A stretch of DNA of 64,000 nucleotides from positions 62,001 to 126,000 of the forward strand of contig JARFXR010000002.1 of the NCBI GenBank assembly GCA_029194535.1, in the 5' to 3' direction. Below are positions 1-64,000 of this stretch, piece after piece. Origin of the DNA: Nitrospira sp. GTDB taxonomy: Bacteria; Nitrospirota; Nitrospiria; Nitrospirales; Nitrospiraceae. Below the pieces are notes generated by a model. The model did not search any database. It was given only the letters and a program-made list of their open reading frames with translations, and had not been told where the DNA came from. Numbering within the stretch: the first letter of the stretch is position 1; every line of letters starts with the position of its first letter. A program made the translations under genes and the position numbers.

Positions 1-39
1 TGACAGGATCGGCGGATTCCCAGGCTCGGTTCGCGTCAT
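1..39 (-). CDS. Possible 5' end of the next gene of the operon (partial)
   Basis: An ATG at 39 on the minus strand opens a reading frame that begins MTRTEPGNPPILS and runs off the window edge. It lies 22 bases after the methyltransferase stop, on the same strand, so it would be the next operon gene. The P-P-I-L-S ending resembles the start of family-2 glycosyltransferases, but 13 residues are too few to assign it. It matters because the missing genes of the peptide-modification locus, such as a cyclase or exporter, could lie beyond this edge. Confidence 0.35.
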   Translation of the reverse strand, partial: MTRTEPGNPPILS

Positions 40-60
40 TGAACTGGTTGAGCGGTTGCT

Positions 61-1116
61 TCAACCTCTTGTTGATCGTCGCCGGCTGGCACGCGTTCGT
101 GCGATCGCTCTGGGAACCCGGGCCTCCAAAACCCCTCCCTCCCAATCCTCCTGTGCCTTCTTCAACTTCAACAACCTGACATCCTCGAACCCGGCTGCTT
201 TCAACCAGGCGGTGACGTCGGCTGCGCGATAGGTATCCCCGGTTTCGGTGAACAAGAGCATGGATAGGGCGAATAGGCTGGCATCCTCGGGAAGAAGCCC
301 TTCCCGATCATGAAGGAAGGCGTCTTGGACAAGGAGGCGACCGCCGGGATTCAACGCCGCCTTGATCCGCCGAAAGACAGCCTGGTTCTGCTCCGGAGAA
401 TAAATGTGCACGACGTTCGAAAACCACACGACGTCGTAGCTGCGGGGAATCGGATCACTCAACAGGTCCAGCGGCAGGCATGACAGTCTTGCGCCGGACT
501 TGTGGCTTCGGGCGATGGTCTTCGCCACTTCGAGCGCGGCGGGACGATCACAGACCGTCGCCCGCAGCCCTCGGTTTCTGGCGAGGAACGCCAACGCATA
601 TGTCCCCGGTCCCCCGCCGAGATCCAGCAGCGATTTCGCTCCTTTGAGCGAAATACCGGCGGCTAGACGCGGTGCGAGATCCATCGTACGTTGATGCATG
701 GCCCAGGTGAATCGTGAGCGATAGTCCGGCTCCTCGGGCTCGTCGTGGTCGACAGGTTTTCCGGTTCGCACCGACTCAGTCAAATCCGCCCAATCGCGCC
801 ACTGATCGGCAAGCAGGTCGATATAGCTGCCTCGATAAGCGGGATGGTCGCCGTTCAACAGAGTCAGACCCAACCGGCCGCTCCGGTACCGCTCTCCCTT
901 CTTTATGAGCAGTCCGGCCATGGCCAAATTCCGGCAGAGCATCGTCACTCCCCGTTCGCTGACCTTGAGCGATCGGGCTAATTGGGGCGGAGTCCAGGTC
1001 GAGGAGTCCATGACCGTGAAGAGTTTCAGTTCGAGGGCGGTGAGAATGATCCGCGGAAGACGATACCCGGCAAGAAGGTCGCGGAACTCGGAAAAGGTCG
1101 CCGGCGCCCTCATCAT
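61..1116 (-). CDS. SAM-dependent O-methyltransferase, winged-helix dimerisation type
   Basis: The predicted protein of about 351 residues has the two-part layout of the acetylserotonin/hydroxyneurosporene O-methyltransferase family. The N-terminal half reads as a winged-helix dimerisation domain (ALELKLFTVMD through the LARSLKVSERG helix-turn-helix). The C-terminal half is a Rossmann methyltransferase with the SAM-binding loop LLDLGGGPGTYAL, then the acidic VCDRP strand end. The ATG at 1116 was chosen because it overlaps the TGA of the preceding gene as ATGA, which implies translational coupling. The gene is the last complete member of the operon that begins with the lasso-B2-like protease, so it could be a tailoring enzyme, though a small-molecule substrate is equally possible. 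The substrate cannot be read from sequence. Confidence 0.85.
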   Translation of the reverse strand: MMRAPATFSEFRDLLAGYRLPRIILTALELKLFTVMDSSTWTPPQLARSLKVSERGVTMLCRNLAMAGLLIKKGERYRSGRLGLTLLNGDHPAYRGSYIDLLADQWRDWADLTESVRTGKPVDHDEPEEPDYRSRFTWAMHQRTMDLAPRLAAGISLKGAKSLLDLGGGPGTYALAFLARNRGLRATVCDRPAALEVAKTIARSHKSGARLSCLPLDLLSDPIPRSYDVVWFSNVVHIYSPEQNQAVFRRIKAALNPGGRLLVQDAFLHDREGLLPEDASLFALSMLLFTETGDTYRAADVTAWLKAAGFEDVRLLKLKKAQEDWEGGVLEARVPRAIARTRASRRRSTRG

Positions 1117-1550
1117 GTCGCTCCGCCGATTTGCCGCCGGCACCAGCGGATCAGATCCTCCACTTTGGCAAGGTTATGAAAGTCCACCGGCCGTTCGAAC
1201 GTCACCGCCACATATTCATCATTCATCTCGGATTGCTCCGAGAATCCGGACTGTAAAAGAAGGCCCCTGAATTTCGACACCGCCGGCTGAATGAAGTATT
1301 TCGCCTGCTTGGCGATCTCGTCCGTGCCCAGATCCTCCGGAGTGCCGTCGGACATGAGGCTCATCACGTCATCCATCGCCACTCCGTACTGACAAAGCAC
1401 CTTCCCTTCCGGCTTGAGTTCCAACAGCCAGCCGTCGTCTCCCAGATCCAGCGCCAACGCACCGCCCGGCTCAAGCTCGTAGAGCTGGGGAAACGCCGCG
1501 TTCAACCTGGTCCGGGCTTCAGCCCAACCCGGCGATATCGGTTCACTCAT
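1113..1550 (-). CDS. Hypothetical protein of about 145 residues, chaperone-like size
   Basis: I do not recognise this family. The protein is small and acidic, starts MSEPISPGWAEAR, and alternates strands and helices (LALDLGDDGWLLEL, then MDDVMSLMSD), ending in an Arg-rich WCRRQIGGAT tail. That pattern loosely recalls small type III-secretion-type chaperones, but this is only an impression. The ATG at 1550 overlaps the stop of the upstream TPR gene (ATGAGTGA). Its own stop overlaps the methyltransferase start, so all three genes are translationally coupled. The tight coupling suggests a shared task with the TPR protein. Confidence 0.7.
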   Translation of the reverse strand: MSEPISPGWAEARTRLNAAFPQLYELEPGGALALDLGDDGWLLELKPEGKVLCQYGVAMDDVMSLMSDGTPEDLGTDEIAKQAKYFIQPAVSKFRGLLLQSGFSEQSEMNDEYVAVTFERPVDFHNLAKVEDLIRWCRRQIGGAT

Positions 1551-2355
1551 GTGGTCCCCCGACAATTTCCCGTTCTCGTCGCTCACGGAGATCCCGCAGC
1601 CGCTTGGTGTTCTCGTTCAATTTCGGCAGCTGATATTTCCGGTCCATTTCCACCACCCGCTCCAGCAAGGCGACCGCTTCGCCAAGACGGCCGAGTTCCT
1701 CGTAGCACTGAGCCAGCACGTAGCGAGCGCCGCCCGCGCGGAGTTCGTCATGCGCCCGTTCCGCAATGGATTGGCTGGTTTGACAGCAAGCAATCGCGTC
1801 GTCATGACGGCGCTGCATCAAGAAGGTCCGCCCCATCATGCGCCAGGCATCGGCCGCACCGCCTGGATTCTCCAATCGGCGCATCAGCAGAAGCGAACGT
1901 TCATACCATCGGATCGCCTCATCGAATTGGCCGGTCTCCCTCGCGATCAGGCCGAGATCGGAATACAGAACCGCCTTGGCCGTCTCGTCGCGTGTCTTGG
2001 TCATCAAGTCCAACGCTTCAAGATAGTAGGCCCTCGCCCGCTCCCATTCTCCCGCGTCCGCGCGCAGGTTACCTAGATTGGCCAATGTCGTCCCGATCCC
2101 CTTCTCGTCGCCGAACACTTTCTGCAGTTCCAACACCTCCTGATAATAGTCCTGCGCCGCCTCTCGCCGGCCGCTGACCGCACAGATGTTGCCGAGATTG
2201 CCGAGCGTGGCCACCAAGGCCCGCTGGTCGCCGGTCATCCGATCGCATTCGAGCGCCTTGGCATAGCAGGTGTACGCCTCGGTATAGTGCCCGCGCGAGA
2301 AGTGTTCGTTCCCCTGCCGATTGAGCTCCTCCGACAAGCCGTTCTTGAGCATCAT
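1543..2355 (-). CDS. Tetratricopeptide-repeat protein
   Basis: The 270-residue protein consists almost entirely of TPR helices, with repeated patterns such as LGNLGNICAVSGRREAAQDY, LANLGNLRADAGEWERARAY and YSDLGLIARETGQFDEAIRW at roughly 40-residue spacing, about five to six repeats. No signal peptide or enzyme domain is visible, so it is probably a cytoplasmic scaffold. The start ATG overlaps the stop of the upstream metallo-beta-lactamase-like gene by four bases. A partner protein within the same operon is the natural inference; which one is unknown. Confidence 0.85.
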   Translation of the reverse strand: MMLKNGLSEELNRQGNEHFSRGHYTEAYTCYAKALECDRMTGDQRALVATLGNLGNICAVSGRREAAQDYYQEVLELQKVFGDEKGIGTTLANLGNLRADAGEWERARAYYLEALDLMTKTRDETAKAVLYSDLGLIARETGQFDEAIRWYERSLLLMRRLENPGGAADAWRMMGRTFLMQRRHDDAIACCQTSQSIAERAHDELRAGGARYVLAQCYEELGRLGEAVALLERVVEMDRKYQLPKLNENTKRLRDLRERREREIVGGPHE

Positions 2356-2957
2356 GGCGGCGAGTCCTTCAACGCCAACTCCACCGCCTGTTTCGCGCCG
2401 GTGAGAATCGAGACTCCGTCGCCGACCAAGAGCGCATCGAAGGTGTACTTCAACAGGCGCCGCAGCCCTTCCCGCGCCTTGGCGACATCGGCGTATTTCT
2501 CCGCAGCCAACAGACTCAGGACCCCGGCGGGCTTTCCGATCAACGCATCGCCGACGATGATGGTGCCCTTGCCCTGCGGAATGAACAGCGCCGACTCTCC
2601 GGGAGACTTTTGATCACTCAGCTGGACCGCCCACATTCCACCCGGCAGCAACTCTCCGTCCTTGAACGTTCTGGAGGGCTGAAGATCCATGTGTCCGGCA
2701 TCCGCATCAGGCACCCATAACTGACATCGGAATTCATTTCTGCACGTTTCGGCCTCCCGCCGATGATCGCGATTCGTGACGACGATGTAATCGACGCCTC
2801 CTTGGCGGCGTATCAGCGTAGTCGCCTCCGCCGTCAGGGGAGGCGGATCCACGAGAATCTTGTGCTCGCCGATCGCCAGGAACAGTCCGTTGAAATCCAG
2901 CTGTTTCTCTTCGGAGAACCAGGACCATTGCCAGATGTCGCGAAGCAGTTGTTTCAT
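2352..2957 (-). CDS. Metallo-beta-lactamase-fold-like protein with degenerate metal motif
   Basis: The roughly 201-residue product has the strand order of an MBL-fold protein (GLFLAIGEHKILVDPPPLT, then DYIVVTNRDHRREAE, later GTIIVGDALIG and DALLVGDGVSI). The canonical T-H-x-H-x-D-H metal site is replaced by TNRDHRREAE, keeping at most part of the ligand set, so catalysis is doubtful. The ATG at 2957 was preferred over one 24 bases upstream because a CGGAG sits at proper spacing. Its stop overlaps the TPR gene start. It could be a non-catalytic family member; the fold call is by pattern only. Confidence 0.6.
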   Translation of the reverse strand: MKQLLRDIWQWSWFSEEKQLDFNGLFLAIGEHKILVDPPPLTAEATTLIRRQGGVDYIVVTNRDHRREAETCRNEFRCQLWVPDADAGHMDLQPSRTFKDGELLPGGMWAVQLSDQKSPGESALFIPQGKGTIIVGDALIGKPAGVLSLLAAEKYADVAKAREGLRRLLKYTFDALLVGDGVSILTGAKQAVELALKDSPP

Positions 2958-3054
2958 GGAATACTCCGGATCACACGCCAAGCGGAATCTCTCTGGTAGG
3001 AGCCGGTGATGAACAGCTCGCGCGCATCAGACGGAAAGGACCCGTCTCAACGGC

Positions 3055-3294
3055 TCACAGCGCCGCAACCGCGTCCTTCAGGACCTTCGTGACTTTGGTT
3101 TCAATGCTCGGGTCGCTCGGTAGATCGATGATGTCGTCCTCGGGCAGCGTGATGAACTTCCGGTTCGACCCCTTCGTGAGGGAAATCAGAAACATGCTAT
3201 TGGAGGGCGAGACGGGTATGACCACCTGCACGGCGGGATCAATGCCCTTGACCACCTCCAGAAACTTCTGCTTCCCGGCTTCAATCTCGTCCAT
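3055..3294 (-). CDS. Hypothetical protein, 79 residues
   Basis: A short acidic protein with an N-terminal amphipathic helix (MDEIEAGKQKFLEVVKGI) followed by strands (VQVVIPVSPSNSMFLISLTK, then RKFITLPEDDIIDLP) and a C-terminal helix. A GGGAGGCGGG run lies before the ATG. It lies between the thioredoxin-like gene and the MBL-like gene on the same strand. I do not recognise the family. The organised helix-strand pattern and good ribosome binding site make it likely to be real. Confidence 0.65.
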   Translation of the reverse strand: MDEIEAGKQKFLEVVKGIDPAVQVVIPVSPSNSMFLISLTKGSNRKFITLPEDDIIDLPSDPSIETKVTKVLKDAVAAL

Positions 3295-3324
3295 AGAGCA
3301 TCCCGCCTCCCGTCGGCCGTGTCG

Positions 3325-3861
3325 TTACATCTTGTGCCCGGACCCGGCCAATAGTTTTTCGACCTCGGCCACTATCACGTCGGCACCGGCCAGGTCCATG
3401 TTCCCGACGCGCTGCCAGCGAATCACTCCGTCTTGGTCGATGACGTACACGTTAGGGATGAACTTTCCCCCTCCGTAGAGCTTGTCCGTCACTTTTCCGG
3501 GATCCAGCAGATATGGATAGGTGACCTTGACGGGAAACGCCGAAAGAAACTCCCCGACATCCTTCTTTGAGTTGCCGGAGGAATTCACGCCGATCACCGC
3601 CACATTCTTCCCGTGGGTCGATTCGTACACTCTCTGAAGATTGGTGCCCTGCATCATGCAGGGATCACAGATATGGAACAACCCCAGGACCACGACCTTT
3701 CCCTTTTGCGACGCAAGGCCCACCGTGTCGCCGGTCAAGGCATTCAGCGTAAAGTCCGGCGCTTTCTCGCCCACCTTGAAGAATCCCGCCGCCAAGACTG
3801 CGTAGGAAACCACCATCGGAGCCGCCAGAGCGGCTGCTGCGATAAGGATGGAACGTTTCAT
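3325..3861 (-). CDS. Exported TlpA/peroxiredoxin-like thiol-disulfide protein
   Basis: The predicted 178-residue protein starts with a signal peptide or membrane anchor (MKRSILIAAAALAAPMVVSYAVLAAG) and continues as an AhpC/TSA-ResA type thioredoxin fold: KAPDFTLNALTGDTVGLASQ, then the redox pair C65-D-P-C68, and the cis-proline region FIPNVYVID. It should act in the periplasm, reducing or oxidising cysteines or delivering reductant, as for TlpA/ResA relatives. The ATG at 3861 is preferred over 3939 because the signal peptide begins there, preceded by AAGGGAGGC. About 150 bases separate it from the nucleotidyltransferase gene, so it may have its own promoter. Confidence 0.85.
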   Translation of the reverse strand: MKRSILIAAAALAAPMVVSYAVLAAGFFKVGEKAPDFTLNALTGDTVGLASQKGKVVVLGLFHICDPCMMQGTNLQRVYESTHGKNVAVIGVNSSGNSKKDVGEFLSAFPVKVTYPYLLDPGKVTDKLYGGGKFIPNVYVIDQDGVIRWQRVGNMDLAGADVIVAEVEKLLAGSGHKM

Positions 3862-4010
3862 AATGCCTCCCTTTCTTGAACAGTGCTTCGAGTTGAGTTC
3901 TGAGCAGGACAGCCTTGCCCAGGACTCAGCACCGAGCACTCAGGCCTTCTTGTGCGGCTATCCTACCACGCGGTTTTTTTGGGGAGCAACGTACGGAGAC
4001 GCACGGAGGA

Positions 4011-5306
4011 TCAGCACTGAAGATCAGCGGTTCGAGAACGGCCCGCTAGGCGGGCCATCCCTCGACGAGCCTGTTTGGCCAGGGGCAATCTGGCGGTCCA
4101 TGACCGGAGAGGTTGCACCGTCCGCGCCAACCGCTGCAGAAATCGGCGCTGGCGGAACCATTCAGGTGGGTCATGGACCACGCGATGATCGTCGCGGCAG
4201 AGGGCGAGCGCGTAGCGCCACTGCTCCAGCCTAGTATCTTTCAGCGCATAATACAATGCCGGCCCATCGTGCTCGTCGATTCCGTCCTCCGGCTGGAAGA
4301 GCAGGCTTTTCGGCATGCGCGCCGCCAGGCCCAGTACGTCTGGGTCGGCCCGGACTGCCGCCCACAGGGCTGGAGGCAGCGCGGTATTCATCGTCTGCTG
4401 CGCCAGTCTCAATCCGAGCAGCAACATGCGCCGGCACTTCCATCCCTTCGCTGCTGACCATACCCGATCCCAGTCCAATGTTCGCGTCCGAATCAAGGCG
4501 GCCACGTCCACGATCCATTTCAGTCTCTCCCACGCGTGTTTCGAGCCGTGCACGCACAAAATGATCAGGAGTTCCTCGGGGGCGATGGTGCTGAGCCGTC
4601 CGCCGTCGACAGACAGGGAAACCTGCCGCTCCCAAATGTCGGATCGATCCAGCCGGAAAGAGAATTGCTCGTGGGCCATAACCCATTGCAGATCCACCAG
4701 CAGACGACTCGTCTCGTGCACGTAGAGATGATATGGTTCATCGTAGTGCGCGGCCTGAAATGACTCACGGGACTGACGCAGGGCCCGGTATCCATGAGCC
4801 GACAAGATCTTCTGCGCCTCGGCCAAGCGAGCTTGCGGCACGATGAAATCCAGATCGTCGAAATCTCGAAGATTCGCGTTTTCATATGCCATCGCGGCGA
4901 GAGTGGCGCCCTTGAACGGGATGGCCGGCAGGCCCCTCTGTTCGAATGCGCGGCTGATCCGGACCGTCTCGCGGGCCAAGGCTCCGTTCAGCAACATCCC
5001 GGCCTGCGTCACCCGGCGAAGCGCCGTCAACGTCGCGGGAGGAACTAGGTCCGCGCAGGTCGCGGTGATCGACCGCCACAGCAGCGGACCGACCCCATGA
5101 AACCGGGCGAGGTCGAGCACCAACGTCCAATTGAGCGACTCCAAGTCCGTTTCTCTCACACGCTGTCGAACCGGGTCGCTTAGCGACGCGCGGGCACACA
5201 GCAGGATGAATCTCGCCTCGGAAAACCGGGACGATGCCGCCGCCCTCTTCAATCCGGAGATCGAAGCGAGCGGGGTTTCTAACTGATCAGACGGTTCCTG
5301 CATCAT
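4011..5306 (-). CDS. Nucleotidyltransferase-family protein of the kind found in lasso/HprK peptide clusters
   Basis: The 431-residue protein matches the NTP_transf_5 type (Pfam family from memory). The signature is PFKGATLAAMAY near residues 130-140, then LRDFDDLDFIV with acidic residues D148, D150, D151 and D153 arranged like a polymerase-beta-fold active site. Helical flanks follow, including HGSKHAWERLKWIVDVA. Members of this family recur beside lasso-peptide and HprK-related genes in other bacteria (established association); their substrate is not generally known. The start ATG overlaps the stop of the upstream desaturase gene. It may nucleotidylate the peptide or a partner protein; that is inference. 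Confidence 0.8.
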   Translation of the reverse strand: MMQEPSDQLETPLASISGLKRAAASSRFSEARFILLCARASLSDPVRQRVRETDLESLNWTLVLDLARFHGVGPLLWRSITATCADLVPPATLTALRRVTQAGMLLNGALARETVRISRAFEQRGLPAIPFKGATLAAMAYENANLRDFDDLDFIVPQARLAEAQKILSAHGYRALRQSRESFQAAHYDEPYHLYVHETSRLLVDLQWVMAHEQFSFRLDRSDIWERQVSLSVDGGRLSTIAPEELLIILCVHGSKHAWERLKWIVDVAALIRTRTLDWDRVWSAAKGWKCRRMLLLGLRLAQQTMNTALPPALWAAVRADPDVLGLAARMPKSLLFQPEDGIDEHDGPALYYALKDTRLEQWRYALALCRDDHRVVHDPPEWFRQRRFLQRLARTVQPLRSWTARLPLAKQARRGMARLAGRSRTADLQC

Positions 5307-6340
5307 CCCCTCCTGTTTTCCAAGCGCGCCGGGGTCTGAAACGCCCTCACGAACGGCAACAGATAGAGTCGGGACACAGAAGTGAATTCGTGACGGTCGG
5401 AACTAGGAAGCCCCACGTCCAACGTCTCCCGCTTCCCGGGTATGTATAACGTCCCAAACAGCGCATCCCAGACGGCCAGCTTCACCGCAAAGTTCTTGTT
5501 CCAATGATGCGCCGCCGCGCTGTGATGAATCTGATGGTGCGCCGGGCTCATGAATACTCGATTCAGGACCGGTCCGTAGGAAAACCAGAGGTGGGAATGC
5601 CGTAAGTGGGACCCCAAGATGCCGGAGAGAAACGTGAATATACTGACGCCGAACACCATGGTAATCCGCTGATCCTCCCCCAGGAGGTTCTGGTAAAAGA
5701 CCGCGGTCATCCCCACGACGGGCGCTTGAACGGCCGCGAAGGTGAGAATCTCGACCGGATGCACCCGAAACGCCGTGACCGGCGTCAGCACCTCTGCGGA
5801 ATGATGGACCCGATGAAACATCCACAGCAGCGGAATGCGGTGGAACAGCACGTGAGTCCAGTAATTGATAAAGTCGTGCAGCACGAAAAATCCGGCTGCC
5901 GCCGCCACGATCCCCGCTGGAGAGAGCACGCTCGGCGGCTTCCATCCCCAACCCCCGACCACAAGCGCCGTCATCGCTTTCGCTCCGAGCAGCCCGATGC
6001 CGGTCATGATCGGCATGTACAGCAAGAACTGAAGCACCAGATCGCAGACTCCGAATTGCCAATCGAGCCTCGTCGAGGGGTGCTGATACAGCTGCGCGGG
6101 AAACGCAAACTCGCCGAACGATCGGTCCCCTGCTGTTCCGTGGCGCTTGACCGCCGCGAACAGCATCCAGGCGATCACCAGGCTGGACACGAGATACGGC
6201 CAAGCAAGAGGGTGCGACAGATCCAGGAACACCGTCGGAATCTGTGAGACTGCCGCGAGCACGTTCGACCACGAGGACACCGCTCCCAACCCGTACTCCG
6301 TCGCCCGCTCGACGAACCATGTGATCGCTTCAATCGCCAT
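5303..6340 (-). CDS. Sterol desaturase / fatty acid hydroxylase family membrane oxygenase
   Basis: The 345-residue membrane protein has the histidine boxes of the di-iron fatty acid hydroxylase superfamily: HDFINYWTH, HRVHHS and HHQIHHS, embedded among hydrophobic segments (LAWPYLVSSLVIAWMLFAAV; AGIVAAAAGFFVL). Family members insert oxygen into lipids or sterols at the membrane. It starts only six bases after the HprK-like stop and its own stop overlaps the nucleotidyltransferase start, so it is firmly inside the peptide operon. Such an enzyme could hydroxylate a lipid attached to, or exported with, the product, or could simply be co-regulated. The substrate cannot be inferred. Confidence 0.9.
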   Translation of the reverse strand: MAIEAITWFVERATEYGLGAVSSWSNVLAAVSQIPTVFLDLSHPLAWPYLVSSLVIAWMLFAAVKRHGTAGDRSFGEFAFPAQLYQHPSTRLDWQFGVCDLVLQFLLYMPIMTGIGLLGAKAMTALVVGGWGWKPPSVLSPAGIVAAAAGFFVLHDFINYWTHVLFHRIPLLWMFHRVHHSAEVLTPVTAFRVHPVEILTFAAVQAPVVGMTAVFYQNLLGEDQRITMVFGVSIFTFLSGILGSHLRHSHLWFSYGPVLNRVFMSPAHHQIHHSAAAHHWNKNFAVKLAVWDALFGTLYIPGKRETLDVGLPSSDRHEFTSVSRLYLLPFVRAFQTPARLENRRG

Positions 6341-6346
6341 CGACGC

Positions 6347-7381
6347 TCAAGCGCTCTTACGCAGTTCCAGAAGCGGTTTGATCAACTGGGGCAAGTCCAG
6401 AATGTCGCGCCCGAAATGCAGGCGGTAGCTGTCCGACTGCTGGACCAGTTTCGATAACGCGTGGAACTCACGCCGCGCCACCGCCTGGTCGTAGACCAAC
6501 ATTCCCTGCGGCATAAGCGCTTCCAGCGCCCGGCTCTTCGCCAAGGGTTCCAGGCAGCTGTGCGGCATATCGACCACGTGCGGAAACATGATGATGGCAG
6601 GTACGCAGGACGACCCCACGGAATCAGCGTAGAGATCTTCGGCGTAGAAAAACTTCTTGCAGATCCCCTGTTGCAACAGCCCGGCCGGCGCGGTTCTGAT
6701 CTCCGGAAAGAATTCCACGCTATGGTCGGTGACGTCGATCTTCATCGGGAAGGCCAGGATCTCCATGTGACCGCCGAGATCACGGAGGAGGGGATAGTCA
6801 TCGGACAGATACCGGAACCCCGAACGAAGCAGGGACAGAAACGCCGTGGTCTTTCCTTGGCCGCTGTAGCCCGGAATCAGTACGCCACGGCCCTGATACT
6901 CCAGAGCGGTCGCATGGACCGTGAACAACCCCCGCCGCTTGAGCAGCTCCGTGAGCGCGAAATGAAAGAAACTCGTGCAGACATCCGCGTGCATCGCCTC
7001 CGGATTGATAAAATAGCCATCGGCCGTTCCCAGGGCTCCGTCGATCACGAGCAGTCCTTGATCGTGAAAGTCTGCGACCAGCCGGTCCCTGTCCTGAATC
7101 ACATCACAACGCCAGATGGACCGTAGCGAGTCCCCCATCGACGGCCTGGTCCCGGAAAACAATGTCGTGATCGTCTTCGAGGGTCGATACGGAATATCCG
7201 CCCTTGTGCCGACCTCTTCGAAGCGAACCGTCAGGACCGTGTTTCCTGGGGCCGACTCGGCCCGATAATGCCGAAGAAACGCCAGAACTGGCGCGGCCAA
7301 CGTGATGGACGATGCGTGATAGTGCAGTTCGATCCCGTGGAAGGTGAACACGTAGTCGTGAGCCTGGTTCGCTGCAAACAT
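6347..7381 (-). CDS. HprK-related serine kinase of peptide-modification clusters
   Basis: The predicted 344-residue protein contains a P-loop GYSGQGKTT (residues about 171-179), preceded by the beta strand HATALEYQGRGVLIP and followed by FRYLSDDYPLL, the same order as the catalytic core of HPr kinase/phosphorylase. The N-terminal part is the variable region typical of HprK-related proteins in lasso-peptide loci. In the paeninodin lasso system an HprK homologue phosphorylates a serine of the peptide (established). The precursor here has one serine in its C-terminal segment (S33). I chose ATG 7381, which has AAGAGG six bases upstream. The longer frame uses a TTG at 7474 and would have to read through a strong hairpin. 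Confidence 0.85.
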   Translation of the reverse strand: MFAANQAHDYVFTFHGIELHYHASSITLAAPVLAFLRHYRAESAPGNTVLTVRFEEVGTRADIPYRPSKTITTLFSGTRPSMGDSLRSIWRCDVIQDRDRLVADFHDQGLLVIDGALGTADGYFINPEAMHADVCTSFFHFALTELLKRRGLFTVHATALEYQGRGVLIPGYSGQGKTTAFLSLLRSGFRYLSDDYPLLRDLGGHMEILAFPMKIDVTDHSVEFFPEIRTAPAGLLQQGICKKFFYAEDLYADSVGSSCVPAIIMFPHVVDMPHSCLEPLAKSRALEALMPQGMLVYDQAVARREFHALSKLVQQSDSYRLHFGRDILDLPQLIKPLLELRKSA

Positions 7382-7420
7382 CTCATACCTCTTCTTGTCG
7401 CACATGCCGGCACTACCAGT

Positions 7421-7450
7421 GGCTGGCCGATCTTCAGCGATCGGCCAGCC
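7421..7450 (-). terminator. 12-bp perfect hairpin between the precursor gene and hprK-like gene
   Basis: GGCTGGCCGATC (7421-7432) and GATCGGCCAGCC (7439-7450) are perfect complements separated by a six-base loop TTCAGC. The hairpin lies after the precursor stop (7484) and before the preferred kinase start (7381). No U-run follows on the minus strand, so full intrinsic termination is unlikely. A partial terminator or an RNA 3'-end stabiliser that raises precursor levels relative to enzymes fits, as seen behind precursor genes of other peptide operons. Confidence 0.6.
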
Positions 7451-7483
7451 GTCGAATCCAAGGTCTAGAGGCAATTAAGTGAA

Positions 7484-7603
7484 TTAATTGTCATTGACCT
7501 TATCGCTGAACTTCTCCCGATACTTGTTACCGGTGATGTCGCGCAGCAATGCGTGAATCGTCAGCACAGGCTCCGTATAGGATTCCTTCTGATGAACGTC
7601 CAT
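7484..7603 (-). CDS. Candidate RiPP precursor peptide, 39 residues
   Basis: ATG at 7603, TAA at 7484, with an excellent AAAGGAGGTG ribosome site that overlaps the stop of the PqqD-like gene. Residues Y9, P12, L14 and T24 have the exact spacing of the lasso leader motif Y-x-x-P-x-L-x-x-x-G-x(5)-T, with Ala18 in the Gly position. After T24-G25 comes a 14-residue tail N-KYRE-KFSD-KVND-N, which is three tandem K-x-x-[E/D] tetrads with one serine. In lasso systems the Thr is at position -2, so the core would begin at N26. The Lys/acid pairs are what an ATP-grasp ligase would need for omega-amide cross-links, as in graspetides. The leader match is seen; cross-linking is inference. Confidence 0.8.
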   Translation of the reverse strand: MDVHQKESYTEPVLTIHALLRDITGNKYREKFSDKVNDN

Positions 7604-7609
7604 TCGTCT

Positions 7610-8065
7610 TCACCTCCTTTCCAGTGTTAAGAGTCCCTCGTGACCCAGTTGGGTGACGAGAGCCAGCAGATCGTCGGCGATGCGCTCGGGTGAAGCGTTG
7701 TATCTGGCGCACAGCGCCGTATGAATGTCGTGCAGGGATTCGTTTCCCGTACACCGCTCCCACACGGCGGACCCCACGCGATTGAGCGTGTAGTACCGTC
7801 CGCTGGTAAAATCCAGCAGCACGGTCTCCCCATCCAAGGTCGTGCCCTGCACATTAGTACTGAGCCGCGGAACCGCCGCCATCAATTCCTGGCGCTTCTG
7901 TTGGTTCCCGCGTTCGATTTGCCTCTGCTCCTCCTGACTCAGCAGGCTGCGGGCGGCTTCCGCCAGCTGTTCCGTTCCGGCGGATGCGTCGACCGCAGGC
8001 CACTCCGCTTCCCCCCCCTCCACGTTCGGTCTCAAATCGGCAGTAATGAACGGTTGTCTGCTCAT
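7610..8065 (-). CDS. PqqD-like leader-recognition protein (lasso B1 / RRE type)
   Basis: The 151-residue product ends in a PqqD-like domain (residues about 65-149): LDGETVLLDFTSGRYYTLN, RVGSAVWERC, then IHTALCARYNASPERIADDL and a last strand GLLTLERR. PqqD-like domains bind leader peptides of RiPPs and present them to modifying enzymes. The first 60 residues are a Glu/Gln-rich extension not found in minimal lasso B1 proteins. ATG 8065 was chosen because AAGGAGGAACG precedes it; the frame extends 49 codons further upstream with Arg-rich, non-coding-like sequence. Its stop TGA is part of the precursor ribosome site, so the leader binder and precursor are translated together. Confidence 0.88.
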   Translation of the reverse strand: MSRQPFITADLRPNVEGGEAEWPAVDASAGTEQLAEAARSLLSQEEQRQIERGNQQKRQELMAAVPRLSTNVQGTTLDGETVLLDFTSGRYYTLNRVGSAVWERCTGNESLHDIHTALCARYNASPERIADDLLALVTQLGHEGLLTLERR

Positions 8066-8159
8066 GATCGACGTTCCTCCTTTTCCCCCTCGCGCACATC
8101 CCATGATCAGCGCGTTCCGTTTCCTTTTTCGCCTCTCCGTGGAGCGTCTGCCCGACTCT

Positions 8160-9071
8160 TCACGTCGTGCCGCGCGTGGTTCCCGCGCAGAGTAGATCGG
8201 CCAAGGCATCACCCATCCGCTGTCCGGTATGATTTTCGAACAGCGTAAATGCCGGACTCGTGTTCACTTCGAAGCAGTAATAGGCGCCGTCCGGTGTACG
8301 GCGAAGATCGATCCCGCTCAGACTCAGGCCGATCCCCTTCACGAGATCCAGACACATTGACTGGATCGCCGGAGGCAACTCGACGGCCCGCATGCTGCGA
8401 CGGTCGCACCCCGCTTCTGCATACCGGTAATCCACAGCATCGGCAATCACCTCGGTGGCGAAGAGTCGTTCCCCGACCGTGTGCACGCGCAGGTCCGTGC
8501 CGGGAATCATTTCCTGAAACTGTGTGGGACAATCTCGGATCAGATCGAGACGCGCAAAATCGTCCCGGGTCAGCCGCTTCACGATCGACCGCTCCCCACT
8601 GATCGATTTGTAGATGACGCGGCCTCGACACTCCTCGTAAAAGGCACGAGCTGCTTCCGGCACCATCGTCACCAGGGTGTTGGGGACCCGAAACCCATAC
8701 CGCTCGATCAGCTGCAGCTGATAAGGCTTCGACATATTCGTATGTGATGCCTGTCTTCGGTTCACGACGAGAACGGGCAGACTCTCCGTGAATTCCCACA
8801 GGGAGGTGACGGCCATGTACGTGGCCGGCGTCGACGTACCACGACTGGTCATCGCGCGAAGATAGACCGAGTCGATCTCCTCCGCGTGAAGAATCCGGTT
8901 TCCCAGGCTGATCCGGTCCAAGGCGCGGCCGTCTTCAATCGACCACGACAGATTCCAGATTCCGCCGTCGGAATCCGGATGGACGAGCATCAATTCAGCG
9001 TTCCGGACTGCCAGTCTGGCACAGATGTTGGCCAACACCGGGTCCGCCATCGGCCCCACGAGCAGAATCAT
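8160..9071 (-). CDS. ATP-grasp ligase (RimK/graspetide-synthetase-like), apparently active copy
   Basis: The 303-residue protein has the features of a RimK-like ATP-grasp enzyme: SKPYQLQLIERYGFRVPNTL entering the central domain, lysine K155 in VIYKSISGERS, QEMIPGTDLRVHTVGE with E187, D193 and R195, and the metal-binding end GIDLRRTPDGAYYCFEVNTS with E268 and N270. ATP-grasp ligases join a carboxylate to an amine or hydroxyl via acyl phosphate, and in graspetides form side-chain esters or amides in a peptide. The gene starts inside the 3' end of the other ATP-grasp gene (77-base overlap) and precedes the PqqD-like gene. It is the best candidate for the peptide-modifying enzyme. Confidence 0.87.
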   Translation of the reverse strand: MILLVGPMADPVLANICARLAVRNAELMLVHPDSDGGIWNLSWSIEDGRALDRISLGNRILHAEEIDSVYLRAMTSRGTSTPATYMAVTSLWEFTESLPVLVVNRRQASHTNMSKPYQLQLIERYGFRVPNTLVTMVPEAARAFYEECRGRVIYKSISGERSIVKRLTRDDFARLDLIRDCPTQFQEMIPGTDLRVHTVGERLFATEVIADAVDYRYAEAGCDRRSMRAVELPPAIQSMCLDLVKGIGLSLSGIDLRRTPDGAYYCFEVNTSPAFTLFENHTGQRMGDALADLLCAGTTRGTT

Positions 9072-9990
9072 AAAAAGCCGGACTCCTCGGTTCAGACAAA
9101 TAATCGGCGAGACGCCGCACGAGTCGACGCTGCACCGCTCGGGTACAGCGCCAATAGTTGGGGGGGCCGTTTACATCAAGACAGTAGCTCCCTCCGTCAG
9201 GAGTGACGACCACTTGGCACTCGGCGAAGGTCAAACCCAACGCGCGGACCAGATCCACACACTGCCCGGTCGGAAGCGCCGGCAGGTCGGCGCCCTGCAA
9301 GAACACTTCTTCGTCGGCGTGGAGGATGGTTGCCGCTGCGTCCTCTCCCACGACATAGACGGTCATTCGTTGACCCTGCGGTACGGCCTGGAGCGAAACA
9401 GCGTGGCGCTCCATCATGTGACGAATTTGCTCGATCCCGTTCCACCGACAGAGAACGAGTCCCGGCTCCACTGATCCCAACGGCTTGAGGTACGCCCGTT
9501 CTCCCCAAGCCGAGAATTGCCGAACGGCATCGGCCTGGCTGGAAGTATAACGGGCGACCGGGAGATCAAACCCATAGGCCCGCGCGATCCGTGAAAGCGC
9601 CGCGCTCCCCCCGAGCAGAGCAGGACGTCCCCCCGGTATCGGTCGGTTGACCACGGTGCAGGGAATGCTGTTCAAGAACGCGATCCACGTCGCCGTGGTT
9701 TCACGGAGAACGTACTCGCGGTCGTGAGCGGCGAGCTCGTCGAGGACCAGCGGCAACGGGAGGACCCACTGGACGAACACTCCGCGAAGGGTGCTGCACT
9801 CGATAGATCGGTCGTCGATGACCAGTGCGCCCGTCATGGTGGGAGAGCCGGCCATGATCGACCAATTCAGCCGGATCCTGTCCAGGAGTTCGGCCCGGGG
9901 AATCAGGAGCACGTCCAGTCCACGCCGGCCCAGCTCCGCATGTACGAGTGACGCCCAGGGGTCGGTCGTATCGGCCAGCACCAGCACCAC
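8995..9990 (-). CDS. Second ATP-grasp-fold protein, divergent active site
   Basis: About 331 residues, homologous in layout to the neighbouring ATP-grasp protein: CTVVNRPIPGGRPALLGGSA, then AYLKP with the ATP lysine, QAVPQGQRMTVYVVGE, and the C-terminal VVTPDGGSYCLDVNGPPNYW. Aligned to the neighbour, the segment equivalent to QEMIPGTDLRVHTVGE has lost the Glu, Asp and Arg. The metal-site Glu is Asp. It may therefore be a non-catalytic partner or a specialised ligase. GTG 9990 is preferred as start (TGGGAGGA ten bases upstream) over TTG 10050, because the extra 20 residues look unlike the fold start VVLVLADTTDPW. The last ~25 residues overlap the next gene and are probably disordered. Confidence 0.8.
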   Translation of the reverse strand: MVLVLADTTDPWASLVHAELGRRGLDVLLIPRAELLDRIRLNWSIMAGSPTMTGALVIDDRSIECSTLRGVFVQWVLPLPLVLDELAAHDREYVLRETTATWIAFLNSIPCTVVNRPIPGGRPALLGGSAALSRIARAYGFDLPVARYTSSQADAVRQFSAWGERAYLKPLGSVEPGLVLCRWNGIEQIRHMMERHAVSLQAVPQGQRMTVYVVGEDAAATILHADEEVFLQGADLPALPTGQCVDLVRALGLTFAECQVVVTPDGGSYCLDVNGPPNYWRCTRAVQRRLVRRLADYLSEPRSPAFYDSARGADGGPGVGQHLCQTGSPER

Positions 9991-10294
9991 GTTCGAGCGC
10001 TCCTCCCATCGGACCGGATCAGCTTCAGGCCGGTCGCAGATAACCCGCAAGGTCTCGCCGACTTTTGAGCAGAGTAGGTCAGTAACCGGATTCTTCCTAG
10101 CTCCCTGGAAGCTGGGATAGAGCCCTACTTTGGCAGGTCAGTACTACTGCGTGGAGTGATGGATCGGACCGTCTGGACGAACTTCTTCGCGAAAACTGGA
10201 AACATCTGGAAACGGGATGTTCGGCTGGACTGATTGAAAAGACGGCGGGGTGACGGATTGCGGGTCGAGCCTCAACGGCGCGGAGATACGGAAG
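9991..10294. other. Intergenic stretch within the peptide operon
   Basis: About 300 bases separate the protease-like gene from the ATP-grasp genes. The only open frame of note is the low-complexity one at 10144-10359. Otherwise I see no promoter, riboswitch or RNA gene. The spacing leaves room for an internal promoter. Confidence 0.5.
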
Positions 10295-10359
10295 TCATGC
10301 CACGCGTGCAGAGCCTTCAGGCGAAGGCCGTTTCTTCGTCTCGTCCTGTCCCGCCGCAA
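10144..10359 (-). CDS. Small ORF overlapping the B2-like gene end; doubtful
   Basis: A 71-codon frame on the operon strand with a Pro/Ser-rich second half (VTPPSFQSVQPNIPFPDVSS). Its first 65 bases lie inside the B2-like gene and no Shine-Dalgarno sequence precedes the ATG. It could be a second peptide substrate or the out-of-frame remnant of a longer B2 C-terminus. The Arg-rich N-terminus argues for a chance frame. Kept only because the location, between maturation genes, is where a second precursor could sit. Confidence 0.2.
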   Translation of the reverse strand: MRRDRTRRRNGLRLKALHAWHDFRISAPLRLDPQSVTPPSFQSVQPNIPFPDVSSFREEVRPDGPIHHSTQ

Positions 10360-10765
10360 GCTCGGGATACGAGAAGGTCACCGTGTACTGGCGCCATTGT
10401 TCGCTCAGCTCGTGAAACGGTTCCTGATCAAGTGTGAGCCATGCATGGCCATCGAGATTCGAGCCTTCCCTCCTGATCCCACAACAAAAGCGGACGGGGC
10501 GGCCGGCCCGCCTGGTCAACCAGTAGAGGGCCAACGCCCGGGGGAAACAGTTGCCTTTGGTATTGTAGGGAAACCGTTCGAGCCAGCGATCCACATAATA
10601 GATGCGGAGTTCCAACGTGGAGATGTCGCGACAGCCGGCCTCCGCCCCGCGGTTCAGCAGGTCCAGGACTTGGGGCAGACTTCTCCACCTCAGCAGGAGC
10701 CGCACAGTACACAGGAGGAGCCCCACGCCGGCTATGGTCCGGTATTTCGACAGCAGCCGAATCAT
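10295..10765 (-). CDS. Lasso-peptide B2-type transglutaminase-like leader protease
   Basis: The predicted 156-residue protein matches the B2 family of lasso-peptide maturation proteases. A Cys in GNCFPRALALYWLTRRAG (C73) and a His in DGHAWLTLD (H107), with a following Asp (D113) and the family Gly-rich VRFCCGIRREG strand, give a Cys-His-Asp arrangement. B2 proteins cut the leader just after the residue following the conserved Thr, in concert with a PqqD-like B1 protein (established). The ATG 10765 begins MIRLLSKYRTIAGVGLLL, a hydrophobic start usual in this family. It is the first gene after purF on the same strand, about 165 bases away, so the operon may begin here or read through from purF. 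Confidence 0.87.
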   Translation of the reverse strand: MIRLLSKYRTIAGVGLLLCTVRLLLRWRSLPQVLDLLNRGAEAGCRDISTLELRIYYVDRWLERFPYNTKGNCFPRALALYWLTRRAGRPVRFCCGIRREGSNLDGHAWLTLDQEPFHELSEQWRQYTVTFSYPELAAGQDETKKRPSPEGSARVA

Positions 10766-10930
10766 GATCGACTCAGTGTAGCAGGACGGAGAGGGAAATC
10801 CAGCGTTCGCGCCCTGCGCTGACGACATACGGACCGCTCGAGAGCATCTCTCGCGCACTGTTACCCTATGACGAAGCAAAGGTGGGCTCGGGGATCGGAA
10901 CCGGCTGCGAGAAGCAGCCGACAGCGGCCG

Positions 10931-12361
10931 TCACGGGGATGGCTCGAACAGTCCGAGTTGCAGCTCCTCGGCTCTGGTGAAGGAGATCGGATACTTTTCC
11001 GTGAAGCAGGCGCTGCAGTATTGGGTGGGCGACCCGGGAGCGGACTTCAACATGCCCTCCAAGCTCAGATACGCGAGGCTATCGGCCGTAATGTATTTTC
11101 TGATTTCCTCGATCGAGTGGCTCGAGGCGATCAGTTCTTTCTTGGTCGGCGTATCAATGCCGTAAAAGCAGGGCGAAATGATCGGCGGTGAGCTGATTCG
11201 CACGTGGACTTCCTTCGCGCCGGCCTGACGGATCATTTTCACGATCTTGCGGCTGGTCGTGCCCCGCACGAGCGAATCATCGACGACCACGACGCGCTTG
11301 CCCGCCAGAACTTCCGGCACGGCGTTCAACTTCACTTTCACGCCGAAATGCCGGATGGACTGTTCCGGCTCGATGAATGTCCGGCCGACGTAGTGGTTTC
11401 GGATCAGCCCTGTCTCAAACCGGATACCCCCGCCTTCGGCATATCCCAAGGCGGCCGGCACGCCGGAATCCGGCACTGGAATCACGATGTCGGCCGGCAC
11501 CCAGGACTCCTGAGCCAGTTGCCGGCCCAGCGCCTTTCTGGTGCCATAGACCGCATTGGCCCCGTAGATTCTGCTGTCCGGCCTGGCAAAATACACGTAC
11601 TCGAAGACGCACATGGCCGGATCCACATGGGTGAAGGGGTGATGGCTCTCCAAACCCTGATCATTGAGCACCACCAGTTCGCCCGGCTCGACTTCTCTGA
11701 CGTATTCCGCATCGAGTAAGTCAAAGGCGCAGGTCTCCGACGCCACGACCCAGCTGCTCCTGAGCCTCCCGATGCACAGCGGCCGCAACCCGTGCGGGTC
11801 TCGCGCAGCGATCAGACCGTTGTCCGTCATCAGCACGACGGAAAAGGCGCCGCGGATCTGGCTCAAGGCATCGATCACGCGCGCGAGAAAGGTGCTGGCC
11901 CGCGAATGGGCAATCAGATGGATGATGACCTCGCTGTCGGAGGTCGATTGGAAAATCGCGCCGTACGCTTCGAGTTCATGCCGCAGGACTTGGGCGTTGA
12001 TCAAATTCCCATTGTGCGCCAGCGCCAGATTTCCAAACGCGAAGTTTACGATCAGCGGTTGCACGTTCTTCAGATCTTGTCCTCCGGCGGTCGAATATCG
12101 GTTATGTCCGATGGCCATGTGCCCCGACAACGCTTCGAGGATCGACTTGTTGTAAATGTCGGCGACCAGCCCCATCCCCTTTTGCACAAAGAACTGGTCG
12201 CCGTCCCCTGAGACGATGCCGGAGGCTTCCTGTCCGCGATGCTGGAGCGCGTAGAGGCCGAGATAGGTGAGATTGGCGGCTTCCTCATGGCCATAGACGC
12301 CGAATACGGCGCATTCGTCGTGGAATTTATCGGACGGGACCAATGGAAGGTCTTTCATCAT
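10931..12361 (-). CDS. purF: Amidophosphoribosyltransferase PurF
   Basis: 476 residues, usual length. It catalyses the first step of purine synthesis (PRPP + glutamine to phosphoribosylamine). The short propeptide DE precedes the catalytic Cys of [16 protein letters not shown], and the PRPP-binding motif [16 protein letters not shown] is intact. Cysteines at [23 protein letters not shown] and the final [11 protein letters not shown] match the [4Fe-4S] cluster set of the Bacillus-type enzyme, which is oxygen-sensitive. It follows purL by 27 bases and should be co-transcribed with it. Confidence 0.97.
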
Positions 12362-12388
12362 GATGAATGCCGTCGGTTCGGATCTCGA

Positions 12389-14638
12389 CTATTCCTGCGC
12401 CAACGTCCGTGCCAAGGAGTTCGCCCACGAGTCGTACAACGCGGAAACCTCCACATCGATCGTTTTGGTCGTGGAATGCGCGTCTCTCAAGTAGGCCACG
12501 AGGCGTCCGCCGCCGACGGTTCCGATGACTTCGGCCGGCACGCCGCGCTGCCGCGCCTGCTCCAGGACGGCCTCCCGAGTTCCTGCTTTGGCCGACAGCA
12601 CGACTCTCGACTGGCTTTCTCCAAACAGCACCGCATCGCGCCTCAACCGCCCGACCGGTAATGTTACCACAGCCCCGAGCCTCCGGTCTTCGGCGGAGAT
12701 GCAGCACTCGCCCAGCGCGACCGCGAGGCCGCCGTCGGAACAATCATGAGCCGACTGCACCAGGCCCGAACGGATCAGACTCAAGACACAGTCCTGCAGC
12801 CGTTGTTCGGTCTCCATGTTCAAAAAGGGCGGCGAGCCCTGCTCGCGCGAGTGCACGATCTTCAGATACTCCGATCCGCCGAGATCGTCCCTCGACGAGC
12901 CAAGCAGAAGAATGTCGTCGCCCTCCTGCTTGAACCACTGGGTCATGGAGCAGTCGGCCTCCTCGATCAACCCCACCATGCCCAGCATGGGCGTCGGATA
13001 AATGGAGAGCCCGTTCGTCTCATTGTAGAAACTCACATTGCCGCTCACGATGGGGATCTGGAGGGACTCGCAGGCGTCCTTGAGGCCCTCGATCGCCAGC
13101 ACGAATTGCCACATGATATCCGGCCGCTCGGGGTTGCCGAAGTTCAGACAGTCCGTCAGTCCGATCGGCTCCGCGCCCGCGCAGACGAGATTGCGCGCCG
13201 CCTCCGCGACCGCCAACCTAGCTCCTTCATAGGGATGGAGCAGGCAATAACGCCCGTTGCAGTCCACGGTCATCGCCACGGCTTTGTTGGTCCCCTTAAT
13301 CCGAACCACGGCGGCGTTCGAGCCGGGGCGAACCGTCGTGTTCGTCCGCACCATATGGTCGTACTGTTGGTAGACCCACCGCTTGCTGGCGATCGTCGGC
13401 GATTCCAACAACGCCAGCAACGCGGCATTCGCATTCTTCACGTCCGGCACCGCATCGTAATTCAGGTTGGCCAGCATCTCCTGATAGGCCGGCGGCTGAT
13501 GGGGCCGTTCATAGCGAGGCCCTTCGTCCGCCAGCGCCTTAGCGGGAATCTCCGCCACCACCTGTCCTTGATCCCTGACCCGTAGCATGCCGTCGCCGGT
13601 CACTCGCCCGACGACCGCGACGTCAAGGTCCCATTTTCTGCAGATCCTGATGCAGTCCTCTTCCTTGCCGGCTTTCGCCACCATCAGCATGCGTTCCTGA
13701 GATTCGGAGAGCATCAACTCATAGGGAGACATGTTCGGTTCCCGCCGAGGAACGTGAGTCAGGTCGAGTTCGATCCCGTTGCCGGCCCGAGACGCCATTT
13801 CACAGGAGGAACTCGTCAAACCGGCCGCCCCCATGTCTTGGATCCCCACCAGCAGATCCTCCGCCATCAGCTCGAGACAGGCCTCCAACAGCAGCTTTTC
13901 CTGAAACGGATCACCGACCTGGACGGTGGGACGCTTCTGCTCCGACTGATCGTCGAACGAGTCGGACGCCATCGTGGCGCCGTGAATGCCGTCGCGACCG
14001 GTTTTGGAGCCGAAGTAGATCACGGGGTTTCCGACGCCGGCCGCGGTCCCCCTGAAGATCTTGTCTTTGTGCGCGATGCCGAGGCAGAACACGTTTACCA
14101 ACGGATTCATGGAATAGATGTCGTCGAAACGCACCTCCCCGCCGACGGTGGGCACGCCCATACAGTTCCCGTATCCGGCGATTCCGGCCACCACGCCTCT
14201 CATCAGATGACGGTTCTTGGCCGAGTTCAGCTCTCCGAAACGCAGCGAGTCGAGCAGCGCGATCGGCCTGGCGCCCATCGTAAACACGTCGCGCAGGATC
14301 CCTCCCACACCGGTCGCCGCTCCCTGATAGGGCTCGATGAACGAGGGATGGTTGTGCGATTCCATCTTGAAGACGACGCAGAGGCCGTCACCGATGTCGA
14401 CGGCGCCGGCGTTTTCACCTGGACCTTGCACGACGCGGGGACCCGTAGTCGGCAACTTCTTCAAATGCACGCGCGAGCTCTTGTAGGAGCAATGCTCCGA
14501 CCACATGACGGAAAACATGCCCAGTTCCGTGAGATTCGGCTCACGACCGAGGATGTCGACGATCTTCTTGTACTCGTCCTCCGTGAGATTATGCTGGGCA
14601 ATGAGATCTTTGGTGATGCGAACGGTCGAAATATTCAT
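12389..14638 (-). CDS. purL: Phosphoribosylformylglycinamidine synthase, large subunit PurL
   Basis: 749 residues, the length of the small-type PurL that works with separate PurQ and PurS subunits, both of which are encoded further upstream in this operon. Motifs include [20 protein letters not shown] at the start, [19 protein letters not shown] (ATP site) and [17 protein letters not shown]. It converts FGAR to FGAM. The gene is separated from purQ by the nuclease/UV-endonuclease insertion, so its transcription must pass through that insert or start anew. Confidence 0.97.
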
Positions 14639-14644
14639 GACTCC

Positions 14645-14974
14645 CTAGACGTCACAGTGACAATGCTTGTTCTTCACCATACTGACTTGCTGCCGTGGTG
14701 GATCCACAACCCCCTGTGCATGGCTCTGCCTGTCGCTTCCCTCTTTACCGACGGACTCCGATGCCGATAGCCCCGAAACCGCCATCTCGTTTATCAGCGC
14801 CTCATGCCGGCCATCGAGCGCCTTCAACTTCCCCTTCCACCTCAATGTCTCCGGATGATGCGCATTGCCCTTCTTGCGTTGGAGTAGGACAGACCAAATT
14901 GCGTGCAGTTCCTGGTGCTCACCCAGCAACTGGTTCCGGCACAGCTTCTTCGGCGAGATAACCCAAATGTGCAT
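14645..14974 (-). CDS. Pyrimidine-dimer DNA glycosylase, T4 endonuclease V-like
   Basis: The ~109-residue product begins MHIWVISPKKLCRNQLLGEH and continues QELHAIWSVL, HPETLRWKGKLKALDGRHE and ALINEMAVSGL, which I recognise as the Pyr_excise family (T4 endonuclease V-like). These enzymes cut the glycosidic bond of cyclobutane pyrimidine dimers and nick the strand. I chose ATG 14974 because the family start is M-x-I-W; a GTG at 14983 that overlaps the stop of the upstream nuclease gene is the alternative. Either way the two genes are coupled. Base composition is lower in GC than the flanking pur genes, suggesting transfer. Confidence 0.85.
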   Translation of the reverse strand: MHIWVISPKKLCRNQLLGEHQELHAIWSVLLQRKKGNAHHPETLRWKGKLKALDGRHEALINEMAVSGLSASESVGKEGSDRQSHAQGVVDPPRQQVSMVKNKHCHCDV

Positions 14975-14979
14975 TGTTT

Positions 14980-16149
14980 TCACTTTATTAGGTACTTTGT
15001 GAGATGGATCTCACTGAATCCCTTTTTTTCTTCTGAGAAAAAGTTCGCCGTTTTCTTGCCGAATACTGACATGCCAATAGAATCTGTCCTCCAACTGCGT
15101 GATCCACATTCCTTCAAGCCACTTGGTGAAGTCCTCGAATGGAACAAGGAGAACAATTTTGTCTGAACCGCACCCATATGCACATACCCATCCTTTGCAT
15201 CCTCAAGTTTCTCCTTTTGGTGAGGATGAAAGGCGTACCAATACATTCCTCTCGTATGTGCCCTGGATACGGCACAAACGACTACTAAGGACTTATCAGG
15301 TGAGCTATAGGTTGCGCGAGTCTGCTTAACCAGTGGACGATTCAGACTCTTCTCGATCCGGGTTATACAGGCAGCATGAAAATCAGAAGGAATGAATTGT
15401 GGAGCCCTCTTGATCTTTCCGCTTGCAAGCTCCTCACCTAATTCAGTTTCCTCGGCATCATGCCTAACCTCTTCAGCGGCAGAGAAGACCAGATCTATAA
15501 TTCCATCAATCTTAGTAAACTCTTGTGGCACAAGGACATCTGCAACTTTCTTGAGCATCCGTGGATCTTCAACCGTCTCCTTTAAGAGCATTAGGCGAAC
15601 CAATGCGTCTACGCTAACAAGGCGAACATCCCACGCATGCCTTGAGCCACGAATCTGAGCTTCGAGATCGCCAGTATCTTGTCTACCAACTACGATCAAA
15701 ATTGATGATTTCGATTCTTGCACCTGCTTTTCCTGGACGAGGCGCTTTCTATATGCAGCAACGGAATCGAGAGATACTCGGTACGCATCTGTAGTCTTGA
15801 CTTCGACTATAATTTCATTGCCGAAAGACGATCTCCAAAGCCCATCGTGACCGATTTGCGCTGAGCTGCCTCGATATCTTCCATCTTCAACATGAAAGCC
15901 GAGCCTGCGACCAATCTGATTAACAATATCTTGTAGGGCCAACCCGTTTGCATCAAATTTGCCTGCTAAACATTCTGTCGCATAGCGCGAAAGGAGAGAG
16001 CTTGGAACGCTAGAAAGAAACTCTCGAAACTCCTTGGAAGCATCCTCGCCATCTAACAATTTTCCTGTTCCAGCGATGCCAATGATCTGCTGGACATGCT
16101 TACTCTCAAGCTGGCTTCTTGATCTACTCCACAGGCCTACAAGAGACAT
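14980..16149 (-). CDS. PD-(D/E)xK-type nuclease-like protein of unknown specificity
   Basis: A 389-residue protein with a restriction-endonuclease-like core: QIGHDGLWRSSFGNEIIVEV followed by KTTDAY, that is D-x(n)-E-V-K, then SKSSILIVVGRQDTGDLEAQ and RLVSVDALVRLM, the usual alpha/beta continuation. The N-terminal 90 residues (FREFLSSVPSSLLSRYATEC) are helical. The C-terminal third, ending in a basic FSEEKKGFSEIHLTKYLIK tail, is unassigned. It is coupled to the dimer glycosylase gene and both sit between purQ and purL. DNA repair or defence against foreign DNA are both plausible. No methyltransferase is adjacent, so a classical restriction system is unlikely. Confidence 0.65.
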   Translation of the reverse strand: MSLVGLWSRSRSQLESKHVQQIIGIAGTGKLLDGEDASKEFREFLSSVPSSLLSRYATECLAGKFDANGLALQDIVNQIGRRLGFHVEDGRYRGSSAQIGHDGLWRSSFGNEIIVEVKTTDAYRVSLDSVAAYRKRLVQEKQVQESKSSILIVVGRQDTGDLEAQIRGSRHAWDVRLVSVDALVRLMLLKETVEDPRMLKKVADVLVPQEFTKIDGIIDLVFSAAEEVRHDAEETELGEELASGKIKRAPQFIPSDFHAACITRIEKSLNRPLVKQTRATYSSPDKSLVVVCAVSRAHTRGMYWYAFHPHQKEKLEDAKDGYVHMGAVQTKLFSLFHSRTSPSGLKECGSRSWRTDSIGMSVFGKKTANFFSEEKKGFSEIHLTKYLIK

Positions 16150-16200
16150 CTACCGTTGCCTCATGGGAACTACCCATGTGCTAGCTATCAATTTCTGACC

Positions 16201-16306
16201 GCGGGTGACGCTGACTCGGGCGCCCATTCGCCCGCAGCGGAAGGGACCCACTGGGGGATGGGTGGAGCGAGGACGAATGGGCTGGGTCAGTGACAGGACC
16301 CGCGTC
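16201..16306. repeat. Dispersed ~105-bp palindromic repeat, copy 1
   Basis: Begins GCGGGTGACGCTGA and ends TCAGTGACAGGACCCGCGTC; the arms CCCATTCG and CGAATGGG can pair across a core CCCGCAGCGGAAGGGACCCA. Near-identical sequence recurs inverted at 34873-34978 and, more diverged, at 17061-17152. The purQ stop codon lies at its edge. It is REP/BIME-like and probably folds at the 3' end of transcripts. Confidence 0.8.
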
Positions 16307-17021
16307 ATACCCCTACCATCTTGGGCTGCCTTTTCTTCATCGCCTCCAACATGGACACAAAGATCGCGCGTCCGTCTTCATTTCCCAACAAAGCCTCCGC
16401 GCATCGTTCGGGATGGGGCATCATGCCCAAGACGTTGCCTTCGGCGTTGCGAATGCCGGCGATATTGTCTAGGGAGCCGTTGGGATTCGCGTCCAGCGTC
16501 ACTTTTCCGTCTCGATCACAATATCGGAAGATCACCTGCGCATTCGCCTGCAACGCCGCCAGCGTCACCGGATCCGTATAATAGCTCCCCTCGGCATGCG
16601 CGATCGGAATCCTGAGCACTTGGCCGGGAGTGCATGCGTTCGTGAAGGGAGTAGCCGCATTCTCGACCCGCACGAAGACATCCCGGCAGACGAAATGCAG
16701 CCCGCGATTCCGCAACATGGCGCCGGGCAGCAATCCGGCTTCGAGCAGGATCTGGAAGCCGTTGCAAACCCCCAAAACCAACCCGCCCTTCGCGGCAAAC
16801 TCCTTGACCGACGTCATGACCGGCGAGAACCGCGCGATCGCCCCGGTGCGCAAATAGTCGCCGTACGAGAACCCTCCGGGAATCACGACCGCGTCCAATC
16901 CGACCGGCAACGGATCTTTATGCCAAACCATCGTCACCGACTGGCCAAGCACATCCTGGAGGACATGGCGGCAATCGTGATCGCAATTACTCCCCGGAAA
17001 AACTACAACCCCGATCTTCAC
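16305..17021 (-). CDS. purQ: Phosphoribosylformylglycinamidine synthase, glutaminase subunit PurQ
   Basis: 238 residues, typical. Class I glutamine amidotransferase domain: [20 protein letters not shown] start, nucleophile Cys in [20 protein letters not shown], and the C-terminal His/Glu pair in [14 protein letters not shown]. It supplies ammonia to PurL within the PurLQS complex. Its stop overlaps palindromic repeat copy 1. Upstream, repeat copy 2 separates it from purS. Confidence 0.96.
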
Positions 17022-17060
17022 TTCCTTCCTCTCCCCCCTAAGAGTTGAGCGAACTTCCCT

Positions 17061-17152
17061 GCGCGGGTGGCGCTGGTTCCCGCTCGCCCGCAGCGGGGTC
17101 CCTACACCGGGCGGGGTGCGAGGACGAGCGGAACCAGCGGCAGGACCCGCAC
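17061..17152. repeat. Dispersed palindromic repeat, copy 2
   Basis: GCGCGGGTGGCGCTGGTTCC at the left and GGAACCAGCGGCAGGACCCG at the right frame the shared core CGCCCGCAGCGG. It lies in the purS-purQ spacer, directly after the purS stop. Diverged from copies 1 and 3 but with the same architecture, and with complementary arms (GGTTCCCGCTCG / CGAGCGGAACC) that have co-varied, which suggests selection on the fold. Confidence 0.75.
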
Positions 17153-17168
17153 TAGGATTCTAAATTCC

Positions 17169-17408
17169 TCACGTCAACTCGTACCGATATTCTTCAATGA
17201 CCGTATTGGCCAGCAACTGCTCGCACATCGCCTTGACCTCAACCTCGGCCTTCGCCCTATCCTTCTCCTCGATGTCCAACTCCATATACTTCCCGACACG
17301 GACGTTCGACGCGCTCCGAAAGCCCAGCGATTGGAGCGCATGTTCAATCGCCTTTCCTTGCGGATCGAGAATCCCCTGCTTCAACGTCACATGAACTCTT
17401 GCTTTCAC
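17169..17408 (-). CDS. purS: FGAM synthase small subunit PurS
   Basis: 79 residues, the family length. Starts KARVHVTLKQGILDPQGKAI and continues HALQSLGFRSASNVRVGKYM and MCEQLLANTVIEEYRYEL, all characteristic of PurS, the dimeric connector between PurL and PurQ. The start is GTG, overlapping the TGA of the preceding membrane-peptide gene. Confidence 0.95.
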   Translation of the reverse strand: MKARVHVTLKQGILDPQGKAIEHALQSLGFRSASNVRVGKYMELDIEEKDRAKAEVEVKAMCEQLLANTVIEEYRYELT

Positions 17409-17623
17409 GATTGGCTCCCCCGCTCTTCCCCGGCCTTATTCAAGCCGTCGATGTATCGTCTGATCCCGAAAATGGCGACAATGGTCAGGATCCCCCCGAA
17501 AGCCAGGGCAATGAAGGCCCACCGCCAGGGTGAATCGTCGAGCCGATAGGCCATGAGACCGACCACGGCGGCCCATACCGACACCGCCGCCACCAACCCA
17601 TAATTCAAAAACCCCTTGAGCAT
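17405..17623 (-). CDS. Small two-helix membrane protein, 72 residues
   Basis: Two hydrophobic helices (FLNYGLVAAVSVWAAVVGLM and WRWAFIALAFGGILTIVAIF) separated by a short polar turn (AYRLDDSP) and a charged C-terminus (YIDGLNKAGEERGSQS). ATG 17623 follows AGAAGGA. It overlaps purS by four bases, so the two are coupled, which is odd for a membrane peptide. Function unknown; the helical hairpin may anchor or regulate. Confidence 0.7.
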   Translation of the reverse strand: MLKGFLNYGLVAAVSVWAAVVGLMAYRLDDSPWRWAFIALAFGGILTIVAIFGIRRYIDGLNKAGEERGSQS

Positions 17624-17875
17624 TCCTTCTCTTCTCCGCCTTCCTCCCTCGAAGGGAGAGGATCGGCCGGGATTTCCGGGCGACCTGCACGGAGGTTCGG
17701 GCCACCGCACTCCCTGAACCGCCGCGGTCCGTACAACGGACGGCGAGCACTGTTCGAAGTTGCGTTCGAGCCAGGCTCGGAACGGAACAAGTTGCACAGC
17801 CGAGCGTCGGGAAGGGCTAGTGCGGTCGAGCCGCAGTGCCGGAGCCCGAAAGCCCGTCCTGATCGGCACTGCACC

Positions 17876-18580
17876 TCATCCGCATACCCTCCTCAACACC
17901 TCCTGATACGCCTCCTCGATCTTGCCCAAATCTTTCCTGAATCGATCCTTGTCCATCGATTCCTTCGTAGTCGCATCCCAGAACCGGCAGGTGTCGGGAG
18001 AGATCTCATCGGCAAGGATCAACTTGTCCTTGTGCCAGCCAAACTCCAGCTTGAAATCGACGAGAATCATGCGGCGTTCCAGAAAGAACGGCTGCAGCAG
18101 GCTGTCTACTTTCAGCGCCAGCCTCTTGATCTCCGCCAGCTGCTCCGGCGTGGCGAGTTTGAGCAGGCGAACGTGCTCGTCGGCGATCAACGGATCGCCG
18201 AGCGCGTCCTGTTTGAAATACCATTCGACGATCGCAGGCTGGATCGGTTCCCCTTCCTTCAGTCCCAGTCGCTTGGCCAGACTGCCCGCCACGACGTTCC
18301 GGACGACCACCTCGATCGGCACGACCGTCACCCGCTTGGTAAGCATCTCCCGGTCGCTCAAGCGACGAACAAAATGCGTCGGCACTCCGTTCTGTTCCAG
18401 CAACGTGAACAGCCGCTCGGAAACTCTATTGTTGATGATGCCTTTTTCGACGATGGTCCCGCGCTTTTGCGCGTTGAAGGCCGTCGCATCGTCCTTGAAG
18501 TATTGAACGACCTGGTCGGGATCGGGCGTCGTGAAGAGCTTCTTCGCCTTGCCTTCGTAGATCATGGTGCCGCTACTCAT
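17876..18580 (-). CDS. purC: SAICAR synthetase PurC
   Basis: 234 residues from ATG 18580 (GAGAGG seven bases upstream). Motifs include MIYEGKAKKLFTTPDPDQVV, the PIEVVVRNVVAGSLAKRLGL substrate loop and LVDFKLEFGWHKDKLILADE, then ISPDTCRFWD. It joins aspartate to CAIR in purine synthesis. A 250-base gap to the membrane peptide downstream holds no clear gene. It is 24 bases after the chlorite dismutase stop, so it is presumably in the same transcript. Confidence 0.96.
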   Translation of the reverse strand: MSSGTMIYEGKAKKLFTTPDPDQVVQYFKDDATAFNAQKRGTIVEKGIINNRVSERLFTLLEQNGVPTHFVRRLSDREMLTKRVTVVPIEVVVRNVVAGSLAKRLGLKEGEPIQPAIVEWYFKQDALGDPLIADEHVRLLKLATPEQLAEIKRLALKVDSLLQPFFLERRMILVDFKLEFGWHKDKLILADEISPDTCRFWDATTKESMDKDRFRKDLGKIEEAYQEVLRRVCG

Positions 18581-18603
18581 GCTGTCGCCTCTCGGTCGGG
18601 CCG

Positions 18604-19404
18604 TCACTGCGCCAAGGTTTCGATGATTTCGTCGAGGGACTTCATTGTTCCGAGCAGAGTGGGATGTCCGAATCGGCGCGTATATTGAAACTCTTTCACC
18701 TTTTCCAACGACAGAATGAGGTTGTGAAAATCCTCCAACTTCGAGGTTTCGAAATAGGTGATGAAGTCCAGATCATCCAACCCGCTGGAGTGATACAGCT
18801 TCCGCTTTACGGCCTTGCGATAGGGCAACGCCGCCACGGTGTGCTCCTTCATCATGGCGGCGCGTTTCTCCTGGTCGAGCGCCCACCAATCGGCGGTTTT
18901 TCTGATCGGAATCACAATCGCATAGGCCGAGGCGCCTGATTCATCGGCAACCTTGAGCTCCGCCTTTATCTCGTCCGGAAACCCAGGGACATAAATCGCC
19001 TTCTTGCTCATCCCGTTCAGAATACCGGCCTTTTTGAGATACCGGCCCATGGGACTGGCATGGAGATCGATCAGGAACTTCTGCGAATCACGGAGTTCCG
19101 TCGCATGGACTCGAAAGAGGATATCCGCATAGTCGGACAGTCCACGCAGAAGATACAGATCGATCGCAATCTTTTCGCGATGCTGTTCGACCACGCCTTT
19201 CAGGGCGGTCAGGTGGGCGATCCTGGTCGGCGCGTCCTGCTTGTCCCATTCCTCGGTCAGGCCGAACGCAGCAAACGTCCCATAGACTCCGGGCTCACTG
19301 AGCAACTTGTCGCGATCGGCGGCGGCATGAGACGCCGAAATCGCACCTCCCAGCACGGCACATAGGACGACGACGCACAAGCCGACATATCGTGATTGAA
19401 TCAT
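18604..19404 (-). CDS. cld: Periplasmic chlorite dismutase
   Basis: 266 residues with a signal peptide (MIQSRYVGLCVVVLCAVLGG, cleavage near SHAAA). The heme enzyme turns chlorite into chloride and O2. The conserved C-terminal motif RKLYHSSGLDDLDFITYFET is present. His188 (KEHT) and Arg201 are 13 residues apart, exactly as the proximal His and distal Arg in the enzyme known from Nitrospira defluvii. The long form (over 230 mature residues) is the pentameric lineage-I type. ATG 19404 overlaps the purB stop (ATGA), with the ribosome site GAGGAGGC inside purB. Coupling of a respiratory detox enzyme to a purine gene is unusual. Confidence 0.93.
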   Translation of the reverse strand: MIQSRYVGLCVVVLCAVLGGAISASHAAADRDKLLSEPGVYGTFAAFGLTEEWDKQDAPTRIAHLTALKGVVEQHREKIAIDLYLLRGLSDYADILFRVHATELRDSQKFLIDLHASPMGRYLKKAGILNGMSKKAIYVPGFPDEIKAELKVADESGASAYAIVIPIRKTADWWALDQEKRAAMMKEHTVAALPYRKAVKRKLYHSSGLDDLDFITYFETSKLEDFHNLILSLEKVKEFQYTRRFGHPTLLGTMKSLDEIIETLAQ

Positions 19405-20738
19405 CTGCCTCCTCGCTTTGTGTGGTCGGCCCTTCCCGCTCCGTGCCCCCGGAACACGCGACGAAAGATCTTGTCGAGATGCCGCAGATAATAGTGCGGA
19501 TCGAAACAGGCCGCAATCTCGCTCTTTTTCAGGTATCGGGCGATGAAGGGATCTTTGGCGGCGAGATCCTGCAGCATTCCCGCGCCCTGCCACGACACCA
19601 TGGCATTGCGTTGGACCGCCTCATACGATTCCTTGCGCTGAGCCCCTTTGGCGACCAGCGCCAGCAGCAGGCGCTGCGAATACACCAGCCCTCCGGTCAG
19701 TTCCAGATTGCGCTTCATTCGCTCCGGATACACAACCAGACCGGCGATCAGATCGGCGACCTTCGCCAGCATGTAATCCACCAGAATCGTGCTGTCCGGC
19801 ATGATCACCCGTTCGACGGACGAGTGGCTGATGTCTCGCTCGTGCCACAAGGCGACGTTTTCCATCGCCGCCAGACTGTTCGCGCGAACGAGGCGGGCGA
19901 GGCCGCATAGGTTTTCCGACACGATGGGATTCCGCTTGTGCGGCATCGCGGACGATCCCTTCTGGCCCTGCGCAAAATATTCCTCAGCCTCCAGCACTTC
20001 CGTCCGCTGGAGATGACGGATCTCCGTCGCGATTTTTTCGATCGTCGCCGCCAACAACGCCAGGGCTGTGGCATAGGCCGCGTGCCGGTCCCGCTGGACC
20101 ACCTGGTTGGAGGCCGGATCGACGGAGAGTCCCAGTTTCGAGCAGACGTAGGCTTCGATCTCCGGGCCCTGGTGGGCAAACGTCCCCATCGCCCCGGACA
20201 GTTTTCCCACCGCGATGGTGCTGCGCACCTGGCGCAGCCGCTCCAGATGCCGGCCGATCTCCTCGTACCAGACGGCCAGCTTGAAACCGAACGAGATGGG
20301 CTCCCCATGGATGCCGTGCGACCGGCCGACCATTACGGTCTGCTTATGGAGCAGGGCCTGCCGTTTCAAGACATCCATAAACCCTTTCACTCCGTCGAGA
20401 ATCACATCGAGCGCCTCGGTCATTTGCACGGCGAGCGACGTATCCACGATATCGGAGGAGGTCAATCCCATGTGCAGGAACCGGTGCTCCGACCCAACGT
20501 CGTCCGCCAACGATTCCAGAAACGCGATCACATCGTGCTTCGTCACCAGCTCGATTTCTGCGATGCGCCCCACATGGATCCTGGCCTTCCGGCGGATCCT
20601 GGCGGCGGTCCCGCGCGGCGCCTGGCCCGCGCGCTCGAAGGCGGCGCAGGCCTGCAATTCCACTTCGAGCCAGATCTCGTACTTGTGCTTGAGATCCCAG
20701 ATGGCTTTCATCTTCGGACGACTGTAGCGATCGATCAT
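19401..20738 (-). CDS. purB: Adenylosuccinate lyase PurB
   Basis: 445 residues; fumarase/aspartase superfamily. Signature GSSAMPHKRNPIVSENLCGL is intact and THD-like MGLTSSDIVDTSLAVQM and GRSHGIHGEPISFGFKLAVW contain the catalytic histidine regions. It releases fumarate from SAICAR and adenylosuccinate. The C-terminus ends in an Arg-rich RGHGAGRADHTKRGGR tail encoding the ribosome binding site of cld. Confidence 0.97.
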   Translation of the reverse strand: MIDRYSRPKMKAIWDLKHKYEIWLEVELQACAAFERAGQAPRGTAARIRRKARIHVGRIAEIELVTKHDVIAFLESLADDVGSEHRFLHMGLTSSDIVDTSLAVQMTEALDVILDGVKGFMDVLKRQALLHKQTVMVGRSHGIHGEPISFGFKLAVWYEEIGRHLERLRQVRSTIAVGKLSGAMGTFAHQGPEIEAYVCSKLGLSVDPASNQVVQRDRHAAYATALALLAATIEKIATEIRHLQRTEVLEAEEYFAQGQKGSSAMPHKRNPIVSENLCGLARLVRANSLAAMENVALWHERDISHSSVERVIMPDSTILVDYMLAKVADLIAGLVVYPERMKRNLELTGGLVYSQRLLLALVAKGAQRKESYEAVQRNAMVSWQGAGMLQDLAAKDPFIARYLKKSEIAACFDPHYYLRHLDKIFRRVFRGHGAGRADHTKRGGR

Positions 20739-20754
20739 TTCGCCTCGATCATGA

Positions 20755-20822
20755 GTTTCGGGTTACGAGTCTCGCGTATCGCGCGACTGGAATCTTCCGG
20801 CTATGAAACACGAACCCGAAAC
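20755..20822. repeat. Inverted repeat in the nusB-purB spacer
   Basis: GTTTCGGGTT (20755-20764) and AACCCGAAAC (20813-20822) pair perfectly across a loop that itself contains AGTCTCGCG/CGCGCGACT. It fills the 93-base spacer between nusB and purB and resembles a REP-like hairpin. Confidence 0.6.
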
Positions 20823-20831
20823 ACGAAGCTT

Positions 20832-21275
20832 CTACTTCACGCTCTTAGCCGCTTCGGCTCGCTTCGCTTCCAACTTCGCTTCGCTCGCCAGGACCTTGTC
20901 CAAGACACCGTTCACGAACTTGGCCGCCTCGTCGTCGCCGAAATCTTTGGCCAGCTCGATCGCCTCATTCATCGTCACCTTCGCCGGCACGTCGTCGCGC
21001 CATAGTAGTTCGTAGACTCCCAGACGCAGAATATTGCGGTCGACGACTTGCATTCGGCTGACTTTCCAATTCGTCGCGTAGCGGCCGAGCAGGGCGTCCA
21101 GTTCGGCTTGATGCTCCAACACCCCGCGCACCAATGCTTCCGCGAAAGTCCTGACGTCTTCGGTCGCTTCGCATTGGTTCCAGAACTCGTCGAGCCAGAC
21201 GCCGGGTCTGCCGTGGATGTCGTATTGGAACAGGATCTGGAGCGCCCGTTCACGGGATTGATGGCGGGACCCCAT
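20832..21275 (-). CDS. nusB: Transcription antitermination factor NusB
   Basis: 147 residues, all-helical. Starts [20 protein letters not shown], with the family end [20 protein letters not shown] and [20 protein letters not shown]. It binds boxA RNA with NusE during rRNA transcription. It starts two bases after the ribH stop, the common ribH-nusB arrangement. Confidence 0.95.
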
Positions 21276-21277
21276 GA

Positions 21278-21814
21278 CTAGACGGAGCGCTTTCGCGCCG
21301 GCCGCCGGCCGCCGTTGTGCTTGGGGTTTCCTTCGGAGGGCAGGTCGCCGCCTCGCAGCGCCCGCATAACCGTCGCCATCTCGATCGCCGATTTGGCAGC
21401 CTCCCCACCGCGATTGAATTTCGCCGGGTCCGACCGCTCGATCGCCTGCGCCACCGTGTCGGTCGTCAACACCCCGAAAATGATGGGCACGTCCGCATCC
21501 AGCGCCGCCTGGCCGATTCCCCGGCTCGCCTCACCGCTGATGTAGTCGAAATGCGGCGTATCACCGCGAATCACGGCTCCCAGGCAGATCACGGCGTCGA
21601 ATCGCTTGGTCGCAGCGAGCGTCCGCGCAACGAGCGGAATCTCAAACGCGCCGGGTACGCGCACCACCTCAACGTCCTGCTCCACCACCCCGTGTTTCAT
21701 CAAACCATCCAGACAGGACGACAACAGTTTACTGGTCACGAACTTGTTGAACCTCGCGACGACGACCCCGAACTTCAGCCCCGTCGCATTATGGGACCCT
21801 TTACGAAGCTTCAT
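21278..21814 (-). CDS. ribH: 6,7-dimethyl-8-ribityllumazine synthase RibH
   Basis: 178 residues; the catalytic core is complete ([71 protein letters not shown]). It makes lumazine in riboflavin synthesis. A basic tail of about 20 residues ([15 protein letters not shown]) extends beyond the usual end. Confidence 0.96.
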
Positions 21815-21890
21815 ATCAAAGCACCCTTGTGGACACCGCGGACATTTGGTCCGGCGCGAGTGAGCGGCTGCATGTCATGTTCAGGAGCCG

Positions 21891-23099
21891 CTACACCTTC
21901 TTGAGGATGTGCCCCAACTTCTTCTTCTTCGTCCGCAGATATTTCACATTGGCGTCGTGCGGGGGAATTTCGATCGGCACACGCTCCACGACTTTCAAAC
22001 CGTAGCCTTCGATGCCGACGATCTTGCGCGGGTTGTTCGTGATGAGCTTGATCGGATGAAGTCCGAGATTCACCAATATTTGCGCGCCGACCCCGTAGTC
22101 GCGCAGGTCGGCCTTGAATCCCAGCTTCAAATTCGCTTCGACCGTGTCGCTGCCCTGGTCTTGAAGTCCATAGGCCTTGATCTTATTGAGCAGGCCGATG
22201 CCGCGGCCCTCTTGATTGAGATAGAGGAGCACGCCTCGGCCCTCCTTTTGAATAATTTCCATCGCCTTGTGGAGTTGGTCGCGGCAGTCACAGCGCAACG
22301 ACCCGAGCGCGTCGGCGGTCAGGCAACCCGAGTGGACACGCACCAACGTCGGCTCACCGATGTCCACCCGTCCTTTGACGAGAGCGATATGCGTCACGTT
22401 GTCGACCTGGTTCTCGAACGCCACCGCTTCGAACTCGCCGAACGTCGTGGGCAGCCGCGCGCTCGCCACCCGCTTCACGAATGTCTCGCGGCGCATCCGG
22501 TACTCGATCAAGGCCTTGATCGTCACCATCTTGAGCTTGTGCGCTTTAGCGAACTTGGTGAGTTCCGGCACGCGGGCCATCGTGCCGTCCTCGTTCATGA
22601 TTTCGCAGATCACGCCGGCGGGAGTCAGCCCGGCCAGCCTCGCTAGATCGACCGATCCCTCCGTCTGGCCCGCCCGCTTCAACACGCCTCCTTGCTGCGC
22701 TTTCAGCGGAAAGATGTGGCCTGGCCGCGCGAGGTCCGTCGGCTTGGATTTGGGATCGATCGCCACATGGATCGTGGTCGCTCTGTCGGCCGCAGAAATG
22801 CCGGTGGTGATGTCCTTGCGCGCGTCGATGGACACGGTGAAGGCGGTGCCGAACGTGGCCGTATTCTCGACCGCTTGCTGAGGCAACTGCAGTTCTTCCA
22901 CCCGTTCCGGCGGCAAGGCGAGACAGATCAGCCCGCGCGCATATCTGGCCATGAAATTGATGGCTTGCGGCGTCACCTTCTCGGCCGCGATGACCAAATC
23001 CCCTTCGTTTTCTCGGTCTTCGTCGTCCACCAGGATGACGAACCGGCCTTTCCTGATGTCTCGAAGCGCCTCTTCGATGGTGTCAAATGGAACGGCCAT
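21891..23099 (-). CDS. ribBA: Bifunctional DHBP synthase / GTP cyclohydrolase II RibBA
   Basis: About 402 residues from [18 protein letters not shown]. The N-terminal DHBP synthase half has [20 protein letters not shown]. The C-terminal cyclohydrolase II half has the zinc cysteines in [20 protein letters not shown], then [20 protein letters not shown] and [11 protein letters not shown]. It feeds both branches of riboflavin synthesis. The longer frame adds eight residues upstream (ATG 23123). ribBA, ribH and nusB form the promoter-proximal part of the minus-strand operon. Confidence 0.96.
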
Positions 23100-23471
23100 A
23101 GCGGACAATGTTGACTGTTTCATGCTGAATGTTCAATGAGCGAGCGATTTGTCATTGAACATCGAACATTTATCGGTTTTTTGGCCCCCGACTGTCAACG
23201 GGTAAAAGGACCTACGCCGATCCGATTTGCTGCGGCCACATCGTCGCGCATCAGCAAACCAGCACGTACAGCCGTCGTCGTCTTGGCCCCTAAATAGTCA
23301 CTGCTCAGTCCGACGACAATGCGGAACAGCGCTCCGCTCCGCAGCGGGCAAGCCGCGAGGAGCCCCTGTAACTGGGGAATACGGTTTCACCAGTGCGAGC
23401 GAGGGCGCGAGAGACGCCGGTCGTCTTCCACGCTTGGTCACCCATCGGACAGTGTGATAGTCTCGACCGTT
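23100..23471. promoter_or_regulatory. Divergent intergenic region between ribBA and the sigma-factor gene
   Basis: This 372-base region must carry the promoters for ribBA (minus) and the sigma gene (plus). GTTCAATGA (23131-23139) and TCATTGAAC (23152-23160) form a 9-bp hairpin in the ribBA leader. I looked for the conserved blocks of an FMN riboswitch and did not find them. The plus-strand open frame upstream of the sigma start (from 23319) looks non-coding. Confidence 0.5.
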
Positions 23472-24470
23472 ATGAAACGGCGAACAAGATCCGCGGCCGA
23501 AACCCCGTTGGAGCCTGAAATTTTGGGGCCTGCCGACGAAGACTCTGCCGAGGGCGCCACCAACGCAGTAGTCGAGGCGGCCGACAGACCGGCACCGCAG
23601 GCGGGCGTCGATACAACGGCGGTTGTGCCGGTTACGGCGCTTCAGCAATATCTGGCCGAAGTCCGCCGGCACCCCTACTTGACCAAGGAAGAAGAGCTGC
23701 AGCTGTTCGACGAATATCACACACACGGCGATCGCGAGGCCGCGGTCAAGCTCATCATGGCCAACCTCCGGGTCTCCGTGGCCATCGCATCCGAGTACCT
23801 GCACACCGGCGCCGACCATATGGATCTGATCCAGGAAGGCAACGTCGGTCTGATGCAGGCGATCAAGAAATTCGACCCATCGAAGAACGTGCGCTTCTAC
23901 GCCTATGCAGCCTGGTGGTCACGAGCCTATATCCTGCGCTACCTTCTCAACACCTATCGACTCGTGAAGATCGGAACCACGCAGGATCAACGCAAGCTCT
24001 TCTACAATCTGAAGAAGGAGAAGTCGAAGCTCGAGCGGCAAGGCTTCGCACCCGACACCAAACTGCTCGCCGACCGGTTAAACGTACGGGAACGCGACGT
24101 GGTTGAAATGGATCAACGTCTGGGCAACTGGGAGTTGTCCCTCGACCAGCCGATCGGCGAAGAGCAGGACGCCACCCTGCTCGATGTCCTGCCATCTCAA
24201 CAAGTCGGCCCCGATGAGCAACTCGCCCAGCATCAATTGCAGACGCTGTTCCGCGCGAAGCTGACGGAGTTCATCAAGACGCTGGATGAGCGGGACGAGG
24301 ATATTCTGCGCAATCGCCTCCTCTCCGAAACTCCCCTCACGCTCGACGATCTGGGCGAGAAGTACGGCATCACAAAGGAGCGGACCAGGCAACTGGAAGC
24401 GCGCATCATTAAACGTATTCGTGACTATATCAAGAAGGACGTCAAGGATTTCGACCGCTTGCGAGTCTGA
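23472..24470 (+). CDS. rpoH: RpoH-like (sigma-32 type) RNA polymerase sigma factor
   Basis: About 332 residues: an acidic, low-complexity 60-residue N-terminus, then region 2 (LIMANLRVSVAIASEYLHTG, DLIQEGNVGLMQAIKKFDPS, YAAWWSRAYILRYLLNTYRL), the QRKLFYNLKKEK segment that corresponds to the RpoH box, region 3, and region 4 helix-turn-helix TLDDLGEKYGITKERTRQLE. The RpoH box and the adjacent groES-groEL genes support a heat-shock sigma. The long N-terminal extension is unusual for RpoH, and a group-2 sigma is the alternative. No clear ribosome site precedes ATG 23472. Confidence 0.82.
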   Translation: MKRRTRSAAETPLEPEILGPADEDSAEGATNAVVEAADRPAPQAGVDTTAVVPVTALQQYLAEVRRHPYLTKEEELQLFDEYHTHGDREAAVKLIMANLRVSVAIASEYLHTGADHMDLIQEGNVGLMQAIKKFDPSKNVRFYAYAAWWSRAYILRYLLNTYRLVKIGTTQDQRKLFYNLKKEKSKLERQGFAPDTKLLADRLNVRERDVVEMDQRLGNWELSLDQPIGEEQDATLLDVLPSQQVGPDEQLAQHQLQTLFRAKLTEFIKTLDERDEDILRNRLLSETPLTLDDLGEKYGITKERTRQLEARIIKRIRDYIKKDVKDFDRLRV

Positions 24471-24591
24471 TCTCAGCCCGACAGCTGTCGGACACCCGGC
24501 CGAAAGATCACCCTGGTATATTGCAATGTCAATGGGTTATGATACCCCTAGACGATGAGCATCGGACTGGAAAGAAATTCTGAATCCCCCC

Positions 24592-24619
24592 TTGACTTGG
24601 ACTGACCTGAGGCTATCTC
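24592..24619 (+). promoter_or_regulatory. Predicted groESL promoter
   Basis: TTGACT and TATCTC are separated by 16 bases, in the 280-base spacer upstream of groES. The -35 also reads CTTGAC within a CCCCCCTTGACTT run, which overlaps what a heat-shock sigma would accept. No CIRCE inverted repeat (TTAGCACTC-N9-GAGTGCTAA) is present, so HrcA control is not supported here. Confidence 0.5.
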
Positions 24620-24751
24620 AACCCCCGAGTTTACGGATCAGGGCTTCTGCTCGTTGAGACGTACCCCTGTACGCCGTCGAGTTTGAACCAGTATCACAAT
24701 CGTCACTCTATCAACCCGGTTCACTAATCAGCACGAGGAGGGTGTTGCACA

Positions 24752-25057
24752 ATGAGCACAGCAGCGAAGGACAAAGAGAAGAAGGACGTTGCCAAGGGTT
24801 TTCAGCCACTGGGTGATCGGGTGTTCATCACCTACACCGAGGAATTGGAACGGACCGCCGGCGGGATTTACGTGCCGGATTCTGCCAAGGAAAAGCCGCA
24901 GCGGGGTGTGGTGCAGGCCGTGGGCAAGAAGGTCGAAAACGTCAAGGTCGGCGACCAGGTGCTCTTCGACAAGTACTCGGGCAGCAAGCTCCGGATAGAG
25001 GACGAGGAGTGTTTGATCCTGAAGGAAGAGGACATCCTCGGCATCTTCGCCAACTGA
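24752..25057 (+). CDS. groES: Co-chaperonin GroES
   Basis: 101 residues, about five to eight more than usual because of a Lys-rich N-terminal extension (MSTAAKDKEKKDVAKG) before the standard FQPLGDRVFITYTEELERTA start. The mobile-loop region TAGGIYVPDSAKEKPQRG is intact. It caps GroEL. GAGGAGG precedes the ATG. Confidence 0.97.
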   Translation: MSTAAKDKEKKDVAKGFQPLGDRVFITYTEELERTAGGIYVPDSAKEKPQRGVVQAVGKKVENVKVGDQVLFDKYSGSKLRIEDEECLILKEEDILGIFAN

Positions 25058-25083
25058 CGATCATCCGTCGCACGTCTATCTGA

Positions 25084-26751
<1,668 letters not shown>

Positions 26752-26794
26752 GTCCAGTGCTGAGTCCTGAGGACTGAGTGAAGGCCACAATCAG

Positions 26795-26824
26795 AAGGGC
26801 CCGGCGGGAAACCGCCGGGCCCTT
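26795..26824 (+). terminator. Intrinsic terminator after groEL
   Basis: A 13-bp perfect stem AAGGGCCCGGCGG / CCGCCGGGCCCTT with a GAAA tetraloop, followed by CGTGTTTT. This is a strong rho-independent terminator that ends the groESL transcript. Confidence 0.9.
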
Positions 26825-26902
26825 CGTGTTTTGGCGTGACCGGATTAACTCGAATCTGGTCCTTGAACGCTTCACCCGTCACGGGTTACGCTTCACGATC
26901 CT

Positions 26903-27259
26903 ATGATCGTCGAGGTCGAATCGAACGAGAACTGCGAAAGCAGCTTCTTTGCCCGCTTCAAAGAGACCGGCCCGGCTCGAGCAGTCTCACAGGTCCGGCT
27001 CTTCGAACGGAACCCGGCCGGAGAATGGTATGACGTCACGGGGTGGAGCGAGCATCCCGCCGCGCCCCCCTGTCAGGCCTTCGCCCAGCCGGTCGAAGAC
27101 TCCGGAGCCGGCCTGGCCTATCTAGTCTACGGCGGACTCTACGGCCTTCGCTTCAAGCCGGCAGGCAGCGATGAGCCCTGGAGTCTCACCAGCCCACATC
27201 AATGGGGCGAGGCCTACCTGTCGCTGGCCAGCGACCGCGACCTCCGCTACAGCCACTAG
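26903..27259 (+). CDS. Hypothetical protein, 118 residues
   Basis: Starts MIVEVESNENCESSFFARFK and reads as a small beta-rich protein (VSQVRLFERNPAGEWYDVTG, AGLAYLVYGGLYGLRFKPAG). I do not recognise it. No strong ribosome site is seen. The clean amino-acid composition and lack of an equally good opposite frame make it plausible. It lies between the groEL terminator and the sensor kinase. Confidence 0.5.
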   Translation: MIVEVESNENCESSFFARFKETGPARAVSQVRLFERNPAGEWYDVTGWSEHPAAPPCQAFAQPVEDSGAGLAYLVYGGLYGLRFKPAGSDEPWSLTSPHQWGEAYLSLASDRDLRYSH

Positions 27260-27420
27260 CGTACGCGCGAGGGAACTTCCCCAATCCATCACCTCCCTCC
27301 TGCCGGATCTCCGGACTGCTCGCCGATAGGGATGCGAAGAACACAATAATTCTTTGAGGCTTCGCCCTACGTGCCTATACTGTCCCCACACACAGCACCA
27401 AGCCGAATGATGTGTCCGCC

Positions 27421-30090
27421 ATGGACTTCTCCCTGCTTCTTCGTCGCCCCGCGGTGCGCGTATATGCCGCGCCGCTTATCGGTTGTTTGACCCTCGCGAT
27501 CTTTCTGGTCGATCTGAACGCTCCAATAGACATGGCTCCTTGGCTCCCCTACCTGGCGCTTGCCGTCGCCGTCGCGCACCTGTACGACCCGAAGCGACTG
27601 ATCCTTGCCACCGTCCTCTGGTCCCTCGCGATCCTGGGAGAACCCATGATCCGCTCCCATGCCGATGATGCCTTCGAGAAGGTCTTCAACCGAACCTTGG
27701 GCGTCGTTACGCTCTGGATTGCGACAGGATTCCTGTATGCCGGCCTTGTCGCCCCCAGAAATCGTCAACCCAGCGACTCACACCTAGAGGCCATCGTGTC
27801 CGGCGCCCTGGACGCCGTGGTCACCATGGATCGCACCGGCCACGTGATCGAGTGGAACCCGCAGGCGGTAACGATATTTGGATATTCCAGAGACGAAGCC
27901 ATCGGTAAGCTGCTCGCCGACCTCATCATTCCTGCGCGCTATCGCCAGGCCCATACGAAGGGTCTCGAACGGTTTCTGTCGACAGGAGAAGAAACGATTC
28001 TGCGCCGACGCATCGAAATCACGGCCATCCGCAAGAGCGGCGAGGAATTCCCCGTGGAATTGACGGTGCTCCCGATTCTCGCCGGGAACGATCAACTGTT
28101 CTCTTCCTTCATCCGGGACATTACCGAACGCAAGCGCTCGGAGCGGCAGGTGCAGCAGTCCACCGATTTCATCGAGTCCCTGTTCGAGCACCTGCCCAAC
28201 ATGGTCTTCGTCAAGGATGCGAAGGACCTCCGATTCGTCCGATTCAACAAGGCCGGAGAGGAGCTGCTGGGCTATTCCAGATCCGAGTTGTTGGGGAAAA
28301 CCGACTATGATTTCTTTGCCAAAGAAGAGGCGGATTTCTTCACGGCCAAGGACCGGGAAACATTGCGCAAGAAGCAGTTGATCGATATTCCGGATGAGCC
28401 GATTCAGACCAAGTCCAAGGGCGTCCGGATTCTGCACACGAAGAAAATCACGATCTGCGACAACACCGGCGCTCCACAATATCTGCTGGGTATTTCCGAG
28501 GACATCACGGAACGCAAGCAAGCGGAAAGGGCGCTGGTTGAGAGCAGAGCCAAGAGCGATTTCCTGGCCAACATGAGCCACGAAATGCGCACGCCGCTGA
28601 CCGCCATCATGGGCATCGCTGACTATCTAGCCAGAACGTCCTTGACCCATGAGCAGCTCACGCTCGTCAACCGGTGTACAAAAGCCAGCGAAGGGCTTCT
28701 CCGGATGATCGAAGACCTCCTGCTGGCAGCGAAGGCGGAATCGGGTACCTTGGCCCTGGTGTCCGAGGCGTTTACCTTGAGAGAAGTCGCCCTGGAGTGC
28801 ATCAATCTTCTCACCCCGGAAGCGCAGGAGAAGGACCTCGCTCTGAAGGTCGAGTTCGATCCGTCGCTCCCGGCCAGGCTGACCGGCGACGCCTATCGCC
28901 TCCAACAAGTCCTACTCAATCTGATCAGGAATGCCGTCAAATTTACCCCGACCGGATCGATTCTGGTGCGGGCAAAGGCCTGGGTGATCGAGCCGCCGGT
29001 CTGCACCGTACAATTCTCCGTCACGGATACAGGGATCGGCATTCCCGAAGACCTGCGGGAACGTCTCTTCGAGCGATTCTCTCAGGCCGACTTGAGGACC
29101 AACAGACAGTACGGCGGCGTGGGGCTGGGACTCTCCATCTGCAAACAACTTGTGGTGCTCATGGGAGGGCGGATTTGGTTCGAGCGTATGCCGGGCGGCG
29201 GAAGCACGTTCTCCTTCATACTGCCGCTTGGGATATCAAAGCAGAACGAACAAACTCGTCTCTCCACCTCGCCACAGAACACGACCGGCCCTCTCCGGTC
29301 CTCCAGCTCTCTTTGTCCCTCCGTACGGCGAGAAGCGAGGATCCTCCTGGCCGAGGACTCCGTCGAATCTCAGCATGTCATGCGGTTGTATCTGAGCCGG
29401 ACGCCCCACCATCTCGACTGTGCGGAAAGCGGGACGAGCGTGGTCGAGGCGTTCAAATCCAGCCGCTACGACTTGGTCCTGATGGATCTGCACATGCCTG
29501 ACATCGACGGCTACGAAGCGACGCGCCGTATCCGGGCCTGGGAAAAGGAACAGGACCTGCCACGGACGCCGATCGTAGCTTTGACGGCCGACGGGTTTGC
29601 GGAGTCCCGACAGAAAAGCCTTGCGGCAGGCTGCGATGATTTCCTCACGAAGCCGATAAAAATGGATGCCGTGTTCAACACAATCCAGCAGTACGTGGCC
29701 GACGCGGAGACTCCTCTCCCGCAGAACCGACCGCCGCACACCTACGACGCAGGAGCGCTGGACGCCGACCTTCGCCGGCTGAGACCGAGGTTTCTCCGGA
29801 ATCGCCATGACGATGTCCTGACGTTACGGGCGGCCGTCGACAACGGCGACTTTGAGCGGATCAGGACCATCGGTCATCGCATGAAAGGAGTTGCCGGTTC
29901 CTACGGACTGCCCGGTATTGGAACCATCGGCGCCGCCATCGAGCAAGCCGCCCTGGATCGCCGGCTCGACAGAGTCACCGCAAGCGTGGCCGACCTTGTC
30001 GAGGCGATCAGAGAGGCCGAACAGCGTGATTCGCCTCATTGTGTCGAACCATCGTCATCACCACAGCCCAGTAAAGGAGCCGCGTCATGA
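27421..30090 (+). CDS. Hybrid sensor histidine kinase (membrane, PAS-PAS-HK-REC-HPt)
   Basis: About 889 residues. The N-terminal ~100 residues hold three to four hydrophobic helices (LIGCLTLAIFLVDL, LPYLALAVAVAHLY). Two PAS domains follow, each ending in the DITERK motif, then the phospho-acceptor histidine in NMSHEMRTPLTAIMGIADYL, the ATPase N and G boxes (LIRNAVKFTP, DTGIGIP, GGVGLGLSIC), a receiver with the Asp in LVLMDLHMPDIDGYEA, and an HPt end with GHRMKGVAGSYGLPG. All relay residues are present. ATG 27421 is preferred over GTG 27412. The stop overlaps the response-regulator start. Confidence 0.93.
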   Translation: MDFSLLLRRPAVRVYAAPLIGCLTLAIFLVDLNAPIDMAPWLPYLALAVAVAHLYDPKRLILATVLWSLAILGEPMIRSHADDAFEKVFNRTLGVVTLWIATGFLYAGLVAPRNRQPSDSHLEAIVSGALDAVVTMDRTGHVIEWNPQAVTIFGYSRDEAIGKLLADLIIPARYRQAHTKGLERFLSTGEETILRRRIEITAIRKSGEEFPVELTVLPILAGNDQLFSSFIRDITERKRSERQVQQSTDFIESLFEHLPNMVFVKDAKDLRFVRFNKAGEELLGYSRSELLGKTDYDFFAKEEADFFTAKDRETLRKKQLIDIPDEPIQTKSKGVRILHTKKITICDNTGAPQYLLGISEDITERKQAERALVESRAKSDFLANMSHEMRTPLTAIMGIADYLARTSLTHEQLTLVNRCTKASEGLLRMIEDLLLAAKAESGTLALVSEAFTLREVALECINLLTPEAQEKDLALKVEFDPSLPARLTGDAYRLQQVLLNLIRNAVKFTPTGSILVRAKAWVIEPPVCTVQFSVTDTGIGIPEDLRERLFERFSQADLRTNRQYGGVGLGLSICKQLVVLMGGRIWFERMPGGGSTFSFILPLGISKQNEQTRLSTSPQNTTGPLRSSSSLCPSVRREARILLAEDSVESQHVMRLYLSRTPHHLDCAESGTSVVEAFKSSRYDLVLMDLHMPDIDGYEATRRIRAWEKEQDLPRTPIVALTADGFAESRQKSLAAGCDDFLTKPIKMDAVFNTIQQYVADAETPLPQNRPPHTYDAGALDADLRRLRPRFLRNRHDDVLTLRAAVDNGDFERIRTIGHRMKGVAGSYGLPGIGTIGAAIEQAALDRRLDRVTASVADLVEAIREAEQRDSPHCVEPSSSPQPSKGAAS

Positions 30091-30734
30091 GTATCCTCAT
30101 CGTGGATGATTTCGAAGAGCAACGTGAACTGCTGGCCCTGACGTTGAAGCAAGCCGGCTATCGCTCACTCATATTCGCCCATTCAGCCGCCGATGCCCTG
30201 AAGCGGTTGGGGGTGGGACAATCGGCTCCGCCGACCGACCACGTCGACATCGTGCTGATGGATATCCTCATGCCGGACATGGACGGCCTGGAAGCCTGTC
30301 GTCGAATCAGGGAGGAGGAACCGCTTCAACATCTTCCCGTGATCGTCGTCACAGCCAAGACTGATGCCTCCGATCTCACGGCGGCTTACACCGCCGGAGC
30401 CACGGACTACATCCGCAAGCCGGTGATTCCCGCCGAACTGGTGGCGCGTGTCTCCATGGCCATGAGCGTCAAGGAGGAACTGGACAATCGCATGGAGCGC
30501 GAGCGGGAGTTGGACGAGGAGGCCAAGAAGCTCGGCAAAACGGTCCAAGAACTCAAGTCGCTCCGCGGAACGCTCTGCCTCTGCGCCAAGTGCAAGCGGG
30601 TCAAGACCAGCGGCGGGCTGTGGCAACGGCTCGAAGATTATCTTGAAGAAAAGCTCAACGCCAAGCTCAGCTCCGGCGTCTGCAACAAATGCGCGAGCGA
30701 GGGCGCGCCGAAAACGACCCGCGCCTCTTTCTAA
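30087..30734 (+). CDS. Response regulator with a C-terminal cysteine-cluster domain
   Basis: 215 residues. Receiver domain with phospho-acceptor Asp in DIVLMDILMPDMDGLEACRR and the conserved TAK and IRKP. After a coiled-coil linker (RMERERELDEEAKKLGKTVQ) comes a short domain LCLCAKCKRVKTSGGLWQRL ending SGVCNKC, which has two Cys pairs likely to bind zinc. This Cys-domain type occurs at the C-terminus of some sensor kinases; its role is not established. No DNA-binding domain is present. It starts inside the kinase stop codon (ATGA), so the two form a pair. Confidence 0.9.
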   Translation: MSILIVDDFEEQRELLALTLKQAGYRSLIFAHSAADALKRLGVGQSAPPTDHVDIVLMDILMPDMDGLEACRRIREEEPLQHLPVIVVTAKTDASDLTAAYTAGATDYIRKPVIPAELVARVSMAMSVKEELDNRMERERELDEEAKKLGKTVQELKSLRGTLCLCAKCKRVKTSGGLWQRLEDYLEEKLNAKLSSGVCNKCASEGAPKTTRASF

Positions 30735-30772
30735 TGGCCGGTGTGATACGGGGTCACCGGTACGATAAGGGG

Positions 30773-32500
30773 TCAGGAACCATTTCCGCGCAGCGCGGCC
30801 TTCAACAACGCCGACCTGTTCGGTTCGTTGAAGAAGGACCGGAAGACGCGATTGACCACTGTCGTATGCCGCCGATGGTCGGCGCTGAAGGCTCGGCTGG
30901 CAGCCGATCGGTTGACTCCCTCGTATCCCATCCTGATCGCGCACCGTTCCAGTTCATCCTCCTCCTGCGGCAGCGCATGGGTCTGAAGGTCGTGCACCAT
31001 CTGGAGCTTGTGCTCAACGTCCCGGAGAAACATATAGGCCTCAACGAGCGCGTCGCGTTCCTGCGCCGCCATCACCCTACGGGCCACCAGTCGATCCAGC
31101 GCCCCAAGCGTGCCTCGGTCCAGCAACGCCGGAACTGTACGACCGGCCAAGACCTGAATCGTCTGGACCAGGAACTCGATTTCCCTGATGCCGCCGGTGC
31201 CGAGCTTCACGTTTCGGTTTTCGTGACCTCGTTCCGCGATCTTGGCGTCGATCATGTCCTTCACTGCCCGCACGTCGTCCACCACGGCGAGGACGTCGGA
31301 GCGGCGCAGCTTCGCAGCGCCGAAGATGAACGGCTTCACCAGCCGCAAGAATGATTTGCCCACCTCGACGGATCCGGCCACGGGCCAGGCCTTGAGCAAC
31401 GCCAGCCGCTCCCACACCTGTCCTCTCGTTCGATAGTAGGAACGGTATTCGTCCAGCGAGCGAGCCAGTTGTCCGACCGACCCTTCGGCCCTCAAACGCA
31501 AATCGACTCGGAAGATGCGCCCTTCCTTGCTCGGCTCCACCAAGGCTTTGGTCAGCTCCCGCGCCAGGATCTCGAAATACTCCTCATTGGAAATGCCGGC
31601 GGCAGCCGCGCGGCCGACGGCCCGGCCGCGCGGGACCCTGGTCTCGCCCGCATGCGATTCGTAGACGTAGATCAAATCCACGTCGGAGCTGTAGTTGAGT
31701 TCGTGTCCGCCGAGCTTCCCCATCCCCATGACGGCAAAGCCCGTCTCGACCCAGTGCCCGCGTCGGTTTTTGTGCATGGGCACGCCGTACTGGCGGCGCA
31801 GATCGACATCGACGATCTCGTAGACGGCATGGATCAGCAGCCCGGCCAGATCGGACAGCGATCCGGTCGTCTCCCGCACGTCCGCCAACCGCAACAGGTC
31901 GCGCACGCCGATCCCCAGCATTTCCCGCCTCTGGAACCGGCGCACCGCTTCGAGCTTCAATTCCTTCACCGTGAGCTGGCCGAGCTGCTCCCGAAGCCCC
32001 TCCCGCATGCCGGCCGCGGTGGGTGGGCGCGACAACACGTCCTGTTCCGCAAGCCAATAGACCAACATCGGATCCCGAATCAGGGTGAACGCCAGCGAGT
32101 CGCTGTTGCCGAAAATCGTACAGAGCAGATCGAGCATGCGGGGCGAGCTGCCCAAGTAGTCCAGAAAGGACGAGCGGGTCACGTTGTCGAGCAGCCGCTC
32201 CCAGTGATTGAGCGCCTGATCCGGATCGGCGGTGCGTCCGATAGACTCCAAGAGAATGGGCAACAGCTCGGCCAGCTGGCGGCGCTGGTGCGGATCTCCG
32301 GCCATCGCCTGCAGATTGCGATCGGCTTGATCCGGAGCGACCAGCCCATAGGCCGACAGAATGGCCCGCACCTCTTGGACGTTGCGCTCCTTCGCCAGCA
32401 AGACCGGCGTAGGATCCGGCCCCCTGGACGGCAGCGCGGCTATCGTCTTCCCGCCGACTGAGGGCTGAACTATACCTTTTCTTTCCAACGCCCGCTTCAC
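30773..32500 (-). CDS. glnE: GlnE-type adenylyltransferase half, deadenylylase-like (split GlnE)
   Basis: 575 residues, roughly the size of one half of the two-domain GlnE (about 950 residues in E. coli). The nucleotidyltransferase site is GMGKLGGHELNYSSDVDLIY near residues 255-275, followed by VDLRLRAEGSVGQLARSLDE, the KLGTGGIREIEFLVQTIQVL block and the helical end FLRDVEHKLQMVHDLQTHAL. These match the N-terminal (adenylyl-removing) half better than the C-terminal half. It would act on glutamine synthetase in response to PII. The start is GTG at 32500. It is divergent from a second GlnE-like gene 94 bases away. Confidence 0.85.
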   Translation of the reverse strand: MKRALERKGIVQPSVGGKTIAALPSRGPDPTPVLLAKERNVQEVRAILSAYGLVAPDQADRNLQAMAGDPHQRRQLAELLPILLESIGRTADPDQALNHWERLLDNVTRSSFLDYLGSSPRMLDLLCTIFGNSDSLAFTLIRDPMLVYWLAEQDVLSRPPTAAGMREGLREQLGQLTVKELKLEAVRRFQRREMLGIGVRDLLRLADVRETTGSLSDLAGLLIHAVYEIVDVDLRRQYGVPMHKNRRGHWVETGFAVMGMGKLGGHELNYSSDVDLIYVYESHAGETRVPRGRAVGRAAAAGISNEEYFEILARELTKALVEPSKEGRIFRVDLRLRAEGSVGQLARSLDEYRSYYRTRGQVWERLALLKAWPVAGSVEVGKSFLRLVKPFIFGAAKLRRSDVLAVVDDVRAVKDMIDAKIAERGHENRNVKLGTGGIREIEFLVQTIQVLAGRTVPALLDRGTLGALDRLVARRVMAAQERDALVEAYMFLRDVEHKLQMVHDLQTHALPQEEDELERCAIRMGYEGVNRSAASRAFSADHRRHTTVVNRVFRSFFNEPNRSALLKAALRGNGS

Positions 32501-32594
32501 GCTTTACGCCTCCCGCTTCCGGTCATGGCGCGGCATTATACTGGTCGCCTCGCACGCGCACAACGAACCGTCGCTTCGGGTATACTGCAATTCG
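32501..32594. promoter_or_regulatory. Divergent promoter region of the two GlnE-type genes
   Basis: The 94-base spacer between the divergent starts contains two TATACT hexamers, at 32536-32541 and 32579-32584. The second is 10 bases before the plus-strand ATG and could give a nearly leaderless transcript. No sigma-54 site (GG-N10-GC) was obvious. Confidence 0.4.
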
Positions 32595-34862
32595 ATGAAC
32601 GCCACGGAGCGCGAAACCCTTCTGCGAGACCTGTCGCCGTTCATTCGGAATGTCCCATCGGACGTCCTCGACGACTTCGTCGACCGCATGGATCCTGAAT
32701 ATTTCCGCCGCTTCGAGGCTGAGACGGTCGCACGCCACCTCTCCATGACGGCGGCGCTGACGCCCGATCACCTCTGCGAACTGTCCATCGGCGAGCCGCA
32801 CCATGGCCGACTGGAACTGGCCATCGTGGCGTACGACTATTTCGCCTTGTTCGCCACGATCTGCGGCCTGCTGTCGGCGTTCGGGCTCAACATCGAGGAA
32901 GGACGGATCTATACCTTTGCGGATCCGGCTCCCGGCGGGGCGAAGGGGTCGATGGGACAAGGCCCTCGTGGGCGCAGCAAGGCCAGGCCGGGTCTTGGCC
33001 GGAAAAAGATCGTCGACGTGTTCCGGGTGCAGCCGGCTCCGGGCGTGCCGTTCGACTCCGACGAACACCGCCGTCTCGCCGATGAACTTCGCTCGGTCAT
33101 CGGCCTTCTCGACGGCGGCCAGGTCGAGGAGGCGCGCCACTGGGTCAACCGCCAGCTCGTCGAGCAGCTCGCCCAGAGGCGCGGTTCCTTCAGCGGTCTC
33201 CTGCATCCGGTGCAGATCAGTTTCGACAACGGCCAGTCGCCGACCGACACGATCATGGACATCCGGTCGGACGATACACCGGCCTTTCTCTATGCCTTCG
33301 CCAACGCGCTGGCCATGCGCAACGTCTACGTCGCCAAGGCGAGCATCGCCCTCGAAGGCGACAAGCTCCACGACCGGTTCTACGTCCGTAACCGCCACGG
33401 CCAGAAGCTCACCGACGCCGAAGAGCAGCAACAGCTCCGGCTCACGGCCGTCTTAATCAAACAATTCACCCATGCCCTCACCTGGGCGCCGGACCCGACC
33501 AAGGCACTCGAAGCCTTCGACCAATTCCTGGACTTGACCGTGCAGGACCGCACCGGCAAGGCTCGACAGGAGGCCCTGGCGTTTCTGGCCGATAAGAAGA
33601 CCTTCCCGCTCCTCGCCCGGTTGCTTGGAGCCAGCGATTTTCTCTGGGAAGATTTTCTTCGCCGGCAGCACGACAACTTGCTGCCGTTGCTGCAGACCTA
33701 TCGCGACTCCCCGCTCATCAAACCCAGGGCCTCGCTGCGCAAGGAACTCAACCGGCTGGTCGCGCGGGCCAAAACCGACGTGGATCGGAAGGCCGCGCTC
33801 AATAGTTTCAAGGACCACGAGCTGTTCCGCATCGACATGAAACACATTGTCGAGCCGACGACCGGTCTTGCAGATTTTTCCCTCGCGCTGACGGAGCTCG
33901 CGGAAGCGATTCTTGACCGGGCAGTGCTCGACTGCCGGGCCAAGCTGACCAAAGACTATGGAGAGCCTCGCCTGGCGGGAAAGAAAGTCTGTCCGTTCGC
34001 CGTATTAGGCATGGGCAAGTTCGGCGGGAGAGAGCTGGGCTACGCCTCCGACATCGAAGTGTTGTTCGTCTACGGTGGAACAGGACGGACCGGCGGCAAA
34101 CAAGGGATCGACAACGGTGAGTATTTCGAGCGTCTCGCGCAGGCCTTGTTACAGCAGATCGAAGCTAGACAGGAAGGCATCTTCCACCTCGACGTGCGAC
34201 TGCGTCCGCATGGAGGGAAGGGTTCGCTGGCCAACCCGGTCGACGAGATCTTGAAATACTACAGCAAGGACGGCCTGGCTGCGCCGTTCGAGCGCCAGGC
34301 CTTGATCAAATTGCGCCATGTGGCCGGCGATGCGACGCTCGGCAAGCACGTCGAAGCCCATCGCGACCGCTACGTCTACAGCGGCGAGCCATGGGATCTC
34401 CCCACCGCGCTCGATTTGCGACGGCAGCAGCTCAAGCAACTGGTCGAATACGGCACGGTGAACGTCAAGCTGAGTCCCGGCGGCGTCATCGACATCGAGT
34501 ATGCCGTGCAGTATCTCCAGGTCATGCACGGCCACCGCCTTGCGATCCTGCGCACGCCCAACACAATGCTGGCATTACATGGCCTCGTGGAATCCGGCAT
34601 CGTCACGCGTCAGGACGGCGACCATCTCAGAAGGGCCTATCTCTTCATCCGCATGTTGATCGACGGCCTCCGCATGGTCAGGGGCCACGCGAAGGATCTC
34701 GTTCTGCCTCCAAGCGACTCCGACGAGTTCATCTTTCTCGCCAGGCGCGTTGGCTACACGACGGATGATTGGCAGGCAGGGGCGAGGCATTTGAAGACGG
34801 ATATTGAGGAGCATATGGGGAGGGTGAGGGAGTTTTGGGAGAGGATGTTTGGGAAGTTGTGA
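32595..34862 (+). CDS. GlnE-type adenylyltransferase half fused to GlnD-like ACT domains
   Basis: 755 residues. The N-terminal ~290 residues have two ACT-like modules: LELAIVAYDYFALFATICGL then LLSAFGLNIEEGRIYTF, and later RSDDTPAFLYAFANALAMRN then VYVAKASIALEGDKLHDRFY, closely resembling the ACT region of GlnD. The C-terminal half is a GlnE nucleotidyltransferase with LGMGKFGGRELGYASDIEVL, VDIRL-type LDVRLRPHGGKGSLANPVDE, and KLSPGGVIDIEYAVQYLQVM. It should sense glutamine or another small ligand through ACT and modify glutamine synthetase or a relative. The fusion order is unusual. It could instead regulate a different target. Confidence 0.8.
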   Translation: MNATERETLLRDLSPFIRNVPSDVLDDFVDRMDPEYFRRFEAETVARHLSMTAALTPDHLCELSIGEPHHGRLELAIVAYDYFALFATICGLLSAFGLNIEEGRIYTFADPAPGGAKGSMGQGPRGRSKARPGLGRKKIVDVFRVQPAPGVPFDSDEHRRLADELRSVIGLLDGGQVEEARHWVNRQLVEQLAQRRGSFSGLLHPVQISFDNGQSPTDTIMDIRSDDTPAFLYAFANALAMRNVYVAKASIALEGDKLHDRFYVRNRHGQKLTDAEEQQQLRLTAVLIKQFTHALTWAPDPTKALEAFDQFLDLTVQDRTGKARQEALAFLADKKTFPLLARLLGASDFLWEDFLRRQHDNLLPLLQTYRDSPLIKPRASLRKELNRLVARAKTDVDRKAALNSFKDHELFRIDMKHIVEPTTGLADFSLALTELAEAILDRAVLDCRAKLTKDYGEPRLAGKKVCPFAVLGMGKFGGRELGYASDIEVLFVYGGTGRTGGKQGIDNGEYFERLAQALLQQIEARQEGIFHLDVRLRPHGGKGSLANPVDEILKYYSKDGLAAPFERQALIKLRHVAGDATLGKHVEAHRDRYVYSGEPWDLPTALDLRRQQLKQLVEYGTVNVKLSPGGVIDIEYAVQYLQVMHGHRLAILRTPNTMLALHGLVESGIVTRQDGDHLRRAYLFIRMLIDGLRMVRGHAKDLVLPPSDSDEFIFLARRVGYTTDDWQAGARHLKTDIEEHMGRVREFWERMFGKL

Positions 34863-34872
34863 GTGGAACAGG

Positions 34873-34978
34873 GACGCGGGTCCTGCCGCTGACCATCCCA
34901 TTCGTCCTCGCTCCACCCATCCCCCAGTGGGTCCCTTCCGCTGCGGGCGAACGGGCGCCCTGGTCAGCGTCACCCGCT
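34873..34978. repeat. Dispersed palindromic repeat, copy 3 (inverted)
   Basis: The reverse complement of copy 1 at 16201-16306 with only a few differences: GACGCGGGTCCTG at its left, the core TGGGTCCCTTCCGCTGCGGG, and CAGCGTCACCCGC at its right. It starts 11 bases after the stop of the ACT-GlnE gene, in the same 3'-end position as the other copies. Confidence 0.85.
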
Positions 34979-35149
34979 TGAAGATTCACTCAAACACCAG
35001 AGGGAGAAGAGGTATCAGCAAGCTCGGTGGGAGCATCTTATTGACCCACCGCAAGTCGCAGGACAAGGCAACCGTCTCTCACCTGCCTCTGGGGATAAGG
35101 AAGGGCGAGCAAGCTCGGTGGGAACGTCCTAACAGTGCCTGACCGTCGC

Positions 35150-35510
35150 AAAGCCGACCGGGAGCCTGCGCCATGCCAATCGTCAACGTCGCCGGCCGAC
35201 CCGCATCCTCCCCAACTACCCCGCGGGAGAGAAGTATAAGCAAGCTTGGAGGGGGAGCATTGAAAGGATGAAGGACTTTCGGCTCCGGCGGCAGCTCAAG
35301 AGTGCATGGCCTCGGAACGTCTCGCCTGCGGAACTCGGTCCGTTGGCTTTTTCAACGGACCTTCAGACAGTCCTCGGCGTCACCCACGGTGACCGCCGCT
35401 CCGAGGCCATGCGATCTGCCGCATGTCGCCGAGAAGCCCTTCCATCCTCTCATGCCGGAGGGGAAGAGACCAGCAAGCTCGGTGGGAGCATCATATTTTT
35501 CGGCGCCTCA
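35150..35510. repeat. ~360-bp direct repeat, left copy
   Basis: From CCGACCGGGAGCCTGCGCCA to the GCAAGCTCGGTGGGAGCAT motif, this segment recurs at 36255-36620 with scattered differences; about 150 bases from GAGAAGTA to CCTCGGCGT are almost identical. Short AGCAAGCTCGGTGGGAGCAT units also occur singly at 35018 and 35109. No gene is supported within it, so 34863-35550 is non-coding repeat DNA. Confidence 0.85.
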
Positions 35511-35550
35511 CAGGGCTCGGAGCATGTTAAGATGGACGCGGTCGCTCGCC

Positions 35551-35787
35551 ATGCCCACGGTACTAAGGTCAGGTCCCTATCGATTCTTCTTCTTTGCCGG
35601 TGATCGCGAGGAGCCGCACCATGTGCATGTCGAACGAGAGGAAAAAGTCGCGAAGTTTTGGCTTCTGCCAGTCAGGTTGCAAGAAAGCGGAGGATTCTCT
35701 CGAACAGAATTAAGTCGGATTCGGCATCTCGTTCAGCGTCACGAGGAGCAACTCCGAGAGGCTTGGCATGAATACTTTGGCGATTGA
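35551..35787 (+). CDS. DUF4160 family protein
   Basis: 78 residues, MPTVLRSGPYRFFFFAGDRE then EPHHVHVEREEKVAKFWLLP and the end HEEQLREAWHEYFGD, a full match in pattern and length to DUF4160. The H-V-H-V-E motif is kept. DUF4160 genes are commonly followed by DUF2442 genes, and the pair has been suggested to behave like a toxin-antitoxin unit; no mechanism is established as far as I know. The ATG lies only 40 bases after repeat DNA. Confidence 0.85.
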   Translation: MPTVLRSGPYRFFFFAGDREEPHHVHVEREEKVAKFWLLPVRLQESGGFSRTELSRIRHLVQRHEEQLREAWHEYFGD

Positions 35788-36109
35788 GACGACCAGTCCC
35801 ACTGCAGAATCAGTCACAGTCACGGACAACACCTTGACCGTCGATCTGAGCGATGGGCGCAGCCTTTCCGTACCGCTCGACTGGTTTCCACGCCTCGTGC
35901 ATGCCACAGAGGCCGAACGGAAAAGCTGGCGCTTGATCGGACGAGGGCGCGGCATTCATTGGAACCTGCTGGACGAGGACATCGGCATCGACGGCCTCCT
36001 AGCAGGTAGGCCTTCGGGAGAAAGTCAGGCCTCCTTCCAGACATGGCTTTCCGCCAGACGAAGCACCCGTGCTAAGCGATCCACTACTCGCAGGCCTCGG
36101 CACCGCTAA
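35768..36109 (+). CDS. DUF2442 family protein
   Basis: 113 residues. VTVTDNTLTVDLSDGRSLSV followed by PLDWFPRLVHATEAERKSWR and GRGIHWNLLDEDIGIDGLLA is the DUF2442 core, a small domain paired with DUF4160 or with putative toxins. It overlaps the DUF4160 gene by 20 bases. The C-terminal tail is Arg-rich (RRSTRAKRSTTRRPRHR), which is compatible with DNA or RNA binding. Confidence 0.85.
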   Translation: MNTLAIETTSPTAESVTVTDNTLTVDLSDGRSLSVPLDWFPRLVHATEAERKSWRLIGRGRGIHWNLLDEDIGIDGLLAGRPSGESQASFQTWLSARRSTRAKRSTTRRPRHR

Positions 36110-36254
36110 GGAGTCTTGGAAAGTTGTGAGATTCGGGAGGATTCGGGCTCGCCGGCTCCACGACGATTGAAACCGCATGGCGCAGCCCCCCCTCGGCCAT
36201 GCAACCTCGGTCCGTTGTTACTCTCGTCAACGACCCTTCGGACATTCATGGCCG

Positions 36255-36620
36255 TCGCAAGGACGACCGGGAGCCTGCGCCATGCCAATCGTCGACGCCG
36301 CCGCCCGACCCGCATCCTCCCACCTGCCCCGCGGGAGAGAAGTACAAGCAAGCTTGGAGGGGGAGCATTGAAAGGATGAAGGACTTTCGGCTCCGGCGGC
36401 AGCTCAAGAGTGCATGGCCTCAGAACGTCTCGCCTGCGGAACTCGGTCCGTTGGCTTTTTCAACGGACCTTCAGACAGTCCTCGGCGTGACCTTGGCCAC
36501 CGTCACTCCAAGGCCATGCGATCTGCCGCATGTCGCCGAGAAGCCCTTCCATCCTCTGATGCCGGCGGGAAGAGATCAGCAAGCTCGGTGGAAGCATTCT
36601 ATTGACCCGCCGCATGTCGC
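36255..36620. repeat. ~360-bp direct repeat, right copy
   Basis: Second copy of the 35150-35510 segment in the same orientation. Between the copies lies the DUF4160/DUF2442 pair. This arrangement would allow loss of the pair by homologous recombination. Confidence 0.85.
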
Positions 36621-37575
36621 AGGCAAGCTCACCCTCCAACTTCTTCCACGAGAAAGAAGCACCGAGCAAGCTTGCGTGTACCATCATACTCATGCGACCC
36701 TTCGCACTTCGCCGATAAACCCTTCTCTTCTCATGGCGGAGGGGGAGGGATCAGGAAGCTCGGTGGGAGCATTCTATTGATAACCTGTCGCATGTCGTAG
36801 GAAACCTCATCCTCCCACCTCTCCTTGGAGAGGGTGGAACGAGCGAGGTTGGCGGGAACACCATATTCATCGTCAACGTCGCCGGCCGACCCGGTAGTGG
36901 GTCACTTTGCCGTCAGAAGCACTGAAGTTCGTCATTCCCGCGGAAGCGGGAATCCAGCCAAGGCCTTCTCGCCTCAGCATTGAGTCTTGATCGTGGCGTG
37001 GAGCCCGCCTTCGTGGCATGACGCAAGAGGACTCTGACCCGCTATCCAACCGTCAGAATGATTGCATTTCGAAACAAAACTAGGTAAGGGATTCCGCTAG
37101 TTGCCGGTTTGTCGGACCAGGCAATCCTGGATGAGGCATTGGGGCATGCCGACATCACCACTCAAGACTGAAGCGCCAACCACCCCGTCTTTCCAATAGG
37201 GGACTGGCTCCCGCCCTTGCCGAGGCTTCGGCGGGTGCCTGTCCCGGTTCTTCGAAACTCGCGGGTCCTGTCGTGGCGACCGGTTTGACGCGTTCACAAG
37301 ACCCCTCCGCCTCAACGCCACCATCAGTGTGGCCCGCTTCCCCTTCATCAGCGTGCCATTGGCTAGCTCACACCGTCATTTCGGCAACTGAACTGTGTAG
37401 TTCAGCCGTTGCTCACTTTGCCACCGAGCTCGGCTGTCCGGTAGATATATGGTTCACAGCATCAGTCCTAGGCCAACGGCATCCGCCAATCTGCATACTG
37501 ATAGCGCATGAGTTGGCCGAAAACTACCATTGTTTCTTAGAGGAAATAGTGAGATCATGAGGCAAAATCGAGGTC
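36621..37575. repeat. Non-coding stretch with short repeats and a REP hairpin
   Basis: Contains two further degenerate GGAAGCTCGGTGGGAGCATT-type units (36751, 36852) and a REP-like hairpin ATTCCCGC-GGAA-GCGGGAAT at 36934-36953. The open frame at 37273-37560 has no ribosome site and a composition unlike neighbours. Otherwise I see nothing up to the regulator gene. Confidence 0.6.
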
Positions 37576-40500
37576 ATGCCGATGACTCGATTGCGCCCGA
37601 GATCATCAATCCACCAAGGTCTAGCAAAACTCACGCCGCCTTCTCTCCCTCTAATCCTTGAACGTGAAAGGCTCTATCGACAACTTGATCGAGCAAGGAA
37701 ACTAGCTAGTGTAATTTGGATAACTGCTCCCCCTGGGTCCGGCAAAACTACGCTTGCAGCTGGGTATCTTCGATCTCGACGCCTGGTTCCAGTTTGGTAC
37801 AACATTGATGAGCGAGATGCCGAGCCTGCAACATTCTTTCACTATCTTGGCCTCGCCGGACTTCGCATAGCTCCCCGCCATCGGCAAACCTTGCCTCATC
37901 TGACGCCAGAATTTCTCCTAGGGCTCCCAGTCTTTGCTCGCAATTTCTTTGACGCATTTTTTGGACGTATGAAAACACAGCAGGTACTTGTTTTAGACAA
38001 CTACCATGGGCTGGCAAGTCACTCACCGATTCACGAGATGTTATCGCTGGGAATGAATTCACTACCCACCGGGAAGTCCGCGATAATTATCAGCAGAGAG
38101 GCACCCCCCCAAGCGTTTAGCCGGCTAGAACTCAATCGTGCCTTACGAGAGTTCGAACCTCAGGCTCTTCAGCTCAGTGAGAGCGAAGCCAGAGATATTG
38201 TCGATCTGTGGGCCAAGAGGAAGAACCGTGCTTTCTCATCTCGTGATGTCCGCGCAATCTACGAACGAGTTCAAGGGTGGACAGCTGGTCTAGTTCTGAT
38301 GCTTGAACAAGATTATCAAGGACACGTTGACACAACAAAGTGGCAAGAAAGCACTCCAGAAGTGATTTTTGATTACCTTGCTGCTGAAGCGATGAAGGGG
38401 CTGGATGAGCAGATACAGCATCTCTTGCTGAAGACTTCGTGGTTTCCCGCATTTACGGCTGAGATGGCTCAGGAATTGTCTGGGACTCGTCAGGCAAGGG
38501 AGATCTTGGAGAGACTGTATCGAGGGCGATACTTTACCGAGCGCCGTGCTGAAGACCAGGTTTTCTATCAATATCACCCACTCTTTCGAGAATTCCTCAT
38601 CAAAACGGCACATCGCAGGTACGGAAAGAACCAAACTAACTCGCTGCGCTGCCAAGCCGCTGCACTTCTGGCAGATGCCTCACGAGCAGAGGACGCGATT
38701 GAGCTGTTGGAACAAGCTGGTGTGGTAGAAGCGAGAGTACGAATTGTGCTGAACGTCGCTGCGGAGATGTTTGCACAGGGTCGAATGCGCACCGTCGAAG
38801 AATGGTTGGGTCGACTACCCGTGCACACGGTTGCGAATAATCCTTGGCTATTGTTTTGGGAGGCTAACTGCAAGTTTCCATTTTCGCCCCAAGAAGCACG
38901 AGATACCTACCTCCGATCATACCGAAGCTTTGAACAGTCTCAAGATCGTGTGGGACAGGTACTCGCCTGTTGCGGCATCCTGGAGTCGCACGTTTATACC
39001 TATGGAGAGATGGACAAAGCAGTGGGATGGGTGGATCGTATCCAAGAACTCATTCGTGATGATTTCGAATTCCCAACGGCTGAGATAGAAGCTCGCATTC
39101 TCTTTGCTTCATTCACGGCACTCATGTGGTGCCGGCCGCAAGATCCAATACTTCCGATTTGGAAGGATAGAATTATGGTCCTTCTTCCGCAACTACCAGA
39201 CATGGGCCGTCGGGGTTTGGTAGGTCTCCAAATAGCGACATACCACTATTGGAAAGGGGAATTGAACGAGAGCTGGCAAATCGTCAAGTTGCTGTTGGAA
39301 CGAAGTTCTCGAAACTCTAGCTTACCAATGTTTCGTCTGCCCATTTATTTAGCTGAAGCATGTCTTGGTTGGTGCACCGGGAGCCTTGATCAAAGTCTCA
39401 TGAGTATAGACAAAGGTCTCGCTCTCAGTCATGCGAGCGGTATAACCTACTATGTTCCGTTCTTCCTTGCCCAAGGTGTCTTCGCCTCCTTGGTTTTTGG
39501 TGATGTGTCGCAAGGGAAGAAATTCTTGGGCGAACTGCAAAAAACACCGCATCAGCCAGGCCTTGCCGGTATGGCCATTCACTATCTGTCGGCGTGGGTC
39601 GCACATTTGCTCGGCAACACTGAGGAAGCCTTGTCACACATTGAATCCTCGATCGCAATTAACGTTAAGAGCGAGGCATGGTTTCCGGAAGGACTCGACC
39701 GCATCGCCGCAGCCCAAATACTCTATGCAAAAGATGATCTGAAGGAAGGAGAGAGACATCTCGAAAGAGCGTGGGAAATTGGCCAAATGACAGAAAGTAA
39801 GACTCTCCAATTTGTGAGCCTGCTCACTAAGTCTCTGTTCGAGTTACATCGCGGTAATGAAGAAAAAGCGATCGGTCATCTGCGTGTGGGCCTACCACTA
39901 GGTCGTTCCTGTAACAGTCGCTATATGCCAAGTTGGCGTAGCGACGCGGCCGCTCTCGTCCTTTCCACTGCTCTGCAGGCACAAATTGAGGTGGAATATG
40001 TTTCTGAGCTGATTCACGACTTCAATCTCAAGCCCGAAGGCCTCGCCACCCTGAATCCCGCTTGGCCATGGCCAATCAAAATTGTGACGCTCGGGCGGTT
40101 CTCGTTAATGATCAATGGGGCACCTGCATCCTTTCCCCGGAAATCCCCGCATCGTCTGCTCGATTTACTGAAAACTCTAGTCGCTACTGTATCTAACGGT
40201 GAAGTATCTGAGCAACGACTCGTCGACGCCCTGTGGCCTGACGCGGAGGGCGATCGCGGACATGAAGCGCTCAAAAAGAACCTTCAACGACTCCAAAGCC
40301 TTATCGGTAAAGAATCACTTCACTTCAGAGGGGGCACTGTTTACCTCAATGAAGACACCTGTTGGGTTGATGCGATCGCGTTCGAGAAGGCGACGAAGAA
40401 ATTGGAGACGCCGGAGCTACATGACGACCATTCGTGGAGTCGGCTTGCCAACGCGACCCTGCTGCTTTATCAAGGACCATTTTTGCCGGCCGACGAGGAC

Positions 40501-40671
40501 AAACCTTGGAGTTTTCCTCTGAGAGACAGGCTTCGCCAGCGTGTAGTAAGTCTCTTCGGACGCATAAAGGCGCGATCCGGAAATACTCTCCCGCAGAATG
40601 CCAATCTTACTCGAATCCTGGAAGCAGATCCTGCCTTACCCCACCTCTCATCCTCGACGGCCTCAGAGTAG
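37576..40671 (+). CDS. Large STAND-ATPase transcriptional regulator with C-terminal BTAD-type domain
   Basis: 1031 residues. N-terminal P-loop ITAPPGSGKTTLAAGYLRSR (Walker A near residues 51-59) and LVLDNYHGL Walker B, in the style of the MalT/AcoK/AlkS signal-transduction ATPases. A long helical-repeat sensor region follows (for example EARVRIVLNVAAEMFAQGRM). The last 200 residues (IKIVTLGRFSLMINGAPASF, then KSPHRLLDLLKTLVATVSNG and EQRLVDALWPDAEGDRGHEA) are the winged-helix plus BTAD module of SARP-like regulators. The BTAD end looks shorter than usual (LPHLSSSTASE). It probably activates the neighbouring oxidase/porin genes on binding an inducer. Confidence 0.85.
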   Translation: MPMTRLRPRSSIHQGLAKLTPPSLPLILERERLYRQLDRARKLASVIWITAPPGSGKTTLAAGYLRSRRLVPVWYNIDERDAEPATFFHYLGLAGLRIAPRHRQTLPHLTPEFLLGLPVFARNFFDAFFGRMKTQQVLVLDNYHGLASHSPIHEMLSLGMNSLPTGKSAIIISREAPPQAFSRLELNRALREFEPQALQLSESEARDIVDLWAKRKNRAFSSRDVRAIYERVQGWTAGLVLMLEQDYQGHVDTTKWQESTPEVIFDYLAAEAMKGLDEQIQHLLLKTSWFPAFTAEMAQELSGTRQAREILERLYRGRYFTERRAEDQVFYQYHPLFREFLIKTAHRRYGKNQTNSLRCQAAALLADASRAEDAIELLEQAGVVEARVRIVLNVAAEMFAQGRMRTVEEWLGRLPVHTVANNPWLLFWEANCKFPFSPQEARDTYLRSYRSFEQSQDRVGQVLACCGILESHVYTYGEMDKAVGWVDRIQELIRDDFEFPTAEIEARILFASFTALMWCRPQDPILPIWKDRIMVLLPQLPDMGRRGLVGLQIATYHYWKGELNESWQIVKLLLERSSRNSSLPMFRLPIYLAEACLGWCTGSLDQSLMSIDKGLALSHASGITYYVPFFLAQGVFASLVFGDVSQGKKFLGELQKTPHQPGLAGMAIHYLSAWVAHLLGNTEEALSHIESSIAINVKSEAWFPEGLDRIAAAQILYAKDDLKEGERHLERAWEIGQMTESKTLQFVSLLTKSLFELHRGNEEKAIGHLRVGLPLGRSCNSRYMPSWRSDAAALVLSTALQAQIEVEYVSELIHDFNLKPEGLATLNPAWPWPIKIVTLGRFSLMINGAPASFPRKSPHRLLDLLKTLVATVSNGEVSEQRLVDALWPDAEGDRGHEALKKNLQRLQSLIGKESLHFRGGTVYLNEDTCWVDAIAFEKATKKLETPELHDDHSWSRLANATLLLYQGPFLPADEDKPWSFPLRDRLRQRVVSLFGRIKARSGNTLPQNANLTRILEADPALPHLSSSTASE

Positions 40672-40777
40672 TAAATGGCATGTATTTTCGACTCACGTTT
40701 TTGTCTATCTGTCCCCCATTTGTCCCAATGCTCCTGGCATAGTCGCGCCACGCGCGAAGCTGCTTCCTTCATACGAG

Positions 40778-41955
40778 GGAAGCTCTGATTTATTCTCCGC
40801 GGGATCCAGGCTATGGATGGCCTATCACCAATTGGGAGGCCCACCATGCCGCAACAGACCTTTGTGGAAGCTAGCTTTGAGCAGTATCGGAAACCGACCC
40901 GGCGCGAGCGGTTTCTGGTGGAGATGGAGCGGGTGATTCCGTGGGGTGAGCTGGCGGCGGTCATCGAGCCGTACTACCCCAAGGCCGAGGGGCCCGGGCG
41001 TCCGCCGGTGGGCGTCGAGCGCATGGTGCGCCTCCATTGTTTGCAACAGTGGTTCAATCTGTCCGACCCGGCGATCGAGGAGGCCTTGTACGACTCACGC
41101 GCCATGCGGCAATTCGTAGGCATTGAATTGGGCCGAGAACCCGTCCCGGATGAGACGACCATCTCCAAGTTTCGGCATATCCTGGAGGCCCACCAGTTGG
41201 ACGAACCGCCGTTTGCGTTGATCAGGAGATATCTGGCCGAGCAGGGGTGTGCAGATCAGCGGGGGACCATCGTGGATACCACCATCATCAGTGCCCCCAG
41301 TTCGACGGAGAATCGCACCACGGAACGGGATCCGGAGATGCATCAGACCAAGAAGGGGAACCAGCGATAATTCTGGATAAAGGCTCATATCGGCGTCGAC
41401 AGCCAGACGAAAGCGGTTCATTCGGTGGCGGCCACGACAGCGAATGTGCACGATAGCCAGGTGTTAGCCAAATTGCTGCATGGCCAGAGGACCCGGGTGT
41501 GGGGCGATGCCGCCTACAGCGGGCAACGTGTCGTAATCCGGGAGTACGCGCCCACGGCCAAGAGTTTTGTCCAGGCGAAAGCGCATCGCCATCGGCCGCT
41601 GAGTAACGAGGAGCGGGCGCGCAACCGCACAAAGTCGAAAGTGCGGGCGAAAGGTGAGCATGCGTTCTTGGTGATCAAACGGATCTTTGGATGGGCCACA
41701 GTCCGGTACCGGGGGCTGGCGCAGAACACCCACTGGCTCCAGATCAGCTGCGGGTTGGCGAATCGGTACGTGGCGCGGCGGCGGCTCGTTGCAGGGATGT
41801 AGGAAACTAGGGCCCGGGCGCTGGGAGTGAGCGATCAGATGGTGAGGGGACCCCGCCCAAAGTGGGGGAGAGCAGCGGACGCCCACCGAATTGGCCCTGG
41901 TGACCAGCTCAGGAACAGATTGCAGAGTGGAACCGTGAATTAGTCAGCCCTTCCC
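40778..41955 (+). mobile_element. IS5-family-like insertion sequence
   Basis: About 1.18 kb bounded by imperfect inverted repeats: GGGAAGCTCTGATTTATTC at the left and the complement of GAATTAGTCAGCCCTTCCC at the right (15 of 19 positions match). It encloses a DDE transposase gene. No clear target-site duplication flanks it. Its right end directly abuts a truncated FAD oxidase frame, so insertion was accompanied by, or followed by, a deletion. Confidence 0.8.
40846..41802 (+). pseudogene. IS5-type DDE transposase interrupted by an in-frame stop
   Basis: Starts MPQQTFVEASFEQYRKPTRR after GGGAGG. The first acidic residue lies in TIVDTTIISAPSS, the second in VWGDAAYSG, and the Glu in GEHAFLVIKRIFG, so the DDE triad is encoded. 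A TAA at 41368-41370 interrupts the frame where family members have KKGNQW-Y-F-G-MKAHIGVDS; here it reads KKGNQR-stop-FWIKAHIGVDS. Four substitutions cluster at this point, with no shift of frame. The element is probably immobile unless the stop is read through. Confidence 0.85.
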
Positions 41956-41956
41956 T

Positions 41957-42472
41957 AATCTGCTCCAAGGGATCCCAGATACAAACAGTATCAGGCTCAT
42001 CTATGAGTTAACGAATACACCTATCCCAGACAGCCCCAATGAAATGGACGTGGATCACACTCCGTTTGGCATGAAGTCATGTATTCCAATCATTCAGTTA
42101 TCTGGGTACAATGCCCGCAAAGTTGTCAATATTGTTGATTCGGCACGCCGGAAGTACGCACTCAATCTGAATACTTCTTTCTTTGGCGATGGTCGAACAC
42201 TGATCACAATTCACTTTCGAACAGACGACACTCGTGAAACCGAGTGCGCACAAGACGCCGAGCTCCACATTTGGAACGATCTAGTCTCCGAAGGATTCCC
42301 GCCATACCGTGTCAGCATCGATCAAATGGATCGGCTGATGCGGCTCTATCCCCAGCCATTCGCTCTTGCAGCGCAATTGAAATCAGTCTTGGATCCGAAC
42401 GACGTGATCGCCCCAGGTCGCTATTGTAAAGTTGGTGCGTATACGAACAGAAACGGTGTCCAGCGATTGTGA
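41957..42472 (+). pseudogene. C-terminal fragment of a VAO/p-cresol-methylhydroxylase-type FAD oxidase
   Basis: The frame is open from the IS end: GIPDTNSIRLIYELTNTPIP, then DVDHTPFGMKSCIPIIQLSG, SFFGDGRTLITIHFRT and the family end LKSVLDPNDVIAPGRY. These correspond to the C-terminal cap and FAD-contacting end of the vanillyl-alcohol-oxidase/4-cresol-dehydrogenase flavoproteins, which oxidise para-alkyl phenols. About two thirds of the protein is missing, including the whole FAD-binding domain. The first ATG is at 42044. The stop overlaps the porin start (GTGA), so the fragment was once the coupled upstream gene. Confidence 0.8.
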
Positions 42473-43827
42473 AGAATTTGTTCGGATATCTACTAGCCAC
42501 CCTGGCGGTGATACCGGAAATTGCTTATGCTGATGCCTTCCGAAACCCTTTCCAGAGCGCCTCGGCCATCGGCCAAGGGCTAGCATTCGCCGCTCAAGCC
42601 GACGACCCTTCTGCCATTCACTACAACCCCGCAGGAATGACGCAATTGCGGGGTGTCCAGATCGCCGCTGGTGTTCAATTTGTGGGTGTGAACACCAATT
42701 ATACGAGTCCAACCGGCGTTACAACGAAGAATGAAAAGTCCTTCCCTGTAGGACTTCCCCCGCCTGGCCAATTTTTCATCACGGCTAACATGGCTGACCT
42801 CGGCCCAAAGGTCCTGAATGGATTGACCATAGGCTTGGGGGTAGAAAATCTGTATGGGTTCGGTGCGAAGTACCCCCAAGATGGTCCTTTTAACTCTGCT
42901 GTCACAACCGCTCAGCTGCCGCTTCTGGATATCAAGCCAACGATTGCCTACAAGATCTCAAATATGATCTCCATAGGCCTAGGCGCTGATATTTTTACCT
43001 TTGCGAGTTTCCTGGGCGAGGGGCAAATTGAACAACAATTCGTCTGGCCGGGCGGATTGGGCATTCCTGCCGGGTCAAATATCGAGGTGAATGGAACAGG
43101 GACGACAGCGGGACTTAATGCCAGCCTGCTCGTTACGCCGCTAAGGAACGACGATGGAAAACCATTGCTTAATCTCGGATTCATCTGGAGAAGCCAAGCC
43201 GTACTTCCCCTGTCAGGACAACTGTTGGTGAACGGCACTGCCGTGGCAAATGCCTCCTCAAGTATTCGGTTTCCCGAAAGCTTCTCCTGGGCTATCGCCG
43301 GCTGGCCTGTGAGGAATTTGGAAAGAGAATGGAAACTCGAAGTGGATCTTGATTACGTGAGATGGCAGTCAGTTCGAAATTCCGACATTCAACTCTCGAA
43401 TGGCATCACTATCTCGAATCCGCAGCCATGGACAAACTCGGTGACCTTTATTATCGGAACAGAATACAAGTGGTTAAGCCTTGGTAGTCACTCAGCTTGG
43501 GATATAGCCTTGCGTACAGGCTACAACCGGTCGCAGACTCCCATTCCCAATGTGGTATTCACACCGGCACTTCCAGACTCGAATGTGAATACGTTTTCGG
43601 TTGGGGCAGGTTTCATGTGTAAACCCGGAGGTCACTTTCTGGGGTTTCTTAGCTGCGGCGACCCGGAAGGAGGGAAAAAATGGCTAAAAGGTATGGGCTT
43701 GGACCTAGCCTACGCTGCGGCTGTTTTCGATACCCGCACGGTGACCGAGAACAGAAACCCTACGGTAGATGGTACTTATCAGACAACCAACCACATTGGG
43801 GCCATGACCTTCAGGCTCAATTTCTAA
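42469..43827 (+). CDS. FadL/TodX-type outer-membrane hydrophobic-compound transporter
   Basis: 452 residues with a signal peptide (MKNLFGYLLATLAVIPEIAY-ADA). The N-terminal hatch begins DAFRNPFQSASAIGQGLAFA followed by ADDPSAIHYNPAGMTQLRGV, with the NPAGM motif of the FadL/TodX family. Alternating beta strands run to the C-terminal Phe (IGAMTFRLNF) typical of outer-membrane barrels. It imports long-chain fatty acids, alkanes or aromatic hydrocarbons. Its start is GTG and overlaps the stop of the truncated oxidase. Together with the regulator it looks like the remainder of an aromatic/hydrocarbon module. Confidence 0.9.
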   Translation: MKNLFGYLLATLAVIPEIAYADAFRNPFQSASAIGQGLAFAAQADDPSAIHYNPAGMTQLRGVQIAAGVQFVGVNTNYTSPTGVTTKNEKSFPVGLPPPGQFFITANMADLGPKVLNGLTIGLGVENLYGFGAKYPQDGPFNSAVTTAQLPLLDIKPTIAYKISNMISIGLGADIFTFASFLGEGQIEQQFVWPGGLGIPAGSNIEVNGTGTTAGLNASLLVTPLRNDDGKPLLNLGFIWRSQAVLPLSGQLLVNGTAVANASSSIRFPESFSWAIAGWPVRNLEREWKLEVDLDYVRWQSVRNSDIQLSNGITISNPQPWTNSVTFIIGTEYKWLSLGSHSAWDIALRTGYNRSQTPIPNVVFTPALPDSNVNTFSVGAGFMCKPGGHFLGFLSCGDPEGGKKWLKGMGLDLAYAAAVFDTRTVTENRNPTVDGTYQTTNHIGAMTFRLNF

Positions 43828-44104
43828 TCTTACAGTACTTTTTATTTCCTTCCATGCGGTTTGTCCTCAATTTGTCCCTCAGTAGCGTTTCTAATACATC
43901 CGTACTTCGAATCAAGGTCCGCACACACTAGAACCTGCTTCGAAAATGCCGCCGCTGTTACGCCACTGGTTTGAGGATCACGTGATGTCCCAACCGCTCC
44001 AGTTGCTTGACATGTCGGCGCGTGGCCTGTTCCCGCTCCCGCTGATCGAGATTAGGTTGCCCCGAGCTCGTGGTACGGAACCCCGTGCTTCAGCATATGA
44101 TAGA

Positions 44105-44640
44105 AACAATCAAAGGGGTCAAACAATCAAAGGGGTCGGGAGTCTTTTCACTCCTCGCTCGCGACGTGCGGGTGACGCGGCGAACCGGGCACCGCGGAGG
44201 CGACTCTTACACTCTGTCTATCCCACTCATGTGAGGATGGCTCGATTAGCCTTAAACATGCGCGCCGAAGGAGCCCCTCCAAACAGAACTTGTTCGACCC
44301 GAAAGCCCTTTCCATTTGTTTCGTGCGGGATAAAACCCACTTCTCGTATGCCGCGTTCGCCTCGACTGAGCTCGTCCCGTTCCGCAAGCACAAGAGGCGA
44401 TCGAGCCACCCTTCCCCGAACAATCAAAGGGGTCGGGAGTCTTTTCCATTATCAATCGCGACGTGCGGGAAGCACGGCGAACTGGGCGACCTTCTCACCC
44501 TCCCTACCCTAGAACCTATCTCAAAACTCCTTCATGAGGGGATGGGGGTCTCTTGGAAACAATTAAGGGGTCGGGAGTCATTTCTAAACCGACCGTATTA
44601 TTTTAAGACTCCCGACCCCTTTTCATCGACCCCTTTTCAT
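44105..44640. repeat. AAGGGGTCGGGAGTC repeat cluster
   Basis: The string CAAAGGGGTCGGGAGTCTTTT occurs around 44125 and 44422, AATTAAGGGGTCGGGAGTCA at 44561, and inverted GACTCCCGACCCCTT at 44607-44621. The last two form a 15-bp perfect inverted repeat (44565-44579 with 44607-44621). The overall 43828-44620 stretch carries no convincing gene. The pattern resembles the ends of REP-type or miniature mobile elements. Confidence 0.75.
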
Positions 44641-45103
44641 CTGCCTCAGCCAGTTGGGCGACACCGCCGTGGGCCTCCGCAATCACCGCGCTTTTCGAGT
44701 TCGGCGCGAAGGTGTAGGCGTTCCGGCGCGTGACCCGTTCCGGCGCCGTGTCCGGCGGCAGGATCAGGTCAAGTCAACCGAGACGGCCGCCGATGCGGGA
44801 ACAATAGGCGACGGTGCTTCCGCGTAGAGGGTCTGGGTTCCGGCGGCAAGCGCGGCCCCGTCGATCCACATGAGTTCGTTCCCGGCGGCATCGAGGACAG
44901 TCTCGCTCGACAATGTCACCGGTTCGTCGAATACGCTGACGACGAGAATTTCGTACTCGACATGGTTCAGTGCCGCCATCGCCATGGACAACCTACGCGT
45001 CATGAATCGGCCCGACCAAGATCGCAGTCGGCCGGCCAGGCTCCTCGGGCGACGCGGTTGACGCAAGAGCGAGGACGGCGACCGCCACGAAACTGATGCG
45101 CAT
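44640..45103 (-). pseudogene. Frameshifted secreted protein, possibly an M23-type peptidase remnant
   Basis: Three consecutive frames make one plausible protein. ATG 45103 gives a signal peptide MRISFVAVAVLALASTASPE and stops at 44993. A shifted frame gives NHVEYEILVVSVFDEPVTLS through PASAAVSVDL. A further shift near 44770 gives ILPPDTAPERVTRRNAYTFA and AVIAEAHGGVAQLAE. The pattern of the beta-rich middle resembles the N-terminal domain of some secreted M23-family peptidases, from memory only. The 3' part is cut by the repeat cluster. Confidence 0.5.
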
Positions 45104-45401
45104 TACTAGAGTCTCCGTTGATTTCATCGACATGTCCTCCTGATCCACCTATGCATTCAAGAGTCGCGGCACGAGCGTTCACCCGACATGTATAGTCTCA
45201 ACCGAGCGTGAATCGCTTGCATGGACAACGACGGATCCATTGGCATCATCAATTAGCTTAGGCTTGGTCATGCGGCTTTCCGTACAAGTTTCCCAACTCA
45301 GCGACCTGTCAAAGCTCGCTGGTGTCACCAAGTGGAGTCGTCTTGTCGCTTCCGAGGGAACCCTCTGGCCTGAACTCCATCATCTCCTTGGCATCGATCG
45401 G
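45104..45401. other. Intergenic spacer
   Basis: About 300 bases between the decayed secreted gene and the acyltransferase. No supported gene; the short plus-strand frames lack ribosome sites. Confidence 0.5.
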
Positions 45402-46553
45402 TCAACCAAGCCCAGGGACAACTGATCGGCCGGCCTGGCGATGCCTCAGGAATTGCTTGCCGAGACTGATGCTGGGGATTTCGATGAATCTGTAAAGGAG
45501 CCACGCAAGAGATAGTATCGGCAACCACGCACCCATACAAAGCAGAACAATCATGAACGGGTGCATATCGCTCCCAAAGACCGCAGGGAAAGCCTGTCTC
45601 CGGAGCCATGACAAGATCGGTTGGTGAACGAGGTACATACTATAGCTCGCAAGGCCAACGGTTCGCATATGCCTTACTACGAAGTGAGAAAGGAAGGTCT
45701 GAGACAGCGGACGCACCAGGAGATGAGCTATGACAGTCCCTGTCGCGAGCGCGGCGAACTCCCACGTAAATGGCGCAAGGGGCTTCAGAATGCCGCTGAG
45801 GATGGTGAGGGATGGCCAAACCCACATGGGACATCTTGAGAGCACACTTCTCCGACCCTGCAGGAAATCATCGGCGAGTTTTGCACCAAGCGTCCAGGCG
45901 AACCAATACCTCAATGGACTGTGCCATAGCCAGGAAGGGAGCGGGAGCATTGTGCCTTCAAAATATCCTTGCAGAACAGAATAGGCCTTGATCGCCAACG
46001 CGACAGAACCCGCCAACCAGAGGCTAGAAGCCCAACCAAATCTTTGCGCCATGAGAACCAACAGAGGGTAGAGGGCATATAGCTGAACTTCAACGGCGAT
46101 GGTCCAAAACGAAGGATTGAGCGAGAAAAATGAAGCCTCGTCCAGATTATTAATAAGTAGTACATGAGTCACCAAGTCCCTCGTTGTCGCCGGCGCCGGG
46201 TAAGGAGTGATGACGAAAGTAAAGAGCACAACAGCGATACAGTAGGGCGGGTAGATCCGGAAGAAGCGCCGGAAGAAGAATCGGTGGAAATCTCTTGTCT
46301 GGTCTCGTTCATAGCTCAAATGGATGCAGAAACCACTTAGCACGAAGAAAATGGCGACGCCCACCCAGCCATACGTAAAGGGAAACAGCAGAAAGTACGA
46401 GATGCCGTTGTGAACAATATCCACAAACCATCGGCCCCATTGCGGGGAGTCGCTCGCGAATGTTTCTCCAAAAACATGGAGACAAAAAACCATCGCGATA
46501 GCCACGCCTCGCAAGTGATCGAGAAACTCTATGCGTTGATGTTCTTCGTTCAT
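45402..46553 (-). CDS. Acyltransferase family 3 membrane protein
   Basis: 383 residues with about ten hydrophobic helices. The family start RIEFLDHLRGVAIAMVFCLH contains the conserved R-G-x-A-I and His. FFVLSGFCIHLSY and RRFFRIYPPYCIAVVLFTFV are typical of acyltransferase-3 enzymes, which O-acylate surface sugars or antibiotics from cytoplasmic acyl-CoA. It lies beside an SGNH-hydrolase gene on the same strand, a frequent partnership for O-acetyl transfer or removal in the periplasm. Confidence 0.92.
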   Translation of the reverse strand: MNEEHQRIEFLDHLRGVAIAMVFCLHVFGETFASDSPQWGRWFVDIVHNGISYFLLFPFTYGWVGVAIFFVLSGFCIHLSYERDQTRDFHRFFFRRFFRIYPPYCIAVVLFTFVITPYPAPATTRDLVTHVLLINNLDEASFFSLNPSFWTIAVEVQLYALYPLLVLMAQRFGWASSLWLAGSVALAIKAYSVLQGYFEGTMLPLPSWLWHSPLRYWFAWTLGAKLADDFLQGRRSVLSRCPMWVWPSLTILSGILKPLAPFTWEFAALATGTVIAHLLVRPLSQTFLSHFVVRHMRTVGLASYSMYLVHQPILSWLRRQAFPAVFGSDMHPFMIVLLCMGAWLPILSLAWLLYRFIEIPSISLGKQFLRHRQAGRSVVPGLG

Positions 46554-46644
46554 CGTTGAGCGTTCCTGATTACCGCGCCTCCGACAATATCGTGCCTATC
46601 TACTTCGTCTTTCGAATTGGAACTACGGGTATGGGACTCTCGCT

Positions 46645-47496
46645 TCACTCGCCAAGCAGCGTCTTGATCATGGTTTCCATGCCGTCGGCCCACACCTGGT
46701 ACCCGCGCTCACTGAGGTGCAGGTAATCGGGCAAGAGCTCTCGAGAGGCATGTTCCTGTTCATCCAGAAAGCGCCGGCTGAGGTCCAAGAAAAAGACCCG
46801 CTGGCTATCGGCGAAGTGACGGATGCGCTCATTGATGGCCGCATTCAACTGACGCAGATGGTCAGCTCCTGAGGCACCACGAGGAAATATGCCCAACAGC
46901 AGAATTTTTGTGCCTGGGAGGCCCATGAGTAATGTTCTGAGAATCGCCTCTATGCCTGCGGCGGTCTCCGCCGGAGGATCGTGACGATGCCCCGAGTTGT
47001 TGGTTCCAATCATCAGCACGATCAGTTTGGGGGTAATCCCCTCGATCTCCCCATGGTCCAAGCGCCACAACACGTGTTCGGTGCGATCCCCTGCGAATCC
47101 CAAATTCACGGCACGGCGTCGCTCATAATACTCGTCCCAAACGGAGCGACCCTTACTTGCCCATCCTTGTGTAATGGAGTCTCCAATGAACAGGAGGCCA
47201 ACATTACCTTGGCGAATGCGTGCGAGTACATGTTCGTGTCTGGTTGTCCACCAGGACTCGGCCTGAGGAGCAGGTACGACCGCCGCCGGTTTGCCTTCAG
47301 GAACCGATGCATGGATAAACGGGGCAAGAGCCGTTTCCGCTTGAACGATGCCGCAGACCAGCGCCAATTCTGCGTAGACTTGAGCGCCACCTAACACCAG
47401 AAGTACAATCACGAGCTGACGTGTCGTTGGAAAACATCCTCGGTTCCAGGACCGCTCTTCGGCACTGGGGACCATTTTCGCTTTGCAGCAGGCCAT
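46645..47496 (-). CDS. Exported SGNH/GDSL-type hydrolase
   Basis: About 283 residues from ATG 47496 (GGAG five bases upstream; the frame could begin earlier at a TTG). A hydrophobic segment RQLVIVLLVLGGAQVYAELA anchors or exports it. Blocks I, III and V are seen: VGLLFIGDSITQGWASKGRS, LIVLMIGTNNSGH and LLPDYLHLSERGYQVWADGM, giving Ser, Asn and Asp/His. It resembles platelet-activating-factor acetylhydrolase-like esterases. It probably removes or transfers acyl groups from surface glycans. Confidence 0.88.
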   Translation of the reverse strand: MACCKAKMVPSAEERSWNRGCFPTTRQLVIVLLVLGGAQVYAELALVCGIVQAETALAPFIHASVPEGKPAAVVPAPQAESWWTTRHEHVLARIRQGNVGLLFIGDSITQGWASKGRSVWDEYYERRRAVNLGFAGDRTEHVLWRLDHGEIEGITPKLIVLMIGTNNSGHRHDPPAETAAGIEAILRTLLMGLPGTKILLLGIFPRGASGADHLRQLNAAINERIRHFADSQRVFFLDLSRRFLDEQEHASRELLPDYLHLSERGYQVWADGMETMIKTLLGE

Positions 47497-47676
47497 GGGG
47501 TCTCCGAATTGAGGGGGACTTTGGGGTCGATCCGGTCCAACCGACAAGGATGACAAAATACACCTCCACCACAGATAGCCGGTCTTCAATTTCTCCCAGG
47601 GAACGGCGTCGGCATATCGAACCGCCGCGTGTGATCGCTCGCTGCTGAACTCCCCTGCCTGTTGCGGACTTTCGAA

Positions 47677-48039
47677 TCACTCCCGCAACCAGGCAAGCGC
47701 GGCATGGCGCTCATTCGCGCTAAAGTGCCGAACCTCGGCTTGGACGAAGTGTTTGGCGATTTGTGGAGCGATCGAAAGAATGGCGCTATCGGAGACGGCG
47801 GCCACCTTCCCGATGGATCGGTGATGGTCGCGAACAAAGCGCATGTGCGACATGAGCGCAGCAAAGCTCTCCCAGCCTGGAAACGACTCGGCCTGGATCA
47901 TGACGCCTCGCAAGGTTCCGTTTTGCTCGATGTACGGGTCCACTGATCTGGCCACTGCTTCGAAATCCCCAGCCGCAATCGGTCCGTCCGGATGGATGAG
48001 CAGGATACCTTCGTTGCCAAGAAGCTGATGGACGAGCAT
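47677..48039 (-). CDS. SpoIIAA/STAS-like protein
   Basis: 120 residues. GILLIHPDGPIAAGDFEAVA then LRGVMIQAESFPGWESFAAL, MRFVRDHHRSIGKVAAVSDS and the end SANERHAALAWLRE match the SpoIIAA-like (DUF/STAS-SEC14 fold) family found in many proteobacteria. The biochemical role is not established; a lipid- or partner-binding role has been proposed for the fold. It stands alone on the minus strand. Confidence 0.82.
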   Translation of the reverse strand: MLVHQLLGNEGILLIHPDGPIAAGDFEAVARSVDPYIEQNGTLRGVMIQAESFPGWESFAALMSHMRFVRDHHRSIGKVAAVSDSAILSIAPQIAKHFVQAEVRHFSANERHAALAWLRE

Positions 48040-48218
48040 GATCGCCTCCTTATGGCTCGGATACGAAGGATGCCCATTTTAGGACTGTGCTCTCTCCGCG
48101 GCAAGCTCCCACCAGCGAACCCCCAAACGGCCGGACTACTTCTCTGAGAGCTTCGAGAGTTTTCTCTGTCTCCTCGGGCTCGGTGTGCGGACATCGTGCT
48201 AGGAACCGCCGGAGGTCC

Positions 48219-48389
48219 CTAATGCGCAGAGTCGCGGTCTTGGATGAGTTCGGCGATCAGCGTGAACGCCATGAGTTCAACTTCGTAGAAGTTTTCAATG
48301 TTTGAGAGCACAGCAACCGTCACCGGCTTCCCTGCAGGAGTCAGAATGCGCAACGCTATTGACGTATAGCCTGGCCCGACACCGCAACG
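48219..48389 (-). pseudogene. C-terminal remnant of a beta-lactamase/CubicO-type serine hydrolase
   Basis: The minus frame reads CGVGPGYTSIALRILTPAGK, PVTVAVLSNIENFYEVELMA, then FTLIAELIQDRDSAH and a stop. G-x-G-P-G-Y-x-S followed by V-A-V-L-S-N is the end pattern of CubicO-type penicillin-binding-fold hydrolases. A TGA lies just upstream in frame, so no intact gene exists. Confidence 0.45.
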
Positions 48390-48788
48390 TCACGGACTCG
48401 ACAGGCCGGAGGCTCAAGATAGAGCTGCAGGCGTTGGGTTAGCCTCGCACTAATTGACATGACAATTCATGGTCTCCTGGCCCATTGCAGCTACACATCG
48501 ACGAACCTGCTCTTAAATCAGTCGGCTCACGCGTCGTGAAAGCAGAGGACTTCCAACGGTTATTGGTCGAAGAGCAAGTAGAACCGCCTCCCGAAACGGA
48601 CAGCATGCTACTGAATCTTTCTTGGAATTCGTCGGATTGGATTGGATCCAGGGGGCTGCAACGTCATGTCCGTCTATGTCAGATGCTTCGTTGTACCGCC
48701 AGCACTTTGGTGAACGACAACGGCACAAGCACTTCCTGCGGCCCTTGGCACTCACCTTGCTCAGTCGGTATGGCTAAGAGGACCGACC
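48390..48788. other. Non-coding or decayed stretch
   Basis: About 400 bases without a supported gene. A plus frame at 48485 (LHIDEPALKSVGSRVVKAED) looks partly coding but has no start signal and ends abruptly, so it may be another fragment. Confidence 0.4.
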
Positions 48789-49097
48789 ATGAGCCCACAA
48801 TCCACCGCCAGCGCACAGGATTCGGAGTCCGGCCTTCTCATGCGCCTGTGGAGATGGTTCGTGTATGACGCAGTGGAAGCAGACGCGATTTGCTTGTGTC
48901 CGTGCCACTTAGGGGCAGCCATCCATTGCGTCGCCTGTCCTTGTCAGACCTGCCCTGTTTGTTGGCGTTGTATCAAACGAGGAATGATGAAGCAACACGG
49001 CCGGCAGTGTAGGCGACCAAGACAAGCGGGCAACGGAGGAACACGTTGTCAGGAGCCGTTTCGTGACGTGCAGCGGCGGTCCTTCCAGACTGGTTGA
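48789..49097 (+). CDS. Small cysteine-rich protein, hypothetical
   Basis: 102 codons with AAGAGGA before the ATG. Residues about 34-64 read AICLCPCHLGAAIHCVACPC then QTCPVCWRCIKRGMM, nine Cys and two His in 30 residues, arranged as C-x-C-x-C-H and paired C-x-C, C-x-x-C. Such a cluster could bind zinc or an iron-sulfur centre. The last 40 residues are Arg/Gln-rich. No homologue recognised; the decayed surroundings lower confidence. Confidence 0.4.
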   Translation: MSPQSTASAQDSESGLLMRLWRWFVYDAVEADAICLCPCHLGAAIHCVACPCQTCPVCWRCIKRGMMKQHGRQCRRPRQAGNGGTRCQEPFRDVQRRSFQTG

Positions 49098-49167
49098 CTG
49101 CTCCCTTCCCCTGCAATACTCTGACAACCGGAATTCTAATGCGTCTGGCGCTGCTGTTGTCTACTTC

Positions 49168-49529
49168 ATGATGGCACCGTTTGTTCGACTCGAAGCTGTT
49201 ACACGAAACAACCGCCTGGAGATGGTTGCGAGGTACGAGACGCCTTTGCAGTCGCAGGCGGTTGGGTCATCGACTTCCATGAATTTTCCAATCTTAGTCT
49301 CTGCGTGAATTTCGAAATTCCGTTCCCGAATATTGCCAAGCTCGTGGCAAGCCTTCGATCAACCGGACTCGATATCGATCTGGAAGACCACCCCGGCCTG
49401 GTGGGGGATACTTCAGCCAGCGTGACTGTCGGTGAACCCTTGGAGTCCGATGCGGTGGGGACACTGCAGATCACCTTTATCCACAGTGAACCAGATCTTG
49501 TCATTCCTGTACCGCCCATTCCAGAATAG
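49168..49529 (+). pseudogene. Hypothetical gene apparently split by a frameshift
   Basis: The ATG 49168 frame reads MMAPFVRLEAVTRNNRLEMV then becomes less protein-like. The +2 frame continues RDAFAVAGGWVIDFHEFSNL, CVNFEIPFPNIAKLVASLRS and LQITFIHSEPDL to a TAG at 49529. A single-base change near 49230 would join both into a ~120-residue protein. Family not recognised. A GTG at 49305 could alternatively start the second part alone. Confidence 0.45.
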
Positions 49530-49545
49530 GATCAATCGGGTGCAT

Positions 49546-49750
49546 TGAAAGGATGAAGGACTTGCGGCTCCGGCGGCATCTCACCAGTGCATGTCGCCGG
49601 CAAGCCCTTCCATCCTCCCATGCCGGAGGGGAAGGGAGTAGCATGCTAAAGCCTCGCTGCTTGTGCCACTGCTCGATCTTCCATCCTCCCATGCCGGAGG
49701 GGAAGGGAGTAGCAAGCTCGGCGGGAGCATGCTATTGATGACCCGCCGCA
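49546..49750. repeat. Third, shortened copy of the GGATGAAGGAC / AGCTCGG repeat family
   Basis: TTGAAAGGATGAAGGACTTG and GCGGCTCCGGCGGCAT match the inner part of the 35150/36255 repeats. It then contains CCATGCCGGAGGGGAAGGGA twice (near 49617 and 49691) and AGCAAGCTCGGCGGGAGCAT, CTATTGATGACCCGCCGCAT. The region 49530-49954 holds no supported gene. Confidence 0.75.
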
Positions 49751-49954
49751 TGTCGCAGGGAAGCCAATCCTCTCGTTTATCCCGCATGGAACATGAGACC
49801 GGCAAGATTGGAAAAGCGTCCAGCTAATGAATGTATTCTGAAGCGTAACCGGCACGCTTGCACAAGTCGTGGTTACCGCTTCTTGAACGGAGCTTTTGAA
49901 GAGATTACTATTCGGATGCTTCCACGCAACTCGTTCTGGTAATTCGAGGGCTTA

Positions 49955-51673
49955 GTGGCCAACGACCGAACCCATTCATCAGTTTCGACTCAGGGCATTC
50001 AACTCCAGCTCCTCGAGCCATCCCAGCCTTCGGTCCCTGTCGGCTTGGCCGAACCGAAAGGAGTCGTTTACACCAAGCGATGGGTGGTGGAATTGATGCT
50101 GGACCTATCCGGTTATTCTCCACAGGAAAACCTAGTCGACATGCTCGCGATCGAACCGGCGGCAGGTGAAGGTGCATTTCTAGAGCCGATGATCGAGCGT
50201 CTTCTTGATTCTTGTCAGCAGTTTGGGCGGAATCTCTCCGAGTGTCGTCACTCTCTGCTCGCTTATGAGGTGGATGAACCAAGCGCGGCGCGCGCTCGGC
50301 TGTTAGCCACGCGAATCCTCTTGCACCACGGAGCGGACAGAACTTTGGCTGAAGAATTGGCGGGAGAATGGGTGGTCACGAAAGACTACCTTTTCGACGT
50401 GAGCAACCAGCTACAGGCCGACTTTGTCATCGGCAACCCCCCATATGTGCGACTGGAAGATATCCCGGAAGACACCGCAACCGTGTACCGAAACATGTAT
50501 CCGACCATGCAAGGGCGCGCTGACCTTTATGTGGCATTCTTTGAAGCGGCTCTTCGACAACTGAAGAGCGGAGGGGTCTGTGCATTCATCTGCGCGGACC
50601 GTTGGATGAGGAATCACTACGGCGCGAAACTTCGACAACTCATTACCTCCGCGTACGACGTAGAAGTGATCTTGAGCATGCACGAAGCCGATGCCTTTCA
50701 CGATGCGGTAGACGCCTATCCAGCGATCACGATCATCCGACACACCAAGCAGAGGATGGCCGCCGTCGCAAGCGCGGGACCAGAAATAGAGAACCTACCG
50801 CCAAATCAGTTGGCCGCAATCATTCGTGGAGGGCAGCAGACATTCCTTCCTCCCTCAACCTGTCTACGGTTGGCTCACGTACAACAGTGGTTCAAGGGAA
50901 CGGATCCATGGCCCTGCCATTCACCCGAGCAACTCACCTTACTTCGAAGGCTTGAAGATCACTTCTCTCAGCTAGAGACCAGTGCGAAGATCGGAATTGG
51001 CGTAGCGACCGGCAATGACGGCATCTACATCACGCCGGATGATAGGTTAGTTGAAACTTCTCGCCTGCTCAAGCTTGCTCTTGCAAAAGACTTGTCCAGC
51101 GGCGAGCTACAGTGGTCCGGACACTATCTTGTCAATCCCTGGGACAGCGACGGATTGGTAGACCTGACCCGGTTTCCGAAGCTCAAAGCCTACTATGAAG
51201 CCCATGCTGCGGATCTGAAGAAACGTCATACTGCGGAAAAATGTACAAGGGGATGGTATAAGACCATCGACCGTGTGAATCACGAACTCCTCGCGAAGCA
51301 GAAGCTGTATATCCCAGACATCAAGAACACGCTGGAGCCAGTCTTGGATCGCGGCGAGACGTATCCGCACCACAATTTGTACTTTGTGCAATCAGACGAA
51401 TGGGACTTGGAAGTCCTCGGAGGACTTCTTCTGTCCGCCCTCGGACAATTCTTTGTGGAATCATACGGAATCCGCATGCGAGGTGGATACTTGCGCTTTC
51501 AGGCTCAATATCTTCGTCGAATCCGAGTTCCTCAGCCAGCCGCCGTAGCAGCTAAACATGCTCGCGAACTGCGAAAGGCCTTTCATCGCCGCGATCGACA
51601 ACTCGCGACCGAGATAGCATTGCAGATATACGGAATCGAAAGGAGTCTTATGGAGGCCGCGCTTGAACATTGA
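49955..51673 (+). CDS. N6-adenine DNA methyltransferase of a PaeR7I/XhoI-type system
   Basis: 572 residues, GTG start with GAGGG five bases upstream. Motif I (MLAIEPAAGEGAFLEPM) and motif IV (FVIGNPPYVRLEDI) identify a class I adenine methyltransferase; the ~300-residue C-terminal part is the target-recognition region. Its size and pairing with a XhoI-family endonuclease suggest methylation of the A in CTCGAG (inference from the partner). Its stop overlaps the endonuclease start. Confidence 0.9.
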   Translation: MANDRTHSSVSTQGIQLQLLEPSQPSVPVGLAEPKGVVYTKRWVVELMLDLSGYSPQENLVDMLAIEPAAGEGAFLEPMIERLLDSCQQFGRNLSECRHSLLAYEVDEPSAARARLLATRILLHHGADRTLAEELAGEWVVTKDYLFDVSNQLQADFVIGNPPYVRLEDIPEDTATVYRNMYPTMQGRADLYVAFFEAALRQLKSGGVCAFICADRWMRNHYGAKLRQLITSAYDVEVILSMHEADAFHDAVDAYPAITIIRHTKQRMAAVASAGPEIENLPPNQLAAIIRGGQQTFLPPSTCLRLAHVQQWFKGTDPWPCHSPEQLTLLRRLEDHFSQLETSAKIGIGVATGNDGIYITPDDRLVETSRLLKLALAKDLSSGELQWSGHYLVNPWDSDGLVDLTRFPKLKAYYEAHAADLKKRHTAEKCTRGWYKTIDRVNHELLAKQKLYIPDIKNTLEPVLDRGETYPHHNLYFVQSDEWDLEVLGGLLLSALGQFFVESYGIRMRGGYLRFQAQYLRRIRVPQPAAVAAKHARELRKAFHRRDRQLATEIALQIYGIERSLMEAALEH

Positions 51674-52463
51674 GCAGAGACTACATGTGGCCGTCCAAAG
51701 CTACTGGGACGCTAGGAGGAAGAATAGGGAGAAGCAGGTTCAATCTGGGAAAGTCGATGCAGGATCCAGGGGCGAGGTGACAGGCGGCACTCAGATGGGT
51801 GCGTTGGAGGTTTTGGTTTCTGACATCCTCTGTGAGGCTGGGTTAAAGCGACCCGATGTCAGGACAAGAACAGCACTGGAGCTTCCTGGGTATTTTCGAG
51901 CCACAAAGAAGTGGGATCTGATCGTTATATCCAACGGAGCACTTGTTCTTGCAATGGAATTGAAGTCTCAAGCCGGCAAGTCCATTGGCAACAACGTTAA
52001 CAATCGATCTGAAGAAGCGGTGGGCAGTGCAAAAGATATATGGACAGCCTTTCGCGAAAGTCGTTTCGGACAATGTCCACCTCCCTTTCTCGGTTACCTG
52101 TTCTTGCTCGAAGATCGCGACAACGTAAAAGCCCCTGTCGGCAATAAGGAGCCGTACTTTCAGGTTGATCCGGAGTTTCGCGGGAAGCTTCTCAAAACGA
52201 AGGGCCAGTCACAGTATGAAGGCGTATCCTACAGCAGGAGATACGAACTGTTATGTCGTCGTTTAGTTCTTGAACGGCTCTACACTTCGGCCTGCTTCCT
52301 CATGGCGACAAATTCCGCTAAAACCAAGATAACGCAACCCGCCCCCGACTTAACCTTCCGACGATTTGTAGCTGCGCTTCAGGGCCATGTTGTCACGTTC
52401 CTTGGAAGCCAGGAGGGAAAGGGCGTGAGACAAGTGAAGCGACACCCCGCGGATGTGCGGTAG
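51663..52463 (+). CDS. Type II restriction endonuclease, PaeR7I/XhoI family
   Basis: 266 residues, beginning TTG AAC ATT within the methyltransferase end. The family signature is strong: AVQSYWDARRKNREKQVQSG, SRGEVTGGTQMGALEVLVSD, RTRTALELPGYFRATKKWDL and LVLAMELKSQAGKSIGNNVN, where D-x(n)-E-L-K is the PD-(D/E)xK catalytic set. PaeR7I and XhoI cut C^TCGAG. CTCGAG sites do occur in this window (for example 10837, 11121, 24030), which fits protection by methylation. The gene appears intact. Confidence 0.9.
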   Translation: MNIEQRLHVAVQSYWDARRKNREKQVQSGKVDAGSRGEVTGGTQMGALEVLVSDILCEAGLKRPDVRTRTALELPGYFRATKKWDLIVISNGALVLAMELKSQAGKSIGNNVNNRSEEAVGSAKDIWTAFRESRFGQCPPPFLGYLFLLEDRDNVKAPVGNKEPYFQVDPEFRGKLLKTKGQSQYEGVSYSRRYELLCRRLVLERLYTSACFLMATNSAKTKITQPAPDLTFRRFVAALQGHVVTFLGSQEGKGVRQVKRHPADVR

Positions 52464-52513
52464 TCTCTGACGGCGCTATTCGGCGGTCAGACGATCCGGC
52501 GACACCACCCAGT

Positions 52514-54121
52514 TCAGGACCCATCCTGCGCACAGCGGAACCCGAGCGAGGGGCCCCAATACGTCATGTCATCCCAACCCCGGTAGCTGGCGCGTAACTC
52601 GAGCGGACGGTCGCTGGGTTCGCCCCCGCGCAGCACGCGGAACGTCCCCCTGGCTGGACCTTGCGGGTCGCGACTGGGGGACGATCGATAGAAGTCGTCT
52701 GCGTACCAGTCATTCACCCATTCGGACACATTCATGACGAGATCAGCCACACCATACGGAGAGCGTGCAAAATCCATGGTGCCGACCGGAGCCGTTCCGT
52801 TCTTCGCCCGCTCTGCGAGGCGCGGCCTTGCCTTTGCCACCTCATCGGTATTGCCCCAGGGATACAGCCGGCCGTCGATCCCGCGGGCCGCCTTTTCCCA
52901 TTCGGCCTCCGTCGGCAGCCGCTTCCCGAGCCATCCGCAATAATGGCGGGCCTGCGCCCACGTCACATTGGTCACCGGGTGATCGGCCATATTCGGATCG
53001 TCATAGGCGGAGTGATCTTTAGGGGGAGTGCAGCCTCCGCTCTCCACGCATCGGCGATACTGCCGATTGGTCGCTTCGTGGCGGTCGAGCCAATAGGTGC
53101 TCACGTACACGCGATGCATGGGACGCGCATCCGGCAAGCCGTCCTCGGCGCCCATCTGGAATTCTCCCGAGGGAATCAGCACCATCCCTTCCGGGACGGT
53201 ACCCCCCTGCTGAGTCAATCGCTGCAACTGTTCCTGCTGCTCCAGCCTGAGCTGCTCGTTGACTTGCTGAATCGACGCCTGGTCCGGAGCGGAGTGCCGG
53301 GGAGCGCGGCTTTCTCCCGTCGGCTGAGCGACGGGTGACGAGGCGATCTCGGGCCGTTTGACGGCGTCGGCCGGAGCCGGCATGACGGACGGTGGAGCCT
53401 CCGCACCACGGGCAGTTTCGATTCTGACGGTCGTCCGGACGACCATGTCGGCAAGGCGATCCTGCTCCGCGGTCTTCCCCCTCTTTGCCTTCCGGCCATT
53501 GCGACCCTTCCCGACCATACTGAAGTCGAATCCCTCGATGTTCGCGAGTAGCGGCGTGGCATAACTGACGGGAACGGCGAAGGCCATGCCCTCGGGGACA
53601 ATCCCGGAGGGATGCGAGAATTTGGTCGTCAGGATGCCGATCAGCTCGCCCTGTGTGTTATACAACGGGCCGCCGCTGTTTCCCGGATTGATCGCCGCAT
53701 CGACTTGAAACACGCGCTGCACCCCTTTGGTCCGCACGGCCGCAATCCGCCCTCGTGTCACCGAAACCTCCCGCAATCCGAACGGAAAGCCGACGGCGAC
53801 CACTTCCTGATCCAGCCGCACTCCGCCCGCATGACCAAGCGCGGCTTCGGTCAAGCCTACCGTTTCCGCTTTGAGCAGGGCCAGGTCATGTTCTGGATCG
53901 GTGCTGACCACAATCGCCGCGGCGCGAACTTCGCCCGAGGTGACCACAATCACCCGGCGGGCATTGGCGATGACATGTTGGGCGGTCAGGATATAGCCAT
54001 CGGAATGCACGATCACCCCGCTGCCGGCCGGCCGTTCGGCCGGTCCCGCCAAACGGTCCGCCGCAACAGCGGCGGCCGTCCACATCAGCATCACTCCAAG
54101 AGAAAGGGCCACGCGTGTCAT
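52514..54121 (-). CDS. Periplasmic trypsin-like protease fused to an FGE/SUMF1-type domain
   Basis: 535 residues with a signal peptide (RVALSLGVMLMWTAAAVAAD). The N-terminal HtrA-like protease has H49 (LTAQHV), D79 (EHDLALL) and S149 (NPGNSGGPLY). After a Pro/Gln-rich linker with a coiled coil (IQQVNEQLRLEQQEQLQRL) comes a formylglycine-generating-enzyme-type domain: VPEGMVLIPSGEFQMGAEDG, RLPTEAEWEKAARG, MNVSEWVNDWY and RVLRGGEPSD. No PDZ domain is present. The start ATG 54121 overlaps the stop of the upstream heme-protein gene. The FGE-type half may be a binding module, because the two catalytic Cys of true FGE were not evident. Confidence 0.88.
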   Translation of the reverse strand: MTRVALSLGVMLMWTAAAVAADRLAGPAERPAGSGVIVHSDGYILTAQHVIANARRVIVVTSGEVRAAAIVVSTDPEHDLALLKAETVGLTEAALGHAGGVRLDQEVVAVGFPFGLREVSVTRGRIAAVRTKGVQRVFQVDAAINPGNSGGPLYNTQGELIGILTTKFSHPSGIVPEGMAFAVPVSYATPLLANIEGFDFSMVGKGRNGRKAKRGKTAEQDRLADMVVRTTVRIETARGAEAPPSVMPAPADAVKRPEIASSPVAQPTGESRAPRHSAPDQASIQQVNEQLRLEQQEQLQRLTQQGGTVPEGMVLIPSGEFQMGAEDGLPDARPMHRVYVSTYWLDRHEATNRQYRRCVESGGCTPPKDHSAYDDPNMADHPVTNVTWAQARHYCGWLGKRLPTEAEWEKAARGIDGRLYPWGNTDEVAKARPRLAERAKNGTAPVGTMDFARSPYGVADLVMNVSEWVNDWYADDFYRSSPSRDPQGPARGTFRVLRGGEPSDRPLELRASYRGWDDMTYWGPSLGFRCAQDGS

Positions 54122-54900
54122 GGTGAAAGGGGGATCATCACACTGATAGCGCCGGCATTCTGTCCGAGTTTCAATCCTTCCCGCGCATACCCCGTCTTGT
54201 CGAGCGAACCCTTCGGTTCGCCATGGCATTCCAGGCACTGGCGGGTCATGTACAGCGGAAACATGAGTCTGAACACCCCGCTCTTGGTCGTGACTTCGCT
54301 CATCGCCTTTTCACGAGGATAATCGGGAGCGGCGAAGAGTTCCAGAGACGACCGTTCGACCGCATCCGGCGCATTGGCTGGATTTCTCGGAGTCAGAGCC
54401 GTTTGCTTCATCCGGATGCCCGTCCGCTCAGCAAAGCGCCCGCCCACGCGCAACCCGAATACCGCGGGAATCAGCCTCGACTGCGCGGCCGGGCGATTGA
54501 TGTCCGCTTGAGCCTCTTTTACGACCTGCTTACTCGCGGTGAGCAGATCTTTGAGCCATATTTTTCCGGCGCGCGGCACACGGGCCGAGTCCAAATCGGC
54601 GAGATCGAGGCCCGACCTCGTACGGAAGATCTCGATGAGCTGTCGCTCGAACGCCTCAGGCGTAAAGCCTTTGTCCACCTTCACCGGGTCGTCGAACAGG
54701 GGTTGGTTTTCATTGATGACGGAACGCCCGGAATCGAGCAGGATGGCCAACAGGCGGGCACTCTGTTCCAAATCGAGGATGGTCTGGAAGGGAAGGCCGT
54801 CATCCGAACGACTCCGTTCGGCAGCGGCCGATTCGCCCACTGGTACCTGAGCGGCAGCCAGCACGACTGCTGCGGCGACCCACCCCAGACGGCTCGCCAT
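54118..54900 (-). CDS. Periplasmic Tll0287-like (DUF3365) single-heme protein
   Basis: 260 residues with signal peptide MASRLGWVAAAVVLAAAQVP. Near the end MTRQCLECHGEPKGSLDKTG supplies a C-x-x-C-H heme c site, preceded by FRLMFPLYM. This is the Tll0287-like/DUF3365 arrangement found alone or as the sensor part of kinases. It may sense redox state or small ligands. The gene is coupled to the protease-FGE gene. Confidence 0.87.
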   Translation of the reverse strand: MASRLGWVAAAVVLAAAQVPVGESAAAERSRSDDGLPFQTILDLEQSARLLAILLDSGRSVINENQPLFDDPVKVDKGFTPEAFERQLIEIFRTRSGLDLADLDSARVPRAGKIWLKDLLTASKQVVKEAQADINRPAAQSRLIPAVFGLRVGGRFAERTGIRMKQTALTPRNPANAPDAVERSSLELFAAPDYPREKAMSEVTTKSGVFRLMFPLYMTRQCLECHGEPKGSLDKTGYAREGLKLGQNAGAISVMIPLSP

Positions 54901-54935
54901 ACGGTCGTCCTTGCGTTAAGAAGCCACCCGCTTCC

Positions 54936-54972
54936 CGGCTCCGCCGGTCCTGCGATAGGACCGGCGGAGCCG
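54936..54972 (-). terminator. 15-bp perfect hairpin between two secreted-protein genes
   Basis: CGGCTCCGCCGGTCC (54936-54950) pairs with GGACCGGCGGAGCCG (54958-54972) across a seven-base loop. It lies after the stop of the 55035 gene and before the heme-protein start. It lacks a U-run, so it may attenuate or stabilise rather than terminate fully. Confidence 0.65.
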
Positions 54973-55034
54973 AACAAGGAAATCGTACGGACACCCTTCC
55001 ATCAAGTCAAGCGACGAACCGGCCCCTGTGACGA

Positions 55035-55547
55035 TCAGCGTGGGCGGTCACGATAGATATCGATCATCACGTTGTCCGCATCCAGCTCGAGCGTGACCGG
55101 AGCGCCTTCCGGAAGCGTGGACAGTTTGGTTCCGACTAACGTATCCACTTCGAATGTGGCCGTCCCCTCCGGGGTGGAGAGCTGAATCTCGTGCCAGTAC
55201 GGATCGGCATACCGAACGGTGCCGACCAGAAACCGGTGATCGGGGAAGTACCGATCCGTGCGGGAGACATCGATCAGAACATTGCCTGAGTCAACCAACA
55301 GATTCACGGCGTCGCCCACCTTGGCATCATGCAGCCCGACACGGTCGGCTTTCATGGGACTGACGACCCTGGGCTGCAGATTGACGTCGCTTCGGACGAA
55401 CAACATTCCCGACTCGATCTTGGAGATCACCCCGCTGAATCCATAGTGCGCGCCGAGAATGATGTCCTGGGATTGTTCCGCTCGGACCGGCGCGGCAAGA
55501 CACACCGCCATCAGCCCCAGAAGCGCGGTTCGATGATAGTGTTGCAT
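55035..55547 (-). CDS. Secreted hypothetical protein, about 170 residues
   Basis: Starts MQHYHRTALLGLMAVCLAAP (signal peptide, cleavage near VRAEQ) after GAGGAGGTG. The mature part is beta-rich with two similar halves (GFSGVISKIESGMLFVRSDV and FLVGTVRYADPYWHEIQLST, each followed by a metal- or ligand-like D/V run). I do not recognise the family. The ATG 55547 was chosen for its signal peptide and ribosome site. Confidence 0.75.
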   Translation of the reverse strand: MQHYHRTALLGLMAVCLAAPVRAEQSQDIILGAHYGFSGVISKIESGMLFVRSDVNLQPRVVSPMKADRVGLHDAKVGDAVNLLVDSGNVLIDVSRTDRYFPDHRFLVGTVRYADPYWHEIQLSTPEGTATFEVDTLVGTKLSTLPEGAPVTLELDADNVMIDIYRDRPR

Positions 55548-55596
55548 GGGACACCTCCTCTGTGTCCGCACCATTCCTCCGGCAACAGGCATGGTG

Positions 55597-55974
55597 CTAA
55601 TAGCTCGTATCCCCCAGACCGGCCGGACCGGCAGGAACGGCAATACCGTATTCCTGAATCGGCGTCACCATCAGGGAGAAGTTGTACAGCTCGTCGGCCG
55701 CCACGTCACTGATCCCGAAGTCGCGGTGCCGGAGCATCCTGAACCACTTGCCCATTTCCATCCGTACCGCCTGACCGTCGCCACGGCTCACTGCGTCATG
55801 CACCTTATTCAGCTTTTGCTGGTACGGTTCCCAGTTCGCATTGGGATAATTCGCCATGGTGAACGACAGTGAACTGTTGATCTCATCAACCCAGGCTGTC
55901 TCCGCCCAGGCCGTGCCGACGGACAGACAGAGCAGCGCGCCGGCCATAAGGACCGCAGCAATCGCAACTTTCAT
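55597..55974 (-). CDS. Secreted small helical protein, 125 residues
   Basis: Signal peptide MKVAIAAVLMAGALLCLSVG cleaved near AWAE, then a helical domain (INSSLSFTMANYPNANWEPY, KLNKVHDAVSRGDGQAVRME, MGKWFRMLRHRDFGISDVAA). AAGGAGGGTG precedes the ATG. The family is not known to me. It lies 49 bases upstream of the other secreted gene, so both are likely co-transcribed. Confidence 0.78.
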   Translation of the reverse strand: MKVAIAAVLMAGALLCLSVGTAWAETAWVDEINSSLSFTMANYPNANWEPYQQKLNKVHDAVSRGDGQAVRMEMGKWFRMLRHRDFGISDVAADELYNFSLMVTPIQEYGIAVPAGPAGLGDTSY

Positions 55975-56411
55975 GACACCCTCCTTTCCGGGTTACCCGG
56001 CGGGGCAGACCATTCGTGCGCTACCCCGCGGGCGCGGATGTTTGACGAAACCGACCGCACACAACACGGCAGGGTCACGGCTGAAACTGAAACAGGGGAA
56101 GAAGGACGGAGAATCCGCTAACGAGGCAATCTGGTGAAGGAAATGTCGGGGCGAGAAGAGACCGCACTTGCCATGTTCATCATCATGGATCACTGCTCCA
56201 TCGATGTGCATGGCCACCACCTCGCGGATGAGGCGGTCGAATCAGGGAGTACTCTACGCCTGGGCTCCGAACGGGTCAAGCACCAGAAAACCCGCTCCCA
56301 GGCGACACGAAAGCAGACACGGCATCCGGCTGTCGATGCACATTCGAACGAGTCGGCCGTGAGGCTCGGCCACGATACACCACGGCCGAGCCTCGATCGA
56401 CGGCTCCCGAT
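55975..56411. terminator. Gene-free stretch with a terminator-like hairpin at 56361-56394
   Basis: GAGGCTCGGCC (56361-56371) and GGCCGAGCCTC (56384-56394) form an 11-bp stem with a 12-base loop just after the TPR gene stop on the minus strand. The remaining 55975-56360 holds the promoter side of the secreted-protein gene; I see no other gene. Confidence 0.6.
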
Positions 56412-56765
56412 TCACATCTTGACGTGCTTCTTGAGAATTTCGGAGTTCTGGATGTCTGGATTGTTCTTCCCCAGCTCTTGCGCCTTTTTGAAATGCTCGA
56501 TCGCTCCCTTATGGTCGCCCGTCTTATCCAACACCAAGGCGACGTCATAATGGGCTTCGGTCGATTGCGGATCGGCTTGGGCCGCTGCCGTGAAATGCTT
56601 CTTGGCCTCATCCATGTGCCCCTTCTCGTAATGCATAATCCCTTCGGCCACATGGGTTTCGCCCTTCGACCCGGCCGCAGCCTTGAGCGGCGATGGAATT
56701 GACCTTTGAGCACCGGACACGTACTCTCTCGAACTTCCGGACTCCGAGGCATCATCATAATACAC
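56412..56765 (-). CDS. Short TPR protein
   Basis: Contains two TPR motifs: [20 protein letters not shown] and [20 protein letters not shown], then [19 protein letters not shown]. The N-terminal 40 residues ([20 protein letters not shown]) have no repeat pattern and the frame opens at a GTG without a ribosome site, so the true start is uncertain (an internal ATG at about 56636 is possible). It is divergent from rnhA with 13 bases between starts. Confidence 0.65.
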
Positions 56766-56778
56766 GAGGGCGAGACGG

Positions 56779-57264
56779 ATGATTGAAATCTATGCGGACG
56801 GCGCCTGCAGCGGGAATCCCGGTCCGGGGGGTTGGGGCGTGCTGCTGCGCATCGGAGCCATCGAGAAGGAACTGTGCGGCGGTGAACCGGCCACGACGAA
56901 CAATCGCATGGAGCTGCGCGCCGTGATCGAAGCCCTGCAATCGTTTCCGGAACCGATGGAGGCGCGTGTCTATACGGACTCGCAGTACGTGCAGAAAGGC
57001 ATCAGCGAGTGGATTCACAGTTGGAAGCGTCGCGGCTGGAAGACGGCCGGGAACGATCCGGTGAAGAACGAAGATCTCTGGCGACGCCTCGATGCGCTGG
57101 CCGCCCGCCATATTCTTAAATGGCACTGGGTCAAGGGTCACGTCGGCCACCCGGAGAACGAACGGGCGGACGCCCTGGCTCGTGCCGGTCTTGAACAGGC
57201 GCGGCGCGCCGGGGATCGATCCGACGACGAGTCGGACTTACCGTCGAGCGGCCGGCTATTTTAG
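56779..57264 (+). CDS. rnhA: Ribonuclease HI
   Basis: 161 residues. The catalytic carboxylates are present: Asp in [19 protein letters not shown], Glu in [13 protein letters not shown], Asp in [12 protein letters not shown] and Asp in [12 protein letters not shown], with the His in [10 protein letters not shown]. It cleaves RNA in RNA-DNA hybrids. An acidic tail ([18 protein letters not shown]) extends beyond the usual end. Confidence 0.97.
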
Positions 57265-57279
57265 ACGTCTGTTCGTCGT

Positions 57280-59118
57280 TCAGCCGCCGCCGGCGCCCTG
57301 CACCCGCTTCTCTTCCAATTCTGCCCAGCGGGCATAGAGTCGCTCGACATCGGCCTGCGCCGCATGCAGCGCCGCGAATCGCTCTTGTAGCTGCACGGCA
57401 GACGAGGCGATCGCCGGATCGTTGGCTGCCGCCTCGCGAACCGACACGGTACACTCCGCTTCGAGAATCACGGCCTCCATCGTCTCCCATTCCTGGCGCT
57501 CGCGGTAGGACAACCCCTTCCGTTTCTGAGGGCCGGCCGGTGCGGCCGCTACAGCCGCCTCCGAATGCGGCCTCGTCTCCTGATCCGACGCTCGCTCCCG
57601 TCGCAGCTCGGCTGTTTCCCACTGGGTATAGTCGGCAAACCAGTCGGCGCGCCCCGAACCGTCCAGCGCGAGCAGTCTGGTCGAGACGCGATCCAGCAGC
57701 CAGCGGTCGTGCGTGACCAGAACGAGCGCTCCGGCAAACTCCAGTAGACTGTCTTCCAGCACGTCGAGCGTGGGAATGTCCAGATCGTTGGTCGGCTCGT
57801 CGAGGATCAGCAGATCGGCCGGCTCCAGCATCAGGCGGGCGATGAGTAGGCGCGCCTGTTCACCTCCGGAGAGGCGCGAGACCGGCAGATCGAGCTGCTC
57901 CGGCCTGAAGAGGAAGCGTTTGGCCCAGGAGATCACATGAACCGACCGCTCTTGATACACGACCGCATCCCCGGCCGGCGCCAGCGCCCGCCTCAGCGTT
58001 TCGTCCTGATCCAAGGAGTCCCGGTGCTGTTCGAACGTGACCACACGAAGCCGATCCGCGCGGATGAGAGTCCCGCGATCCGGCTCCAGCGTGCCTGCCA
58101 ACATCCGCAAGAGCGTCGTCTTGCCGCTCCCGTTCGGGCCGAGCAGGCCGATTCGTTCTCCCGGCCCGAGCAACAGATCCAGATCCGACACGATCGGCCG
58201 GCCGCTTAACGATTTACCGAGGCCGGACGCCACAAGCAGCTGTTTCGATTTTCGTCCGGAGGCGGAGAAGTCGATTGCCGCCGCGGCCCGCCGGCGGCGG
58301 TCTTCGAGCGTCTCCAACTCCTCGATCATCCGGCCCGCCGCGTCGATCCTGGCCTTGGCCTTCGTCGTTCTGGCTTTCGGCCCACGCCGCAGCCATTCCA
58401 CCTCGCGCCGGACGCGATTGGCGAGCGACGCCTGATACTCGGCCTGCGATTGGAGGACGGCATCGCGCTGCTCCAAGAAATCACTGTACCGACCTTGAGA
58501 CTCAAAGAGGCCGCCCGGATAGACGCGATTGAGTTCCCAGATCCGCGAGGCGACGGATTCCAGAAACCGACGGTCATGACTGACGAAGAGACAGGCGCGG
58601 GCCTCGTCCCGGAGCAGGGCTTCCAGCCAGAGAATCCCCTCGAGATCGAGATGATTCGTGGGCTCATCCATGAGGAGGATGTCCGGCTCCGTGAGCAGAG
58701 CCCGTACGATCGCCAGGCGCTTCTTCCACCCTCCAGACAGTTCGGCGACCGGCTGATCGGCGCGCGCAAACCGTCCCAGACCGAGGGCCCTGGCGATCCG
58801 ATCGCTCTCTTCGTGAGCATCCAGTCCGTCGGCGATCAACGCCGTCGCCAGAGTCTCCTCCACAGTGTGTCCGTCGGGAAACGCCGGTTCCTGAGCCACA
58901 TACCCGATACGCGTGTGGCGCCGAAGCGATCGCGATCCGTCATCCGGCTCGACAAAGCCTGCCAGAATCTTGAGTAGGGTGGACTTGCCGGACCCGTTGG
59001 GACCGATAAGCCCGACGCGGTCACCGTCGTTGAGCGTGAGCGACAAGTCGGAGAAGAGGGCCTTGACGCCGTAGCGCTTGCCGAGAGATTCGCAGCTTAA
59101 CAGTAAAGTCGGCGGCAT
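57280..59118 (-). CDS. ABC-F family ATPase, Uup-like
   Basis: About 612 residues from MPPTLLLSCESLGKRYGVKA. Two ABC domains without membrane parts: GLIGPNGSGKSTLLKILAGF with LSGGWKKRLAIVRALL and LLMDEPTNHLDLEGILWLEA, then GLLGPNGSGKTTLLRMLAGT with LSGGEQARLLIARLML and LILDEPTNDLD. The linker holds the basic ABC-F helices (RREVEWLRRGPKARTTKAKA). The C-terminal coiled coil (SAVQLQERFAALHAAQADVE) is the Uup-type DNA/ribosome-binding extension. Function: ribosome-associated or DNA-transposition-related ATPase. Confidence 0.93.
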   Translation of the reverse strand: MPPTLLLSCESLGKRYGVKALFSDLSLTLNDGDRVGLIGPNGSGKSTLLKILAGFVEPDDGSRSLRRHTRIGYVAQEPAFPDGHTVEETLATALIADGLDAHEESDRIARALGLGRFARADQPVAELSGGWKKRLAIVRALLTEPDILLMDEPTNHLDLEGILWLEALLRDEARACLFVSHDRRFLESVASRIWELNRVYPGGLFESQGRYSDFLEQRDAVLQSQAEYQASLANRVRREVEWLRRGPKARTTKAKARIDAAGRMIEELETLEDRRRRAAAAIDFSASGRKSKQLLVASGLGKSLSGRPIVSDLDLLLGPGERIGLLGPNGSGKTTLLRMLAGTLEPDRGTLIRADRLRVVTFEQHRDSLDQDETLRRALAPAGDAVVYQERSVHVISWAKRFLFRPEQLDLPVSRLSGGEQARLLIARLMLEPADLLILDEPTNDLDIPTLDVLEDSLLEFAGALVLVTHDRWLLDRVSTRLLALDGSGRADWFADYTQWETAELRRERASDQETRPHSEAAVAAAPAGPQKRKGLSYRERQEWETMEAVILEAECTVSVREAAANDPAIASSAVQLQERFAALHAAQADVERLYARWAELEEKRVQGAGGG

Positions 59119-59190
59119 GGTCGGTGCTGGGTTCCGAGGGTGATGGAATCGGCGGGCGGACGATCCGCCCGCCATGCGGCAATGGAGGTA

Positions 59191-59973
59191 TCAGCTGGTG
59201 GGAGAACCGGTCACATCCTCGTAGGCCCGCAGCACGTCGGAAATCGACAGGACCCCGATGATCGTCCGATCGGCCGTCACGGCGAGGTGGCGGATCCTTT
59301 CCTGTTTCATCAACCCGATGGCGTCCGAGATCGGCTCGGTCTCCTCGATCGAGACGACCGGTTTGCTCATGCAGGCCAGGACCGCGGTCGTATTCGGATC
59401 AAGCCCCTTGGCGACCGCTTTCCGGCTCAGGTCGGAATCCGTCACGATCCCGATGTACCGCGAGCCGTCGTCCACGATGAGGGAGCCCACTTTGTATTTC
59501 TGCAGCAGTTTTCCCGCTTCCTTGATGGTCGCGGCGCGATGAATGCTGTGGACTTCGTGGGACATATAGTCCTCCACGGTCCGCTTCCCCATGACGCGGC
59601 CGTTGGCGCCCGGATTCCGTTTGGCCTGTAGACGATAGCGCATCTCCAGATCGGCCAGACAGCTTTCGAGCACCTGCCTGCGCTGCTGCAGGCTTTCCCG
59701 TTCGACGTCGTGCGTCCCGTTTTCCTGGGCTTCCTCCGGCAAAATCGCCGCTTCGCCGATCTTGGCATAGAAGTAGGCTTCCAGTTCATCGGACGCTTGG
59801 CCGTAGACCTGGCTGATCAGCTCTTCGGCGGCCTCATCGAACTCCTCCAGCGGCATCGAGGGTCGTTTGCGCGACAGAAACGTTTGAAACATCCCCAGAT
59901 GCTTGCGAAACCTCGCCAGATACCGTTCCAGAATGTCCGCCCGCTGCAACCCGGTCCTGCTTCGTCTAGGCAT
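59191..59973 (-). CDS. Two-CBS-domain protein with helical N-terminus
   Basis: About 260 residues. The N-terminal half is helical and charged (MFQTFLSRKRPSMPLEEFDE, ESLQQRRQVLESCLADLEMR). The C-terminal half contains two CBS motifs: VEDYMSHEVHSIHRAATIKE to YIGIVTDSDLSRKAVAKG, and MSKPVVSIEETEPISDAIGL to IIGVLSISDVLRAYEDV. CBS pairs bind adenine nucleotides. It may be a regulator of a neighbouring process; none is obvious. ATG 59973 lies 19 codons into the longer frame. Confidence 0.88.
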   Translation of the reverse strand: MPRRSRTGLQRADILERYLARFRKHLGMFQTFLSRKRPSMPLEEFDEAAEELISQVYGQASDELEAYFYAKIGEAAILPEEAQENGTHDVERESLQQRRQVLESCLADLEMRYRLQAKRNPGANGRVMGKRTVEDYMSHEVHSIHRAATIKEAGKLLQKYKVGSLIVDDGSRYIGIVTDSDLSRKAVAKGLDPNTTAVLACMSKPVVSIEETEPISDAIGLMKQERIRHLAVTADRTIIGVLSISDVLRAYEDVTGSPTS

Positions 59974-60061
59974 AGCGTCATCGTCTCCAGTGTGGGGTAG
60001 CAGAATAACGCATCGGACCGGTCCGCTCAAGGGGACTCAGCCCCTCGGCGGCAGATTTCGA

Positions 60062-61486
60062 TCAACTGCCGCCGCGTTTGCCCTGCATCTCCTTGTCGTA
60101 AAACTCCAACATCTGGGCGATGTCTTCCTTGCTCATGCCCCGTTCGATCCACCGGTGCCCTTCATTGCGCAGGAGGTCCTCGGCCACCTGCGGGGACAGG
60201 TCGCGGACCAGCGGCAAGAACTTCGTATAGAAGCTCTTGGCGACTTCGTAAAAGCCCTGCCAGTGGACATAATCGGGGGCCATCTTCGAGAGTCCGTGCC
60301 TGGCCCTACGTCCCTCGTGATGCCACAGCTCGTAGAACACCCATTCGATCTTTTCATCGTACGGCGTGGGCGTGATCTTCTTCATGGCCGTCAGCTTGTC
60401 CATCGCCTCCTTCGCCGGCTTGCCGAACTTGTCGTTGTACAAATTAATCCCTTGATCCATCGACGTAAAGAACCGCTCGACGATCTGCTCGCTGTGACAG
60501 GACGCGCAGACCTGCCTCATGGCTTTCCGCCTATCTTCGTGATTCTCGAGCCTCGTTGAGACTACCGGACGGAGGGTCCAGCTGATCCGGTCTCCCACAT
60601 CGTGCGTCACTTCTTGAGTTCCGGTCGCGCTCATATGGCAGGTGGCACAGGTCGGATAGAGATAATTCTTACCAGGCTGCCACTTCTCCGTCGGGTCGGC
60701 GAGCTTCATTTTGTCCTTGTTCGCCTCGTAAAGCACGCCGTGTTTGCTCTCATAATAGGCTTCGATCTGCGGATGGTCCGGTCCCATGTGACACCGGCCG
60801 CAACTTTCCGGCTGCCTCGCCTGGGCGACGGAAAAACTGTGCCGCGCGTGGCAGGCCGCGCAGGTTCCCTTGGAGCCGTCGGGATTCACCCGCCCGATCC
60901 CGCTGTTGGGCCAGGTGGACGGATGCAGTTTTCCCTTCTCCATGACTTTCACCACGCTGCCATGGCAACCGGCGCATCCGGTGGTCACGACCTCCGGCCC
61001 CTCGACGACGTTGCCGAGAAAATTGTCCAACGACCCGGTGAACTGCGCTGCCTTGGCGTGGTGGGATTTGCCGAATTCCTTCGCCTCCCGGTCGTGGCAA
61101 CGCATGCAATCCTTCGGGGTCACCAGGGTCGAAATGAGAAATCCTTCGTGGTCGTACGCGTCGGCCTCGCCGTGTTCGGCCCGATGACACTCCACGCATC
61201 CAATGCCCTTCGGCGCATGACGGCTGACCTTCCAGTCGTTGATCAGGCCGACCCCCACGTCTTTCGCCGTATGGCAATCTATGCACTTCTTGTTGTCGGC
61301 CGACACAAATGGTCTGACGCCGCCGCCGCGACGCTCCTCGACCTGGACGTACCCGACGCCGGTCAGCGCCAGAAAGAGCACGAGGCACAGTCCTCCGATC
61401 ATGTATCGCGTGAAATTCTTCCTGCCGTCGCTCGCATGCGCGGATGCGCCGGAATCCTCGCCTGGCACCGTCACGGGCTCGTCCAT
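60062..61486 (-). CDS. HAO-like octaheme cytochrome c, membrane-anchored
   Basis: 474 residues with one N-terminal membrane helix (YMIGGLCLVLFLALTGVGYV) and eight C-x-x-C-H heme sites (CIDCH, CVECH, CMRCH, CAGCH, CAACH, CGRCH, CATCH, CASCH). CGRCHMGPDHPQIEAYYESK and APDYVHWQGFYEVAKSFYTK are characteristic of the hydroxylamine oxidoreductase family. It is directly downstream of cytochrome b and Rieske genes, where a bc1 operon would have cytochrome c1. It probably accepts electrons from the Rieske protein. Whether it has catalytic activity toward hydroxylamine or nitrite is not decidable here. Confidence 0.88.
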   Translation of the reverse strand: MDEPVTVPGEDSGASAHASDGRKNFTRYMIGGLCLVLFLALTGVGYVQVEERRGGGVRPFVSADNKKCIDCHTAKDVGVGLINDWKVSRHAPKGIGCVECHRAEHGEADAYDHEGFLISTLVTPKDCMRCHDREAKEFGKSHHAKAAQFTGSLDNFLGNVVEGPEVVTTGCAGCHGSVVKVMEKGKLHPSTWPNSGIGRVNPDGSKGTCAACHARHSFSVAQARQPESCGRCHMGPDHPQIEAYYESKHGVLYEANKDKMKLADPTEKWQPGKNYLYPTCATCHMSATGTQEVTHDVGDRISWTLRPVVSTRLENHEDRRKAMRQVCASCHSEQIVERFFTSMDQGINLYNDKFGKPAKEAMDKLTAMKKITPTPYDEKIEWVFYELWHHEGRRARHGLSKMAPDYVHWQGFYEVAKSFYTKFLPLVRDLSPQVAEDLLRNEGHRWIERGMSKEDIAQMLEFYDKEMQGKRGGS

Positions 61487-61517
61487 GTGGGTCCTCCTAC
61501 CTCCTGTGTCTCTGTCG

Positions 61518-62546
61518 TTACCCCTGCAAGTCGAGATACATCAGCACCACCATCGCTCCGACCGCCGTCGCGGCGACCGCCCCGTTGATGAACGTCATGG
61601 GCCATCCGCGCTCGGCCAGTACACGGTCCACGAACGGATACAGCACGAACAGCCCGGCGCCGGCCATGAGGCTCCACAGGGCCATCGGACCGGGCAGCAA
61701 AGAAATCCACATGAACGGCGCTGAGAAATACCAAGGAGGCGAGACATCGGACGCGACCTCCTGGAGATTGGCCGGAGGGCCGAGCACCGGAGGAAAGATC
61801 ATGACCAGGTCCACCATGAACAGGAGCAGCCCCACGGCGACGGCGCCCATCTTCATCGTATGTTCGGGATAGAACTGGTGATACTCTCGGCTTCCCGGCA
61901 CCGTTGTGAAGCCCAGTAATCGCACCGTGACCACGTGCCCGAGCGCCAGTCCTCCGAGCAACACCGGCAGCAATTTGGTATGCAGATCGTATAGGCGGAG
62001 GAGCGTCACCCCGGAGACCTCCTCGCCGCCTCGCAGCAGGTGCAGCAGGGGTCTGCCGATGATCGGCAGCGTCCCGACCATGTTGGTGACGACCGTCATG
62101 CCCCAATACGAGACGTTGTCGTAGACCAGCGAATAGCCGGTGAATCCCATCGCCAGCGTGACGAACAGCACGATGGAGCCGCTCACCCACTTCAACTCGC
62201 CGCCGGACTGATAGGCCCTGGTCATGAACACCCGAATCACGTGGAAGAGCAAAAACAGAATCATGAGGTCCACGGACGTCTTGTGCAGGCCTCGGACGAA
62301 CCAGCCCAGATAGATCTCATGGGTGATCCGATCGACGCTCTCGTAGGCCTGGTCTGAAGCCGGCACATAGTAGAACGTCAGCAACAGTCCGGTGGTCACC
62401 AGAATCCCGAACAGCGTCAGCGGAATCGCACCCAAAGTATAGGGCCACCATTCCAGATGCTCCGGCAGATCCTTTTGGATGTAGTCCACCCAAGTCTTAC
62501 CCGTGCCGACATCACTGTTTTCAGTTTTTACGGTCTCTACAGCCAT
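61518..62546 (-). CDS. Cytochrome b subunit of a bc-type quinol oxidoreductase
   Basis: About 342 residues from ATG 62546. Heme ligands are H88 and H102 (GLHKTSVDLMILFLLFHVIR) and H189 and H204 (LHTKLLPVLLGGLALGHVV). SPPWYFSAPF corresponds to the quinol-site PEWY loop. The length, with about eight membrane helices, is near that of cytochrome b rather than fused b/c proteins. It oxidises (mena)quinol in the membrane. It lies between Rieske and the octaheme gene. Confidence 0.93.
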   Translation of the reverse strand: MAVETVKTENSDVGTGKTWVDYIQKDLPEHLEWWPYTLGAIPLTLFGILVTTGLLLTFYYVPASDQAYESVDRITHEIYLGWFVRGLHKTSVDLMILFLLFHVIRVFMTRAYQSGGELKWVSGSIVLFVTLAMGFTGYSLVYDNVSYWGMTVVTNMVGTLPIIGRPLLHLLRGGEEVSGVTLLRLYDLHTKLLPVLLGGLALGHVVTVRLLGFTTVPGSREYHQFYPEHTMKMGAVAVGLLLFMVDLVMIFPPVLGPPANLQEVASDVSPPWYFSAPFMWISLLPGPMALWSLMAGAGLFVLYPFVDRVLAERGWPMTFINGAVAATAVGAMVVLMYLDLQG

Positions 62547-62659
62547 CGATACGATCCTCAAGTTTTTAGTGTTCAGTTGTGCGTTCTTAGTTTGAGAGTT
62601 CGGAATTCCGGTCTTGCCGCCACTCAACACTCACAACTTACAATTCAAAACTGTTCGCA

Positions 62660-63106
62660 TTACGCGCTTTTCACGTTCACGTACAGTTGGTCGCCGCGCT
62701 TGACGATGTCGAGCCGATCAAGCGGGCGCGGCGGCGGTCCGCTGACATTGAGTCCGGTCTTGTCGAACGTCCCCTGATGACAGGGGCAGATGAACTGTCC
62801 CCGCTCCCGATTCCAGGACACGAGGCAGCCCAGATCGGTGCAGCGCCGGGAAAAAGCGGCGACGCCCTCATCCGTCCGGAGCACCAGAATCTTCTGGCCG
62901 CCGAGGTCCATCGGAACCGCTTCGCCCAATGGGATGCGGGACTCCGACCCGATCAGCACCGTCTCCGGCTGACGCGGGGCTCCGTTCGGCAACAGAAACT
63001 GGAGAAAGCGCAGACCGAGCGCGCCCATCCCGAACACCATCCCGAATCCCATCACCGCCTGGCTGAGGAACCGGCGGCGGCCGACGTCGTCGTGAATGAT
63101 CGCCAT
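62660..63106 (-). CDS. Rieske iron-sulfur protein with a changed first ligand box
   Basis: 148 residues. A Tat-type start (GRRRFLSQAVMGFGMVFGMG) leads into a membrane anchor. The second cluster box is CPCHQGTF (C107, H110). The first box reads C89-T-D91-L-G-C94, where the family has C-T-H-L-G-C; the DNA codon is GAT (62834-62836), one base from CAT. The disulfide cysteines C94 and C109 are kept. The His to Asp change removes one of the two His ligands of the 2Fe-2S cluster. Apart from this the fold is intact. Confidence 0.9.
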   Translation of the reverse strand: MAIIHDDVGRRRFLSQAVMGFGMVFGMGALGLRFLQFLLPNGAPRQPETVLIGSESRIPLGEAVPMDLGGQKILVLRTDEGVAAFSRRCTDLGCLVSWNRERGQFICPCHQGTFDKTGLNVSGPPPRPLDRLDIVKRGDQLYVNVKSA

Positions 63107-63109
63107 GAG

Positions 63110-64000
63110 TTACCCCGTATAGCCTTTCTCTCCATGTTGGTGGAGGTCCAATCCCATCGTCTCCGCCTCGTCGCCCGCGCGGGGAGCGATGAGGGGCATG
63201 AGTCCCTTCAGCAAAAGCCAGGTCCCGCCGCCGGCCAGCGCCCAGGTGGCGCAGACCGCGACGACCTGGACGAAGAACTGATAGGGGTAACCGAAGAACA
63301 GCCCGTCGCTTCCGGCGGCGTTGACCTCGGTCGAGGCGAACAGACCGGTCGCGACCATCCCCCAGGTTCCCGCAACGCCATGCATCCCGAACACGTCCAG
63401 CGAGTCGTCATAGCCCAGAATGAGCTTCACGTAATTTACGACCATGTAGCAGAGACTCCCGGCCCCGACGCCGATCACCAACGCCGACGCCGGACTGACG
63501 TACGCGGCCGCCGGCGATACCGCCACCAATCCGGCCACGGCCCCGCTCACGGCCCCCAGAGCAGTGGGCTTGTCACGTTGGAGCCACTCCGCCACGGCCC
63601 ACGAGAGGCCCGCGGCGATGGCCGAGAGGTGGATGGCCACGAAGGCGCCCGTCACCGTGGTCATCGGCGCCGACCCCGCTGCGCCGGTGAAGCCGAACCA
63701 GCCGACCCACATGAGTCCCGCGCCGCAGAGGGAAAGGGGCAAATGATTGGGCATCATGTCGATCCGTCCGTAGCCCTTCCGCGGTCCGATCACCAGGGCC
63801 AGGACGAGCGCGCTGACACCGGCGCTGATGTGGATGACGGCCCCGCCGGCGAAATCCAGGCATCCCAACGCGGCCAACCAGCCGTTTCCCCAAATCCAGC
63901 GTGCCAAGGGCACGTAGACCACCCCGATCCAACAGAAACCGAAGAGGAGAAAAAAGGCAAAGCGAAGCCGCTCGACGATGCCGCCGGCGACCAACGCCAA
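63110..64000 (-). CDS. amt: Amt-family ammonium transporter (partial, 5' end outside the window)
   Basis: The C-terminal 296 residues of an AmtB-type channel. The two conserved pore histidines appear in LDFAGGAVIHISAGVSALVL and LDVFGMHGVAGTWGMVATGL, with MWVGWFGFTGAAG in between. It lets ammonia pass the membrane. Its stop lies 3 bases before the Rieske gene start, so transport and quinol-oxidoreductase genes share a transcript. The Amt rather than Rh type is seen. Confidence 0.95.
   Translation of the reverse strand: MALVAGGIVERLRFAFFLLFGFCWIGVVYVPLARWIWGNGWLAALGCLDFAGGAVIHISAGVSALVLALVIGPRKGYGRIDMMPNHLPLSLCGAGLMWVGWFGFTGAAGSAPMTTVTGAFVAIHLSAIAAGLSWAVAEWLQRDKPTALGAVSGAVAGLVAVSPAAAYVSPASALVIGVGAGSLCYMVVNYVKLILGYDDSLDVFGMHGVAGTWGMVATGLFASTEVNAAGSDGLFFGYPYQFFVQVVAVCATWALAGGGTWLLLKGLMPLIAPRAGDEAETMGLDLHQHGEKGYTG

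What the first reader, a model, noticed from the sequence alone, without database searches (positions are those of the whole stretch)
4011..10765. Lasso-type leader machinery combined with ATP-grasp ligases: candidate new RiPP class
Seen: in one minus-strand operon, a B2-type protease, two ATP-grasp proteins, a PqqD-like leader binder, a 39-codon precursor, an HprK-related kinase, a desaturase-family oxygenase and a nucleotidyltransferase. Known: lasso peptides need B1 (PqqD-like), B2 and an asparagine-synthetase-like cyclase; graspetides need ATP-grasp ligases. Here the lasso leader set is present but the only ligase-type enzymes in the window are ATP-grasps. Inference: the ATP-grasp replaces the lasso cyclase and the product is a cross-linked, possibly phosphorylated peptide released by B2.
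Basis: partly seen in the sequence, partly recalled or inferred. Interest (0 to 1): 0.88.

Follow-up and report, generated by a model that had tools for sequence, protein, structure and literature searches.

The report
Lasso-leader RiPP cluster with ATP-grasp pair
A conserved Nitrospira gene cluster makes a small modified peptide using the leader-handling and phosphate-adding enzymes of lasso-like peptides, but in place of the ring-closing lasso enzyme it has a graspetide-type ATP-grasp ligase plus a seemingly dead ligase partner, so it probably staples lysines to nearby acidic residues, a combination I did not find described in the papers I could search.

Summary
The minus-strand operon holds B2, two ATP-grasps, PqqD/RRE, a 39-aa precursor, HprK, a fatty-acid-hydroxylase and a nucleotidyltransferase, all under purifying selection. 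The ATP-grasp/PqqD/precursor/HprK set recurs in 17 Nitrospirales genomes (15 with B2 in the same locus). No lasso cyclase lies near it in any of the 12 whole genomes searched, although genuine lasso clusters sit elsewhere in some relatives.

The same chromosomal site in other Nitrospira carries B2/PqqD/precursor/HprK/nucleotidyltransferase clusters with neither cyclase nor ATP-grasp. So the ATP-grasps did not replace a lasso cyclase: they were added to an already cyclase-free system resembling the linear polyphosphorylated peptides (LPPs) described in Bacillota in 2026. GR2 is an intact graspetide-type synthetase; GR1 has the fold but lost key catalytic residues (probable pseudoenzyme partner).

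New evidence for the chemistry: cores from ATP-grasp clusters carry K-x-x-[D/E] repeats (56 against 12.4 expected), absent from cores of ATP-grasp-less sister clusters (3 against 3.5). Best reading: RRE-guided, B2-processed, phosphorylatable peptide with Lys-Asp/Glu isopeptide links. Chemistry is unproven. New variant: LPP-type x graspetide.

The parts
10295..10765 (-). B2: lasso-type leader peptidase (Transglut_core3), Cys (KGNCFPR), His and Asp (LDGHAW) kept
   Evidence: ATG read at 10765
8995..9990 (-). GR1: graspetide-synthetase-fold protein, probable pseudoenzyme (DxR lost; E-x-N changed to D-x-N/S); overlaps GR2 by 77 nt
   Evidence: start codon GTG 9990 inferred from relatives
8160..9071 (-). 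GR2: intact graspetide-type ATP-grasp ligase (TIGR04187-like); SKPYQ, YKSIS, QE-IPG-D-R, GIDLR, FEVN kept
7610..8065 (-). PqqD-family RiPP recognition element (B1-like) with ~70-aa N-terminal extension
   Evidence: extension conserved in relatives
7484..7603 (-). Precursor, 39 aa: MDVHQKESYTEPVLTIHALLRDITG|NKYREKFSDKVNDN
   Evidence: AGGAGG ribosome-binding site
7529..7603 (-). Predicted leader with YxxPxL RRE motif (YTEPVL) and Thr at -2 (DIT-G)
   Evidence: cleavage point inferred from the lasso B2 Thr(-2) rule and the point where precursors diverge
7487..7528 (-). Predicted core NKYREKFSDKVNDN with two tandem K-x-x-[E/D]-K units (KYREK, KFSDK)
6347..7474 (-). HprK-related kinase, P-loop and DD motif invariant
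5303..6340 (-). FA_hydroxylase-superfamily membrane protein, present only with the ATP-grasp pair (13 of 17 clusters)
4011..5306 (-). NTP_transf_5 nucleotidyltransferase, as in paeninodin/LPP-type clusters
10051..10294 (.). Gap where relatives carry a ~603-aa MsbA-like ABC transporter; none here, no remnant seen

Best explanation
This is a cyclase-free, phosphopeptide-type RiPP cluster (LPP/paeninodin-like tailoring set) that has gained a graspetide-type cyclisation module. The PqqD-family RRE binds the YTEPVL motif of the precursor leader and presents it to the enzymes. The active ATP-grasp GR2, probably held in a complex with the pseudo-ATP-grasp GR1, activates core Asp/Glu side chains as acyl-phosphates and joins them to a nearby Lys, most likely the Lys three residues earlier in the tandem K-x-x-[E/D]-K units, making macrolactam (isopeptide) links. 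The HprK-like kinase phosphorylates a core side chain and the NTP_transf_5 enzyme adds a group to that phosphate; the FA_hydroxylase-like protein may oxidise the peptide. B2 cuts after the Thr(-2) site. In most relatives a dedicated ABC transporter exports the product; here that gene has been lost. Shown by sequence: gene content, conservation, selection, cyclase absence, catalytic-residue state, core motif. Inferred: every chemical step, the GR1-GR2 complex, the cleavage point, the order of steps.
For: Conserved set in 17 genomes with monophyletic GR2 (98/92 support). GR2 matches graspetide synthetases far better than RimK (PsnB 5.9e-26 against 1e-4) and keeps the ATP-grasp residues. Cores of GR clusters: K..[DE] 56 observed, 12.4 expected, 0 of 5000 shuffles; K..[DE]K 33 against 1.5; still significant on 7 cores under 50% identity (8 against 2.7, 7 of 5000). 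The 42 cores of ATP-grasp-less sister clusters show none of this (3 against 3.5). Stand-alone relatives of the same pair in Nitrospirota and Actinomycetota sit beside K/(E,D)-rich repeat proteins in 15 of 17 loci. Precedent: CorB, named TIGR04187 like GR2's best match, makes Lys-Asp isopeptides in KxxxD, and graspetide synthetases can need partner proteins (PMC13097080). LPP family: RRE + HprK + NTP transferase + MsbA-like exporter, no cyclase, kinase phosphorylates core Ser3 (PMC13381572). In the window and G001 the LPP-like subcluster is lost but B2 is kept and constrained, so B2 serves this precursor.
Against: No product or activity is shown. GR2 scores below the curated cut-off of every named graspetide model (128 against 350 bits). 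Graspetide synthetases usually bind leaders themselves, without an RRE. Linkage partners are guessed from spacing; K-x-x-x-[DE] is also mildly enriched (22 against 11.6), and some cores in the same clusters lack the motif (for example GGASGVSGGQCQSTSALNCVL). The window core has no Ser at position 3, the LPP phosphosite (Tyr there). Core sequences are related, so shuffles overstate independence. The window genome lacks the transporter.
Confidence: 0.6

Rival explanations
1. The product stays linear as in LPPs: it is only phosphorylated/nucleotidylated, and the ATP-grasp pair does another ligation (for example adding an amino acid or small amine to acidic side chains or the C-terminus) rather than making internal links.
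For: Sister clusters without ATP-grasp keep the whole RRE/HprK/NTase/B2 set; LPP products are linear; RimK-type ATP-grasps ligate free amino acids and RimK is a weaker relative of GR2.
Against: GR2's nearest solved relatives are all macrocyclases; GR1's model also matches them first; Lys-to-acid spacing of exactly 3 in cores goes with the ATP-grasps and not with the kinase.
Confidence: 0.2
2. One reading: a lasso-type scaffold in which the ATP-grasp takes over the job of the lasso cyclase and closes the N-terminal amine onto an Asp/Glu.
For: Lasso-type B1/B2/leader set present, no cyclase nearby; Asp at core position 9 if the core starts after DIT-G.
Against: Cyclase is already missing in ATP-grasp-less clusters at the same site; cores do not keep Gly1 or an acid at 7-9, they keep internal K-x-x-[D/E] units; no known ATP-grasp makes a threaded lasso (own knowledge).
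Confidence: 0.06
3. An ordinary lasso cluster whose cyclase acts from elsewhere in the genome, the ATP-grasps being accessory.
For: Full-length PF00733 proteins exist on another contig; true lasso clusters with adjacent cyclase occur elsewhere in some relatives (L097-L100).
Against: No second B2 in the own genome, and no cyclase near the cluster in any of 12 genomes. True-lasso HprK/NTase/B2/PqqD are distant from this cluster's (for example HprK 22-33 bits against 470-620).
Confidence: 0.04
4. Decaying cluster: the transporter is lost in the window genome and the peptide is no longer made or exported.
For: ABC gene missing in window and G001; a B2-only remnant exists in another genome (L095).
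Against: All eight genes intact with dN/dS 0.09-0.22 since the split from G001; the transporter loss predates that split.
Confidence: 0.1

Closest known systems
Linear polyphosphorylated peptides (LPPs) of Bacillota, Popov et al. 2026 (PMC13381572)
   Same: Discrete RRE, HprK-like kinase, NTP transferase, MsbA-like exporter (in relatives), YxxP leader, variable core, no macrolactam cyclase
   Different: Lasso B2 peptidase instead of the SpI signal peptidase; ATP-grasp pair and FA_hydroxylase added; Nitrospirota, whereas LPPs were reported as restricted to Bacillota; many cores lack the Ser3 phosphosite
Graspetides, TIGR04187-type synthetases, especially corallotide (Carter et al. 2026, PMC13097080)
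   Same: Graspetide-type ATP-grasp; core with repeated Lys + acid units (KxxxD there, Kxx[D/E] here); oxygenase nearby; partner-protein dependence has precedent
   Different: RRE-dependent lasso-type leader and B2; kinase and nucleotidyltransferase; partner is a pseudo-ATP-grasp, not a PPIase-like chaperone; precursor of 39-47 aa
Paeninodin-like lasso peptides
   Same: RRE (B1), B2, HprK-like kinase, NTP transferase, aromatic-xxP leader motif and Thr at -2
   Different: No lasso cyclase; core lacks the lasso ring pattern; ATP-grasps present
Graspetide groups 33 and 39 of Carter et al. 2026
   Same: Described as graspetide clusters with a transglutaminase-fold protein, which could be B2
   Different: Membership could not be checked (supplement not readable); the main text names no kinase, PqqD or Nitrospira in these groups

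Membership tests
Lasso peptide | Asparagine-synthetase-like cyclase (PF00733) in or near the cluster | tested here: not met
   none near the cluster in own genome or 11 relatives; full-length hits lie on another contig or far away
Lasso peptide | B1 (RRE) and B2 peptidase, leader with YxxP and Thr at -2 | tested here: met
   YTEPVL and DIT-G
Lasso peptide | Core beginning with a small residue with Asp/Glu at 7-9 | tested here: not met
   Window core NKYREKFSD...: Asn1; the family is not constrained at these positions
Graspetide | ATP-grasp ligase of the graspetide-synthetase family with intact active site | tested here: met
   but below curated cut-offs of the named subfamilies
Graspetide | Core rich in donor (Lys/Thr/Ser) and acceptor (Asp/Glu) residues in a conserved spacing | tested here: met
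   K-x-x-[D/E]
Graspetide | Side-chain macrolactam/macrolactone in the product | not testable with these tools
   needs mass spectrometry
Graspetide | Leader bound directly by the ATP-grasp, no RRE | tested here: inconclusive
   A PqqD-type RRE is encoded beside GR2 in all 17 clusters; who binds the leader is unknown
LPP | RRE + HprK-like kinase + NTP transferase + YxxP leader, no cyclase | tested here: met
LPP | SpI-type signal peptidase as leader peptidase | tested here: not met
   No such gene among the operon's annotated ORFs; B2 present instead
LPP | MsbA-like exporter | tested here: not met
   Absent in window genome (best homologue 31%), present in 12 of 17 clusters
LPP | Ser at core position 3 (phosphosite) | tested here: not met
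   Tyr3 in the window core; Ser3 in 12 of 31 GR-cluster cores and 27 of 42 sister cores
LPP | Common ancestry with Bacillota LPP RREs | not tested
   Bacillota LPP sequences were not fetched
HPr-rel-A system (TIGR04352/TIGR04353) | Kinase and PqqD above the model cut-offs | tested here: not met
   52 bits against cut-off 200; 14.8 against 35

The most novel reading that the evidence does not exclude
A natural hybrid RiPP family: precursors recruited by a lasso-type RRE and cut by lasso B2, stapled by an active/pseudo ATP-grasp pair through repeated Lys(i)-Asp/Glu(i+3) isopeptide bonds, and further phosphorylated and nucleotidylated. The same ligase pair was drawn from a wider family that acts on Lys/Glu-rich repeats of large proteins in Nitrospirota and Actinomycetota.
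Probability: 0.4. Interest if true: 0.83.

Novelty: new variant of a known kind. Interest (0 to 1): 0.71.

Why it matters
It would join three RiPP modules usually treated apart: lasso leader handling, LPP-type phosphorylation, and graspetide stapling. Graspetide and lasso chemistry have been combined by engineering in a product described as carrying modifications not seen in nature (PMC13003496). It would give an RRE-guided graspetide pathway, a pseudo-ATP-grasp partner, a predicted lactam-staple motif (K-x-x-[D/E]) testable in one co-expression, and cyclase-free phosphopeptide RiPPs outside Bacillota in major nitrifying bacteria.

Tried and rejected
Lasso cyclase just outside the window: 16 kb upstream contig read and PF00733 searches: none near. 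The 2-kb gene between B2 and GR1 in relatives was first suspected to be the cyclase; it is an ABC transporter. Weak 'ASN' profile hits (52-59 bits) beside the clusters are the adjacent purF gene (its glutamine amidotransferase domain), not a cyclase. A phmmer match of GR1 to proteasome subunits (E 1e-4) is taken as chance: the predicted fold matches graspetide synthetases. GR1-to-PDB TM-scores are only about 0.5-0.6, so fold family is claimed, not detail. A scan of viral contigs for the stand-alone ligase found no relative. An apparent break in the G004 HprK gene was a gene-calling slip; the frame is intact. Precursors match no NCBIfam precursor model above cut-off, except the true-lasso control. 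The flanking redoxin-MBL-TPR-methyltransferase genes were considered as cluster members and rejected: they flank the same site in genomes whose cluster has no ATP-grasp.
Full report
Place and content. The window is part of a Nitrospira-type genome (G000:C2:62001-126000; named close relatives are Nitrospira MAGs). On the minus strand, downstream of purF, lie B2 (10295-10765), GR1 (8995-9990), GR2 (8160-9071), a PqqD-family RRE (7610-8065), a 39-aa precursor (7484-7603), an HprK-like kinase (6347-7474), an FA_hydroxylase-family protein (5303-6340) and an NTP_transf_5 protein (4011-5306). The precursor reads MDVHQKESYTEPVLTIHALLRDITGNKYREKFSDKVNDN and has a clean AGGAGG ribosome-binding site.

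Is it real? The same genes in the same order recur in G001, G004, G055, G070, G072, G073, G077 and G081, with looser versions in G026, G118 and G132; five more Nitrospira/Nitrospirota records were found in a named collection. In these 17 genomes the GR2-PqqD-precursor block is always present, HprK is in the locus in all, B2 in 15 (one contig ends there; in G118 B2 lies elsewhere, with an ABC transporter, L109), the ABC transporter in 12, FA_hydroxylase in 13. Against G001 dN/dS is 0.09-0.22 for all cluster genes, including GR1 (0.22), B2 (0.20) and the precursor (0.18).

No lasso cyclase. B2 occurs once in the own genome. PF00733 proteins are on another contig or far away in the own genome, and near the cluster in none of 11 relatives. 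The method can see true lasso clusters: L097-L100, L080, L084, L087 and L091 have PqqD-B2-cyclase (B2 not scored in L091), lasso-like precursors where detected, and HprK and/or NTase. Their HprK, NTase, B2 and PqqD score far lower against profiles of the present cluster, so they are a separate lineage.

What the system was before the ATP-grasps. At the same chromosomal site, between purF and a conserved redoxin-MBL-TPR-methyltransferase block, a dozen other Nitrospira carry B2-PqqD-precursor-HprK-NTase with neither cyclase nor ATP-grasp (for example L078, L086, L102). A second cyclase-free form, PqqD-precursor-HprK-NTase-B2-ABC, stands alone in L083, L088, L092, L101 and L104 and stands directly beside the ATP-grasp block in G055, G072, G077 and G081. 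Its cores (DIT-A|GQSGYNCDD...) resemble the Bacillota LPP core AQSNWK, whose Ser3 is polyphosphorylated by an HprK-like kinase (PMC13381572). So the ATP-grasp pair was most simply added to an LPP-like background; it did not take the place of a lasso cyclase. In the window and G001 only the ATP-grasp block plus B2 remain, which ties B2 to this precursor.

The two ATP-grasps. GR2's solved relatives are the graspetide synthetases PsnB, PruB (9bou), CdnC, MdnC and MdnB (5.9e-26 to 5e-13), with RimK-type ligases at 1e-4 (9bou is named PruB). The residues SKPYQ, YKSIS, QE-I-G-D-R, G-D-R and FEVN are invariant or nearly so. GR1 aligns to GR2 over its whole length (hhalign 99.8%) and its predicted model (pLDDT 78) matches CdnC, AMdnB, MdnC, PruB and PsnB first. 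But D-x-R is replaced (GQRMTVY) and E-x-N is D-x-N or D-x-S (CLDVS), so it is probably a pseudoenzyme partner. The genes overlap by 77 nt. Partner-dependent graspetide synthesis has been shown for other clusters (PMC13097080).

What they act on. Cores from ATP-grasp clusters hold tandem K-x-x-[D/E] units (KYREK, KFSDK, KTSDK, KERDK, KLLDK, KQPEK): 56 against 12.4 expected, none of 5000 shuffles as high; K..[DE]K 33 against 1.5. With seven cores under 50% identity it is 8 against 2.7 (7 of 5000). The 42 cores of sister clusters without ATP-grasps show 3 against 3.5. Spacing 2 is avoided (1 against 13.4). The tree of GR2 puts all 17 cluster enzymes in one clade (98/92), near stand-alone pairs. 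Those stand-alone pairs (short GR1-like + GR2) lie beside proteins with Lys/(Glu,Asp)-rich repeats: an M6 peptidase, a Kelch protein in the own genome, a DUF6519 protein, and several Actinomycetota proteins; 15 of 17 loci have such a stretch (9 to 17 Lys and as many acids per 40 residues, mostly 10 or more; other loci 2 to 9). The published CorB, named TIGR04187 like GR2's best NCBIfam match, makes a Lys-Asp isopeptide in KxxxD repeats, later hydroxylated. Taken together, Lys-Asp/Glu macrolactams are the most likely modification. The exact partner (i+3 preferred, i+4 possible) is inference.

Other steps. Leader binding by the RRE through YTEPVL, cleavage by B2 after DIT-G, phosphorylation by HprK and further transfer by NTP_transf_5 rest on the published behaviour of lasso/LPP homologues. 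The window core has no Ser3; its one Ser (position 8) or Tyr3 would be the candidates. The FA_hydroxylase appears only with the ATP-grasp block, so it may act on the stapled peptide, but this is a guess.

Novelty. The searchable literature describes LPPs without ATP-grasps, graspetides without HprK or a lasso B2 by name, and engineered lasso-graspetide chimeras (PMC13003496). Makarova et al. 2022 mention neither Nitrospira nor HprK, and PqqD only as an analogy. Carter et al. 2026 list two graspetide groups with a transglutaminase-fold protein; these could be this cluster and could not be checked. I therefore call it a new variant of a known kind.

Noticed in passing
L045-L049, L076, L115-L117, L120-L125 (own genome: L048, G000:C3:226000-244000): Stand-alone pairs of a short GR1-like protein and a GR2-like ATP-grasp sit beside large proteins (M6 peptidase, Kelch, DUF6519, actinobacterial proteins) carrying Lys/Glu-rich repeats such as KEIKEKERKEFIKEKERKEF. 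Possible in-protein lysine-acid cross-linking; own genome has one.
   Followed up: partly
L078, L079, L081, L085, L086, L089, L090, L093, L094, L096, L102, L106: Minimal cyclase-free clusters at the purF site (B2-PqqD-precursor-HprK-NTase, no transporter) with very short cores of about 12 residues, e.g. AIQLSRVLDRTPV.
   Followed up: partly
L083, L088, L092, L101, L104, L036, L040: LPP-like clusters in Nitrospira with lasso B2 in place of SpI and cores such as GQSGYNCDDNKKRRWWNND; would extend cyclase-free phosphopeptide RiPPs beyond Bacillota.
   Followed up: partly
L095, 6937-9312: Only B2 remains between purF and the redoxin gene in G017: a likely remnant of a lost cluster.
   Followed up: no
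L097-L100, L080, L084, L087, L091: True lasso clusters with adjacent cyclase, mostly with HprK and NTase, in Nitrospirales; fewer than the cyclase-free type.
   Followed up: partly
window 61-3939: Redoxin, 79-aa protein, MBL-fold, TPR, 157-aa protein and methyltransferase form a block next to purF that is kept whichever peptide cluster sits there.
   Followed up: partly
L082, L083, L092, L101: Several LPP-like cores are Gly/His-rich (e.g. GGGHHGGG in L101), perhaps metal-binding; not examined.
   Followed up: no

Follow-up and report, generated by a model that had tools for sequence, protein, structure and literature searches.

Among the described systems closest to the one reported here, corallotide (graspetide group 15, Corallococcus, CorA/CorB) contains repeated Lys-to-acid lactams and has a synthetase of the TIGR04187 family (PMC13097080). 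In its available text, the same source describes plesiocin- and microviridin-type links as forming cages or hairpins, and also partner-dependent graspetides, whose partners are other kinds of protein. The bsf phosphorylated lasso cluster (BsfA/B1/B2/K) encodes a kinase, BsfK, that phosphorylates core Ser3, and the accessible part of the same paper gives the geometry of a lasso leader as YxxPxL at -17 to -12 together with a specified residue at -2 (PMC10368454). Branch 8 of a survey of ATP-grasp proteins is described as having a truncated, inactive ATP-grasp partner and peptidases nearby, and the excerpted survey reports that its precursor was not found (PMC8939145).

The window, the whole stretch of 64,000 nucleotides from Nitrospira sp. 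that was analysed, carries a cluster whose features are, in the order of transcription:

10295..10879, minus strand: B2-type leader peptidase of transglutaminase fold (NF033537 lasso_biosyn_B2, 46.6 bits, over the cut-off of 33; Transglut_core3, 2e-18)
8995..10050, minus strand: G1, an ATP-grasp partner that has degenerated (its start is uncertain and could be a GTG near 9990)
8160..9071, minus strand: G2, predicted catalytic ATP-grasp protein of the graspetide-synthetase type (TIGR04187, E 3.5e-37)
7610..8068, minus strand: PqqD-family RiPP recognition element with an N-terminal extension, lasso B1-like (Pfam PqqD, E 4.9e-19)
7529..7603, minus strand: precursor leader, residues 1-25, with Y9(-17)xxP12(-14)xL14(-12) and T24(-2), numbered back from a cut after G25
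7487..7528, minus strand: core peptide NKYREKFSDKVNDN, with K-x-x-[E/D] pairs K27-E30, K31-D34 and K35-D38
6347..7405, minus strand: HprK-like kinase (HprK_rel_A, E 3.8e-14, under cut-off; start ATG at 7405 or 7381)
5303..6340, minus strand: fatty-acid-hydroxylase superfamily protein (PF04116, 8.4e-23)
4011..5306, minus strand: NTP_transf_5 nucleotidyltransferase (PF14907, 1.2e-60)

Judged by the curated NCBIfam cut-offs, the B2 match lies above, and the PqqD, kinase and ATP-grasp matches are significant yet below; for the PqqD protein the model is lasso_PqqD_Bac (2.4e-12). Pfam places a PqqD-fold domain in the cluster, and leader binding by this domain is predicted. The B1-type RRE, the B2 peptidase and a YxxPxL leader with Thr at -2 are lasso-peptide features, and the likeness to bsf, as far as the available text of that paper describes it, takes in the -17 to -12 spacing, the specified -2 residue, the RRE, the peptidase and a kinase (PMC10368454). 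Unlike bsf, the window cluster has no lasso cyclase, it has two ATP-grasp proteins, its core consists of paired Lys and acidic residues, and core residue 3 in the family is mostly Tyr or Ser.

The precursor ORF (7484-7603, minus strand) encodes 39 residues, MDVHQKESYTEPVLTIHALLRDITGNKYREKFSDKVNDN, and the stretch GGAAAGGAGGTGAAGACGAATG, with a Shine-Dalgarno-like AGGAGG, runs up to and covers its ATG. The first-pass annotation had read the tail after T24-G25 as N-KYRE-KFSD-KVND-N (residues 26-39) and had placed D34 at position 9 counting from N26; the translation agrees on both points. A precursor-profile search of all 175 sampled genomes of the window's family found the leader in 62, and since homologues with the same leader are this widespread, the precursor goes beyond chance. 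In 27 aligned homologues M1, K6, Y9, P12, L20, R21, D22 and T24 of the leader are invariant. We conclude that the 7484-7603 ORF is a genuine RiPP precursor.

Precursor loci were fetched from 45 of the 62 family genomes, together with two more distant clusters, L134 and L135, the latter identical in sequence to L042 of genome G300. A separate search with G2 in 395 genomes of the phylum gave a match at 1e-30 in 25. Where the relatives of the cluster have names, they are mostly metagenome-assembled Nitrospira. In the two relatives whose loci were read out (L032 and L033), an ABC transporter gene lies between B2 and G1; an Asn-synthetase gene had been expected in this gap of about 2 kb, and the expectation was abandoned once the gap gene proved to be the transporter. 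The transporter is absent from the corresponding interval of the window (10050-10295) and from L030, and no close copy of the exporter was found elsewhere in the window genome, where the best match has 31% identity. Since a dedicated ABC exporter is missing from this genome, the window copy of the cluster may be partly decayed. In most of the loci L032-L039, L087 and L088, a further type of precursor (GQSG...C..C or GQSGYNCDD...) lies next to a PqqD gene of its own and apparently uses the same B2 and exporter as the ATP-grasp half.

The fatty-acid-hydroxylase superfamily gene was found in none of the fetched loci without G1 and G2 and was seen in the ATP-grasp version of the cluster only. Two of the ATP-grasp clusters carry a GMC oxidoreductase with a partner resembling gluconate-dehydrogenase subunit 3 (L041:3360-5828, by Pfam; L134:5615-7918, by resemblance), and no hydroxylase was found in either.

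TIGR04187, the family of the corallotide synthetase, is the best HMM of G2 (3.5e-37), followed by MvdD (3.6e-27) and MvdC (9.8e-24), all under their curated cut-offs. The closest solved structures are PsnB, MdnC, CdnC and AMdnB. A profile comparison with PsnB (7drm) gave an E value of 9.1e-41 and aligned SKPYQ, IYKS, GxDxRxH, DYR, GxDLR and FEVNxSP of G2 with the PsnB active-site motifs; we take these to be the ATP/Mg and catalytic motifs, and across 10 G2 sequences they show little or no variation. A structural model of G2 (pLDDT 82.8) matched PsnB with a TM score of 0.80. By sequence, G2 is a member of the graspetide-ligase family with a predicted intact active site. To our knowledge, the plesiocin/PsnB and microviridin/MdnC systems, whose synthetases are the closest solved ones, have no lasso-type leader, PqqD protein or B2 peptidase.

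G1 aligns with G2 along its length (profile probability 99.7). It keeps the lysine of IYKS and, in the window copy, also the final Asn, but has lost the DYR segment as well as the residues of the GxDxRxH and GxDLR motifs. A sequence search of solved structures with G1 returned spurious matches, mainly to the proteasome, and these were discarded; a fold search resolved the protein, its model (pLDDT 77) matching graspetide ligases best, with CdnC (7mgv, TM 0.57) at the top. We infer that G1 is a decayed ATP-grasp protein, predicted to be non-catalytic. In other loci, G2 relatives adjoin a short ATP-grasp-like protein (225-278 aa in the five measured), and Peptidase_M6 accounts for two of the six tested proteins upstream of them, in two loci. 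These pairs, two with Peptidase_M6, and the loss of most catalytic motifs from G1 recall branch 8 as the survey's available text describes it; unlike branch 8, here G1 is full length and a precursor is evident, and the identity with that branch is by description only (PMC8939145). The window genome itself has a second ATP-grasp pair (G000:C3:234269-235147; L002 and L056), in which the partner is truncated; upstream of it lies a large protein with a Kelch match, and no precursor was recognised at that pair.

To compare cores, a precursor was assigned to the A set by eye, without use of its core, when its leader and position matched it to the PqqD gene beside G1 and G2. The A set comprises 30 distinct cores of 12-22 residues from 17 ATP-grasp clusters, of which 15 belong to the family and the other two are L134 and G300/L135. 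The control set comprises 62 distinct cores with the same leader, from clusters without G1 and G2 or belonging to the second PqqD gene of mixed clusters. In the A cores, Asp or Glu stands at +3 or +4 of Lys in 77 of 86 cases, compared with a shuffle mean of 24.0 and a result reached in 0 of 5000 shuffles; looked at from the other side, a Lys precedes the acid by three or four residues in 78 of 85 cases. The control cores give 7 of 56, with 8.8 expected. The pattern Kx(2,3)[DE] is present in 29/30 A cores versus 6/62 controls and in at least one core of each ATP-grasp cluster (17/17), and 16/30 A cores contain two Kxx[DE] units in tandem (shuffled mean 0.23). Since the A cores are related by descent, these shuffle odds overstate their independence, and nine mutually diverged cores were therefore also counted; in these, 25 of 27 Lys are paired, with 8.3 expected and 0 of 20000 shuffles reaching that number. 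Thus tight matching of Lys to acid accompanies the presence of the ATP-grasp genes.

Greedy pairing, with +3 tried before +4, gave 77 pairs in the 30 A cores: 34 K..D and 25 K..E at +3, and 18 K..E and no K..D at +4 (Fisher p 4.3e-6 for the Glu-only bias at +4, on related rows). No Lys or acid is left over in 16 of the 30 cores, and the window core, with three Lys and three acids, is fully paired. Of the nine Lys left without a partner in the set, seven occupy the spacer position of KYKE; KNPTP and KPGAIE account for the others. The pairing rule is kept under a shifted register in L041 (GNGVKYREKLLDKFSDVPL), with an added fourth pair in L040, and in the divergent core of L135 from another family of the order (KQYPEKNPKEDE). 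Counting against the rule, an A core from genome G117, GASGVSGGQCQSTSALNCVL, is devoid of both Lys and acid; its sister core has one pair, and cores with only one pair number 2 of 30. A recurrence of Lys and acid every four residues, claimed by the first-pass annotation, thus describes the window core and was given up as a strict rule, since 18 of the 77 pairs are at +4 and the number of pairs per core ranges from 0 to 4.

The 15 cores of the KYxEK type were used to compare columns. K27, Y28, E30 and K31 are present in 15/15, position 34 is acidic in 15/15 (D in 11, E in 4) and 12/15 keep K35, whereas positions 29, 32, 33, 36 and 37 are variable; the fixed residues are encoded by differing synonymous codons. 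Homologues next to the PqqD and ATP-grasp genes therefore show conserved Lys and acid columns with variable positions between them, as would be expected of cross-linked residues, the exception being the invariant Y28. The conserved pairing in the A cores also speaks for the three Lys-to-acid cross-links proposed for the window peptide, the partner of each Lys being the one that spacing suggests. An amine nucleophile with a carboxylate three or four residues further on would account for all of these pairing features. We therefore consider it probable (roughly 70%) that the 39-residue peptide is the precursor to a graspetide-like RiPP made on a lasso-type chassis, in which G2 would close tandem Lys-to-Asp/Glu lactams, three of them in the window peptide.

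The same K-x-x-[E/D] repeats would also set opposite charges about one turn apart, raising the possibility of an amphipathic helix held by salt bridges, with the core left unmodified and G1 and G2 working on something else. A need for charge or helix would permit Arg and would disfavour Pro and Gly. Contrary to this, Arg is not exchanged for Lys (an acid at +3 or +4 in only 1 of 15 A-core Arg) despite 242 Arg versus 76 Lys in eight window proteins, and Pro or Gly lies within 20 of the 77 K-x(2,3)-acid spans. The pairing is also directional, with an acid at -3 or -4 of Lys in only 11 of 86 cases against 77 in the forward direction, and it is at chance level in the 62 control cores, which have the same leader. 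The helix, which had been the null explanation, is accordingly disfavoured and we regard it as improbable.

An alternative that retains G2 as a cross-linking enzyme is that it joins Lys and acids with other partners, for example i to i+7 or in nested rings, so that the ladder register would be wrong. Nested hairpins and cages occur among known graspetides as described in the available text of PMC13097080, and in the A cores acids are also overrepresented at +7 (24) and +8 (19) from Lys, an excess that any period-four array must produce. Against another register, the +3/+4 spacing is kept in cores that are irregularly spaced or have a single pair (e.g. KALD and KAGSE), and the acid at +4 is always Glu, which suggests a local ring geometry. 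We think such a register unlikely.

The lasso features of the leader, PqqD protein and B2 peptidase also allow a product in which the N26 amine is joined to D34 and the tail is threaded, with an ATP-grasp protein in place of the usual cyclase. D34 is at position 9, as noted above, and an acid occupies core position 7-9 in 20 of the 30 A cores; yet 10 of the 30 lack one there, only 9 combine it with Gly1, and the pairing of nearly every Lys would be left unexplained. A PF00733 search of 46 genomes (18+28), with its tables read by eye, found no Asn-synthetase-type cyclase close to the window cluster or to any other ATP-grasp cluster in those genomes, and in L134 no lasso cyclase was recognised among the ORFs of 110 aa or more listed at 6-16 kb. 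Because PF00733 was not seen there, a lasso product was rejected for the ATP-grasp clusters, and the ring through D34 that the first-pass annotation had entertained is disfavoured; we rate it very unlikely. This rejection does not extend to G202, the one genome of the 46 with a PF00733 match about 5 kb or less from a precursor cluster. The match lies about 4 kb before the PqqD gene, at a locus (L126) without G1 and G2.

Loci L097-L126 in the window's family show a widespread lasso-like chassis of PqqD, HprK-like kinase, NTP_transf_5 and B2, often with an ABC gene. Their cores are short and variable, and no lasso cyclase was seen nearby except in G202. The product of this chassis is perhaps a phosphopeptide. 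Among the 30 cores of the A set, core residue 3 is Tyr in 16 and Ser in 11, and among the 62 control cores it is Ser in 47; by analogy with the action of BsfK on Ser3, this residue (Y28 in the window) may be a candidate phosphosite of the HprK-like kinase.

A reading in which G2, in the style of RimK or LysX, ligates free amino acids onto the termini or side chains of the core would draw on the ATP-grasp fold and on weaker RimK and LysX HMM matches, but it is scarcely credible, given a profile E value of about 1e-9 to 3e-10 for RimK against that of 9.1e-41 for PsnB and the matched Lys/acid pairs that it would leave unexplained.

If the ORF is indeed a graspetide-like precursor whose lactams are closed by G2, its maturation may proceed as follows. 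The PqqD RRE would bind the Y(-17)xxPxL leader, as lasso precedent suggests. Following the chemistry of graspetide synthetases (PMC13097080), G2 would use ATP to phosphorylate each core Asp or Glu, and the amine of a Lys three or four residues before would attack the activated acid to give an isopeptide lactam, with G1 as a probable non-catalytic partner that helps to hold substrate or enzyme. Three rounds on the window peptide would yield a ladder of K27-E30, K31-D34 and K35-D38, with a mass change of minus 54.03 Da. By calculation this would take the full precursor from 4603.313 to 4549.281 Da and the core from 1755.854 to 1701.822 Da. The B2 peptidase would then cut between G25 and N26, that is, after T-G or T-A in the family, and the kinase, nucleotidyltransferase and hydroxylase could add further changes. 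A helper role for G1 would fit the partner-dependent graspetides of PMC13097080, as far as its available text describes them. Lasso-type leader recognition by G2, if it occurs, has a consideration against it, namely that the characterised graspetides described in the accessible literature are not PqqD-guided.

The predicted product resembles corallotide, as presented in the available text of PMC13097080, in its repeated Lys-to-acid isopeptide lactams, TIGR04187 ATP-grasp protein and added oxygenase. Corallotide differs in having a KxxxD repeat, a precursor of about 22 kDa and a 2OG oxygenase, whereas here short cores have either acid at +3 and Glu alone at +4, and KxxxD accounts for 0 of the 77 pairs. 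Unlike corallotide, the present system also has a PqqD protein, a B2 peptidase, a kinase and a decayed ATP-grasp partner.

The literature searched on graspetides, lasso peptides, PqqD/RRE, ATP-grasp macrolactams and Nitrospira, with the supplement of PMC13097080 falling outside it, contained no description of this system, and a search for 'Nitrospira' with 'graspetide' returned 0 papers. Neither a PqqD-guided graspetide nor a K-x-x-[DE] ladder appears in the available text of PMC13097080, PMC8939145, PMC10368454, PMC12710340 or PMC13003496. Groups 33 and 39 of PMC13097080, which according to the excerpted text include transglutaminase-fold proteins, might contain relatives of this system.

We lean, with slight confidence, towards the view that the lasso-peptide chassis of RRE, B2 peptidase, kinase and exporter has been rewired in Nitrospira-related bacteria. 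A graspetide ligase and a catalytically dead ATP-grasp protein would have replaced the lasso cyclase and would join nearly every core Lys to the acid three or four residues further along. These clusters would then represent an RRE-guided graspetide class of ladder topology, and an orphan branch of ATP-grasp pairs, those with a truncated, inactive partner, would gain its first precursors. If this is true, the decayed ATP-grasp partners would acquire a testable role, and the ATP-grasp loci for which the survey, in its available text, found no precursor would have a candidate precursor family (PMC8939145). The pairing rule leads to exact mass predictions for many peptides and would amount to a simple encodable stapling code for short peptides, consisting of Lys, two or three free residues and Asp or Glu. 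Since the leader system is common with that of lasso peptides, the two RiPP toolkits would be naturally interchangeable.
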